From NCBI GenBank assembly GCA_937128055.1, contig CAKZMC010000071.1:1-39609 (forward strand): 39,609 nt of DNA. Direction: 5' to 3'. Below are positions 1 through 39,609 of the stretch, one piece after another. Both the position numbers and the translations under genes were made by a program. The notes beneath the pieces are model-generated. The model made no database searches. It saw only the letters and a program-made list of their open reading frames with translations, and was not told the DNA's origin. How positions within the stretch are numbered: position 1 is the first letter of the stretch; each line of letters starts with the position of its first letter. Source of the DNA: an uncultured Actinomycetes bacterium. Its GTDB lineage: Bacteria > Actinomycetota > Geothermincolia > Geothermincolales > RBG-13-55-18.

Positions 1-120
1 TTTTGTTTGTCGGGATGATAGGGTGGTCTCTCAATCTTTTTCAACCCGGAAAGCGCCTACTGAGACGATACAGCATCTTGCATAAACGTAACAAGCCGCG
101 CGAAGCCCCTGCGGGGGCCG

Positions 121-1701
121 TCAAGTCTCAAGCCGCATGGCCGGTAGCGGCTCCGCGCGCGGCGGGAAGAGGGGGACGGGCTTCCTCGCTCTCTCCTCGC
201 GGTAGAAATTGTAGAGCACGCTCCCCATGCCCAGGTAGAACCAGAAAAGGGTGAGCATGGGAATGGCGAAGAGCAGCCAGGCCCCGAACATGTTTGCCAT
301 GGCGAAGCCCACGATGCCCAGGATGAAGGCCTCGGCGTGGAAGTAGACGAAGGGGTCGTGGCGCGAGGCGGAACGCGCCCGCAGCAGCGTCCCCCAGTAG
401 ATGGCGAAGAGCAGCAGGAAGGCGGTGAGTCCCACCAGGCCGTGTGACACCAGGTAAGTGAGGTAGGCGTTCTCCACCGCCGCCCAGGTCTGCCGTATGT
501 TGTTCTCGATGATGCGCTGCCCCTCCATGCCCATGCCCATGCCGAAAAGGGGACGTTCCAGGAAATAATCGAAGGCTATCTTGTATGTGTACGTGCGGGC
601 CTCCACCGCTTCCTTGGCGCTGAGGCCGGAGAACCTCTTCTTCACGAAGTCCGGTGGGTGCAGCATGATGACGATGAGGGCGATGATCATGATGACCGTG
701 GCCGCGGCAAGCCACACGCGGCGGTCCATGAACCCGAAGCCGCCGTAGATGAGGGCTATGACGCCGAAGGCTACCCAGGCGGCGCGCGATCCGGTGAGGA
801 AGAGGGCCGCCAGATTGGCGCCCAGCCCCAGCAGGAGCAGGAACCAGATGAAAGTCTTGCGCCGGCGCCAGTAGAGGCTGAGCAGGCTCACGTAGAAGGG
901 CAGGGCGAAGACCAGGTATCCCCCCAGGATGTTGGGGTGGAGGAAGGTGGAATTGATGCGGTAGGCCTGCCCCTCGCTCTCCCCCGCCACGTAGTTGACC
1001 TCCTCCGGGTATCCGAGCTTTTTCAACACGTGCTCCGCGATCCACTCCGTCTTGGTCTGCCCTATGCCCTTCTGCACCAGGCCGAAGACGGCCACCGCGG
1101 TGAAGCATACGAGCATAATCACGACCAGGCGGTGGAAATCCTCGCGCGTGCGCACGATGTTGATCACGGGGAAGAAGATGTAGGCGAAGATGACGGTGCG
1201 CACGAAGCGGAAGGCCAACACCAACCCGTGCGCGCCGTTGATGATGCCGATGAAGCTGGCCAGGATGGAGGTGGCGACGTAGAGGGCGATGCCGATGATC
1301 ATGGGGCTGTATGTCTTCCATTCCGCCTTGCCGTTCGCGGCCTTGATCAACCAGGCCACGAAGGTCATGGCCATGACTATCTCCTGGAGGTTGAAATGGA
1401 TGCCGCGCTCCTCCCCCAACATGGCCACCCCGAGGCCCAGGTTCCAGGTGGGGCCGGCCTGGGGTATGACCAGGTTGAAGATGGCGAAGAGGGCTATGCC
1501 CAGCCAGAGGTGGCGGTAGATGAGCACGAAGAGGGCGCAGCCCCCGATCACCCCGCAGGCCACGATCACCGGCACGCGGGTGGAGAGCAGCCCCGCGGCG
1601 ATACCGCTTGCCGCGATCAGCGCGAGCAGCAGCGCCGTTTTGCGCGATTGCGGCAGGCCGCGCGCCTGCTCCGCGGTGGGGGCCACCTTCATGTCGCGCA
1701 C
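121..1701 (-). CDS. O-antigen ligase/polymerase family (Wzy/WaaL-like) multi-pass membrane protein
   Basis: 526-aa ORF with many hydrophobic segments and an O-antigen ligase-like core (FLTGSRAAWVAF; RPLFGMGMGMEGQRIIENN); flanked by glycosyltransferases. Confidence 0.88.
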   Translation of the reverse strand: MRDMKVAPTAEQARGLPQSRKTALLLALIAASGIAAGLLSTRVPVIVACGVIGGCALFVLIYRHLWLGIALFAIFNLVIPQAGPTWNLGLGVAMLGEERGIHFNLQEIVMAMTFVAWLIKAANGKAEWKTYSPMIIGIALYVATSILASFIGIINGAHGLVLAFRFVRTVIFAYIFFPVINIVRTREDFHRLVVIMLVCFTAVAVFGLVQKGIGQTKTEWIAEHVLKKLGYPEEVNYVAGESEGQAYRINSTFLHPNILGGYLVFALPFYVSLLSLYWRRRKTFIWFLLLLGLGANLAALFLTGSRAAWVAFGVIALIYGGFGFMDRRVWLAAATVIMIIALIVIMLHPPDFVKKRFSGLSAKEAVEARTYTYKIAFDYFLERPLFGMGMGMEGQRIIENNIRQTWAAVENAYLTYLVSHGLVGLTAFLLLFAIYWGTLLRARSASRHDPFVYFHAEAFILGIVGFAMANMFGAWLLFAIPMLTLFWFYLGMGSVLYNFYREERARKPVPLFPPRAEPLPAMRLET

Positions 1702-2846
1702 CTCCCCGCCGCACGGCGGTAGAGAGCGAGCACCGCGAGGGCGGCGCGGTCCCAGGTGAAGGAGGCCGCCCTCTCCCTGCCTCTCTCCGCGAGCTCTTCC
1801 CCGTACCCGGTATCTTCCACCAATTTTAGCATGCCCTCCGCGATCTCGTCCGGGCTACGGGGGTCCACCAGCAGCCCCGCCCCCTCCACCACCTCCGGCA
1901 GGGAGGAGGTGCGCGAGGCGAGCACCGGGGTGCCGCAGGCCATGGCCTCCAGCAGGGGGAGCCCGAATCCCTCGTAGAGGGAGACGCAAAGGAAGGCGGC
2001 GGCGCCGGAGTAGAGGGCGGGAAGGTCGTCCTCGGGGACGAAGCCGGTGAAGGTCACCATGCCTTCCAGTCCCAGCTCCTCCGTCAACCCGTCCAGGTAG
2101 GTCTCGAAGCCGCGCCGGTCGCCCGCCAGGACCATGCGGTGGGATGCCCCGTGCGCGAGCAGGAAGCGCTTGAAGGCCAGGAGCATGTTGTGCAGGTTCT
2201 TGCGGGGGTCGAAGCCTCCCAGGTAGAGAAAATAAGGGCTGTCGATCCCGTAACGCCGCAGGGTCTCCCGCAGCCGCTCCCCGTCCCGCACGGGCGCGTA
2301 TGCGGGGGTCACCCCCTCGGGCACCACCGCGATGCGTTCGGGGGGGATCTTCCAGATGCGCTCCACGTCGAGCGCCGTGTTTCGGGAGACCGCCACCACG
2401 CAACGGGCGCGGCGGGCGGCGGCGCGGTGGAAGCGCATCCAAGCCCATGCGGTGGGTCCCAGGTAGGGGCCCCGCAGCACCAGCAGGATGAGGTCGTGCA
2501 CGGTTACCAGGCTGGGGCAGGGGAGGAAGGGGGTGAGGTTGTGGTCGATGCCGTGGAAGACGTCCACGCGGGCCCTTCCCACCTCGCGGGCGTAAAGGAG
2601 GTGCTCCACCAGCATCCCCGGGTAGGAATAATTTCCCAGACAAGGCAGAGGGCACCAACGCGCGCGCCGCAGCGTTTCCCCGTCCAGCAGGGAGCTATCG
2701 GGCCGTTCCCCGTAGCCGAAGAGGAAAAACTCCAGCTCCTCCCCGGCGTTCCTCACCAGGGCCTCCACCAGCCGGGCGGTGTAGCGCCCGATCCCCCGGT
2801 AGCGGTTCGCGTTGGTGAGTCCGCGCGCGTCTATGCCCACCCTCAA
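1689..2846 (-). CDS. Glycosyltransferase family 4 (GT-B)
   Basis: MRVGIDARGLTN...RGIGRYT start; FLYLGGFDPRKNLHNML; SLYEGFGLPLLEAMACGTPVLAS GT4 signature. Confidence 0.93.
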   Translation of the reverse strand: MRVGIDARGLTNANRYRGIGRYTARLVEALVRNAGEELEFFLFGYGERPDSSLLDGETLRRARWCPLPCLGNYSYPGMLVEHLLYAREVGRARVDVFHGIDHNLTPFLPCPSLVTVHDLILLVLRGPYLGPTAWAWMRFHRAAARRARCVVAVSRNTALDVERIWKIPPERIAVVPEGVTPAYAPVRDGERLRETLRRYGIDSPYFLYLGGFDPRKNLHNMLLAFKRFLLAHGASHRMVLAGDRRGFETYLDGLTEELGLEGMVTFTGFVPEDDLPALYSGAAAFLCVSLYEGFGLPLLEAMACGTPVLASRTSSLPEVVEGAGLLVDPRSPDEIAEGMLKLVEDTGYGEELAERGRERAASFTWDRAALAVLALYRRAAGRCAT

Positions 2847-4288
2847 GCCGCCGCCCCCCCTTCTTCGCGGGGCTTAAGCGCCCGCAGGAAAAGGATCTTT
2901 CCCCGCGTTCTGAGCAGGGGCAATTTCGCGAGGGAGAGGAAGAAGCCCTGCTCCCTACGGTAGAGGGCGGGGAGCCTGAGGTCGGGGAAGAGGGTGGCCA
3001 CCTCCTCCACGCGGAAACCGCAGCTTTCCACCAGCGAGCTCAGTGCGCGGGGGGTGAAGGTGAGACGAGGCGCGGGCACCGGCCTCGGCTCCAATCCCCG
3101 GTAAAGGCCGTTGCGGGCCGCCAGCACCAGAGCGCCGCCCGCCTTGAGCACCCGCCTCCACTCGCGCAGGAAGGCCCCCGGGCTCTCGGCGTAGTCCAGG
3201 GTGAACTGGGCGGCGAGGGCGTCGAAGCTCCCGTCCGCGAAAGGGAGCGAGAGGGGATCACCCGCGAGGCGCCGGTAATTCTCTCCCGGCAGCTCCTCCA
3301 GCCCGCCCTCCCCACGTCCGCGCGGCGCCGGTTCCAACCAGGTGACCTCCACCCCGGCCAGGCGGGAGAGGCGTTTTGCCAGCATCCCCTCCGCTTCGCC
3401 CACCAGGAGCACGCGGCTATCGCGGGCGGGGCGCAGGAGCTTCGCCACCCGTTCCACCCGCAGCGCCGCCTCGTGTCCCCCCGGGCGCGGGCGGGCCACC
3501 GCCATGAGGCTGGTGCAGAAGAAGTAGCCGAGGGGGCGGGCGAAGAGGACTTTCATTGCCAGTTTCTCCCATGGAGCGGGATGGATGCCCGGGAAAAAGC
3601 TGCGCGGCATGATGGAGGCGCGGAACCCCGCCGCCCGCAGCCCCCGCTGGAGGCTCCAGGGGCTCTGCTCGTTCACGTGCATGACGTCGTCGTACTGGCC
3701 GCGCAGGCTTTCCGGGAACTCGCGCCGCAGGAGCAGCCTGGCCGCTCCCCGCACCAGGGGGTAGCCGAAGCGGTAGAACCAGGTGTTGGGCCCCGTGTGC
3801 ACTATGAGCATCCCGCCCGGGCGCAGCACACGCTTCACCTCCGCCAGGGTGCTCTCGATCTCGTGCGGGTGCAGGTGCTCGTAAACATCCACGAAGAAGG
3901 CGACGTCGAAGGAACCGTCGGGGAAAGCCAGGCCCTTGGCGTCGGAAAGCATAAACTCCACCCTTGCGCGCGCCTCCTCGTCCAGCAGGTTGCGGCGCTC
4001 CCGCGAGAGCTCCATGGCGGCCTCCGCGTAGTCGAGGCCCACCGCGCGGGCGCCCCGCCTCGCCGCCTCGCACGCCAGCTCGCCCCTCCCGCAGCCGATG
4101 TCCAGTACCCACTTTCCCGAGAGGTCCCCCGCTGCGTCCAGCGCCTCCCGGATGCGTTCGGGGATTTTTTCCAGGCCCGAGGCGAAGATGTCGTAGCCCT
4201 CGCAGTCGGTGGTGAAATACTGCCGCGTGTAGAGGTCCGGGGACACCGGCTCGGGGAGCCTTCCCTCCTCATGGGCCATGGAAATCAC
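2843..4288 (-). CDS. Class I SAM-dependent methyltransferase, two tandem methyltransferase-like domains
   Basis: N-domain motif VLDIGCGRGELA and DVYEHLHPHE; C-domain LPFADGSFDALAAQFTLDYAESPGAFLREWRRVLKAGGALVL; 4-nt overlap with the next gene. Confidence 0.88.
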   Translation of the reverse strand: MISMAHEEGRLPEPVSPDLYTRQYFTTDCEGYDIFASGLEKIPERIREALDAAGDLSGKWVLDIGCGRGELACEAARRGARAVGLDYAEAAMELSRERRNLLDEEARARVEFMLSDAKGLAFPDGSFDVAFFVDVYEHLHPHEIESTLAEVKRVLRPGGMLIVHTGPNTWFYRFGYPLVRGAARLLLRREFPESLRGQYDDVMHVNEQSPWSLQRGLRAAGFRASIMPRSFFPGIHPAPWEKLAMKVLFARPLGYFFCTSLMAVARPRPGGHEAALRVERVAKLLRPARDSRVLLVGEAEGMLAKRLSRLAGVEVTWLEPAPRGRGEGGLEELPGENYRRLAGDPLSLPFADGSFDALAAQFTLDYAESPGAFLREWRRVLKAGGALVLAARNGLYRGLEPRPVPAPRLTFTPRALSSLVESCGFRVEEVATLFPDLRLPALYRREQGFFLSLAKLPLLRTRGKILFLRALKPREEGGAAA

Positions 4289-4342
4289 CCCGCGTCGCGA
4301 AGCCCTTCAGGCGGCTGCGGGCTGCCCCTCGCCTGCCCCGAC

Positions 4343-5392
4343 CTACAAGTACTTCTCGAACCAGGAGAACATAAGCTCCCATACCTCCTGCCTTCCCCGG
4401 GGGTCGTTCACGCAGTGCGCCTCGTTGGGGTATATCTTCAGTTCCGCCGTTTTTCCCGCCGCAAGCAGGGCATCGTACATGCGGCGGGCCTGGCTCACGG
4501 GGCAGAGCGGGTCCTTTTCGCCGTGGATGAGCAGGACGGCCGCACGCGTCGAAGAGGCGTAGTTGAGAGCCGATCGCACCGCGTACTCCTCCGGCATCTC
4601 CTCGGGGGTGCCGCCCGCCATGGGCAGCAGCTGGTCCACCAGGGACCTTATCTGCGCGTCATCGTTGTTCACCGCGTTGTAGTAGAGGTCCGCCGCGTCG
4701 TAGAAGCCCGCCTCCGCCACAACCGCCTTGATGCGGGGGTCCCGCTCCGCGGCCAGCATGGATACCGCCGCGCCGTGGCTCTGTCCGTACATCCCTATGC
4801 GCCCGTCCTCCACCAGGCCTCGCGACACCAGGTAGTCCACGGCGGCGATGACGTCGTCCACCTCTCCCTTGGCCCCCTCGTGGGAGCCCTGCGATTCGCC
4901 GCTGCCCCGGAAATCGGGGTTGAAGACCAGGTACCCGCGGTCTCGGATGAGAAGGGCCACGTCGCTGAAGTCGCCCGCCGTCCCGAAGCCGGCGTGGTTT
5001 ACGATGACCGCGGGCCAAGGGCCGTCGCCGCTGGTGGGGCGGAAGAGGAGGCCGGACACCGGGAGGCCGTCCAGGCTCGTGTAATAAACCCGCTCCGCCG
5101 CCAGCTCCAGGTTGGAAAGGAGGCGGTAAACCTCGTCCACCAGCTTCCCCGCGCGGGAAAAATCGCCGTTGTTGTAGGCGTCCAGGGCCTCCAGCCACTT
5201 GGCGCGCGCCTGGCGCACGTCGTACCCCTGGTTGGCCTTCTGGCTTATCTCGTTGGCGGCGGCCAGGCCGCGCACGGTGACTCCTACCTGGCTGATGATC
5301 CTGGTCAGCGAGCAACCGCAGCCGCCGGCAAGCAGGGCCGTGCTCAGTATGAGGAACGCCGCGAGCGCAAGCTTCCACCGGCCTTTTCTCAT
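4343..5392 (-). CDS. Alpha/beta hydrolase (dienelactone hydrolase/S9-like), predicted lipoprotein
   Basis: N-terminal signal with LLAGGCG lipobox; GQSHGA nucleophile elbow; LLIHGEKDPLCP and EAHCV; start placed at MRKGRWK preceded by AAGGAG. Confidence 0.82.
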   Translation of the reverse strand: MRKGRWKLALAAFLILSTALLAGGCGCSLTRIISQVGVTVRGLAAANEISQKANQGYDVRQARAKWLEALDAYNNGDFSRAGKLVDEVYRLLSNLELAAERVYYTSLDGLPVSGLLFRPTSGDGPWPAVIVNHAGFGTAGDFSDVALLIRDRGYLVFNPDFRGSGESQGSHEGAKGEVDDVIAAVDYLVSRGLVEDGRIGMYGQSHGAAVSMLAAERDPRIKAVVAEAGFYDAADLYYNAVNNDDAQIRSLVDQLLPMAGGTPEEMPEEYAVRSALNYASSTRAAVLLIHGEKDPLCPVSQARRMYDALLAAGKTAELKIYPNEAHCVNDPRGRQEVWELMFSWFEKYL

Positions 5393-5450
5393 TCCGCTCC
5401 TTTCCGTGGTGGTTCCTGTCCCGCTCCCGCCTATCATTATCTCATCTCCC

Positions 5451-7181
5451 TCACACGCTGAGCAGCTCATTCAGCTTTCGCAGGTCCCTCCTCCTGAAAG
5501 CCCCCGCCGCCATGCCCGCCACCAGGTAGACGGCGGCGAGGATCAGGGCGAGGATGAGGGCGTGCCGGAAAGACGATGCGAAGGACTCCCCTCCCTTCCC
5601 CAGCACCCGGTATAGGACGAAGGAGGCTCCGTAGAGCGTTCCCGTGACCACGAGCGGGGCTCCCGCGAGCCTCAGCGGGTTGAGGCGGTAAGAGAGCTCC
5701 CGCGAGAGCAGCCAGGCGAGGACCAGGAAGACCACGCATTCGCTCACCAGCACGGTTATCGCCGCGCCCGTGTAGCCCCAGAAAGGGATGGTCGCGAAAT
5801 CCAGCCCCGCCTTCAGGAGGACGGAGAAGACCACCAGCTTGGAGATCTCCTTCTGGCGGTCGATGACGATGAAGAAGGGGAAACATATGGCGGTCATGAA
5901 GGTGAAGTTCATGGCCGCCATGGTCAGCCAGGCCGCGTGCCAGGCCGTGATGAACTGGTGTTCCTGGATCACCAAGATGGGCCGGGCCAGGACGGGCAGG
6001 ATGACCACCAGCGGGGCTATGAGGAGCAGGGCGTAGCGCAGCAGCCGTTCCCATATCTCGCCCAGCCGCTGGGGATGCTTTCCGGCCACCTTGGACACCG
6101 CGGGCAGGACGGCCATGTTGATGGCCAGGGTGAGGAAGACGAAGGCCTTGGCGAACATGCCGGCTGCCCCGTAGAGGCCCACCTCCGTATCGCCCTTCAG
6201 CCAGGAGAGTATGGGGATGTCGATGCCCGCGTAGACGACCACCCCCGCGGCGACCACCGCCAGCGGCCAGGCACTGCCCAGCAGGTAGCGCCAGAGGGCG
6301 GGGTCCAGGGTGAAGAAGGCGAAGCGGCGTGGCGCCGCCGTCTCGCCGGGCGGGGAGGCCGCGATGCCCCGGGGGACTCCCCCGCTCCCCTCCCCCGCTG
6401 CGCCCTCCTCCAGCCCCGGCGCTTCCTCCTCCGCGATGGCCGCGTAGGAGTAGTCGGCGAGCAGGGCCTCCACGGGCGCCTCCGACCCCATTTCGGGGGC
6501 GCGCAGGATGGCCTCCGCGGCGGCATAGCCCCGGTAGTCCCTTGCGGCGGCCTCCTGCCTCCTCAACAATCTCCGGTACAGGGGGTAGAGGTGGAGGAGG
6601 GAATAGACGTAGGTGAGTATGTAGATGAGCATCAGCCAGACGAGGATGTTGCTCCACCCGGCGCTGATCACATAGATGCTCAGCCCCACCCTCAGGACGC
6701 CCATCATCAGGTATACGCCGGAGACGAGGACCAGCCTCTCCAGGGCGATGAAGTTCTCTGCCAGGGAGTTGGAGAGCGGTTGCTCCACCAGGAGGCTGAA
6801 GGAGATGGCGAAGACCACCCAGAACTTCTCGCCCCCCAGCGCTCCTCCCCCCTGCGCGGCCGTGCTCACCAGGTTGGTCACCATGAGCAGGGCGAAGGCC
6901 GCGCATCCCAGGATGAGGCGGATGGAGACGATGTTGGCGAGGTAGCGGCGCATGCGCGAATCGTCCTGCGAGATGTCGCGTATGGAGATGTTGCCGAGGC
7001 CGAAGTCCGGGATGACCTGGAAGATGGTGTAGAGGGCGAAGGCGTAGTTGTATATGCCGGCCCTCTCCGGGCCCAGATTGCGGTTGATCAGGATGGCCAG
7101 GAGGAAAGTGAGTCCCGAGGTGACCACCTTTGCCGCCACCAGGGCAGCCGTGTTCCTGGTAAGGCGGCCCACTCTCTCCAC
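5451..7181 (-). CDS. Polysaccharide flippase (Wzx/MOP superfamily)
   Basis: Within the 900-aa ORF only the part from VERVGRLTRNTAALVAAKVVTSGLTFLLAILINRNLGPERAGIYNYAFALY is flippase-like; upstream residues are low-complexity read-through; GTG start proposed at 7181. Confidence 0.85.
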   Translation of the reverse strand: MERVGRLTRNTAALVAAKVVTSGLTFLLAILINRNLGPERAGIYNYAFALYTIFQVIPDFGLGNISIRDISQDDSRMRRYLANIVSIRLILGCAAFALLMVTNLVSTAAQGGGALGGEKFWVVFAISFSLLVEQPLSNSLAENFIALERLVLVSGVYLMMGVLRVGLSIYVISAGWSNILVWLMLIYILTYVYSLLHLYPLYRRLLRRQEAAARDYRGYAAAEAILRAPEMGSEAPVEALLADYSYAAIAEEEAPGLEEGAAGEGSGGVPRGIAASPPGETAAPRRFAFFTLDPALWRYLLGSAWPLAVVAAGVVVYAGIDIPILSWLKGDTEVGLYGAAGMFAKAFVFLTLAINMAVLPAVSKVAGKHPQRLGEIWERLLRYALLLIAPLVVILPVLARPILVIQEHQFITAWHAAWLTMAAMNFTFMTAICFPFFIVIDRQKEISKLVVFSVLLKAGLDFATIPFWGYTGAAITVLVSECVVFLVLAWLLSRELSYRLNPLRLAGAPLVVTGTLYGASFVLYRVLGKGGESFASSFRHALILALILAAVYLVAGMAAGAFRRRDLRKLNELLSV

Positions 7182-7375
7182 TTCACCACGTCCTTCGTTC
7201 TTTTTGCGTCCCGTGTTCGGCGGGCGGAGCGCGACCGCCTCCTTTACCGCAAACGGCCTCGGGTGGCGCCGCCCCGCATCCGAGCGGGAAAGCAAGGTCG
7301 CCGCCTTCGGCCTGCGCCTTCGCGCTGCGCCCCCCTTTGGCCTACGGCGCGACCCTCTTCTTCGCCCGGCTTCCC

Positions 7376-9397
7376 TTAACCGTCTCCGCCGCGCCTCTGC
7401 CTGTCCTCCCGCGCCTGCAGGCGGAGGCGGTGTTTTTCCTTGCGCTTCAGGTCCCCGCCGCCCGCCGCGCTGCCACCCGCCTCTCCCTCTTGCGTCGCTC
7501 CCCCCGCGCCGGGATCCGCGGCGCCCCGGGGCGGCGAGACGGCGCCGGCCTCGATGAGCAGGTCCTGCAGGTGCCGCTGCGCCTCCGCTTCGCTCATGCC
7601 GGCGAACTCGCCCTCCCTGCGCATCATCCTTATGATGGAATCGGTGATGCGCGCCACGCTTTCCTCGCCGATGCGGTAGCGGCGCAGGAATGCATGGTAA
7701 TAAGTGGTAATGGCGGCGGTGGCCGTCCCCCTCACCTCGGGCTTCTCGGAGTTGAGGGCGCGCAGCCAGTTCTTGGGGATGGGCTCGCCCTTCTCTCCCA
7801 TGCGGCGGAATTCCTCCATGGTCTTTTCCTCCCGCTGCGCGGGTTCCTGGCCCGCTTCGCGAGGCTCTTTCGCCGCGCGCGCTCGCGCGGCGTCCGCGCG
7901 CGCGCTTTCTCCCGCGGGCGCCGCGGCAGTTGCGGGGGCGGGGGGTGTGGCGGCGGTGGCCGTCGCCACGCGCTCCTTCCGTGCCGGGCCGGCGGCGGGC
8001 GCGGCGACGCGCGCTCCGGCCGCGGCGCGCTGAGCGGCGGGTGACACCCGTTCCCGTTCCTTCATCTTCACGTTTGCCAGGGCTACCCCGGTGGGCACGA
8101 TGCCCAGCAGGCGCAGGTTGTGCATGGCCTCCAGAGCCGCTTTCCTGGTGCAAAGCCCGGCGTCGATGAAGACCAGGCAGGCCTGGGCTTGGGCCGCCAC
8201 CACCGCGGCGTCCATGGAGCCCGCCAGGGGCGGGGCGTAGAGCACCACCTGGTCGTAGACGCCCTCCAGCTCGCGAAGGTTGTAGGAGAAGGAGGGCAGC
8301 GAGAGCAGGTCGGTGGAATTTTCCCTGCGGGAGCCGGAGGGGAGCAGCGAGAGGTTGGGGATCTTGCTGGCGAGGACACGGCTTTTCAGGTCGCCGTCGC
8401 CGGAGAGGGCCTCCGAGAGGCCGGGCTTGCCGGTGACCCCCAAGAGGCCGCTGAGGGAACCCGCGCGCAGGTCGCAGTCCACCAGCAGGGTATCCCTCCC
8501 CGTGGCGGCGATGCTCATGGCCAGGTTGGCCGCCATCGCCGGGCCCGCCTCGAAGGGTATGGCGGCCACGGCCAGGATGGACCTGGGCGCCTCCCCCTTG
8601 CGGGTGAGGATGAGCCCCGAGCGCAGTTCCGAGTATGCTTCCCAGGTCCGCGATCCCTCGCCGAAGGAGGGCAGCAGCTTTAGCGCCTTATCCCACTTTT
8701 CGCGTGGCAGGATTCCCAGCACCGGGAGCCCGAGCAGCTCTTCCGTCTCCTGTGGCGTGCGGAAGTGGGGGTCGAAATATTCTATAAGCACGGCGATGGT
8801 GAGCCCCAGCACCAGCCCCACGAAAGCCCCCAGGCCCAGGTAGACGAGGGGCTTGGGCTGGGTGGGTTTGCTCGGAGGCACCGCGCGGTTGGTGAAGACC
8901 ATGGTGCCGTTGAGGAGCAGGGACTTGAGGTTGTCGTCGAAGAACTCGTTGGCCTCGCTCTTGAGGGTCTTGAGGGCCAGCACCTCTCCCCAGGTATTGG
9001 CGATGTCCGCCACGCGCGTGGGGCTTATGTCCGAGACGGTTATCTTGATGGAGGTGGAGTTGGTTTCGGGAACGGCGCTCACCTTGTTCAGGAGTTCCTC
9101 GGGCGCGATATCGACCCCCTCCTGCGCGAGGCGCTTGCTCACCGCCTCCGCGACGTCCAGGCCCTCGGCGTAGTTGGCAATGGAGCGCACCAGCACGACG
9201 TATGAGGCCTGGATGGTGGCGTCGGGGAGCTTGGTGGTGGGGTTGTTCGGCGCCATGGCGGAAACGGCTATCTCCACCTTGTAAAGGGGGTCCTGCGTCT
9301 GGGTGATTATGGCCGCCACCAGCAGGGAGATGAGGAGTAAGGCGATGACGATCCATGCCCGCTTCACGATGGCGCGCCCTATGTCAGCGAACTTCAT
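7376..9397 (-). CDS. Wzz/chain-length determinant with BY-kinase-like (apparently degenerate) domain and a C-terminal extension
   Basis: N-terminal TM + periplasmic Wzz region, second TM with PSKPTQPKPLVYLGLGAFVGLVLGL, then ParA/BY-kinase fold with LLVDCDLR; start at MKFADIGRAIVKRAW. Confidence 0.85.
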   Translation of the reverse strand: MKFADIGRAIVKRAWIVIALLLISLLVAAIITQTQDPLYKVEIAVSAMAPNNPTTKLPDATIQASYVVLVRSIANYAEGLDVAEAVSKRLAQEGVDIAPEELLNKVSAVPETNSTSIKITVSDISPTRVADIANTWGEVLALKTLKSEANEFFDDNLKSLLLNGTMVFTNRAVPPSKPTQPKPLVYLGLGAFVGLVLGLTIAVLIEYFDPHFRTPQETEELLGLPVLGILPREKWDKALKLLPSFGEGSRTWEAYSELRSGLILTRKGEAPRSILAVAAIPFEAGPAMAANLAMSIAATGRDTLLVDCDLRAGSLSGLLGVTGKPGLSEALSGDGDLKSRVLASKIPNLSLLPSGSRRENSTDLLSLPSFSYNLRELEGVYDQVVLYAPPLAGSMDAAVVAAQAQACLVFIDAGLCTRKAALEAMHNLRLLGIVPTGVALANVKMKERERVSPAAQRAAAGARVAAPAAGPARKERVATATAATPPAPATAAAPAGESARADAARARAAKEPREAGQEPAQREEKTMEEFRRMGEKGEPIPKNWLRALNSEKPEVRGTATAAITTYYHAFLRRYRIGEESVARITDSIIRMMRREGEFAGMSEAEAQRHLQDLLIEAGAVSPPRGAADPGAGGATQEGEAGGSAAGGGDLKRKEKHRLRLQAREDRQRRGGDG

Positions 9398-9551
9398 TCG
9401 AAAGCCCTTCCTCTTACCGTTCCTTGCTCCGCCCCTTCCGTCCGTTCCCTCGTCTCGTCCACCTCCACCTGCCGCCTCGCGCATAGCCCGCAAGTAAATA
9501 TATCGGTCCGCGCGTCAGGTACTTTATTTTTCGCTGCCCGTTTCAGGGTCC

Positions 9552-9557
9552 ATTATA
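9552..9557 (-). promoter_or_regulatory. Candidate extended -10 (TGCTATAAT) for the leftward polysaccharide operon
   Basis: Reverse complement reads CCTGCTATAATGG in the intergenic region upstream of the Wzz gene; no clear -35. Confidence 0.45.
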
Positions 9558-9909
9558 GCAGGCGGCGGCGCGTCCTTTTTACGTGCGCGGAAAGCCCGGC
9601 TCGCACGGCTTGCTGCCCGGCAGGTCGGCGAGAGGGAGCCCTCAACGCGGCGGTAGAGCGGCGGCGGCAAGGGGGCGCGCGCCTCGGTTGTATCGGTTGA
9701 AGGAATATAGTGATAATAAAGTTAATACCGGCCATAACGTGGTGGGGCAAGGCGCCCGCGCGCCGCGCCGGCAGCCCGCGAGACGCCGGACCACCGCCCC
9801 GGGCTCAACGGGGCGGCGGGTTTGTCGATAATATCAGGGAGGACAAGGAGGCCGGTCCTTCCGTCGCGGCGTCTTCGCGCGGGTGCGGGAGGAGAAAGGA
9901 GCCGTGACC

Positions 9910-10713
9910 ATGCAGGGGGATAGAATGCTGAAGCTGCTCAGGGGGTACGCTTTCTACGGGCGCAACCTCCTGGGAGGGAAGATCGTCAACAACGTTCTCG
10001 ACTTCCTGGCCTTCATGGATTACCGGATTTTGATGCTCCTCTCCATGTGGCACCCCGATGCGACCACGAGGATCAAGCTGCTTCGCAAGCGCGGGGTGCA
10101 GATATCGGAAAAGGCCTGGGTGGACCTGGGGGTGTGGATCGAGATGACCACCCCACAGCACGTGATCATCGAGGATTACGCGAAGATCGGCTACGGTGCC
10201 GTGATCTACGCCCACGATGCCTCCTTCAATTCGGTGATCGACCTCCCCATGCGGGTCGTGACCACGCGCATCGGCTACAACGCCGCCATCGGGGCGCGCT
10301 CCCTCATCTTGCCCGGGGTAACCGTGGGGGAGCACAGCGGGGTGATGCCCGGTTCGGTGGTAACCAAGGACGTGCGCCCCCTTACCATAGTGGGCGGGGT
10401 GCCAGCGGAAGAGATGTTCTCCGCCGTGGACCTGGGCCTCGCCTGGCAGGAGGACGTCATCGCCCATCCCGAAAAGTACTACGACCATCCCAATCCCGCC
10501 CGGGCGCCCTCCACCCCCGTCGATCACCTGGTGAAGTGGAGAAAAATGGACGTGAAGGTGAGGGACTGGACGGAGCTGCGCACGGGGACGCCCTTCGACT
10601 ATATCCTGGACGCGAAGTTCAAGAAAGAGTCCCCCGCGGGCGGCGCGTCACCGGAGGAGGAGAGGCAGGCCGGAGAGGGCGGCGGGGAGGAAACCGGTGA
10701 CGGGTCGACGTGA
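9910..10713 (+). CDS. Acyltransferase, left-handed beta-helix (hexapeptide repeat) family
   Basis: Hexapeptide pattern (VIIEDYAKIGYGAVIYAHDASF; IGYNAAIGARSLILPGVTVGEHSGVMPGSVVTKDV); AGGAG RBS upstream of ATG 9910. Confidence 0.87.
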   Translation: MQGDRMLKLLRGYAFYGRNLLGGKIVNNVLDFLAFMDYRILMLLSMWHPDATTRIKLLRKRGVQISEKAWVDLGVWIEMTTPQHVIIEDYAKIGYGAVIYAHDASFNSVIDLPMRVVTTRIGYNAAIGARSLILPGVTVGEHSGVMPGSVVTKDVRPLTIVGGVPAEEMFSAVDLGLAWQEDVIAHPEKYYDHPNPARAPSTPVDHLVKWRKMDVKVRDWTELRTGTPFDYILDAKFKKESPAGGASPEEERQAGEGGGEETGDGST

Positions 10714-10759
10714 GCGGACCCCCCCGTGCCGCGAGAAGGGCGGCGGGGGAAGGGGCCTT

Positions 10760-11401
10760 ATGCCGTACGGCGAGGGTTACTACCGCTACCGCGAGTCCAC
10801 GCGCGACTTCCGCATCGAGGCGGAGCTCCTATACGGGTTGCTGAGCCCGCAGCCGGGGAGCCGCATCCTGGAGGTGGGCTGTGGCGGCGGCGCCCTCCTC
10901 GCCTTCCTGGAGGGCAGGGGGCACGAGGCGGTGGGGGTGGACATCCTGGAGGAGGCGGTGCGCCTCGCGGCGGAGGCCGCTCCCTCCAGCCGGGTAGTGC
11001 TGGCGCGGGCGGATGACCTCCCCTTCGCGGACGGCTCCTTCGACCGCCTCGTCAGCCACCACCTGGTGGAGCACCTCGACGATCTCCCGGCCGCGCTGCG
11101 CGAGTGGAGGAGGGTGCTGCGCCCCGGGGGTTCATTAGCCATCTGCACCCCCAACCGCCTTTACCCCAGCCCTCGCATCTTCGACGACCCCGGCCACGTG
11201 CACATCTACGACGGCCGGGAATTGAGGAAGGCCGCGGAGGATGCGGGGTTTACGGTGGAGAGATGTTTCACCGTCTTCCCCCACCTCCTGAGGGACCGTA
11301 TAAGCGTGGCGGTGGGAGTGCCTCTCCACGGGATGTTCTCCCGCCTCCCCCACTTCAGGGAGCGGGGCCGCAGCCTGCTGCTCTCCGCCCGCAGGAGGTG
11401 A
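10760..11401 (+). CDS. Class I SAM-dependent methyltransferase
   Basis: ILEVGCGGGALLAFLEGRGHEAVGVDI; LPFADGSFDRLVSHHLVEHLDD; LRPGGSLAICTPN. Confidence 0.9.
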   Translation: MPYGEGYYRYRESTRDFRIEAELLYGLLSPQPGSRILEVGCGGGALLAFLEGRGHEAVGVDILEEAVRLAAEAAPSSRVVLARADDLPFADGSFDRLVSHHLVEHLDDLPAALREWRRVLRPGGSLAICTPNRLYPSPRIFDDPGHVHIYDGRELRKAAEDAGFTVERCFTVFPHLLRDRISVAVGVPLHGMFSRLPHFRERGRSLLLSARRR

Positions 11402-11410
11402 CGCGCGGGT

Positions 11411-12667
11411 ATGGCCACGTACCGCCTGCTGGTGGTGAACCACGCCGTGGAGATAGGGGGGGCGGAGCGCGTGCTGCTCCGCTTTCTCGCCCGCATGGAC
11501 CGGAGGGTCTTCGAGCCGTCCCTGGCCTGCCCACAGCGCGGCCCCCTGGTGGAGGAGGCGGAGGCCCTCGGGGTGCGCATTCACCTGGGATATCCTACCA
11601 GGAGGCTCCTGCAGGTGAAGAGGAAATCCCTGGGAGGAAAGTGGTGGGCCATCCCAGCCTACCCCTGGGACTTCGCCCGCACCGTGGCGCGCCTCTCCCT
11701 GCTGATGCGGAAGGAAGGGTACGACCTGGTGCTCACCAACAGCGCCAAGGCGGACATCTACGGGAGCCTGGCCGGGTGGCTGGCGCGCAAGCCGGTGGTC
11801 TGGAGGATGCACGATATCGTGGACCGCCGGGCCTTCAGCCGCCTGAACCTCTTTCTCTTCCGCTTTTTCGCCACCTTCTTCGCGGCGCGCGTCCTAGCCG
11901 TTTCCGAGGCCTCGCGCCGCGCCCTCATCGCCCTGGGGGTGGCGGAGGAGAAGGTGGCCGCCTTGCACAACGGCGTGGAGGTGGCGAGGATTCCCGGCGC
12001 GCGCAGGGAGGAGATAAGGAGGGAATGGGGTATCCCGCCCGGGGCTCCCCTGGCCGGGATGGTGGGACGCCTGGTGGGCTGGAAGGGGCCGGAAGTCTTC
12101 CTGGCCGCGGCGGCCGAGGTGTCCCGGATCCTGCCGGAGGCGCGCTTCCTGCTGGTGGGGGACGCCGTTTTCGGCGAGCGCGGCTACCTCGACGACCTCA
12201 GGGAAACGGCCCTGCGGATGGGCCTGGGAGACAGGGCGGTCTTCACCGGCTTCCGCGAGGACGCCCTGGAGATAATGTCTTCGCTCGACCTGCTGGTGCA
12301 CGCCTCCCTCCTGCCGGATCCCCTTCCCACGGTGCTCCTCGAGGCCATGTCCCTGGGGCTGCCGGTGGTGGCCGCGGACGGCGGGGGCGTGCGCGAGATA
12401 GTGGAGGAGGGGATGACCGGGCTGGTGGTGCCTCCCGGCGACGTCCAGGCCCTGGCGCAGGCCGTCGCCTGGCTGCTCTCCCGCCCGCGCGAGGCGCGGG
12501 AGATGGGGGAGGCGGGGAGGAAACGGGCGCAGGTGAGGTTCGACTTGGCGGCGAAGTGCGGGGAGATGGAGCGGGAGCTGCGCGCCGTCCTGGAACGCCG
12601 GCCGCCACGCTTCGCGCGATCACGGCCCGTGGCGGAGAAGGCCCGGCGGCGTGCGGTAGGTAAATAA
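11411..12667 (+). CDS. Glycosyltransferase family 4
   Basis: LLVVNHAVEIGGAERVLLRFLARM; GRLVGWKGPEVFLAA; LEAMSLGLPVVAADGGGVREIVEEGMTGLVVPP. Confidence 0.93.
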   Translation: MATYRLLVVNHAVEIGGAERVLLRFLARMDRRVFEPSLACPQRGPLVEEAEALGVRIHLGYPTRRLLQVKRKSLGGKWWAIPAYPWDFARTVARLSLLMRKEGYDLVLTNSAKADIYGSLAGWLARKPVVWRMHDIVDRRAFSRLNLFLFRFFATFFAARVLAVSEASRRALIALGVAEEKVAALHNGVEVARIPGARREEIRREWGIPPGAPLAGMVGRLVGWKGPEVFLAAAAEVSRILPEARFLLVGDAVFGERGYLDDLRETALRMGLGDRAVFTGFREDALEIMSSLDLLVHASLLPDPLPTVLLEAMSLGLPVVAADGGGVREIVEEGMTGLVVPPGDVQALAQAVAWLLSRPREAREMGEAGRKRAQVRFDLAAKCGEMERELRAVLERRPPRFARSRPVAEKARRRAVGK

Positions 12668-12673
12668 TGGAAG

Positions 12674-13831
12674 ATGATTGGTGAGGATGACAGGGGAGGC
12701 GACGGCATGATCGTGGGGGTCGAGGGGCGCACCCTGCAGGGAGAGAGGTACGGGGTGGCCAGGTACCTTGTAAACCTGCTGCGGGAGTTGGTCCTCCTGG
12801 AGGGGAACGAGGAGTACGTGGTCTACCTTTCCGGGGATATAGAGCCCCTTCCCTTCGCCTCGCCCCGCTTGCGCACCCGGGTGCTCTCGCGGGCGCCGGG
12901 ACTCGCCTGGAGGCATCTCCGCCTGCCCCTGGCCATGCGCCGGGAAGGGGTGGGCCTGCACTTCTCGCCCTCCTACTTTCTCCCCCTGCTGAAGGTATGC
13001 CCCTCGGTGGTGGTGGTGCACGACCTCACCTTCAAGGCCCACCCCGAGTGGTTCGCGAGGGAGAAGCGTTTCCGCTTCGACGACCTCTTCTGGCGCGAGG
13101 TCAAGCGCGCTGAGAGGATCATCACCGTGAGCGAGCATTCCAAGGGGGACATCGTGCGGCTGTTGGGGGTGGAACCCTCCAGGGTGGAGGTGATATACGA
13201 GGCCCCCGACGCCTTCTTCCGGCCGGTGGAGGACGAGGAGCGCCTCGCCGGGGTGCGCGCCCGCCACGGTTTGCGCCCCGGTTACCTCTTCACCGCCGGG
13301 GCGGTGCATACGAGGCGTAACCTGGAGAGGCTGGTGGAGGCGGTGGCGCGGGCGGAAAGGGAGCTGGGCGAGGGATTGCAGTTGCTCATCCTGGGACAGC
13401 CCGCGCCCTTCAGCCCGCCGGTGGATATAGAGGGCACGGTGAGGCGCAGCGGGTTGCGGGGTCGCGTCGTCCGCCTGGGCTACGTGCCGGAGGAGGAGCT
13501 CCTGCTCCTCTACAACGCCTGCGGCCTCTTCGTCTACCCCTCGCTCTACGAGGGGTTCGGCCTCCCGGTGATAGAGGCCATGGCCTGCGGGACGCCGGTG
13601 GCGTGCTCCGGCGTCACTTCCCTGCCCGAGGTGGCGGGAGAGGCTGCGGCCTATTTCGACCCCCTGGACGTCGAGGGGATGGGCGCGGTCATCGCCTCCC
13701 TTCTCGCCGACTCCGACAGGCGGGAAAGGCTGCGGGAAGCGGGGATGAGGAGGGCGGCGGGTTTTTCCTGGGGGCGCGCGGCGCAGGAGACGCTGCGTGT
13801 CTTCCGCGAGGTGGCGGAAGGAAGAACTTGA
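12674..13831 (+). CDS. Glycosyltransferase family 4 (mannosyltransferase-like)
   Basis: VEGRTLQGERYGVARYLVNLL; VVVHDLTFKAHPEWF; SLYEGFGLPVIEAMACGTPVACS. Start could be 12674 or 12707. Confidence 0.92.
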   Translation: MIGEDDRGGDGMIVGVEGRTLQGERYGVARYLVNLLRELVLLEGNEEYVVYLSGDIEPLPFASPRLRTRVLSRAPGLAWRHLRLPLAMRREGVGLHFSPSYFLPLLKVCPSVVVVHDLTFKAHPEWFAREKRFRFDDLFWREVKRAERIITVSEHSKGDIVRLLGVEPSRVEVIYEAPDAFFRPVEDEERLAGVRARHGLRPGYLFTAGAVHTRRNLERLVEAVARAERELGEGLQLLILGQPAPFSPPVDIEGTVRRSGLRGRVVRLGYVPEEELLLLYNACGLFVYPSLYEGFGLPVIEAMACGTPVACSGVTSLPEVAGEAAAYFDPLDVEGMGAVIASLLADSDRRERLREAGMRRAAGFSWGRAAQETLRVFREVAEGRT

Positions 13832-13923
13832 GAGATGGATATTCATGAAAGCCGGGACTTCCCGATATATTATGTAAAGGCGGGAAAGGCGCCGGGCGAG
13901 GGCGCCTTCGGGAAGGCCGGAAG

Positions 13924-14958
13924 GTGAGGTCGGTACGCGAAAGGTCGGCGGCGATGGAGAGCAAGGCGCGGCAGCAGGGGGAGGAATTCCGGCCCCGGGT
14001 GAGCGCGGTGATACCCAACTGGCACCGCAGGGATGACCTGCGGGAGGCCATCCTGGCCATCAAGGCGCAGACCTATCCCGTGGAGGAGATAATCATCGTT
14101 GACAATAATTCCCAGGACGGGACGCGGGAGATGGTCAGGGAGGAGTTCCCGGAGGTCCTCTTCATCCAGTCACCGCACAACATCGTCATCCAGGCCCTGA
14201 ACATCGGGGCCAAGACCGCCTCGGGGGACATCGTCCTCCACCAGGACAACGACGGGGTGCTGGCGCCCGACGCGGTGGAGCGCATGGTGAAGGTGTTCGC
14301 CTCCGACCCGCGCATCGCCGTGGTGCACTGCCGGAACCTGTATTACGACACCGGTGAGGTCTTCGACCCCCTGCGCTGGTTCACTCCCGAGGAGCACGCG
14401 TCGGATGGCGTTTTCGACGTGCCCTCCTTCCACGGCAACGGCGCCATGATGCGGAAAGACGTCCTGGAGGAGATAGGCTACATCGAGCCGGAGATACTCC
14501 TCTACCAGTTCGAGCGCAACATCTCCGCCAAGGCCATCGACCGCGGCTACCGCATCGTGTACCATCCCGCCGCCACCATCCGGCACAAGATATCCCGGGA
14601 GGTGCGCGACCCCGGGCACCGCCTTTACATCACCATGACCGGGGGCTGGTGGTACCTGGCGCGATTCTACCCGGCGGGCCAGGCGTGCAAGAAGGCCTTC
14701 CAGTACCTGGTCTTCTTCGTCCTGTACTCCATCAAGCACCGCACCTTCCGGCAGTTCTTCCGCGGCATCTTCGATACCCTGCTGGGGCTTCCCCAGGTAC
14801 TTAGGGGGCGCTGTGTCCTCTCCCCGGAGACGGTGAGATTCCTGGAGAGCAAGCCCTACGAGACTGCCTTGATAAAGTACGGCTCGCTGGACACGGCACG
14901 CAGATTCCTGCGAGGGCTTTCCGAAGGCAAGAAGCGAAGGAGGGACGGCGGCACATGA
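13924..14958 (+). CDS. Glycosyltransferase family 2
   Basis: VSAVIPNWHRRDDLREAILAIKAQTYPVEEIIIVDNNSQDGT GT-A core; DIVLHQDNDGV. Confidence 0.93.
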   Translation: MRSVRERSAAMESKARQQGEEFRPRVSAVIPNWHRRDDLREAILAIKAQTYPVEEIIIVDNNSQDGTREMVREEFPEVLFIQSPHNIVIQALNIGAKTASGDIVLHQDNDGVLAPDAVERMVKVFASDPRIAVVHCRNLYYDTGEVFDPLRWFTPEEHASDGVFDVPSFHGNGAMMRKDVLEEIGYIEPEILLYQFERNISAKAIDRGYRIVYHPAATIRHKISREVRDPGHRLYITMTGGWWYLARFYPAGQACKKAFQYLVFFVLYSIKHRTFRQFFRGIFDTLLGLPQVLRGRCVLSPETVRFLESKPYETALIKYGSLDTARRFLRGLSEGKKRRRDGGT

Positions 14959-15644
14959 GCGAGGAGAAGAAGGCGCACTTTCTTGAAGATCTGCGGCTGG
15001 CAATGAAGCGCAAGGGCTTGGGGGGGCTGCTGAGGGACATCTTCCTGCATCCCGGCAACCAGGCCATCGCGCTCTACCGCGTTTACCGCTGGCTTTACCT
15101 CAAGGGGCGCATCAACCTCGCCTTCCTGGGCTACCGCCTCAACTATTTTCTCTGCGGGGTGGAGATACACCCGGATGCCGAGATCGGCCCCGACTTTCAC
15201 CTGGACCACCCCGTCAGCGTGCTCATCGGCAGGCGCACGCGCATCGGGAAGGGGGTGCGCATCTACTCCCACGTGGCGGTGGGGGCGGTGGGCCTGCCGG
15301 AGGAGAATCCCTTCATGGACGTGCGCGATTACGTGCAGATCTACCACGGGGCCATGGTGGGAGGCAGCGCCGTCATCGGGGAGTACGCGCAGATAGGGCT
15401 GAACGCCGTGGTGTGGAACCAGGACGTCCCGCCCTACTCGGTGGTGGTGGGAAACCCGGCGCGGGTGATCAAGGTGGAGGGAAGGCGGGTCAACCCCGAG
15501 GACTACGTGGGGTACAGGTACGACCCCTCTCATTTCCACGGGCCCCCTCCCGAGCATGACCCCGACAAGGAACCCGAGCGCAGCGAGTCCTGGACCGACC
15601 CCTCCACCTATTACAGGGACAAGGGCCGGCGGAAGGGCGGTTGA
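14955..15644 (+). CDS. Serine acetyltransferase-like (CysE-type left-handed beta-helix) acyltransferase
   Basis: GVEIHPDAEIGPDFHLDHPVSVLIGRRTRIGKGVRIYSHVAVG; VIGEYAQIGLNAVV; VVVGNPARVIK; 4-nt overlap with upstream GT2. Confidence 0.86.
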   Translation: MSEEKKAHFLEDLRLAMKRKGLGGLLRDIFLHPGNQAIALYRVYRWLYLKGRINLAFLGYRLNYFLCGVEIHPDAEIGPDFHLDHPVSVLIGRRTRIGKGVRIYSHVAVGAVGLPEENPFMDVRDYVQIYHGAMVGGSAVIGEYAQIGLNAVVWNQDVPPYSVVVGNPARVIKVEGRRVNPEDYVGYRYDPSHFHGPPPEHDPDKEPERSESWTDPSTYYRDKGRRKGG

Positions 15645-15750
15645 AGGCCGGGAGTTGCGTTTGGAGGACGGGAGGGGCGGGAAGCGGTCCCGAGCCGACG
15701 CCCGGCGACGTGCGGCGCGCCTGCGTTCCGGCGCGCGGGAGAGGAATATA

Positions 15751-15783
15751 AAAGATAAAAGCCGGGCGGCAAGGCCGCCCGGC
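15751..15783 (-). terminator. Rho-independent terminator for the leftward sugar-transferase gene
   Basis: Perfect 10-bp inverted repeat GCCGGGCGGC-aag-GCCGCCCGGC (15761-15783); on the minus strand followed by TTTTATCTTTTATATT. Confidence 0.82.
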
Positions 15784-15818
15784 CTCCCCCCAAGCCCCCT
15801 CGCCCTATCCGGTTATCG

Positions 15819-17423
15819 TCAATAGGCTCCGTTCCCGGAGACGATGGCCTTGAAGGTGCGCAGGATTATCTTTATGTCCTGCCAGAGGGACCAGGTCTCG
15901 ATGTAGTAGAGGTCGAGCTTGATCATCTCGTCAAAGGGCAGGTCGCTGCGGCCGCTCACCTGCCACAACCCGGTGATGCCGGGCTTGACGTTAAGCCGCT
16001 GCCGGTGCCAGTCCTTGTACTGGCGGACCTCCTCCTTGATGTGGGGCCTGGGTCCCACCAGGCTCATCTGGCCGGCCAGGACGTTGAAGATCTGCGGGAG
16101 CTCGTCGATGGAATACTTGCGGATGAACTTCCCCACCCGCGTGACGCGGGGGTCTTCCTTTTCCTTCCAGCAGAGCCAGCCGAACTCGTTGCCGGGTTTG
16201 CCGTTCACCATCATCACCTGAAGCTCGTGGGCCCCGTCGTACATGGAGCGGAATTTCAGGCAGGTGAAGCACTTGCCGTCCTTGCCCACCCTCTTGTGGC
16301 GGAAGAACACCGGTCCCGGCGAGTCCAGCTTGATGGCGATGGCGGTGACCAGGATGACGGGCAAGGCGACCAATAACGCGGCCACCCCGATCACGCGGTC
16401 CTCCACGGCCTTGAGCGCCTTCTTGTATCCCCTCAGCCTCTTCTCGCGCAGGCGTATGAGGGGTATGCCCCCGATCTCGTTGACCGCGATCTCGTCCGTG
16501 ATGACCTCGAAGAGGCGCGGCACTACGGAACATTCCACGCCCGCCTCGTTGCAGCGGGAGGTCAGGTCGAGGAGCTCCTCGGAGGAGGCGTGGCTGAAGG
16601 CTACGATCACCTTTTCCACGTTGAAGTCCTCGATGACTTTCCCGATATGGCCCATGTCCCCCAGCACCCTCAGGTCGCGCAGGACCGGCTCCTTGAATTC
16701 CGCGAAGAGGGGGTCGTCGTCCAGGAACCCTATGGGACGCAGGCCGAAGCACTTGTGTTTGATCAACTTGCAGGCCAACGACTTCCCGACCTTCCCCGCC
16801 CCCACGATGAGTGTGTTGCGCATGACCGCCTCGCTCATCCCCAGGAGGGAGAAGAGCGCCTGCAAGAACGTCCTTCCCAGGAAGATGAAGATGATGGTGA
16901 AGGCCCAGAAGAGGACCAGGAAGCCGCGGGGGGTGGCCTGGGAGTTGATCAGGAAGGAGAAGATCAGGGTGAAGACGACGTAGGCGTTCACCGCGCCCAC
17001 GATCCAGGGGACGCTGTCCAGGATGCGCACGCGGCGGTAGGCGTCGTAGAGGCCGCAGGCCTTGATGGCCATGAAGAGCACCGGCGAAGTGACAGCGAGG
17101 GTCACGGTGACCGTGCCCAGGGAGACGGCGTTCTCGGGCGGGAACGTGCGCAGGAACCAGGAGTTCTCGAAGCGCAGCCAGTAGGCCATCCAGATGGCGA
17201 GCCAGAGGGCCAGGGAATCCACGGCCACGCGTACGGCTACCCTGGCGGTCACCTCCAGGCGCCGCGACAGGGGGCGGCGCAGGAAACCGCGCGTCGCCTC
17301 CGAGATGATGGCCTGCAGTTCCTCGTCCGAGATCTCCTCGACGGCGTGCGTCGAGGGAGGCCCGTCCACGCCGAGTGACTGGCCCGAACCGGATCGGTTA
17401 CGCCTGGTGAGCTGCCCTTCCAT
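15819..17423 (-). CDS. Exopolysaccharide biosynthesis polyprenyl glycosylphosphotransferase (WbaP/WcaJ-like)
   Basis: N-terminal TM bundle; CoA-binding-like GAGKVGKSLACKL domain; C-terminal KLDSPGPVFFRHKRVGKDGKCFTCLKFRSM; SIDELPQIFNVLAGQMSLVGPRP; KPGITGLWQVSGRSDLPFDEMIKLDLYYIETWSLWQDIKIILRT. Confidence 0.95.
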   Translation of the reverse strand: MEGQLTRRNRSGSGQSLGVDGPPSTHAVEEISDEELQAIISEATRGFLRRPLSRRLEVTARVAVRVAVDSLALWLAIWMAYWLRFENSWFLRTFPPENAVSLGTVTVTLAVTSPVLFMAIKACGLYDAYRRVRILDSVPWIVGAVNAYVVFTLIFSFLINSQATPRGFLVLFWAFTIIFIFLGRTFLQALFSLLGMSEAVMRNTLIVGAGKVGKSLACKLIKHKCFGLRPIGFLDDDPLFAEFKEPVLRDLRVLGDMGHIGKVIEDFNVEKVIVAFSHASSEELLDLTSRCNEAGVECSVVPRLFEVITDEIAVNEIGGIPLIRLREKRLRGYKKALKAVEDRVIGVAALLVALPVILVTAIAIKLDSPGPVFFRHKRVGKDGKCFTCLKFRSMYDGAHELQVMMVNGKPGNEFGWLCWKEKEDPRVTRVGKFIRKYSIDELPQIFNVLAGQMSLVGPRPHIKEEVRQYKDWHRQRLNVKPGITGLWQVSGRSDLPFDEMIKLDLYYIETWSLWQDIKIILRTFKAIVSGNGAY

Positions 17424-18600
17424 GGTAAATCCCCCTCGCCTTGTCTCCTAGCGGGGCCACTTCCCTCAAGTGCCCCCCTTTTGCCGGTTTCACCCTGTCC
17501 TCACGAAAGCGCCTCCACGCATTCTCCACGTATTTGGAAATATTTTCCTTAAACACCGCGGTGTCGAAAAGCTGCGCCCGCCGGCGTGCCCGCTCCGGGT
17601 CGAAGCGGCCCGGGTCGAAGTCCCTGACCGTTTCCTCCAGGCACTCCGCTTCCTGGCGGTCGAAGAAGACCCCCGTCTCTCCCTCCACCACCGTCTCCAG
17701 GGCTCCGCCGGCGCGGTAGGCGATCACCGGCCTGCCCGCGGCCATGGCCTCGAGGGGGACGATGCCGAAGTCTTCCTCCTGGGGGAAGACCAGGGCCGCG
17801 CAGCGGGAGTAGAGCTCCCCCAGCTCTGCGTCGCCCACCCTTCCCAGGAATTCCACGTTCGGCCTCGCCATGCGGCGCAAGGACTCCAGCTCGGAGCCGG
17901 TGCCGGCGATCTTCAGGGGAAGCCCCAGGCGGTTGAAGGCCTGCACCGCGATGTCCGCCCGCTTGTAGGGGATCAGCCTCCCCACGAGGAGGAAGTAGTC
18001 TTCGACGTGGGATGACGGCCGCAGCCAGGAGGTGTCCACGGGAGGATAGATCACGTCGGCTTCCCTCCGGTAATACTTCCGGATGCGCCGGGCCACATGC
18101 TCGCTGATGGCCACGAAGAGGTCCACCCGGTCGGCCGCGCAACGGTCCCATACGCGCAGGTAATTGGTCATGTAAGGAAGCAGCGCCTTTAGCAGCGGGT
18201 TGAGCGCCCCGAAGCGCGGGTTTTCCAGGTAATGGTGGTAACCGCTCCAGTAATAGCGGATGGGAGTGTAACAGTAGCAGACGTGCAGGGTCTCCGGGCG
18301 GGTTATGACCCCCTTGGCCTCCGCGTGGCTGGAGGAGATGACCACGTCGTATCCGGAGAGGTCGAACCTCTCGAAGGCCACCATCCTCAGCATGGGGAAA
18401 GCCCGGTGTTTCGTCTTGGCCAGCGGGATCTTCTGCAGGAAGGAGGTACGTACGTCGGCGCCCGCAAGGGAAGGGAACTCGCCGGAGACGAAGACGGAGG
18501 TGTAGATGGGCGCCTCCGGATAGATCTCATGCAAGGTCAGGAGAACCCTTTCCGAGCCTGCCAGGTTGGTGAGCCAGTCGTGCGTCAGGGCTACCCTCAT
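17398..18600 (-). CDS. Glycosyltransferase family 4
   Basis: MRVALTHDWLTNLAGSERVLLTLHEIYPEAPIYTS; GRLIPYKRADIAVQAFNRL; FPQEEDFGIVPLEAMAAGRPVIAYRAGGALETV. Confidence 0.93.
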   Translation of the reverse strand: MRVALTHDWLTNLAGSERVLLTLHEIYPEAPIYTSVFVSGEFPSLAGADVRTSFLQKIPLAKTKHRAFPMLRMVAFERFDLSGYDVVISSSHAEAKGVITRPETLHVCYCYTPIRYYWSGYHHYLENPRFGALNPLLKALLPYMTNYLRVWDRCAADRVDLFVAISEHVARRIRKYYRREADVIYPPVDTSWLRPSSHVEDYFLLVGRLIPYKRADIAVQAFNRLGLPLKIAGTGSELESLRRMARPNVEFLGRVGDAELGELYSRCAALVFPQEEDFGIVPLEAMAAGRPVIAYRAGGALETVVEGETGVFFDRQEAECLEETVRDFDPGRFDPERARRRAQLFDTAVFKENISKYVENAWRRFREDRVKPAKGGHLREVAPLGDKARGIYHGRAAHQA

Positions 18601-19181
18601 CGCCTCTCCAGGGCTTTGTCCTTCAAGATCTCGTCCTCCAATCGATTGGCCGGGCGTCCTTCCGGGGCGGTTAACGAGAACAGATACGGTTTCTTGATGA
18701 TGGGTGAAGATTATTCCCCGGTCGTGATGTCATCGGGATGGAAATATCGGCCGTTTCCAGATCTTCGCCCGAGTGGAAAAGTTTTTGCGCCCGACTTTTT
18801 GTCTTAACACCCCCAGTTACAACAAGATGACCTGACCGCCGCTACCCCTAAAAGACGCTTGCCATATTCTCAACGAACCTGTATGCTACGCAAACAGCAA
18901 GGTCCCGAATTGTCTATCTGCGGATAGATATTTCCACCCAACCTATATGTCCATCCAGATAGTTATATTTTAAATCAGCGTAACGCGTACAACAAGTTAC
19001 CCACTCGTTTATGTTACAAAATCACAACCACGGCGCAACACTATCGTAACAATTGGGGCCGCGCTCCGATAGGCGTTGATATAAGCTGGCGGCCAACGTC
19101 CCGGGAAGGACGGAGCTGCCGCTTTCTCCCAGGCTCCCGTGCGAAGCGTTGCCAGGCGGGGCACGCGTGGCGGCGGGCTTT

Positions 19182-20144
19182 CTACTGGCTCCCCTTGAGG
19201 ATCCTTTCCGCCTCCTTCCGCCAGGATTGGAGGGGAAACCATCCCATCCACTGTTCGGGTGCCATGCGGATGTACTTCTCCACCTCCGCGACCACCTCGT
19301 TCATGATGCGCTGCACCTCGGCTTTGCGCCCCGCCGCCTGGTCGCAGAAGATGGGGGGCCCGAAGATGAGCAGGCTGGAGTAGGGGTCCTTGCCGCGCAG
19401 CAGGGCGAGGGGGACGATGGGAGCCCCGGAGTCGTAGGAGAAGTGCGCCCATCCGCTGCCCACGGCGGCGGGCTTTCCGAAAAGCTGCACCACGCCGGTC
19501 CCGGGGACGTCGAAGGCGATGCCAACCCACTTTCCCTTGGCCAGGTGCTCCCTCACCTTCGGTATGACATCCTTGTTGACCAAGAACACCGGCTCCTCGG
19601 GGTCGCACCCGAGGAGCCCCCCGAAGAAGATCATGGCTTCCAGGTAGCGCGGCACCGGGGTGTCCGCGGGGTTGTAGGTGAAGGTGGTGTAGGGCCTCCC
19701 CCTGCGGGCCATGACGGCGTGGGCGGTGGCGATCTCGCCCAGGTGGGCGCCGACGAAGATGACCCCCTTGCCCAGGGACGCGGCGCGGTCGAGGTTTTCC
19801 TCCCCCTCCACGCGCAACCCCCGCAGGTAGCGCTCGCCGTTCTTTCCCAGCTTGAACATGTCCAGCATGGGCATGAACATGGTGGCGCACGCCCCGCGTG
19901 CGATAGCGTTCAGCCTTTTGTCGTCGCCTATCTCGGGCAGGGCCTCGCGGATCCTGGCCTTCAGGCGCCGGCGCATGCCCGGGCGCGCGTAGTAGATGGC
20001 GGCCCCCAGCCACCGGAACAGCGCGTACATCAGGGAAGCCGGCAGGAACTTGAAGAGGAAGAGCGTAAAGCGGAAAATGGCCAGCAGGAAACCGTCCAGC
20101 GCGCGCATGAATATGTTCGGCCTCTCTTCTCTCCCTTCACTCAT
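19182..20144 (-). CDS. LpxL/HtrB/PatA-like lysophospholipid acyltransferase superfamily protein, paralog 1
   Basis: YARPGMRRRLKARIREALPE; GVIFVGAHLGEIATAHAV; FDVPGTGVVQLFGKPAAVGSGWAHFSYDSGAPIVPLALLRGKDPY; APEQWMGWF near C-terminus. Confidence 0.88.
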   Translation of the reverse strand: MSEGREERPNIFMRALDGFLLAIFRFTLFLFKFLPASLMYALFRWLGAAIYYARPGMRRRLKARIREALPEIGDDKRLNAIARGACATMFMPMLDMFKLGKNGERYLRGLRVEGEENLDRAASLGKGVIFVGAHLGEIATAHAVMARRGRPYTTFTYNPADTPVPRYLEAMIFFGGLLGCDPEEPVFLVNKDVIPKVREHLAKGKWVGIAFDVPGTGVVQLFGKPAAVGSGWAHFSYDSGAPIVPLALLRGKDPYSSLLIFGPPIFCDQAAGRKAEVQRIMNEVVAEVEKYIRMAPEQWMGWFPLQSWRKEAERILKGSQ

Positions 20145-20224
20145 CTGTCAACCCCCTTTCGCGAGCGCCTTCTCTTCCTTGCCGTGGACTCGGGCCGTGA
20201 CGAGGAGAGCAGTCCACGTTTACT

Positions 20225-21226
20225 TCACCGGGAGGGCGCCTTCCCTAGGATCTCCTGCGCCTGCTTCTGCCAGGCAGGGAGGCCGAACCATCCCATCCAC
20301 TGTTCGGGGGCCTGCCGTATGAGCTTCTCCACCGCCGCGATGGTCTCGCCCATGATGCGCGCGACCTCTTCCTTGCGCTCCGCCGTGGCGTCGCTGAAGA
20401 CGGGAGGCTGGAAGGTGAGGAGGTTGTCGCAGGGGTGCTTGCCGCGCAGCAGGGCGAGGGGCACGACGGGCGCCCCGGTGTCGTAGGAGAAATGGGCCCA
20501 ACCGCTGGCCACGGCGGCGGGCTTTCCGAAGAGCTGCACCACGCCGGTCCCGGGGACGTCGAAGGTGAGCCCGATCCACTTGCCCTTCTTCAGGTGCTCT
20601 ATCACCCGGTGGATGATGTCCTTGCCGGCCAGAAAGGCCGGCTCCTCGGGGTCGCACCCGAGAAGCCCGGCGTAGTATTGCAGGGCTTCCACGTAGCGCG
20701 GGACGGGGGTGTCGGCGGGATTGTAGGTTATGGGTGTGTAGGGCCTTCCCCGGCGGGCCATGACGGCATGCGCTATGGCCACCGCGCCAAGGTGGGCGCC
20801 GACGAGGATGATGCCCTTGCCCAGGGCAGCGGCGCGGTCGAGGTGCTCCTCCCCCTCCACGCACAGCTCCCGCATGTAGCGTTCCCCCTCCCTGCCGAGC
20901 GTGAAGACGTCCAGCATGGGTACGAAGGCGCTGGCGCAGGCGCCGCGGGCGACGGCGCTTATCTTCCTCGCGTCCCCCATCTCCGGTAGGGCTTCGGCGA
21001 TCCTGGCCTCCAGCCTGCGGCGCATGCCGGGGCGGGCGAGGAGCAGGGCGGCGGCGATTCCCCGGAAGATCGCGTACATGACGGAAGGCGGGAAGACGTA
21101 GAACATGATGCGGGTGGCGTGGAAGAGCGCCATCAAGGAACCTTGCAGGATGCGGAAGATGATGTTCGGCCTTTCCCGCCTTTCTTCGCCGCTTTGCCCT
21201 TCCATTCGCAGCCTCCTTCCACGCAC
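20225..21226 (-). CDS. LpxL/HtrB/PatA-like acyltransferase, paralog 2
   Basis: LARPGMRRRLEARIAEALPEMGD; GIILVGAHLGAVAIAHAV; FDVPGTGVVQLFGKPAAVASGWAHFSYDTGAPVVPLALLRGKHP; APEQWMGWFGL. Confidence 0.88.
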   Translation of the reverse strand: MRGRRLRMEGQSGEERRERPNIIFRILQGSLMALFHATRIMFYVFPPSVMYAIFRGIAAALLLARPGMRRRLEARIAEALPEMGDARKISAVARGACASAFVPMLDVFTLGREGERYMRELCVEGEEHLDRAAALGKGIILVGAHLGAVAIAHAVMARRGRPYTPITYNPADTPVPRYVEALQYYAGLLGCDPEEPAFLAGKDIIHRVIEHLKKGKWIGLTFDVPGTGVVQLFGKPAAVASGWAHFSYDTGAPVVPLALLRGKHPCDNLLTFQPPVFSDATAERKEEVARIMGETIAAVEKLIRQAPEQWMGWFGLPAWQKQAQEILGKAPSR

Positions 21227-21302
21227 GGTTTTTCGATGCTTTAGGTTGGCATGGCGACGTCGCTCTCGTCAATCCTTGGTGTGCCGGCCGCGGCGAACGT
21301 TT

Positions 21303-21995
21303 TCACTTGGAGGGCATGAGGGCCTGGATCGCCTCGCTGGCCTGCTTGATCAAGGCGTTCGCCTCGTCCACCAGGGTGAGGTCGCCCGTGGCGATGGCCT
21401 GCAGGTAAAGGTCGCAGGCCTTGATGTAGAGGTCGAAGATCTGCAGGACCTGCTGGCGCATGGGCTCGAGCTCGGGCGCCAGCGTCACGGAGGCCGCCTG
21501 GTTGCGGTAGTTCACCAGCGTCGACTTGGTGCGGGAGATCTCGTTGGCCATCTCCATGCCGGAGATGATGTCCTGCCCCATGACGTCTATGTTCTTCTGC
21601 AGCGTGTTCAGGTCCTGGAAGGTCTGGGAGGGGAGGGAGGTTTCCAGCGCCTGCATGCCGGTGGACTGGGCGAGTTCCTGCTCCTTGGCGGCCAGCTCTT
21701 CCTGCTCCTTCCGCAGCTGCTCCTCGTGCTCCGGGCTGTAGCGGTCTATGTACTCCACCCGGTAATTGCCGGCCTCCGAGGGATTGACCCAGGCCGTCTG
21801 GGTGTTGTCTTCCCAGACGTAGTTGTCGATGGGATCCCGGACAATGGTCCCGTATCTCACCATCACCTTGTCCGGCGTGAGCGTCATCCAGGCGATGATG
21901 ATCACCAGGATGGCCGCCAGGGCTCCCATGCCGACCCAGAGAGAGGTTTTCGCCCCCCTGCTCAGGTTGGCGTACCACAGTGTCAGCCTGTGCAT
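21303..21995 (-). CDS. Uncharacterised protein with one N-terminal TM helix and a helical/coiled-coil ectodomain
   Basis: MHRLTLWYANLSRGAKTSLWVGMGALAAILVIIIAWMTLTPDKVMVRYG TM segment; EEQLRKEQEELAAKEQELAQ coiled coil; no family recognised. Confidence 0.75.
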   Translation of the reverse strand: MHRLTLWYANLSRGAKTSLWVGMGALAAILVIIIAWMTLTPDKVMVRYGTIVRDPIDNYVWEDNTQTAWVNPSEAGNYRVEYIDRYSPEHEEQLRKEQEELAAKEQELAQSTGMQALETSLPSQTFQDLNTLQKNIDVMGQDIISGMEMANEISRTKSTLVNYRNQAASVTLAPELEPMRQQVLQIFDLYIKACDLYLQAIATGDLTLVDEANALIKQASEAIQALMPSK

Positions 21996-22110
21996 CTCTA
22001 CTCCTCGCGATCTTCTTATCTGACTGTGCTGGGCACGGGGCGGTTCCCGGGCCATGTTCCCCCGGTGCGGCGGCCACGGCGTGCGCGGACGCACAGCCCG
22101 GTCGGGAACG

Positions 22111-22130
22111 ATTAAATGGTAACATTAAAT
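22111..22130. promoter_or_regulatory. Candidate regulatory repeat ATTAAAT-GGTAAC-ATTAAAT
   Basis: Perfect 7-bp direct repeat (13-bp period) in AT-rich DNA between the uncharacterised protein gene and LpxL-like paralog 3. Confidence 0.35.
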
Positions 22131-22180
22131 GCAGGTGCCTTCCACGGAGGCGAAACGCTGGGGATCAAGGCGGGGACACC

Positions 22181-23164
22181 TCACCCCTCTCTGTGCAGGA
22201 GCTGTTGCGCCTGCTCCCACCAGGACGAGAGCCCGAACCAGCTCATCCACTGCCCCGGTGCCTCCCGTATGAATTTTTCCTCGGCGGCCACCACCTCATC
22301 CATGACGCGCTGCACCTCGGCCTTGCGCTCCGCCGCCTGGTCGCAGAGGATGGGGGGCTGAAAGGCCAGGCGGTTGTCGAAAGGCCCCTTGCCGCGCAGC
22401 AGCACAAAGGGAACGATAGGCGACCCCGTCTCGTAGGCGAAATGAGCCGTGCCGCTGGCGAAGGCCGCAGGTTTCCCGAAGAACCGCACTACGCCGGTGC
22501 CGGGGACGTCGAAGGTGAGACCTATGCTCTTCCCCCTCGACAGGTGCTCCCTCACCCTGGGTATTATGTCTTTGCCTGCCCAGAAGACGGGCTCCTCGAC
22601 GTCGCACCCGAGAAACCCGGCGTGGAAAGCCATGGCCTCCACGTAGCGGGGCGTGGAGGTGTCGCCGGGATTGTACATGATGGGGGTATAGGGCTTCCCC
22701 ATACGTGCGAGCACCGCGTGGATGACGGCCACCCCGCCCTGGTGGGGGGTGATGAATATGATTCCTTTGCCCAGGGACTCGGCGCGGGCGAGGTTTTCCT
22801 CTCCCTCCACACGCAGCCCGCGCATGTAGCGATCCCCGTGCCTCTCCATGGTGAAGATGTCGGCCATGGGCATGAAGAGGCTCGCGCATACCTGGCGCGC
22901 GACGCTGCCTATCGCATTGCCGTGCCGCAGTTCCGGCATGGCCTCGGCGATCCTGGCCTCCAGCCTGCGGCGCATGCCGGGGCGGGCATGGTAGAAGCCG
23001 TAGCCAAGGGCTCGGAAAAGCGCGTACATGAGGGAAGGCGGCAGCAAGCGGAAGAGAAAGCGGGTTACGTGGAAGACGGCCATCAGGTAACACTCAAGCA
23101 TGCGAAAGAGGAATCGCGGCCTTGCCGCGCTCTCCTCTCTTGCCGCCTTCCTCCGTCCGGCCAT
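22181..23164 (-). CDS. LpxL/HtrB/PatA-like acyltransferase, paralog 3
   Basis: HARPGMRRRLEARIAEAMPEL; GIIFITPHQGGVAVIHAV; FDVPGTGVVRFFGKPAAFASGTAHFAYETGSPIVPFVLLRGK; APGQWMSWFGL; start at MAGRRKAAREE. Confidence 0.87.
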   Translation of the reverse strand: MAGRRKAAREESAARPRFLFRMLECYLMAVFHVTRFLFRLLPPSLMYALFRALGYGFYHARPGMRRRLEARIAEAMPELRHGNAIGSVARQVCASLFMPMADIFTMERHGDRYMRGLRVEGEENLARAESLGKGIIFITPHQGGVAVIHAVLARMGKPYTPIMYNPGDTSTPRYVEAMAFHAGFLGCDVEEPVFWAGKDIIPRVREHLSRGKSIGLTFDVPGTGVVRFFGKPAAFASGTAHFAYETGSPIVPFVLLRGKGPFDNRLAFQPPILCDQAAERKAEVQRVMDEVVAAEEKFIREAPGQWMSWFGLSSWWEQAQQLLHREG

Positions 23165-23417
23165 CTGTTGCTCACCTTCTCCCGAAACCCTCTCCCCTGC
23201 CGCGAACGCGTAGGCAAGGTTCGCAGCGGCATATGCCTCTTGACAGGTGACGCCAGGTGCGATGCGGGGGAGCTTTCGCGAGCAGGGGACCGCGAGTCGC
23301 CCCACATTTCAGCGCTCACGGGAAACCCCCGCGGCCTTCCATGCCGCCCCACACTTAATGACTATGATACCACCGAACGATTGGTTAAGGTACCTCTCCT
23401 TGAAGCAAGAGAATGCG

Positions 23418-23537
23418 AAAGGATGGGGCAGTGCCTCTAATGTCGCCATTTCAGGCAAAGGGAATGGGGCCGTGTCTCCAACGTCGCCTTTTCAGGCAAA
23501 AGGATGGGGTCGTGTCTCAAATGTCGCTTTTCAGGCA
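23418..23537. repeat. Three imperfect tandem copies of a ~40-bp unit
   Basis: Units 23418-23457, 23458-23498, 23499-23537: AAAGGATGGGG(C/T)CGTGTCTC-AA-TGTCGCCTTTTCAGGCA with few differences. Confidence 0.88.
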
Positions 23538-23867
23538 ACGTCGTTGTTTGGCCGGCACCCGCAATGCGGAAAGCGAACCCCCGAGGCCCGGCCGCGGGGT
23601 CTTCCCGGTTGCTCGCCGCGAGGTCTGTGCCGGAGCCGCCCGTACTTGAGGGAGAAGGACCGTCGAAAACCTATCGTTTGCCGGCAGCACCGCCATCGGG
23701 TTCGCGGTGTTTGAGATACCCATGCGCCGGGCTTCCCTGGCGGCGGGGTTCATGGCGCGAAAGGCGGCTTCTCCACCGGACGCGCTGGATCGGCTTGACC
23801 CAGGTCATGGCGGGCGACAGGGACCGTAGTAAAATTAAACGACGAGAACAAGGAAAAGGAGGGGAAG

Positions 23868-24077
23868 ATGCCCATTTTCGAATACCGCTGCCTGGAATGC
23901 GGCCACCGCTTCGACGCCTTTTTCCGCCGCGCGGAGGATGCCGAAAAGGAACCCCACGGGTGCGGGAAGTGCGGATCTAGCCGGGTGCGCAAGCTCTTCT
24001 CGACCATAGGCCTGGGGAGCACGGGAGGCGCGGCCGGGGATCTTCTCTCGGGGGATTGCGGCACGCGCTCCACTTGA
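23868..24077 (+). CDS. FmdB-family zinc-ribbon protein
   Basis: MPIFEYRCLECGHRFDAFF...CGKCGSSRVRKLFS; strong AAAGGAGGGG RBS. Confidence 0.93.
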   Translation: MPIFEYRCLECGHRFDAFFRRAEDAEKEPHGCGKCGSSRVRKLFSTIGLGSTGGAAGDLLSGDCGTRST

Positions 24078-24191
24078 AGTCCCTGGTGATGGTCCCGTGC
24101 GGACCGCAAGCGGGGAAGATGGCAGCCGCAGGATGAGGCAGGCGGAGCGAATAAGGCGGCGGATTGCCGGAGAGGCAAGCGAGGTAAAGGG

Positions 24192-24278
24192 ATGGAATGG
24201 TTGATCCTTGTGGGGATCATTGCGGTTTGGCTTATAGTGAGCGGGGTGGTTCTGCCGCGGCTCGGGGTCCCCACCTGA
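24192..24278 (+). CDS. 28-aa single-TM small protein (not in the supplied ORF track); may read through UGA 24276-24278 to a TAG at 24345-24347
   Basis: MEWLILVGIIAVWLIVSGVVLPRLGVPT*; GAGG RBS 7 nt upstream of the ATG; immediately downstream of and co-oriented with FmdB. Confidence 0.55.
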   Translation: MEWLILVGIIAVWLIVSGVVLPRLGVPT

Positions 24279-24442
24279 CTTTCCGGCGCGTGCCGCGTGC
24301 GGCGCGGGGAAGAGGAAGGCGGGAGCGAGGGAAGGGACGATGCTTAGCCCCGTCCCGGGAACGGACCCCGCGATGTCCGCGATGTTCTCAGGGTGAAGGG
24401 ACGGTTGGCGGCGCCTTCTCTTGTCTCTTTCAACGCGCCCCC

Positions 24443-25771
24443 TCAGGCGCGCATCGCCGTTTCGGCAGCGTCCATGCCGCTGCGCAGGGCTCCCTCGACG
24501 GAGGGCATGAAGAGGTACTCCCCCGCCAGGTAAAGCCCCCTTATCTCTTCCCGCGACTCCCGCTTCAGGCGGGTCACCTGCCGCAGCATTCCCGGCGGGG
24601 AGAGGCACACCGCCTCCTCCCAGCGGCGGATCTCGCCGAAGACCGGGTCCGCGGGCGGGGAGGGTGCGTAGCGCCTGACCTCATCCAGGAGTAGCGCGAG
24701 GACCTCCTCGTCGCGGGCCGCGTTCAGCTCGCGGGCATGCTTCCCGTAAGTAAAGCAGTGCAGCATCCCCGCTCCCGGCGGGGCGTAGCGGCATGACTTG
24801 ATGGAGTTGTCGGTGAAGCCGGAGAGGGGTGAGCGGGCTGCCCGGGGCAGGGCCACCGCGTACCACCCCTCCGGCAGCAGGCGGCGGGGCAGGCCGAACA
24901 TGGCATGGCAGCAGGAGCTGTAGCGCACGCCACGCAGCACCTTCCTCATCTCCTCCGGGAGGTCGGGCAGCAGCCGCAGTGCCCGGGAGGCGGTGGTGGC
25001 GCAGATCACGACGTCGGCATCGAGGAAGCCGGCGCCCGTCTCCACCCCCCTGACCGCCTTGCTCTCTATGACGATGCGGCGCGCAGGCGTGGAGAGGAGC
25101 AGGCTGTCCCCGCACTCCCGCGAGAGGCCGTCCGCCAGGGACCCCATACCCTCTCTCAGGGTGAAGAGCCCGTGTAGCGCGTACCAGGCCAGGGCCATGC
25201 CGTAGGCGGCGCCCACCTCCTCGGGTTCCCCCAGGGTCAGGGTGGAGGCCAGGGGCTGGAAGAAGAACTCCAGCGCCTCTCCGCCGCCGCGCCGCAGCAC
25301 CAACTCGGCCAGGCTTTCGCCGTCCAGGTCCAGCGCATTGCCGTAGTCCACGAAGTGGAGGTCGCGCCTGCGCCTGACCATCAGGGAAAGGAGGCGCGCC
25401 GCCTGCCAGGCGCCGCGGGGGGTGAGCAGGCGGAAGCGGAGGAGGTCGCGGCGGTCGCGCCAGAGTGGGCGCGGGTCGAGCCCCACGGTAAGCGGATGCA
25501 AGCGCCCTTCTCTCCAGGTGCCAGCCTTGAAGGGGAAGGGCACCACCTGCTCCGCGAGCCCCAGCTCGCGGCAGAGGGAGAACGTGGTATCGAAGAAGCG
25601 GAAGAAGAACTGGGCTCCCAGGTCGAGGATGAAGCCGTCCCTGGCCGCTCCCGCCAGGCGCCCGCCCGCCCGTTCCCTTTCCTCGAGGGCCGTGACCTCT
25701 ACGCCGCCCTTGCGCAGCCTGTAGGTGGCCGCAAGCCCCGCGGCTCCCGCCCCCACCACCACTGCTTTCAC
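24443..25771 (-). CDS. FAD-dependent oxidoreductase (amine oxidase/protoporphyrinogen oxidase/phytoene desaturase-like)
   Basis: MKAVVVGAGAAGLAATYRLRKGGVEVTALEERERAGGRL dinucleotide-binding motif; C-terminal GLYLAGEYLFMPSVEGALRSGMDAAE. Confidence 0.92.
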   Translation of the reverse strand: MKAVVVGAGAAGLAATYRLRKGGVEVTALEERERAGGRLAGAARDGFILDLGAQFFFRFFDTTFSLCRELGLAEQVVPFPFKAGTWREGRLHPLTVGLDPRPLWRDRRDLLRFRLLTPRGAWQAARLLSLMVRRRRDLHFVDYGNALDLDGESLAELVLRRGGGEALEFFFQPLASTLTLGEPEEVGAAYGMALAWYALHGLFTLREGMGSLADGLSRECGDSLLLSTPARRIVIESKAVRGVETGAGFLDADVVICATTASRALRLLPDLPEEMRKVLRGVRYSSCCHAMFGLPRRLLPEGWYAVALPRAARSPLSGFTDNSIKSCRYAPPGAGMLHCFTYGKHARELNAARDEEVLALLLDEVRRYAPSPPADPVFGEIRRWEEAVCLSPPGMLRQVTRLKRESREEIRGLYLAGEYLFMPSVEGALRSGMDAAETAMRA

Positions 25772-25879
25772 CGCTGGCCTCCCCGCAGTTCTCGCCGCGC
25801 GCGGCGCGCTGGACAGGTCGTCGGGGATATTATAATCGGGGAAGGCCGCCGGACGCCCGCGCGCCGTCCCCGCGCGTTT

Positions 25880-26521
25880 TCACGTGTGTTTAAGGGTGTG
25901 AAATATCAACGCGCTCAGGTTGCGGACCAGGGTCTCGCGGTCGCATGGGATGCCGCGTGCGAGCCACTGCAGGTTGGCGAACTCCACCATGTTCAGGATG
26001 ATCGGGGTTGCGACCTGCGGGTCCAGGTTGCGGCAGAGCCCCTTCCCCAGGTTTTCGCGCAGCTTGCCCTCCAGGATGCGCGCGAAGGGCCGTAGCAGCT
26101 CGTTGAGGGTGTTTCGGAAGTCCTCGCTCTCCAGCGACGCCCGCAGGATGAGGGGGAAGACGTGGGGGTGGCGCTCGAAGGTGCCCGTGACGTCGCCGAT
26201 GATGACCTCCACGTCCTCCAGGCGGTCGATGGGCGTCTTGCCCGCATCGCTCTCCCGGTACCAGGCGAAGGAGCCGAGATCGCTCATCAGGTCCTGGACA
26301 AGGTGGCGCAGCAGGTCGTCCTTGTTGCGGAAGTAGAGCCAGAAGGTGCCGTGCCCTATGCCGGCGCGAGCGATGATGTCCGCGACGGAGGTTCTCTGGT
26401 AGCCCTTCTCGGAGAACACCTCCTCCGCCGCCTTGAGTATGCGGCGCAGCGTCTCGCGCGACCTTTCCTGCACGAAGCGGACCCCGCGCCCCGGCTTTTT
26501 TCCCGATGACGAGGATCGCAT
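25880..26521 (-). CDS. TetR/AcrR-family transcriptional regulator
   Basis: RETLRRILKAAEEVFSEKGYQRTSVADIIARAGIGHGTFWLYFRNKDDLL. Confidence 0.95.
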   Translation of the reverse strand: MRSSSSGKKPGRGVRFVQERSRETLRRILKAAEEVFSEKGYQRTSVADIIARAGIGHGTFWLYFRNKDDLLRHLVQDLMSDLGSFAWYRESDAGKTPIDRLEDVEVIIGDVTGTFERHPHVFPLILRASLESEDFRNTLNELLRPFARILEGKLRENLGKGLCRNLDPQVATPIILNMVEFANLQWLARGIPCDRETLVRNLSALIFHTLKHT

Positions 26522-26542
26522 GGCTACCCCCGGATCATGACC

Positions 26543-26555
26543 GATTGTCACAATC
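26543..26555. promoter_or_regulatory. Perfect 13-bp palindrome, candidate TetR operator
   Basis: GATTGT-C-ACAATC just upstream of the TetR start in the TetR/MarR divergent intergenic region. Confidence 0.55.
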
Positions 26556-26664
26556 TAACACCGGCACCGGCGTGGGTCAAATGCGCCCCGCCGGCGGCGT
26601 CCGCCGTGGGGACCCGCACGCCGCCTTGACCGGCTTGCCCGGTGGAGCATAGGATGTTTGTGAT

Positions 26665-27180
26665 ATGAAAAATGTGAAAAATGAAAAGGACGCCGCTTAT
26701 CCGGGTCGCGCGAAGGCCGGTGCCGTGCAGGAGCCCGCGGGAGAGGCTTTCGTGCGCCTGGTGGAGACCGTCTTCAGGTTCATCCACGCCTACTACCCGG
26801 AGTTCAACGATGCCCTGGCCAGGCACCGGGTCAACTACTCCCAGTACGCCGCGCTGCTCACCGTGTACATGTACGGGAGCCTCACGGAGGGAGAGCTTGC
26901 GCGTCTCATCCACGTGAACCCCTCCACCATGAGCCGCATGCTCTACGCGCTGGAGCGCGCGGGCTGGCTGAAGAGCGAGCGCGACGCCGGTGACCGCAGA
27001 AAGGTGGTGGTCTCCCTGTCCCCGCGAGGGCGCAAGCAGGTCGAGGAGATGATCGGCAGCGCCGCCGAGGTGATGCGGAGACTCACGGAGAGGCTCCCTG
27101 CGCGGGAGAAGGAAGGCGTTTACCGGGTGGTGGACCTCATCGAGAGCACGCTCCGGCGCCTTATCGAGGTCGCGGGCTGA
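26665..27180 (+). CDS. MarR-family transcriptional regulator
   Basis: YSQYAALLTVYMYGSLTEGELARLIHVNPSTMSRMLYALERAGWLKSERDAGDRRKVVVSLSPRGRKQVEEM winged-helix signature. Confidence 0.94.
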   Translation: MKNVKNEKDAAYPGRAKAGAVQEPAGEAFVRLVETVFRFIHAYYPEFNDALARHRVNYSQYAALLTVYMYGSLTEGELARLIHVNPSTMSRMLYALERAGWLKSERDAGDRRKVVVSLSPRGRKQVEEMIGSAAEVMRRLTERLPAREKEGVYRVVDLIESTLRRLIEVAG

Positions 27181-27319
27181 AGCGCGGGACCTCGCGGCCT
27201 CTTTTCAAGCGCCGGCCTTTCGTTGCCGCCGGCGGCAGGCGCCGCCTTTACCCCGGCGCGCCGCGCTCCCGGGCGCGCTTCCCAGGCGGAGCGCGCCACG
27301 GCCGCCCCTCTCACCGCGC

Positions 27320-27862
27320 TCACTCCGCCTCGCCCTCCTCCAGCTCTGCCTGGAAATATTCGGCAGGGGAGAACCGGAAAAGCGCCGCCAGCAGGTTTAC
27401 GGGAAGGCTCTGGATGAAGGTGTTGTAGGCGCGCACCGCACCGTTGTAATACTTGCGGGCCGCGGCGAGGTGGTCCTCCACCCGCACCGTCTCCTCCGCC
27501 AGGCGCGCGAAGGAGGAATCCGCCTTGAGGTCCGGGTACCTCTCCGCGAGGAGCAGCACACCGCGCAGGGCCTCGGCCAGTGCGAGCTCCCGCCGTCCGC
27601 GCTCGGCCGTCCCGCGGGCGGAAGCCGCTTCCCGGCGGGCGCGCGCCGCCCGCTCCAGGACCTCCCTCTCGTGCGCGGCGTAGCCCGCCGCGACGCGGTT
27701 GAGGTTGGGAAGGAGGCTTTGGCGCAGATCCAGTTGCACGTCGATATCCTGCAGGGCCCGCCTCACCTTGTTGCGCAGGCGGATCATGCGGTTGAAGACG
27801 GCGGCGGCGGCCAGGAGCGCGAGGGCAGCCGCGGCCAGGACCGCGTAAAGGAAAGGGCTCAT
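27320..27862 (-). CDS. LemA-family protein
   Basis: N-terminal TM then RNKVRRALQDIDVQLDLRQSLLPNLNRVAAGYAAHEREVLE; YNGAVRAYNTFIQSLPVNLLAALFRFSPAEYFQAE. Confidence 0.9.
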   Translation of the reverse strand: MSPFLYAVLAAAALALLAAAAVFNRMIRLRNKVRRALQDIDVQLDLRQSLLPNLNRVAAGYAAHEREVLERAARARREAASARGTAERGRRELALAEALRGVLLLAERYPDLKADSSFARLAEETVRVEDHLAAARKYYNGAVRAYNTFIQSLPVNLLAALFRFSPAEYFQAELEEGEAE

Positions 27863-27869
27863 GGGCCCC

Positions 27870-27875
27870 ATTATA
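27870..27875 (-). promoter_or_regulatory. Extended -10 (TGCTATAAT) abutting the LemA start codon
   Basis: Minus strand reads CCCTGCTATAATGGGGCCCATG; only 7 nt between the hexamer and ATG. Confidence 0.5.
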
Positions 27876-28151
27876 GCAGGGCACGGGGGCGCGGCTTGGC
27901 GGGCGGTGACGGGGACGGCGGCCCGCGGTATCCTTTGGCGGTTGCCGCGGCGGCCGCGGCTCTCCCTGCGCCTGGCGCGCACCGCTCGCGGGCGCGCCCG
28001 GGGTCGGGTGCCTGCATTATAATTGTTGTTGTGTCGTCGATACCCCATGGGCGTGCATCGCTCGCGGGGAAACGCATCGCTCGCGGGGGAGACGCGGCTC
28101 GAGCCGGTCCCCCGCCGCCAAAACCGATGCGCGGTATTTGGGAGAGTGGAT

Positions 28152-29279
28152 ATGCCGGGTCCGCGTTTGCTGCATACGGCCGACGTGCACCTGGGGGCGC
28201 CGTTCAACTTCCTGGGAAAGCGTGGCCGGGAACAGCGCGAGCAACTCAGGGCGACCTTCAACCGCGTGGTGGATCTGGCCTTGACCTCGCAGGTGGACCT
28301 CTTGATCATCGCCGGCGACCTTTTCCATGCACCCTACCCGGGAGCGGGGCTGCTCGGCGAGGTGGCATACCAGCTGGGCCGGCTGGACGCGGAGGGCATA
28401 TGGACGGTGATCGCCCCCGGCACTCACGATCCGCCGCTGGCCAGGGGGGCCTACGACGGCGGCCCCCTCTCCTCCCTGCCCCATGTGCACGTGTTCCGCG
28501 GGGAGAAGATGGAGCCCTTCGTCATCGAGGGCCTGGACCTCGTGGTCTACGGGATGGCTTCCCACCGGGAGGGCGGTGACGCTTTGGTCGGTTTCCGCGC
28601 CGGCGGGAGGCCGCGCTGGAGGGTGGGCGTGGTGCACGCCTCGGTGCGCATTCCCGGCAGGGTGGAGGACGACTGCATGATGGTCACCGGCGAGAGCATC
28701 GCCGCTTCGGGGCTGCAGTACCTGGCCCTGGGGCACTGGCATTCCCTTGCCGATCACAGCAGGGGCCAGGTGACCGCCTACTATCCCGGCCCGCCGGAGG
28801 CCCTGGGTGTGGGGGACGGCGAGAGGGGAAGGGTTCTCCTGGTGGAGCTCGAGGAAGGCGAGAGGGCCCTGGTGAAGCCCATAGGCGTGGGCCGCAGGCG
28901 CTTCCTGCAGGTCGACCTGGATGCCGGCGAGGCGGGCGGCCCGCGGGGACTTTACGCGAGGATCAGGGAGATGGCGGACACCGACCTGCTTCTCAAGGTG
29001 AACGTGCACAGGACCTGGGGAGAGGAATGGGTAGGTTTTCCATGGGATGAAATGGAAGAAGAACTGGCGCCCCTCTTCTTCCGTTTCCAGCTCCGCGTCT
29101 CTCCCGCCTCCCTGGGCTTGCGGGAGGTGGAGGAATTCCCGGAGAGCACCGTCATCGGTCGCTTCCTGCGCCTGGCCCGCGAGGAGATGGCGCGCCGGGA
29201 AGGCGAGGAGCTCCTGGTGGCCGAGGAGGCCCTGCGCCTGGGGCTTGCCCACTTGGCGGGGGAGGAGCAGGGGCCGTGA
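28152..29279 (+). CDS. Metallophosphoesterase, Mre11/SbcD/YhaO-like DNA-repair exonuclease
   Basis: LLHTADVHLGAPF; LLIIAGDLFH; VIAPGTHDPP; GVVHAS; LALGHWH. Confidence 0.88.
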   Translation: MPGPRLLHTADVHLGAPFNFLGKRGREQREQLRATFNRVVDLALTSQVDLLIIAGDLFHAPYPGAGLLGEVAYQLGRLDAEGIWTVIAPGTHDPPLARGAYDGGPLSSLPHVHVFRGEKMEPFVIEGLDLVVYGMASHREGGDALVGFRAGGRPRWRVGVVHASVRIPGRVEDDCMMVTGESIAASGLQYLALGHWHSLADHSRGQVTAYYPGPPEALGVGDGERGRVLLVELEEGERALVKPIGVGRRRFLQVDLDAGEAGGPRGLYARIREMADTDLLLKVNVHRTWGEEWVGFPWDEMEEELAPLFFRFQLRVSPASLGLREVEEFPESTVIGRFLRLAREEMARREGEELLVAEEALRLGLAHLAGEEQGP

Positions 29280-31387
29280 GGGTGGAGAGGGTATCCCTGC
29301 GCAACTTCCGCCGCTTCCGGGAGGCGGAGTTCTCCCTGGGGGAGGGGATAAACGTGGTCAAGGGCCCCAACGAGTCCGGCAAGTCCACCCTCCTGCAGGC
29401 GGTTCTCGCCGCTCTCTACTGGAAGGCGGACTCCACCCGCCGCGAGGTAAGGGAGAGCCTGACCTGGGGAGAGAGCGACGGTTTCCGCCTGGAGATCGAG
29501 GGAAGCGTTGCCGGCGAGCGCTTCCGCCTGGTCAAGGATTTCTCCGCGCGCAAGGCCACCCTTACCTGGGAGGACGGCGAGACCTCCGATCCCTCGCGGA
29601 TAGAGGAGCGCGTGCGAGACTGGCTGGGACTGGGGTGCGAGGCCGCCTTCCGCGCCACGGCGGGGATCCGCCAGGACGAGGTGGCGCTCATAGGGGAAGG
29701 CAAGCGGGAGCTGGGTGAGAGCCTCCAGGTGACCGTGTCCGGTTCCCAGGGGGGAAAGGGCGCTTTGCGGGCGCGCGACGCGCTGCGCAAGGAGCTGGCG
29801 GATCTCCTGCGGGGGAAGCGGGGGGCGGCGGCGAAGAACCCGGGCCCGCTGGCGGAGGTGGAGGAAGGGATAGAGATCCTGCAGGCGAGGAGAGAGGAGC
29901 TCGCCCGGGCGGCGGAAGCGCGCCTCGACGCCCGCCGGCGCCTGGCGGAGCTGGACGGGGCATGGGAGGCGACGAGGGAGAGGCTGGAGGTACTGGAAAA
30001 CCTGGCACGGGATTCCCAGGAGCGCCTGGAGATCGAGGAAGACATCCGTGATTTCCACCGCCGCTACGGCCAGCTCGCCTCGGCTGCGGAGCTGCTCGCC
30101 GAGGACGAGGAGCTGGCCGGCCTCGAGGAGACGAAATACGCGGGGGTGAGGGACCTGCTGGAAGGGGGGTGGAGCGAGCTGGGAGACCTGGAGATACGGC
30201 GTGCCGGGCTCGCGGAACAGACGAAGATGATGTGTAAGAAACTGGAAGAAGCCACGGAGGCGCGCCACGCCTCCTGGGCCCCCTGGCTGCTGGTCCTGGG
30301 GGCGACCGCCTTCCTGGTGGGAATAGCCGGCGTCGCGTTCTCCCCCTACCTCCTCCTGCTGGCCCTGCCGGGGGCCACGCTGTTTCTCCTCGCCCTCCTG
30401 CCCGGCGGTTACCTGGATTTCCTGCGGGAGGGGAGGAAGGTGAGGGACCTGCAGGTCCGGGTGGAGGAGCTGGAGGAGAGAAGGCGGGAGCTGGCGGAGG
30501 AGGCGCGCAGGGTGGTTTCCAGGGCAGGCTGCGAGTCTACCGAGGTATTCGACACGCTAAGGGTGGAGTACCTGGAGCTGCGGGCCAGGCGCAAGGAGAT
30601 CGCCGACAAGCTGGAGGTGCTGGTGCCTGACGGCGAGGTATCGGGGTTGGAGGAGAGGGCGCGCAGCCTGGCGGTGGAGGTGGGCATGCGGGAGAGGATG
30701 TTGAAGGAACTGCAAGGCAGGTTCGTGGACCCCGTGCGGCTGCAGGAGGTCCTCCGGGAGAAGGAGGCCTTGCGCCGCAGGCTGGACGGGCTGCGCGAGG
30801 AGCGGGTGCGCTGCGAGGTGGTTCTCTCCGGGGAGGAGGTGGAAGAGGAGCTCCTGCGGGTGGAGGAGGATCTCGCCGAGCTGCACGAGAGGAGGGCCCG
30901 CCTCTCCCGCCGGGCCGAGGCGTTGCAACTGGCCCTGGAATGGTTGGAAAGATCTTCCACGGATACCCTCTCCTCGGTGGCGCGGCGGCTGGAGCGCCTG
31001 GCCGGGGGGTATCTCGAGCGCATCACGGGCGGGAGGTACCGCAAAGTCGTCGTGGACGGGAACACGCTGGACCTTTCCGTGTGGTCGGATGAGAAGGGGG
31101 GGCCTACGGCGCCGGAATCGTTGAGCCGGGGGACGGTGGACCAGTTGTACCTGTCCGCCCGCCTCTCCCTGGTGGAGGTCATCTGCGGGAACCGCAACCC
31201 TCCCCTCCTCCTCGACGACCCCTTCGTGACCTTCGACGGCTACAGGCTGCGCCGCGCCATGGAGCTTCTGCGGGATTATGCCCGCGGCAGGCAGGTGGTC
31301 ATCTTCACCTGCGGGGATGAGTACGATGCCTTCGCCGACCGGGTAGTGGAGTTGGGCCCGTCCCCGGGCGGCGGCGCTTACCTTTAA
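29276..31387 (+). CDS. SMC-like AAA ATPase, Rad50/SbcC/YhaN-like, with central hydrophobic hairpin
   Basis: Walker A GPNESGKSTLL; signature LSRGTVDQLYLSARLSLVE; Walker B PLLLDDPFVTFD; long coiled coils; start overlaps upstream stop. Confidence 0.9.
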   Translation: MRVERVSLRNFRRFREAEFSLGEGINVVKGPNESGKSTLLQAVLAALYWKADSTRREVRESLTWGESDGFRLEIEGSVAGERFRLVKDFSARKATLTWEDGETSDPSRIEERVRDWLGLGCEAAFRATAGIRQDEVALIGEGKRELGESLQVTVSGSQGGKGALRARDALRKELADLLRGKRGAAAKNPGPLAEVEEGIEILQARREELARAAEARLDARRRLAELDGAWEATRERLEVLENLARDSQERLEIEEDIRDFHRRYGQLASAAELLAEDEELAGLEETKYAGVRDLLEGGWSELGDLEIRRAGLAEQTKMMCKKLEEATEARHASWAPWLLVLGATAFLVGIAGVAFSPYLLLLALPGATLFLLALLPGGYLDFLREGRKVRDLQVRVEELEERRRELAEEARRVVSRAGCESTEVFDTLRVEYLELRARRKEIADKLEVLVPDGEVSGLEERARSLAVEVGMRERMLKELQGRFVDPVRLQEVLREKEALRRRLDGLREERVRCEVVLSGEEVEEELLRVEEDLAELHERRARLSRRAEALQLALEWLERSSTDTLSSVARRLERLAGGYLERITGGRYRKVVVDGNTLDLSVWSDEKGGPTAPESLSRGTVDQLYLSARLSLVEVICGNRNPPLLLDDPFVTFDGYRLRRAMELLRDYARGRQVVIFTCGDEYDAFADRVVELGPSPGGGAYL

Positions 31388-31396
31388 GAAAAGGCG

Positions 31397-31912
31397 ATGA
31401 ACCTGCGGGAGCGCTTCGAGGACTACCGGCAGCGGATCCACTTCAGCGACCTGGACCTGGCCTCCAGGGCCGTGGCCTTGCTGTGGCTGGATATCTTCCG
31501 CGAGCGCGTGATGCGCAACTGCTTTCCGAGCGCGGGCTCTCGCAGCCTGCTGCGCGAGGTGGGGGAGGTGATCGACTCCACCTTCATGGAGGGCTATATA
31601 CTGGCCCGGGCGGCCTACGACCGGGGCGCCGGTAGCGTCACCTTCACCGACCCCGCCCGTCCGGGCTCGGTGGAAGCGGGCGTGGAGAAGTTGCGCCTCA
31701 TGTACGAGGAGGAGGTGGTGAGCGCGTCCCCCTTCGCCGGCGAACCCCTGGGCGTCGAGGCCCTCGCCGAAGCCCTGGTGCGCGAGATCGCCTACGGCCC
31801 GCGCCTGATCATGCTGGAGGAGAGGGAACTCCTGAAGGTCCACCTGGTCTACGCCTTGTGGGCCGGATACAGGCTGGCCGGTTTCGAGAGGAAATTGAGC
31901 TCCGGCGGGTAG
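31397..31912 (+). CDS. Uncharacterised protein, third gene of the Mre11/Rad50-like operon
   Basis: Co-directional 171-aa ORF starting 9 nt after the ATPase gene; no family recognised. Confidence 0.7.
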   Translation: MNLRERFEDYRQRIHFSDLDLASRAVALLWLDIFRERVMRNCFPSAGSRSLLREVGEVIDSTFMEGYILARAAYDRGAGSVTFTDPARPGSVEAGVEKLRLMYEEEVVSASPFAGEPLGVEALAEALVREIAYGPRLIMLEERELLKVHLVYALWAGYRLAGFERKLSSGG

Positions 31913-32020
31913 CCGCGTGTGAGAGAATATGTTAGCGCAGGCGATCGGGCGGGCCGCGGTGCGGGGACCGGTCGCGGGCGCGCGACGCCGGGAGTAGACG
32001 TTTCACGTCGAGGAGGGCAC

Positions 32021-32593
32021 ATGGAAAAGATTGTAAAGAAGCCATCCACGCTCTTCCTGCCCAAGCCGGTGGTCCTCGTCACCACCGCTCATGCCGGGAG
32101 GGACAACGTGATGACCGCCGCCTGGGTGAACATGGTGTGCATGGAGCCGCCGCAGATGGCGGTAGCCGTGCGGGAGAGCCGCTTCACCCACGAGCTGCTG
32201 CAGGCCAGCGGCGAGTTCGCCATCAACGTCCCCTCCCAGGGCCTCTGGCGCGCGGTGGACCTCTGCGGCATGGTCTCGGGGCGTGACCAGGACAAGTTCT
32301 CGCTGGCGGGGTTGACGCGCGAGCGCGCGAGGGAGGTCGCCGCTCCCCTGGTGGCGGAATGTCCCCTGAACCTGGAATGCAGGGTGACCGCGCGCCTGCC
32401 CCTCGGATCGCACACCCTTTTCGTGGGAGAGGTGCTGGCCGTGCACCTGGACCGGGAGTGCCAGGGGGAGAAGGGGTCCATCCGGGTGGAGAAAGCCCGG
32501 CCCTACGTGCTCAACCAGCGGGAATACTGGTCCATGGGGGAGAGGCTGGGCGGCTACGGGGACACGGCGGCGGAGCTGGAGGTCATCCCGTGA
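32021..32593 (+). CDS. Flavin reductase-like (FMN-binding split barrel) protein
   Basis: [71 protein letters not shown]. Confidence 0.9.
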
Positions 32594-33252
32594 GAGGCGA
32601 GATGCGGCATGCGGGCTGCAGGGAGGCATGGTACCGCCTGCGCTTTTCCCTCTCCCACCCCGCGGTGCGTTACCACCAGTGGCAGCTGCGGCGCGGGGGC
32701 GTGGTCTGCGGGCCCTACGTATGGATCTCAGCGCGCCCCGATGTGGCCCTCGCCGGCGAGTCCACCTGCAGCATCGGGGACGGGACCTTCATCCCCTCCA
32801 CCGTGCAGATCCGGGGGAACGACCGCGGGCGCATCGTCATCGGCGAGCGCTGCTCCCTGGACACCCTGGCCCGCCTCTTCGCGGCCAACGACGCCACCCT
32901 GCTGCTGGAGGAGAACGTGGCCATCGGCCCCTATAACATCATCAACGCCTTCGACGACTGCACCATACGCCGCAATTCCATGCTGGGGCCTTACGTGAAC
33001 ATCAACTGCGCCGACCACGGCACGGAGATCGGGGAACCCATGCGCTTCCAGGAGGGCACCTATGGCCCGGTGGTCATCGAGGAGGACTGCTGGATAGGCT
33101 CCCACGCCGTCATCCTCAAGGGGGTCACCGTCGGGACGGGGGCGGTGGTGGCCGCGGGCGCGGTGGTCACCGGCGACGTGCCGCCCTTCGCCATCGTGGC
33201 CGGGGTGCCCGCCAGGGTGATAGGCGACCGCCGGGAAAAGGAGCGGGAATGA
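32590..33252 (+). CDS. Acyltransferase, hexapeptide-repeat (maltose/galactoside O-acetyltransferase-like)
   Basis: [57 protein letters not shown] start overlapping upstream TGA, or ATG 32602. Confidence 0.88.
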
Positions 33253-33290
33253 GCCGGGCCGCGTGCCCGCGCCGCCGGTGGCGGTAGGTT

Positions 33291-34772
33291 TCAGTATTCC
33301 TTGGGGCGCATGTCCAGGACGCGGTAGGCCTTGAGGGCCACCACGGGATCGTAGATGTCCTCCATGGGCACGAACTCCACCTTGGCCCGCATCTCCACCG
33401 CGGTGATCAGTTTGCTCTGGATCTCCTGCTCCAGCCGGGCCGTGTCGCACCCCTCTTCCGGCGAGACCTTCACCACCAGCTCGTCCGGGGAGTAGGGGTC
33501 GGCCAGGTCACGCTTGGTGAAGATGATCTGGTACTCCTTGACCCCCGGCGTGTTGGCCACCTCGTCGCGCAGGACCTCAGGGTTGATGAGGGTGCCCTTG
33601 AGGTTCACCAGCTCCGAGGTGCGGGTGGCGTAGGTGCTGCCCACGGCGATGACTATCCTCTCCGTGTTGCGGCCGCAGTGGGGGCAGGTCTCGTGGGTCA
33701 TGGCGCCCAGGTCGCCGATGACGTAACGCAGCAGGACGGTGCCGCGCCGGTTGAGGTGGGTTATGCAGATCAGGCCGCGTTCCCCGTCCGGCAGCCGCCT
33801 CCCCGTCTCCCCGTCGACTATCTCGAAGAAATAGAGGTCGGGCGCGGGGTTGTGGCAGCCGCTGAAGTCGGTGCATTCGGGCATGGCGCCCTGCATCTCG
33901 GTGAACCCGTAGGAGTTGCTGATGAAGGGGTCCTCCGCGCCCATGTTCATGAGCCGCCGCCGCATGTCGTCGCGCATCCCCCTGGGGCACGCCTCCCCCA
34001 GGGCCTGGATGTGTTTGGTGGCGGAGAAATCACGTCCCTCTTCCTCCGCCCGCATGATGAGGCGGCGGATGAAGCTGGCGATGCCCAGCCATACCTCGGC
34101 CCGGCCCTTCTCGATGAGGTCGATGGCGTAATCCAGGGAGCGGTGCACGGGGAATTCCGGGTAGGTCATGCCCGTGCACCCGTACATGGAGAGGGCGCCC
34201 AGCCCCATCATGCCGATGTCCCGCGCGCGGAAGAAACCGATGTGGGGGACGGGCCCCAGGGGAAAGAGGTTTATGCCCCTGGCGTAGGGCGGGAAGCCCC
34301 CCAGCTTAATGCCGCGGAAGATCATCTGCCAGATGCCGTGCGCGTCGTGCACCGTGTTCCAGAAAGGGGTGGGCACGCCGGTGGTGGAACCGGTGGTGTA
34401 GGTCACCTCGAAGATCCAGTCATAGAGGTTGGGGCTGGAGGGTTTAAGCTTGAAGGAATCGGGATCGGCCATGTAGTCTCTCTTGTGCGTTAAAGGGATT
34501 TTTTCCAGATCATCCAGGGACTGGATATCACCCGGCTCGATGCCCGCTTCCGCGAAGACCCGCTTGTAGTAATCGTGCCCGTCCCATACCCACTCCATCT
34601 GGCGCCTGAAAAGCCTCTCGCGCGCTTCCCTCATCTTTTCCGGGGGCCAGAAGCACGGATCGTCGTCGTCGCGGTAGAGCGGGATGCTCTCGAGGTAACG
34701 GCGGGTGTTCTCCGGCGTCACCGGCGCCTTTTCATGGCTGCCGTCTTCCCTGGGAATATAAAGAACGCTCAT
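33291..34772 (-). CDS. AMP-binding enzyme, phenylacetate-CoA ligase (PaaK)-like
   Basis: DDLEKIPLTHKRDYM; TYTTGSTTGVPTPF; SNSYGFTEMQG; HLNRRGTVLLRYVIGDLGAMT; C-terminal LRDEVANTPGVKEYQIIFTK; start at MSVLYIPREDG. Confidence 0.88.
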   Translation of the reverse strand: MSVLYIPREDGSHEKAPVTPENTRRYLESIPLYRDDDDPCFWPPEKMREARERLFRRQMEWVWDGHDYYKRVFAEAGIEPGDIQSLDDLEKIPLTHKRDYMADPDSFKLKPSSPNLYDWIFEVTYTTGSTTGVPTPFWNTVHDAHGIWQMIFRGIKLGGFPPYARGINLFPLGPVPHIGFFRARDIGMMGLGALSMYGCTGMTYPEFPVHRSLDYAIDLIEKGRAEVWLGIASFIRRLIMRAEEEGRDFSATKHIQALGEACPRGMRDDMRRRLMNMGAEDPFISNSYGFTEMQGAMPECTDFSGCHNPAPDLYFFEIVDGETGRRLPDGERGLICITHLNRRGTVLLRYVIGDLGAMTHETCPHCGRNTERIVIAVGSTYATRTSELVNLKGTLINPEVLRDEVANTPGVKEYQIIFTKRDLADPYSPDELVVKVSPEEGCDTARLEQEIQSKLITAVEMRAKVEFVPMEDIYDPVVALKAYRVLDMRPKEY

Positions 34773-34899
34773 GTCAGTACCCCCTGTCTTCTCCGTGTTC
34801 CTCCGTCCCTGCTTGCTCGCGCATCCAGGAGGGGGACTCGGTGAAAAGCGCAAGCAAAGGATTTCTTTACGCCCCGTGCGATGCCTTTGCAGCCCTAAC

Positions 34900-34945
34900 C
34901 ATCCTGGATGTTGCAATTTTAGCCCGGGCGGCGGGAGTATTACAA
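34900..34945 (-). promoter_or_regulatory. Candidate promoter and operator for the PaaK-like gene
   Basis: Minus strand TTGTAA-N18-TAAAAT (34945-34916) with palindrome CATCCTGGATG (34900-34910) at the expected transcription start. Confidence 0.45.
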
Positions 34946-35169
34946 CCGCGGCGAGGCGGCTCCCTCCGGCCCGTATAGGCCCTGGGAGCGCCTGCCGGGA
35001 GCGCGTAGCCCCGGCGGGGGAGCGGGGAACGCGTGTCCGCGGCGGGATGCCGGGATCGAGGGGCGGGTCCACTGCGGTTCGCGGCCTGCCGGCCCGCGGG
35101 ACGCGGCCTTTTCCCCGCAGCGTCGCGCGGGTGAAACCGCGCTCCCGCAAACAACGGGTGGCGTGCGCG

Positions 35170-37347
35170 TCAGCGGACGCCGGCGAGAGAGAGGACAAAA
35201 CCCTCGATGAGCCCGCCGGTGAGCCCTATGTGGGCAGGGTCGATTTTGTTGTAGCTGTCGCGCGGGGTATGGTACCAGGGGTCGTCCTTCACCTCCAGCC
35301 AGACGGCGGGCAGGCCTGCGTTCTCGAAGGGCTCATGGTCCGAGTAGCTCCCGCTCTTCATGTAGGGAAGGTGGGTTCCCGTGCGCGCGGCGTAGGAAAG
35401 GAGCGAGTTGCACAGGTCCATGGGCCCTATTCCCATGGTGCGGGCGTAAAGCTGCTGGCCCACCCCCACCATGTCCACGATTATGGCGCCACGCAACCGC
35501 TGCCTGATCTCGAGGGTAAGGTTGGCCACGTAATAGCGCGACCCGAAATGGTGGAGGTCCGTGCCGTCCACCAGCCTCTCCTCGCCGCCGAAGAGGACGA
35601 AGGTCACCTGCATGTCGGCGAAAGGTCCCTGCTCCGCCAGGCAGCGGGCGAGCTCGAGCACCACCGCGGTCCCCGAGCCGTTGTCGTTGGCCCCCGGGCT
35701 GCCGGTGCCGCCCTTGGTGTCGTAGTGGGCGCCGATGACCAGGATGGGGGTGGACGGGCCGGGATGGGCGGCGTCCAGCGTGGCCACCACGTTGCGGGTG
35801 ATGGCGCCGTTGGGAAGCGGCACCTCCTGCACGGCGGGCAGGTAACCGTAACCCTGTAACGTCGAGGCTATGTAGCCGGCTGCGGCGGCCTCTCCCGCCG
35901 TTCCCTCCACGCGGGTGCCTATGCCCAGGCTCAGGTCGCGTATGTGCCGCATGGCGTTGGCCACCTCGAAGTCCGCGCCGGGGAAGTAGAGGGGGCGCTC
36001 CGCCACCACCGGCTCCTGTGACGTGACCTCGAGGGAGACGTCGCGCCCCTTGGGCACCTGGCGGAAGACGTCTATGGTGAAGCGGGAACGCGGGGGGATA
36101 ACGTATTCCTTCGTGACCGTCTCGTCCCAGCCCAGGATGTAGTCCACCTCCACCGTCGCTTCTCCATGCCCGGGGTTGAGCAGGCAGAGGTACTCATGGA
36201 AACCGGGGCGGGTGGTCCCCTCCGCCAGCAGCCAGCGCTTGCCCGCGGATTCCACCCCCAGGGAAACGTGGCCTCCCCGGCAGACGCCGCGGTAGTCGAA
36301 GTACATGGGACGCTCGGCCAGGAAGGGGTCGGGCGCGCTTGCCTCGATGGACACGTTGCGGCCGCTTCCCACCAGCGCGTTGATATTGAGGGTGTGGCGC
36401 CGGTGGGGATCCAGGTGCAGGTGGAACGACTGCTCCGCCCCGTCCTCGAAGAGGCAGTTCAGGGTGACGTCGGTTCCGTCCGGGTCGCCGTCTCCGGGCA
36501 GGTAGAGGCTCAGCCATTCCTCGAAACCCGGCCCCGTGTACCCTTCCGCGAAGAGGAAGCTCCTGCGCGGCTCCGCCAGCCCCGCGGATGCATGCCCTCC
36601 CGGCCACGCGTTACGGTAGTTGAAATACATGACCCGCTCGCAGCAGACCGGCCCGTCCGCCCGCACCCGCGTGGCGACGTCGTGCCCGCCGCCCGCCACC
36701 GCGTTGACCAGCACCGTGCGGCGCGCGCCGGGCGGGAGCGGCACCGGGCAGGCGACGACACGCCCGTCCTCCAGGGCGAAGGAAAGCGTGGCCGCCGTCT
36801 GCGCCTCGCCTGGGTTGGCCAGGAGTATCCATTCCTCGAAGCCCGGGCGCGTGCAGCCTTCCGCGAAATACCATGAAGCGGCGAGCGATTCCGTCCCTCC
36901 TCCGACGGTGCACCCCCTCCACCTCCCGCGGTAGCTGAAGTACATGGGGCGTTCGGCCACCACGGGCAGGCCGCTGTGCAGGTGCAGCGAAACCTCGCGG
37001 TTCTCCCCCGCCACCTGGTTTATGTTCAGGGTGGTGCGGGAGCGGGGCGCGAGGGGGAAGGACGCGGTGCGCGGCGAGCCCTCGTTGTAGAGCAGCCGGA
37101 GGTCAAGGGAGGACCATGCCTCCTCCGGGTTGAAGACGCAGAGCCATTCCTGGAACCCGGCGCCGGTGTAGCCCTCCGCGAAGTACCAGTCGGTGGCGGC
37201 GCCGGCGCGGGCCTCCCCGCAGAAGCCGTCCCCGGAGGCCGGGAAGGCGGGCGATGCCGGAAGGAGCGGGCAGAGGGAGAGGCAGAACAGCAGGGCGGCC
37301 GCGGCTGCCGGCAGCAAATCCCATCTGCCGCCGCGGCCCTTCCTCAC
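35170..37347 (-). CDS. Secreted M28-family metallopeptidase with four N-terminal beta-type repeats
   Basis: Signal peptide; VIGAHYDTKGG, GANDNGSGTAVVLELAR, FVLFGGEE, HTPRDSYNKID M28 motifs; GTG start at 37347 overlapping upstream TGA with GGGAGGTG RBS. Confidence 0.88.
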   Translation of the reverse strand: MRKGRGGRWDLLPAAAAALLFCLSLCPLLPASPAFPASGDGFCGEARAGAATDWYFAEGYTGAGFQEWLCVFNPEEAWSSLDLRLLYNEGSPRTASFPLAPRSRTTLNINQVAGENREVSLHLHSGLPVVAERPMYFSYRGRWRGCTVGGGTESLAASWYFAEGCTRPGFEEWILLANPGEAQTAATLSFALEDGRVVACPVPLPPGARRTVLVNAVAGGGHDVATRVRADGPVCCERVMYFNYRNAWPGGHASAGLAEPRRSFLFAEGYTGPGFEEWLSLYLPGDGDPDGTDVTLNCLFEDGAEQSFHLHLDPHRRHTLNINALVGSGRNVSIEASAPDPFLAERPMYFDYRGVCRGGHVSLGVESAGKRWLLAEGTTRPGFHEYLCLLNPGHGEATVEVDYILGWDETVTKEYVIPPRSRFTIDVFRQVPKGRDVSLEVTSQEPVVAERPLYFPGADFEVANAMRHIRDLSLGIGTRVEGTAGEAAAAGYIASTLQGYGYLPAVQEVPLPNGAITRNVVATLDAAHPGPSTPILVIGAHYDTKGGTGSPGANDNGSGTAVVLELARCLAEQGPFADMQVTFVLFGGEERLVDGTDLHHFGSRYYVANLTLEIRQRLRGAIIVDMVGVGQQLYARTMGIGPMDLCNSLLSYAARTGTHLPYMKSGSYSDHEPFENAGLPAVWLEVKDDPWYHTPRDSYNKIDPAHIGLTGGLIEGFVLSLAGVR
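35968..37191 (-). repeat. Four tandem ~105-aa protein repeats (WYFAEG...GF.EWL...NP...V.ERPMYF.YRG)
   Basis: Repeats begin DWYFAEGYTGAGF, SWYFAEGCTRPGF, SFLFAEGYTGPGF, RWLLAEGTTRPGF and each ends near (A/C)ER(P/V)(M/L)YF. Confidence 0.9.
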
Positions 37348-38984
37348 GCCTGCACCTCCCGCAGGGGCAGCTCGAGCCGGCTTACTCCCTCGCCGAAGCA
37401 TACGCGCACCCCTCCACCGAAAACGGGAAGGGCGAAGGCGAGGTTGCTGCCGCTAAGGGTGAGGCGGAAGCGGTGGCCTTCCCGCAACAGGTAATCGACG
37501 GCGACCAGGTCCAGGGAGAACGTCACCTCCTTTTCCGGTGCGGCGCCCTCAAGGGAGCCGGTCCCGTAGGTGATGAGCACGGGGAGGCTTCCGTCGGGCG
37601 GCACGTCGTAGAGCAGTGCGTTCACCTGGGCCCTTTCCCGCATGGGCTTCACCAGGAGGTTCAGCCGCGGGGTGCCCAGGAGCTCGAAGTTCCTCCTGGT
37701 GGGGGAGGTGGAGAAGGAGAAGAAGCCGTTGCCCGCCTCTCGCCGCGGCCCCGGGAAGGACAGCCTGAAGGCCTGGGGACGCAGTATGGAGGGCCCGGAG
37801 TTGACGGGGTTGAGCAGCCTGGTCCGCAGGGCCACCTCCTCCCGTTTGCCGCGGGGTTGGGAAGTGAGCTTGAGTTCCCCGCCGTCCCTTCCCAGGTAGA
37901 GGAGATGGCCATGCACGCCGGGGGGAGGCCAGGAGGGCTCGGCTTCCATGACGCCCTTCCACGGGCGGTAGAGGCGCAAGGGAGGCTCCGCGAGCACCCC
38001 GTTCTCGTCGCCCTTGAGCCAGTAGTCGAACCAGCGCCTGGTGAGCTCCCATATCTCCCGGCCGGCCCAGCGGGGGCCGACCATGGCGTCGATGCCGTGT
38101 ATCCCGTTGGATATGTAGAGCATCTTGGGGGCCTTCAGCCGCTCGAAGAATTCCAGCATCTGGTTGGGCTCGAAGAGATCGTCGTTCCAGGAACAGAAGA
38201 TGAGCATGGGCTTGCTGAATCCTTCCACCTGGTGGTGGCAGGATCGTCTGCGCATGTCCTCGCGGTAGGCCTCGCGGTCGCCGCGTCCCAGGAGCAGGAG
38301 GAGCGTCCAGCGGTAGAGGGGGTTGCGGGGGTCGAGTTTGGTGGCCCAGGTGGCGGTGACCACGAGGAAGGCCCCCCAGAATATCTTGAGGGATCCCTGC
38401 GGGGCCAGGCTCCTCTCCAGGTCGGTCCAGCCCGCCATGGGGACCACGGTGCGCACGCGCGGGTCACGGCTGGCGATGAGGAAGGAATGGCCGCCGCCGT
38501 AGGAGATGCCGGTGACACCCAGGGCTCCCTCCCGGAGCGGCAGCTCGCTCTCGCGCGTGAGCCAGTCGATGGCGTCCTCGAGGTCGTTGAGCTCGCGGTC
38601 GGGATCGGCCACGTGGACCTTTCCGCCCGATGATCCCCACCCCCGGCAGTCGTAGGCCAGCACCACGTACCCGGAGGAGGCGAAGAGGGGCGCGTAGAGG
38701 TGGCATTGCCAGCGCGAGAGAACCCAGGAGTGGACCATGATAATGGCGGGGAAAGGCCCGTCCCCGTGGGGAACGTAGAGGGCGGCGGAAAGCCTGGTGC
38801 CGTCCCTCGCGGTGAGCTTGAACTGCTCCATGCGGTAACCCCTTCGCCCGCCCCGTATGCGCGCCTGCCACGCCGCGAGGCGGGGCAGGAAGAAGAGGGA
38901 AGAAAGGCAGGCGGCCTGCAGCAGCCTCTTGGCGGTGTGGAGCTGCCCCTTCTTCCTGGCCTTGCCGCTCTTCTTACCGGACAT
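37344..38984 (-). CDS. CocE/S15-type alpha/beta hydrolase (X-Pro dipeptidyl-peptidase-like)
   Basis: DGTRLSAALYVPHGDGPFPAIIMVHSW; YDCRGWGSSGG; GVTGISYGGGHSFLIAS; C-terminal jelly-roll-like SFSTSPTRRNFELLGTPRLNLLVKP; start MSGKKSGK. Confidence 0.87.
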   Translation of the reverse strand: MSGKKSGKARKKGQLHTAKRLLQAACLSSLFFLPRLAAWQARIRGGRRGYRMEQFKLTARDGTRLSAALYVPHGDGPFPAIIMVHSWVLSRWQCHLYAPLFASSGYVVLAYDCRGWGSSGGKVHVADPDRELNDLEDAIDWLTRESELPLREGALGVTGISYGGGHSFLIASRDPRVRTVVPMAGWTDLERSLAPQGSLKIFWGAFLVVTATWATKLDPRNPLYRWTLLLLLGRGDREAYREDMRRRSCHHQVEGFSKPMLIFCSWNDDLFEPNQMLEFFERLKAPKMLYISNGIHGIDAMVGPRWAGREIWELTRRWFDYWLKGDENGVLAEPPLRLYRPWKGVMEAEPSWPPPGVHGHLLYLGRDGGELKLTSQPRGKREEVALRTRLLNPVNSGPSILRPQAFRLSFPGPRREAGNGFFSFSTSPTRRNFELLGTPRLNLLVKPMRERAQVNALLYDVPPDGSLPVLITYGTGSLEGAAPEKEVTFSLDLVAVDYLLREGHRFRLTLSGSNLAFALPVFGGGVRVCFGEGVSRLELPLREVQA

Positions 38985-39375
38985 GCGCTTAACCCCCCAT
39001 CGTGCATCAAGATGCCTGCTTTTCCGCTCCATGATACCAAAAAAGGATGTGGCCCGTTACATTTTTCCGGGCGGCGGCGAGGGGGCGGGAACGGCGCGCG
39101 GGGAGCCGGTGCGCCTCCCCCGGACGCCGTCCCTCCTCTGCCGGTCGGGGGATGTGGAGGAGCGGGCTTCCCGCTGCCTGAAAAAACCTCGCGGCCGCCC
39201 CTCCTCGAGGCGGCCGGCGGCGCCTTGCCCCTCACGTTCCCTCCCTGCCGCCTGCCCCACGCGGGTTCGCCACGGCGCCGGGAGGCGCTGCCCCGGCGGT
39301 AGGTGGTACGCAGCCAAGGCGGTTTCCGGTCGTCCGGGCCCGGCGGCAGGAAGAGCCACCCCCGGCGGTTGGTGC

Positions 39376-39381
39376 TATTAT
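39376..39381 (+). promoter_or_regulatory. Candidate extended -10 (TGCTATTAT) for the right-edge ORF
   Basis: GGTGCTATTATCT 66 nt upstream of ATG 39447. Confidence 0.35.
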
Positions 39382-39446
39382 CTAAATGGGATCGGGCAGG
39401 AGACGGTCTTGGAAAACATCTGGAAAACGTCGTAAGAAAGGGAAGG

Positions 39447-39609
39447 ATGCGGGGCATGCCGGAGCAGCTCTCCCACCTCGGCAGGGGGCTTTCTCTCCAG
39501 GGCTTCAACCCCTCTCACGGCGGGGATTTCAGCGCCGTCCCGGCGGTGAGGGGCGACCTCGCCGTGGGCTGCGGCGGGGTGGCCGGGAGGACCCCCTCTC
39601 CACTCCAGG
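39447..39609 (+). CDS. Partial CDS truncated by window edge, function unassigned
   Basis: Open frame MRGMPEQLSHLGRGLSLQGFNPSHGGDFSAVPAVRGDLAVGCGGVAGRTPSPLQ with AAGGGAAGG RBS; possible class II aldolase/adducin-like N-terminus (weak). Confidence 0.45.
   Translation, partial: MRGMPEQLSHLGRGLSLQGFNPSHGGDFSAVPAVRGDLAVGCGGVAGRTPSPLQ

Follow-up and report, generated by a model that had tools for sequence, protein, structure and literature searches.

A very probable tiny membrane selenoprotein downstream of fmdB in an uncultured Actinomycetes bacterium, and its relatives in several bacterial phyla

The window, i.e., the whole stretch of DNA analysed (39,609 nucleotides, contig CAKZMC010000071.1 of an uncultured Actinomycetes bacterium), contains at 24192-24347 a small open reading frame (smORF) in which an ATG at 24192 and 28 codons precede an in-frame TGA at 24276-24278. 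Past this TGA, the frame is open for 22 more codons (LSGACRVRRGEEEGGSEGRDDA) to a TAG at 24345-24347; the read-through product has 51 residues, and ordinary annotation would show a 28-residue fragment. The first-pass annotation of this DNA had described a smORF with a ribosome-binding site, this TGA and an open frame up to the TAG, all of which is confirmed from the sequence. The features of the locus are as follows:

23868..24077, + strand: zinc-ribbon gene of the fmdB family, immediately upstream at 114 nt from the smORF (Pfam Zn_ribbon_8, E=6e-14)
24181..24184, + strand: ribosome-binding-like GAGG, 7 nt 5' of the ATG (read from the sequence)
24192..24275, + strand: N-terminal part of the putative selenoprotein, MEWLILVGIIAVWLIVSGVVLPRLGVPT (translation; Kyte-Doolittle; AlphaFold2)
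24276..24278, + strand: UGA codon, very probably for selenocysteine, residue 29 (TGA in 50/50 stop-bearing homologues; Cys in others)
24279..24319, + strand: SECIS-like hairpin within the coding sequence (folding; apical-stem covariation)
24279-24284 with 24314-24319, + strand: lower stem of the SECIS-like hairpin (folding)
24289-24295 with 24300-24306, + strand: apical stem of the SECIS-like hairpin (folding; covariation)
24296-24299, + strand: apical loop CGUG of the SECIS-like hairpin (folding)
24279..24344, + strand: C-terminal part, LSGACRVRRGEEEGGSEGRDDA, with a second cysteine (U-x4-C) (translation; alignment)
24345..24347, + strand: TAG, putative true stop of the 51-residue protein (sequence)

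Elsewhere in the window, at 19182-23305 (- strand), lie three paralogous candidate acyltransferases of the LpxL/PatA type, named by eye (19182-20144, 20225-21226 and 22181-23305), with an unrelated gene in between.

A six-frame search with the read-through peptide over 60 related genomes retrieved ten further genomes of the window's family with an in-frame TGA at the identical codon and 53-74% identity across it (E down to 2e-18). The alignment consensus of this family is MEWLIxxxxxAAWLxLSxxVLPRLGVPT-U-xSxACRVRREE, and its 15 invariant residues, including U29, C34, R35, V36 and R37, are distributed on both sides of the TGA; conservation 3' of the TGA, the lack of which the first-pass annotation had named as a refutation, is clear, with U-x4-C and CRVR in the window protein. 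The TGA form also occurs in a sister family (G016), again adjoining FmdB. A more distant family of the same phylum (f24) has it in six genomes, after a YchF-like gene. Arabinosyltransferase-like proteins in some members are a weak hint that this phylum is Actinomycetota. In a second phylum (formerly deltaproteobacterial), a member was found in 27 of 290 sampled genomes, mostly with TGA and in a few cases with Cys, and a wider profile recovered six more TGA forms.

Forms with cysteine in place of the TGA, another of the checks proposed earlier, were found with TGC or TGT at the site (L067-L072, L075, L096, L101, L106 and L116). When 85,488 species genomes were scanned with a pattern that requires Cys, LGIPTCMSGAC was found in Deltaproteobacteria metagenome-assembled genomes (MAGs), LGVPTCMGGSC in one Planctomycetales MAG and LGIPTCMSR[NS]C in MAGs that carry a Chloroflexi or a Cyanobacteriota label and appear to share one GTDB phylum. 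One of these last MAGs, G406, carries a TGA copy (L115) and a near-identical TGT copy (L116) on different contigs, which could represent two strains in one bin. Weak matches from the Cys-pattern scan (L074, L076), together with L061, L063 and L065, were judged to be due to chance, and a plasmid search with a Cys form gave no match. Over the collected set, the codon at the site is TGA in 50 loci (among them L049, which is decayed, and L113, a tandem paralogue), TAA and TAG in none and Cys in nine, to which the Cys codons of L096 and L116 are to be added; these sequences are related to one another, and the counts are not independent. The terminal stops of the same 50 reading frames are mixed (28 TGA, 14 TAG and 8 TAA).

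The genes selA, selB, selC and selD, also named earlier as a check, are all present in the window's genome, with SelA, SelB and tRNA-Sec encoded together on contig C36. The gene for SelD in this genome (L077, G000:C112:4420-5250) also contains an in-frame TGA, which predicts SelD to be a selenoprotein as well. Within the window's phylum, all genomes tested that have an intact TGA form also have SelA (the window's genome and 17 others). One relative, G017 (82% complete), has no match to SelA and neither SelB nor tRNA-Sec above the cut-off, and its copy (L049) is decayed, with both a TGA and a TAG. In the second phylum, SelA was found in 21 of 23 TGA-bearing genomes, G659 and G418 being the two in which it was not detected, versus 10 of 20 genomes without a family member (Fisher p=0.003). 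Among the genomes bearing Cys forms, SelA was not detected in five Deltaproteobacteria MAGs and the Planctomycetales MAG, and is present in four others (G404, G414, G435 and G454).

In bacterial SECIS elements, the consensus is a hairpin just 3' of the UGA with a G in loop positions 1-2, 16-37 nt off (PMC13188914); in the window, the CGUG loop begins exactly 17 nt after the UGA, in agreement with this consensus. The hairpin that the first-pass annotation had drawn by hand is present, with its CGUG loop at 17 nt, but in the minimum-energy fold the CUUUCC of the lower stem pairs with GGAAGG and not with GGGAAG. The accompanying caution, that a hairpin may arise by chance in a GC-rich genome, was well founded as far as energy is concerned: the folding energy is no better than that of dinucleotide shuffles (z=-0.75 in the window; mean -0.66 over 44 TGA homologues). 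These z-scores are not significant, and folding energy was rejected as evidence, being uninformative because GC-rich sequence gives z-scores near zero. What marks the hairpin as more than chance is its conservation and covariation. Of the 44 TGA homologues, 43 have a suitable hairpin with a G at loop position 1 or 2, according to a permissive search that itself required the G. The window's family has GCCG-CGUG-CGGC and f24 has GGAU-NGUGN-AUCC; in the second phylum, the hairpins are mostly GCGCC-GGUC-GGCGC or GCGUC-GGUC-GACGC, with variants such as CCGGCA-GGUC-UGCCGG, and in G406 the hairpin is CUGCUC-GGUC-GAGCAG. The GGUC motif is that of the loop in the E. coli fdhF SECIS. In a set of 14 different apical hairpins, 94% of the cells pair, both-side changes occur at all six pairs and the apical stem scores 0.99 for covariation; shuffled controls score 0.27 and slid ones no more than 0.30. 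These figures are partly built in, since the hairpins were chosen for pairing, and measure consistency rather than an independent probability. Translated, the hairpin of the second phylum reads PRRSxR. The three Cys forms of that phylum all lack PRRSxR and retain AVP or MVP, a pattern suggesting that RNA constraint rather than protein constraint maintains this stretch. Two Cys forms keep a hairpin of this kind: the TGT copy of G406 (L116) retains the GGUC hairpin, and in G404 (L075, about 4519-4704) a CUGCUC-GGUU-GAGCAG hairpin, possibly a relic SECIS, persists 3' of the Cys codon.

Taken together, these sequence comparisons make it very probable (about 0.93) that smORF 24192-24347 is translated through its UGA as a selenoprotein. 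Selenocysteine would be inserted at the UGA (24276-24278) by the SelA/SelB/tRNA-Sec/SelD system that this genome encodes, under the direction of the hairpin that lies immediately 3' of the UGA and overlaps the coding sequence. The first-pass annotation had left a choice between a Sec-containing protein, now supported by the Sec machinery, the conserved downstream sequence, the Cys homologues and the lack of TAA or TAG at the site, and a 28-residue protein ending at the TGA. The latter, a single-pass membrane peptide whose downstream similarity would reflect an RNA or DNA element only, has in its favour that the 28 residues before the TGA make up a complete transmembrane segment and that the hairpin is strongly kept at the nucleotide level in the window's family, with no change in codons U+6 to U+8. 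In a simple codon-position test, the sequence 3' of the UGA could be read either way, as coding and hairpin constraints overlap there. The 28-residue peptide is nevertheless very unlikely: homologues never stop at GVPT with TAA or TAG, the stop codon at the site being always TGA, the Cys homologues run on through the site, the residues after it are kept across phyla at the protein level (MS-x-x-C, [AM]VP), and in two Cys forms the frame even continues into a fused DUF302 domain. A frame that remains open past the TGA could also mean that UGA is read as another amino acid, or is a sense codon in the genetic code of this organism. Neighbouring genes such as FmdB terminate in TGA, however, it is Cys and not Trp that substitutes in homologues, the window's genome has the full Sec machinery and a Sec-less relative carries a decayed copy; this explanation is extremely unlikely.

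From sequence and prediction, the putative selenoprotein is a single transmembrane helix, after which come a conserved LPxxGVxT-U segment, lying at the surface of the membrane, and a tail that is short and charged; several lineages have a second Cys five residues beyond the Sec. Residues 2-23 form one transmembrane helix (Kyte-Doolittle 19-residue maximum 2.77), which AlphaFold2 also predicts at 2-23, with a pLDDT of about 86-90 for residues 1-20 and a low-confidence coil for the tail; the basic residues that come after the helix suggest that the tail faces the cytoplasm. An alignment of 16 members from multiple phyla shows no variation at P22, G25, T28 and U/C29, and the second Cys (U-x4-C) is common without being universal, several second-phylum members having a Cys near the C-terminus instead. 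The predicted protein, a helix and a coil, is too short for a thioredoxin fold, and a sequence search of the PDB gave no match.

FmdB lies directly upstream, at a distance of 41-130 nt, in 11 of the 12 loci of the window's family and its sister family; at the remaining locus, L012, about 480 nt separate the gene from the nearest FmdB. Two tandem FmdB-family genes, one with a longer Cys-rich tail, stand upstream of the tiny selenoprotein at L012 (535-1021, - strand). Outside these two families, FmdB was not seen as a neighbour. The partnership with FmdB proposed by the first-pass annotation therefore holds as an adjacency kept in two families, that of the window and a sister one, and not elsewhere: the link is positional and lineage-specific. 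The small protein itself has no match to the FmdB family (TIGR02605/PF09723), and the zinc ribbon with its two CxxC motifs is found only in the separate upstream gene.

The neighbourhoods of relatives in other phyla are of another kind. In Deltaproteobacteria, the gene order is thioredoxin, tiny Cys protein and DsbD_TM/CcdA with a thioredoxin domain. A cluster recurrent in the second phylum, drawn from L093, L095, L096, L098 and L104 with not all parts present at each locus, comprises an ECF sigma factor, a thioredoxin, the tiny Sec/Cys protein, DUF302 and a membrane rhodanese; at L098, a Cys-rich protein of 65 residues, to which no Pfam family matches, also belongs to it. Rhodanese and rhodanese/metallo-beta-lactamase genes are the neighbours at the Planctomycetales locus and at the Chloroflexi-labelled ones. 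The Cys forms of G454 (L096/L117) and G414 (L101) are fused in frame to DUF302. DUF302 is the next gene after the Sec forms of related genomes, which makes the fusion a clue to the function of DUF302.

As the neighbourhoods of relatives recurrently point to thiol and sulfane-sulfur chemistry, the protein is tentatively proposed, at somewhat less than even odds, to act as a membrane-tethered selenol/thiol relay that would swap electrons or sulfane sulfur with thioredoxin-like partners. These relay-type neighbours occur in other phyla, the neighbour being FmdB in the window and a YchF-like GTPase in f24. For the family as a whole, a sulfane-sulfur/disulfide relay at the membrane, working with thioredoxin and, depending on the lineage, with CcdA, rhodanese or DUF302, in which a Cys form replaces the Sec in some lineages and can fuse to DUF302, is a possibility to be held with some doubt. 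The selenoprotein might instead handle metal or zinc together with FmdB, whose zinc-ribbon gene adjoins it upstream in nearly all loci of two families, and a small Cys-rich protein does precede it at one distant locus (L098). Such a role is unlikely given that FmdB is a neighbour in those two families only and that other lineages have thioredoxin, CcdA, rhodanese or DUF302 in its place.

The family is apparently a new selenoprotein family, spread over several bacterial phyla, although an earlier computational listing is possible. No match above chance was obtained for 11 members in NCBIfam (June 2026) and Pfam (2025), nor in a family-model search with 16 members; an Rfam scan of the locus returned nothing relevant, and a literature search on the Sec/Cys motif strings of the family and more widely found no description of it. 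In size, single membrane pass and a Sec in the tail, the window protein resembles, by description, selenoproteins K and S of eukaryotes, which are small, span the membrane once and carry the Sec in a tail facing the cytosol; these differ in that their Sec is near the C-terminus and their SECIS in the 3' UTR. Among prokaryotic selenoproteins, no entry fits by motif or name in the 119-family Table 1 of a 2026 review (PMC13188914), and the nine families of the deep-Sep paper are all other than the present one (PMC12013277). The FmdB selenoprotein of the GOS survey (PMC2398784, listed in PMC13188914) similarly brings FmdB and selenocysteine together, but there the Sec is inside FmdB, whereas the FmdB of the window has ordinary Cys codons and the Sec belongs to a separate membrane protein adjoining it. 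SaoC Cys-Cys-COOH, KCU-star/DUF466, the CC/Se motif family and OS_HP3 dual CXXC are likewise small with one Sec, often near other thiols, and mostly of unassigned function (Table 1, PMC13188914); their motifs (CU, CxxU, RxU) are unlike those of the window's family, which has no NCBIfam match above chance. The putative mercuric transport selenoprotein of the MerT type (PF02411; PMC13188914) is also a membrane protein with a Sec, but its motif is C/SxxU, and the window's family has no Pfam match.

Standard annotation is likely to miss this family twice, because its members are very short and because they look truncated at the UGA. The family offers natural Sec/Cys pairs, together with a Sec-less genome holding a decayed copy, and a hairpin in which the constraint on the RNA can be separated from that on the protein. 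It suggests the use of selenium in a membrane process linked to thioredoxin, rhodanese, CcdA and the uncharacterised DUF302, a proposition that is open to test.
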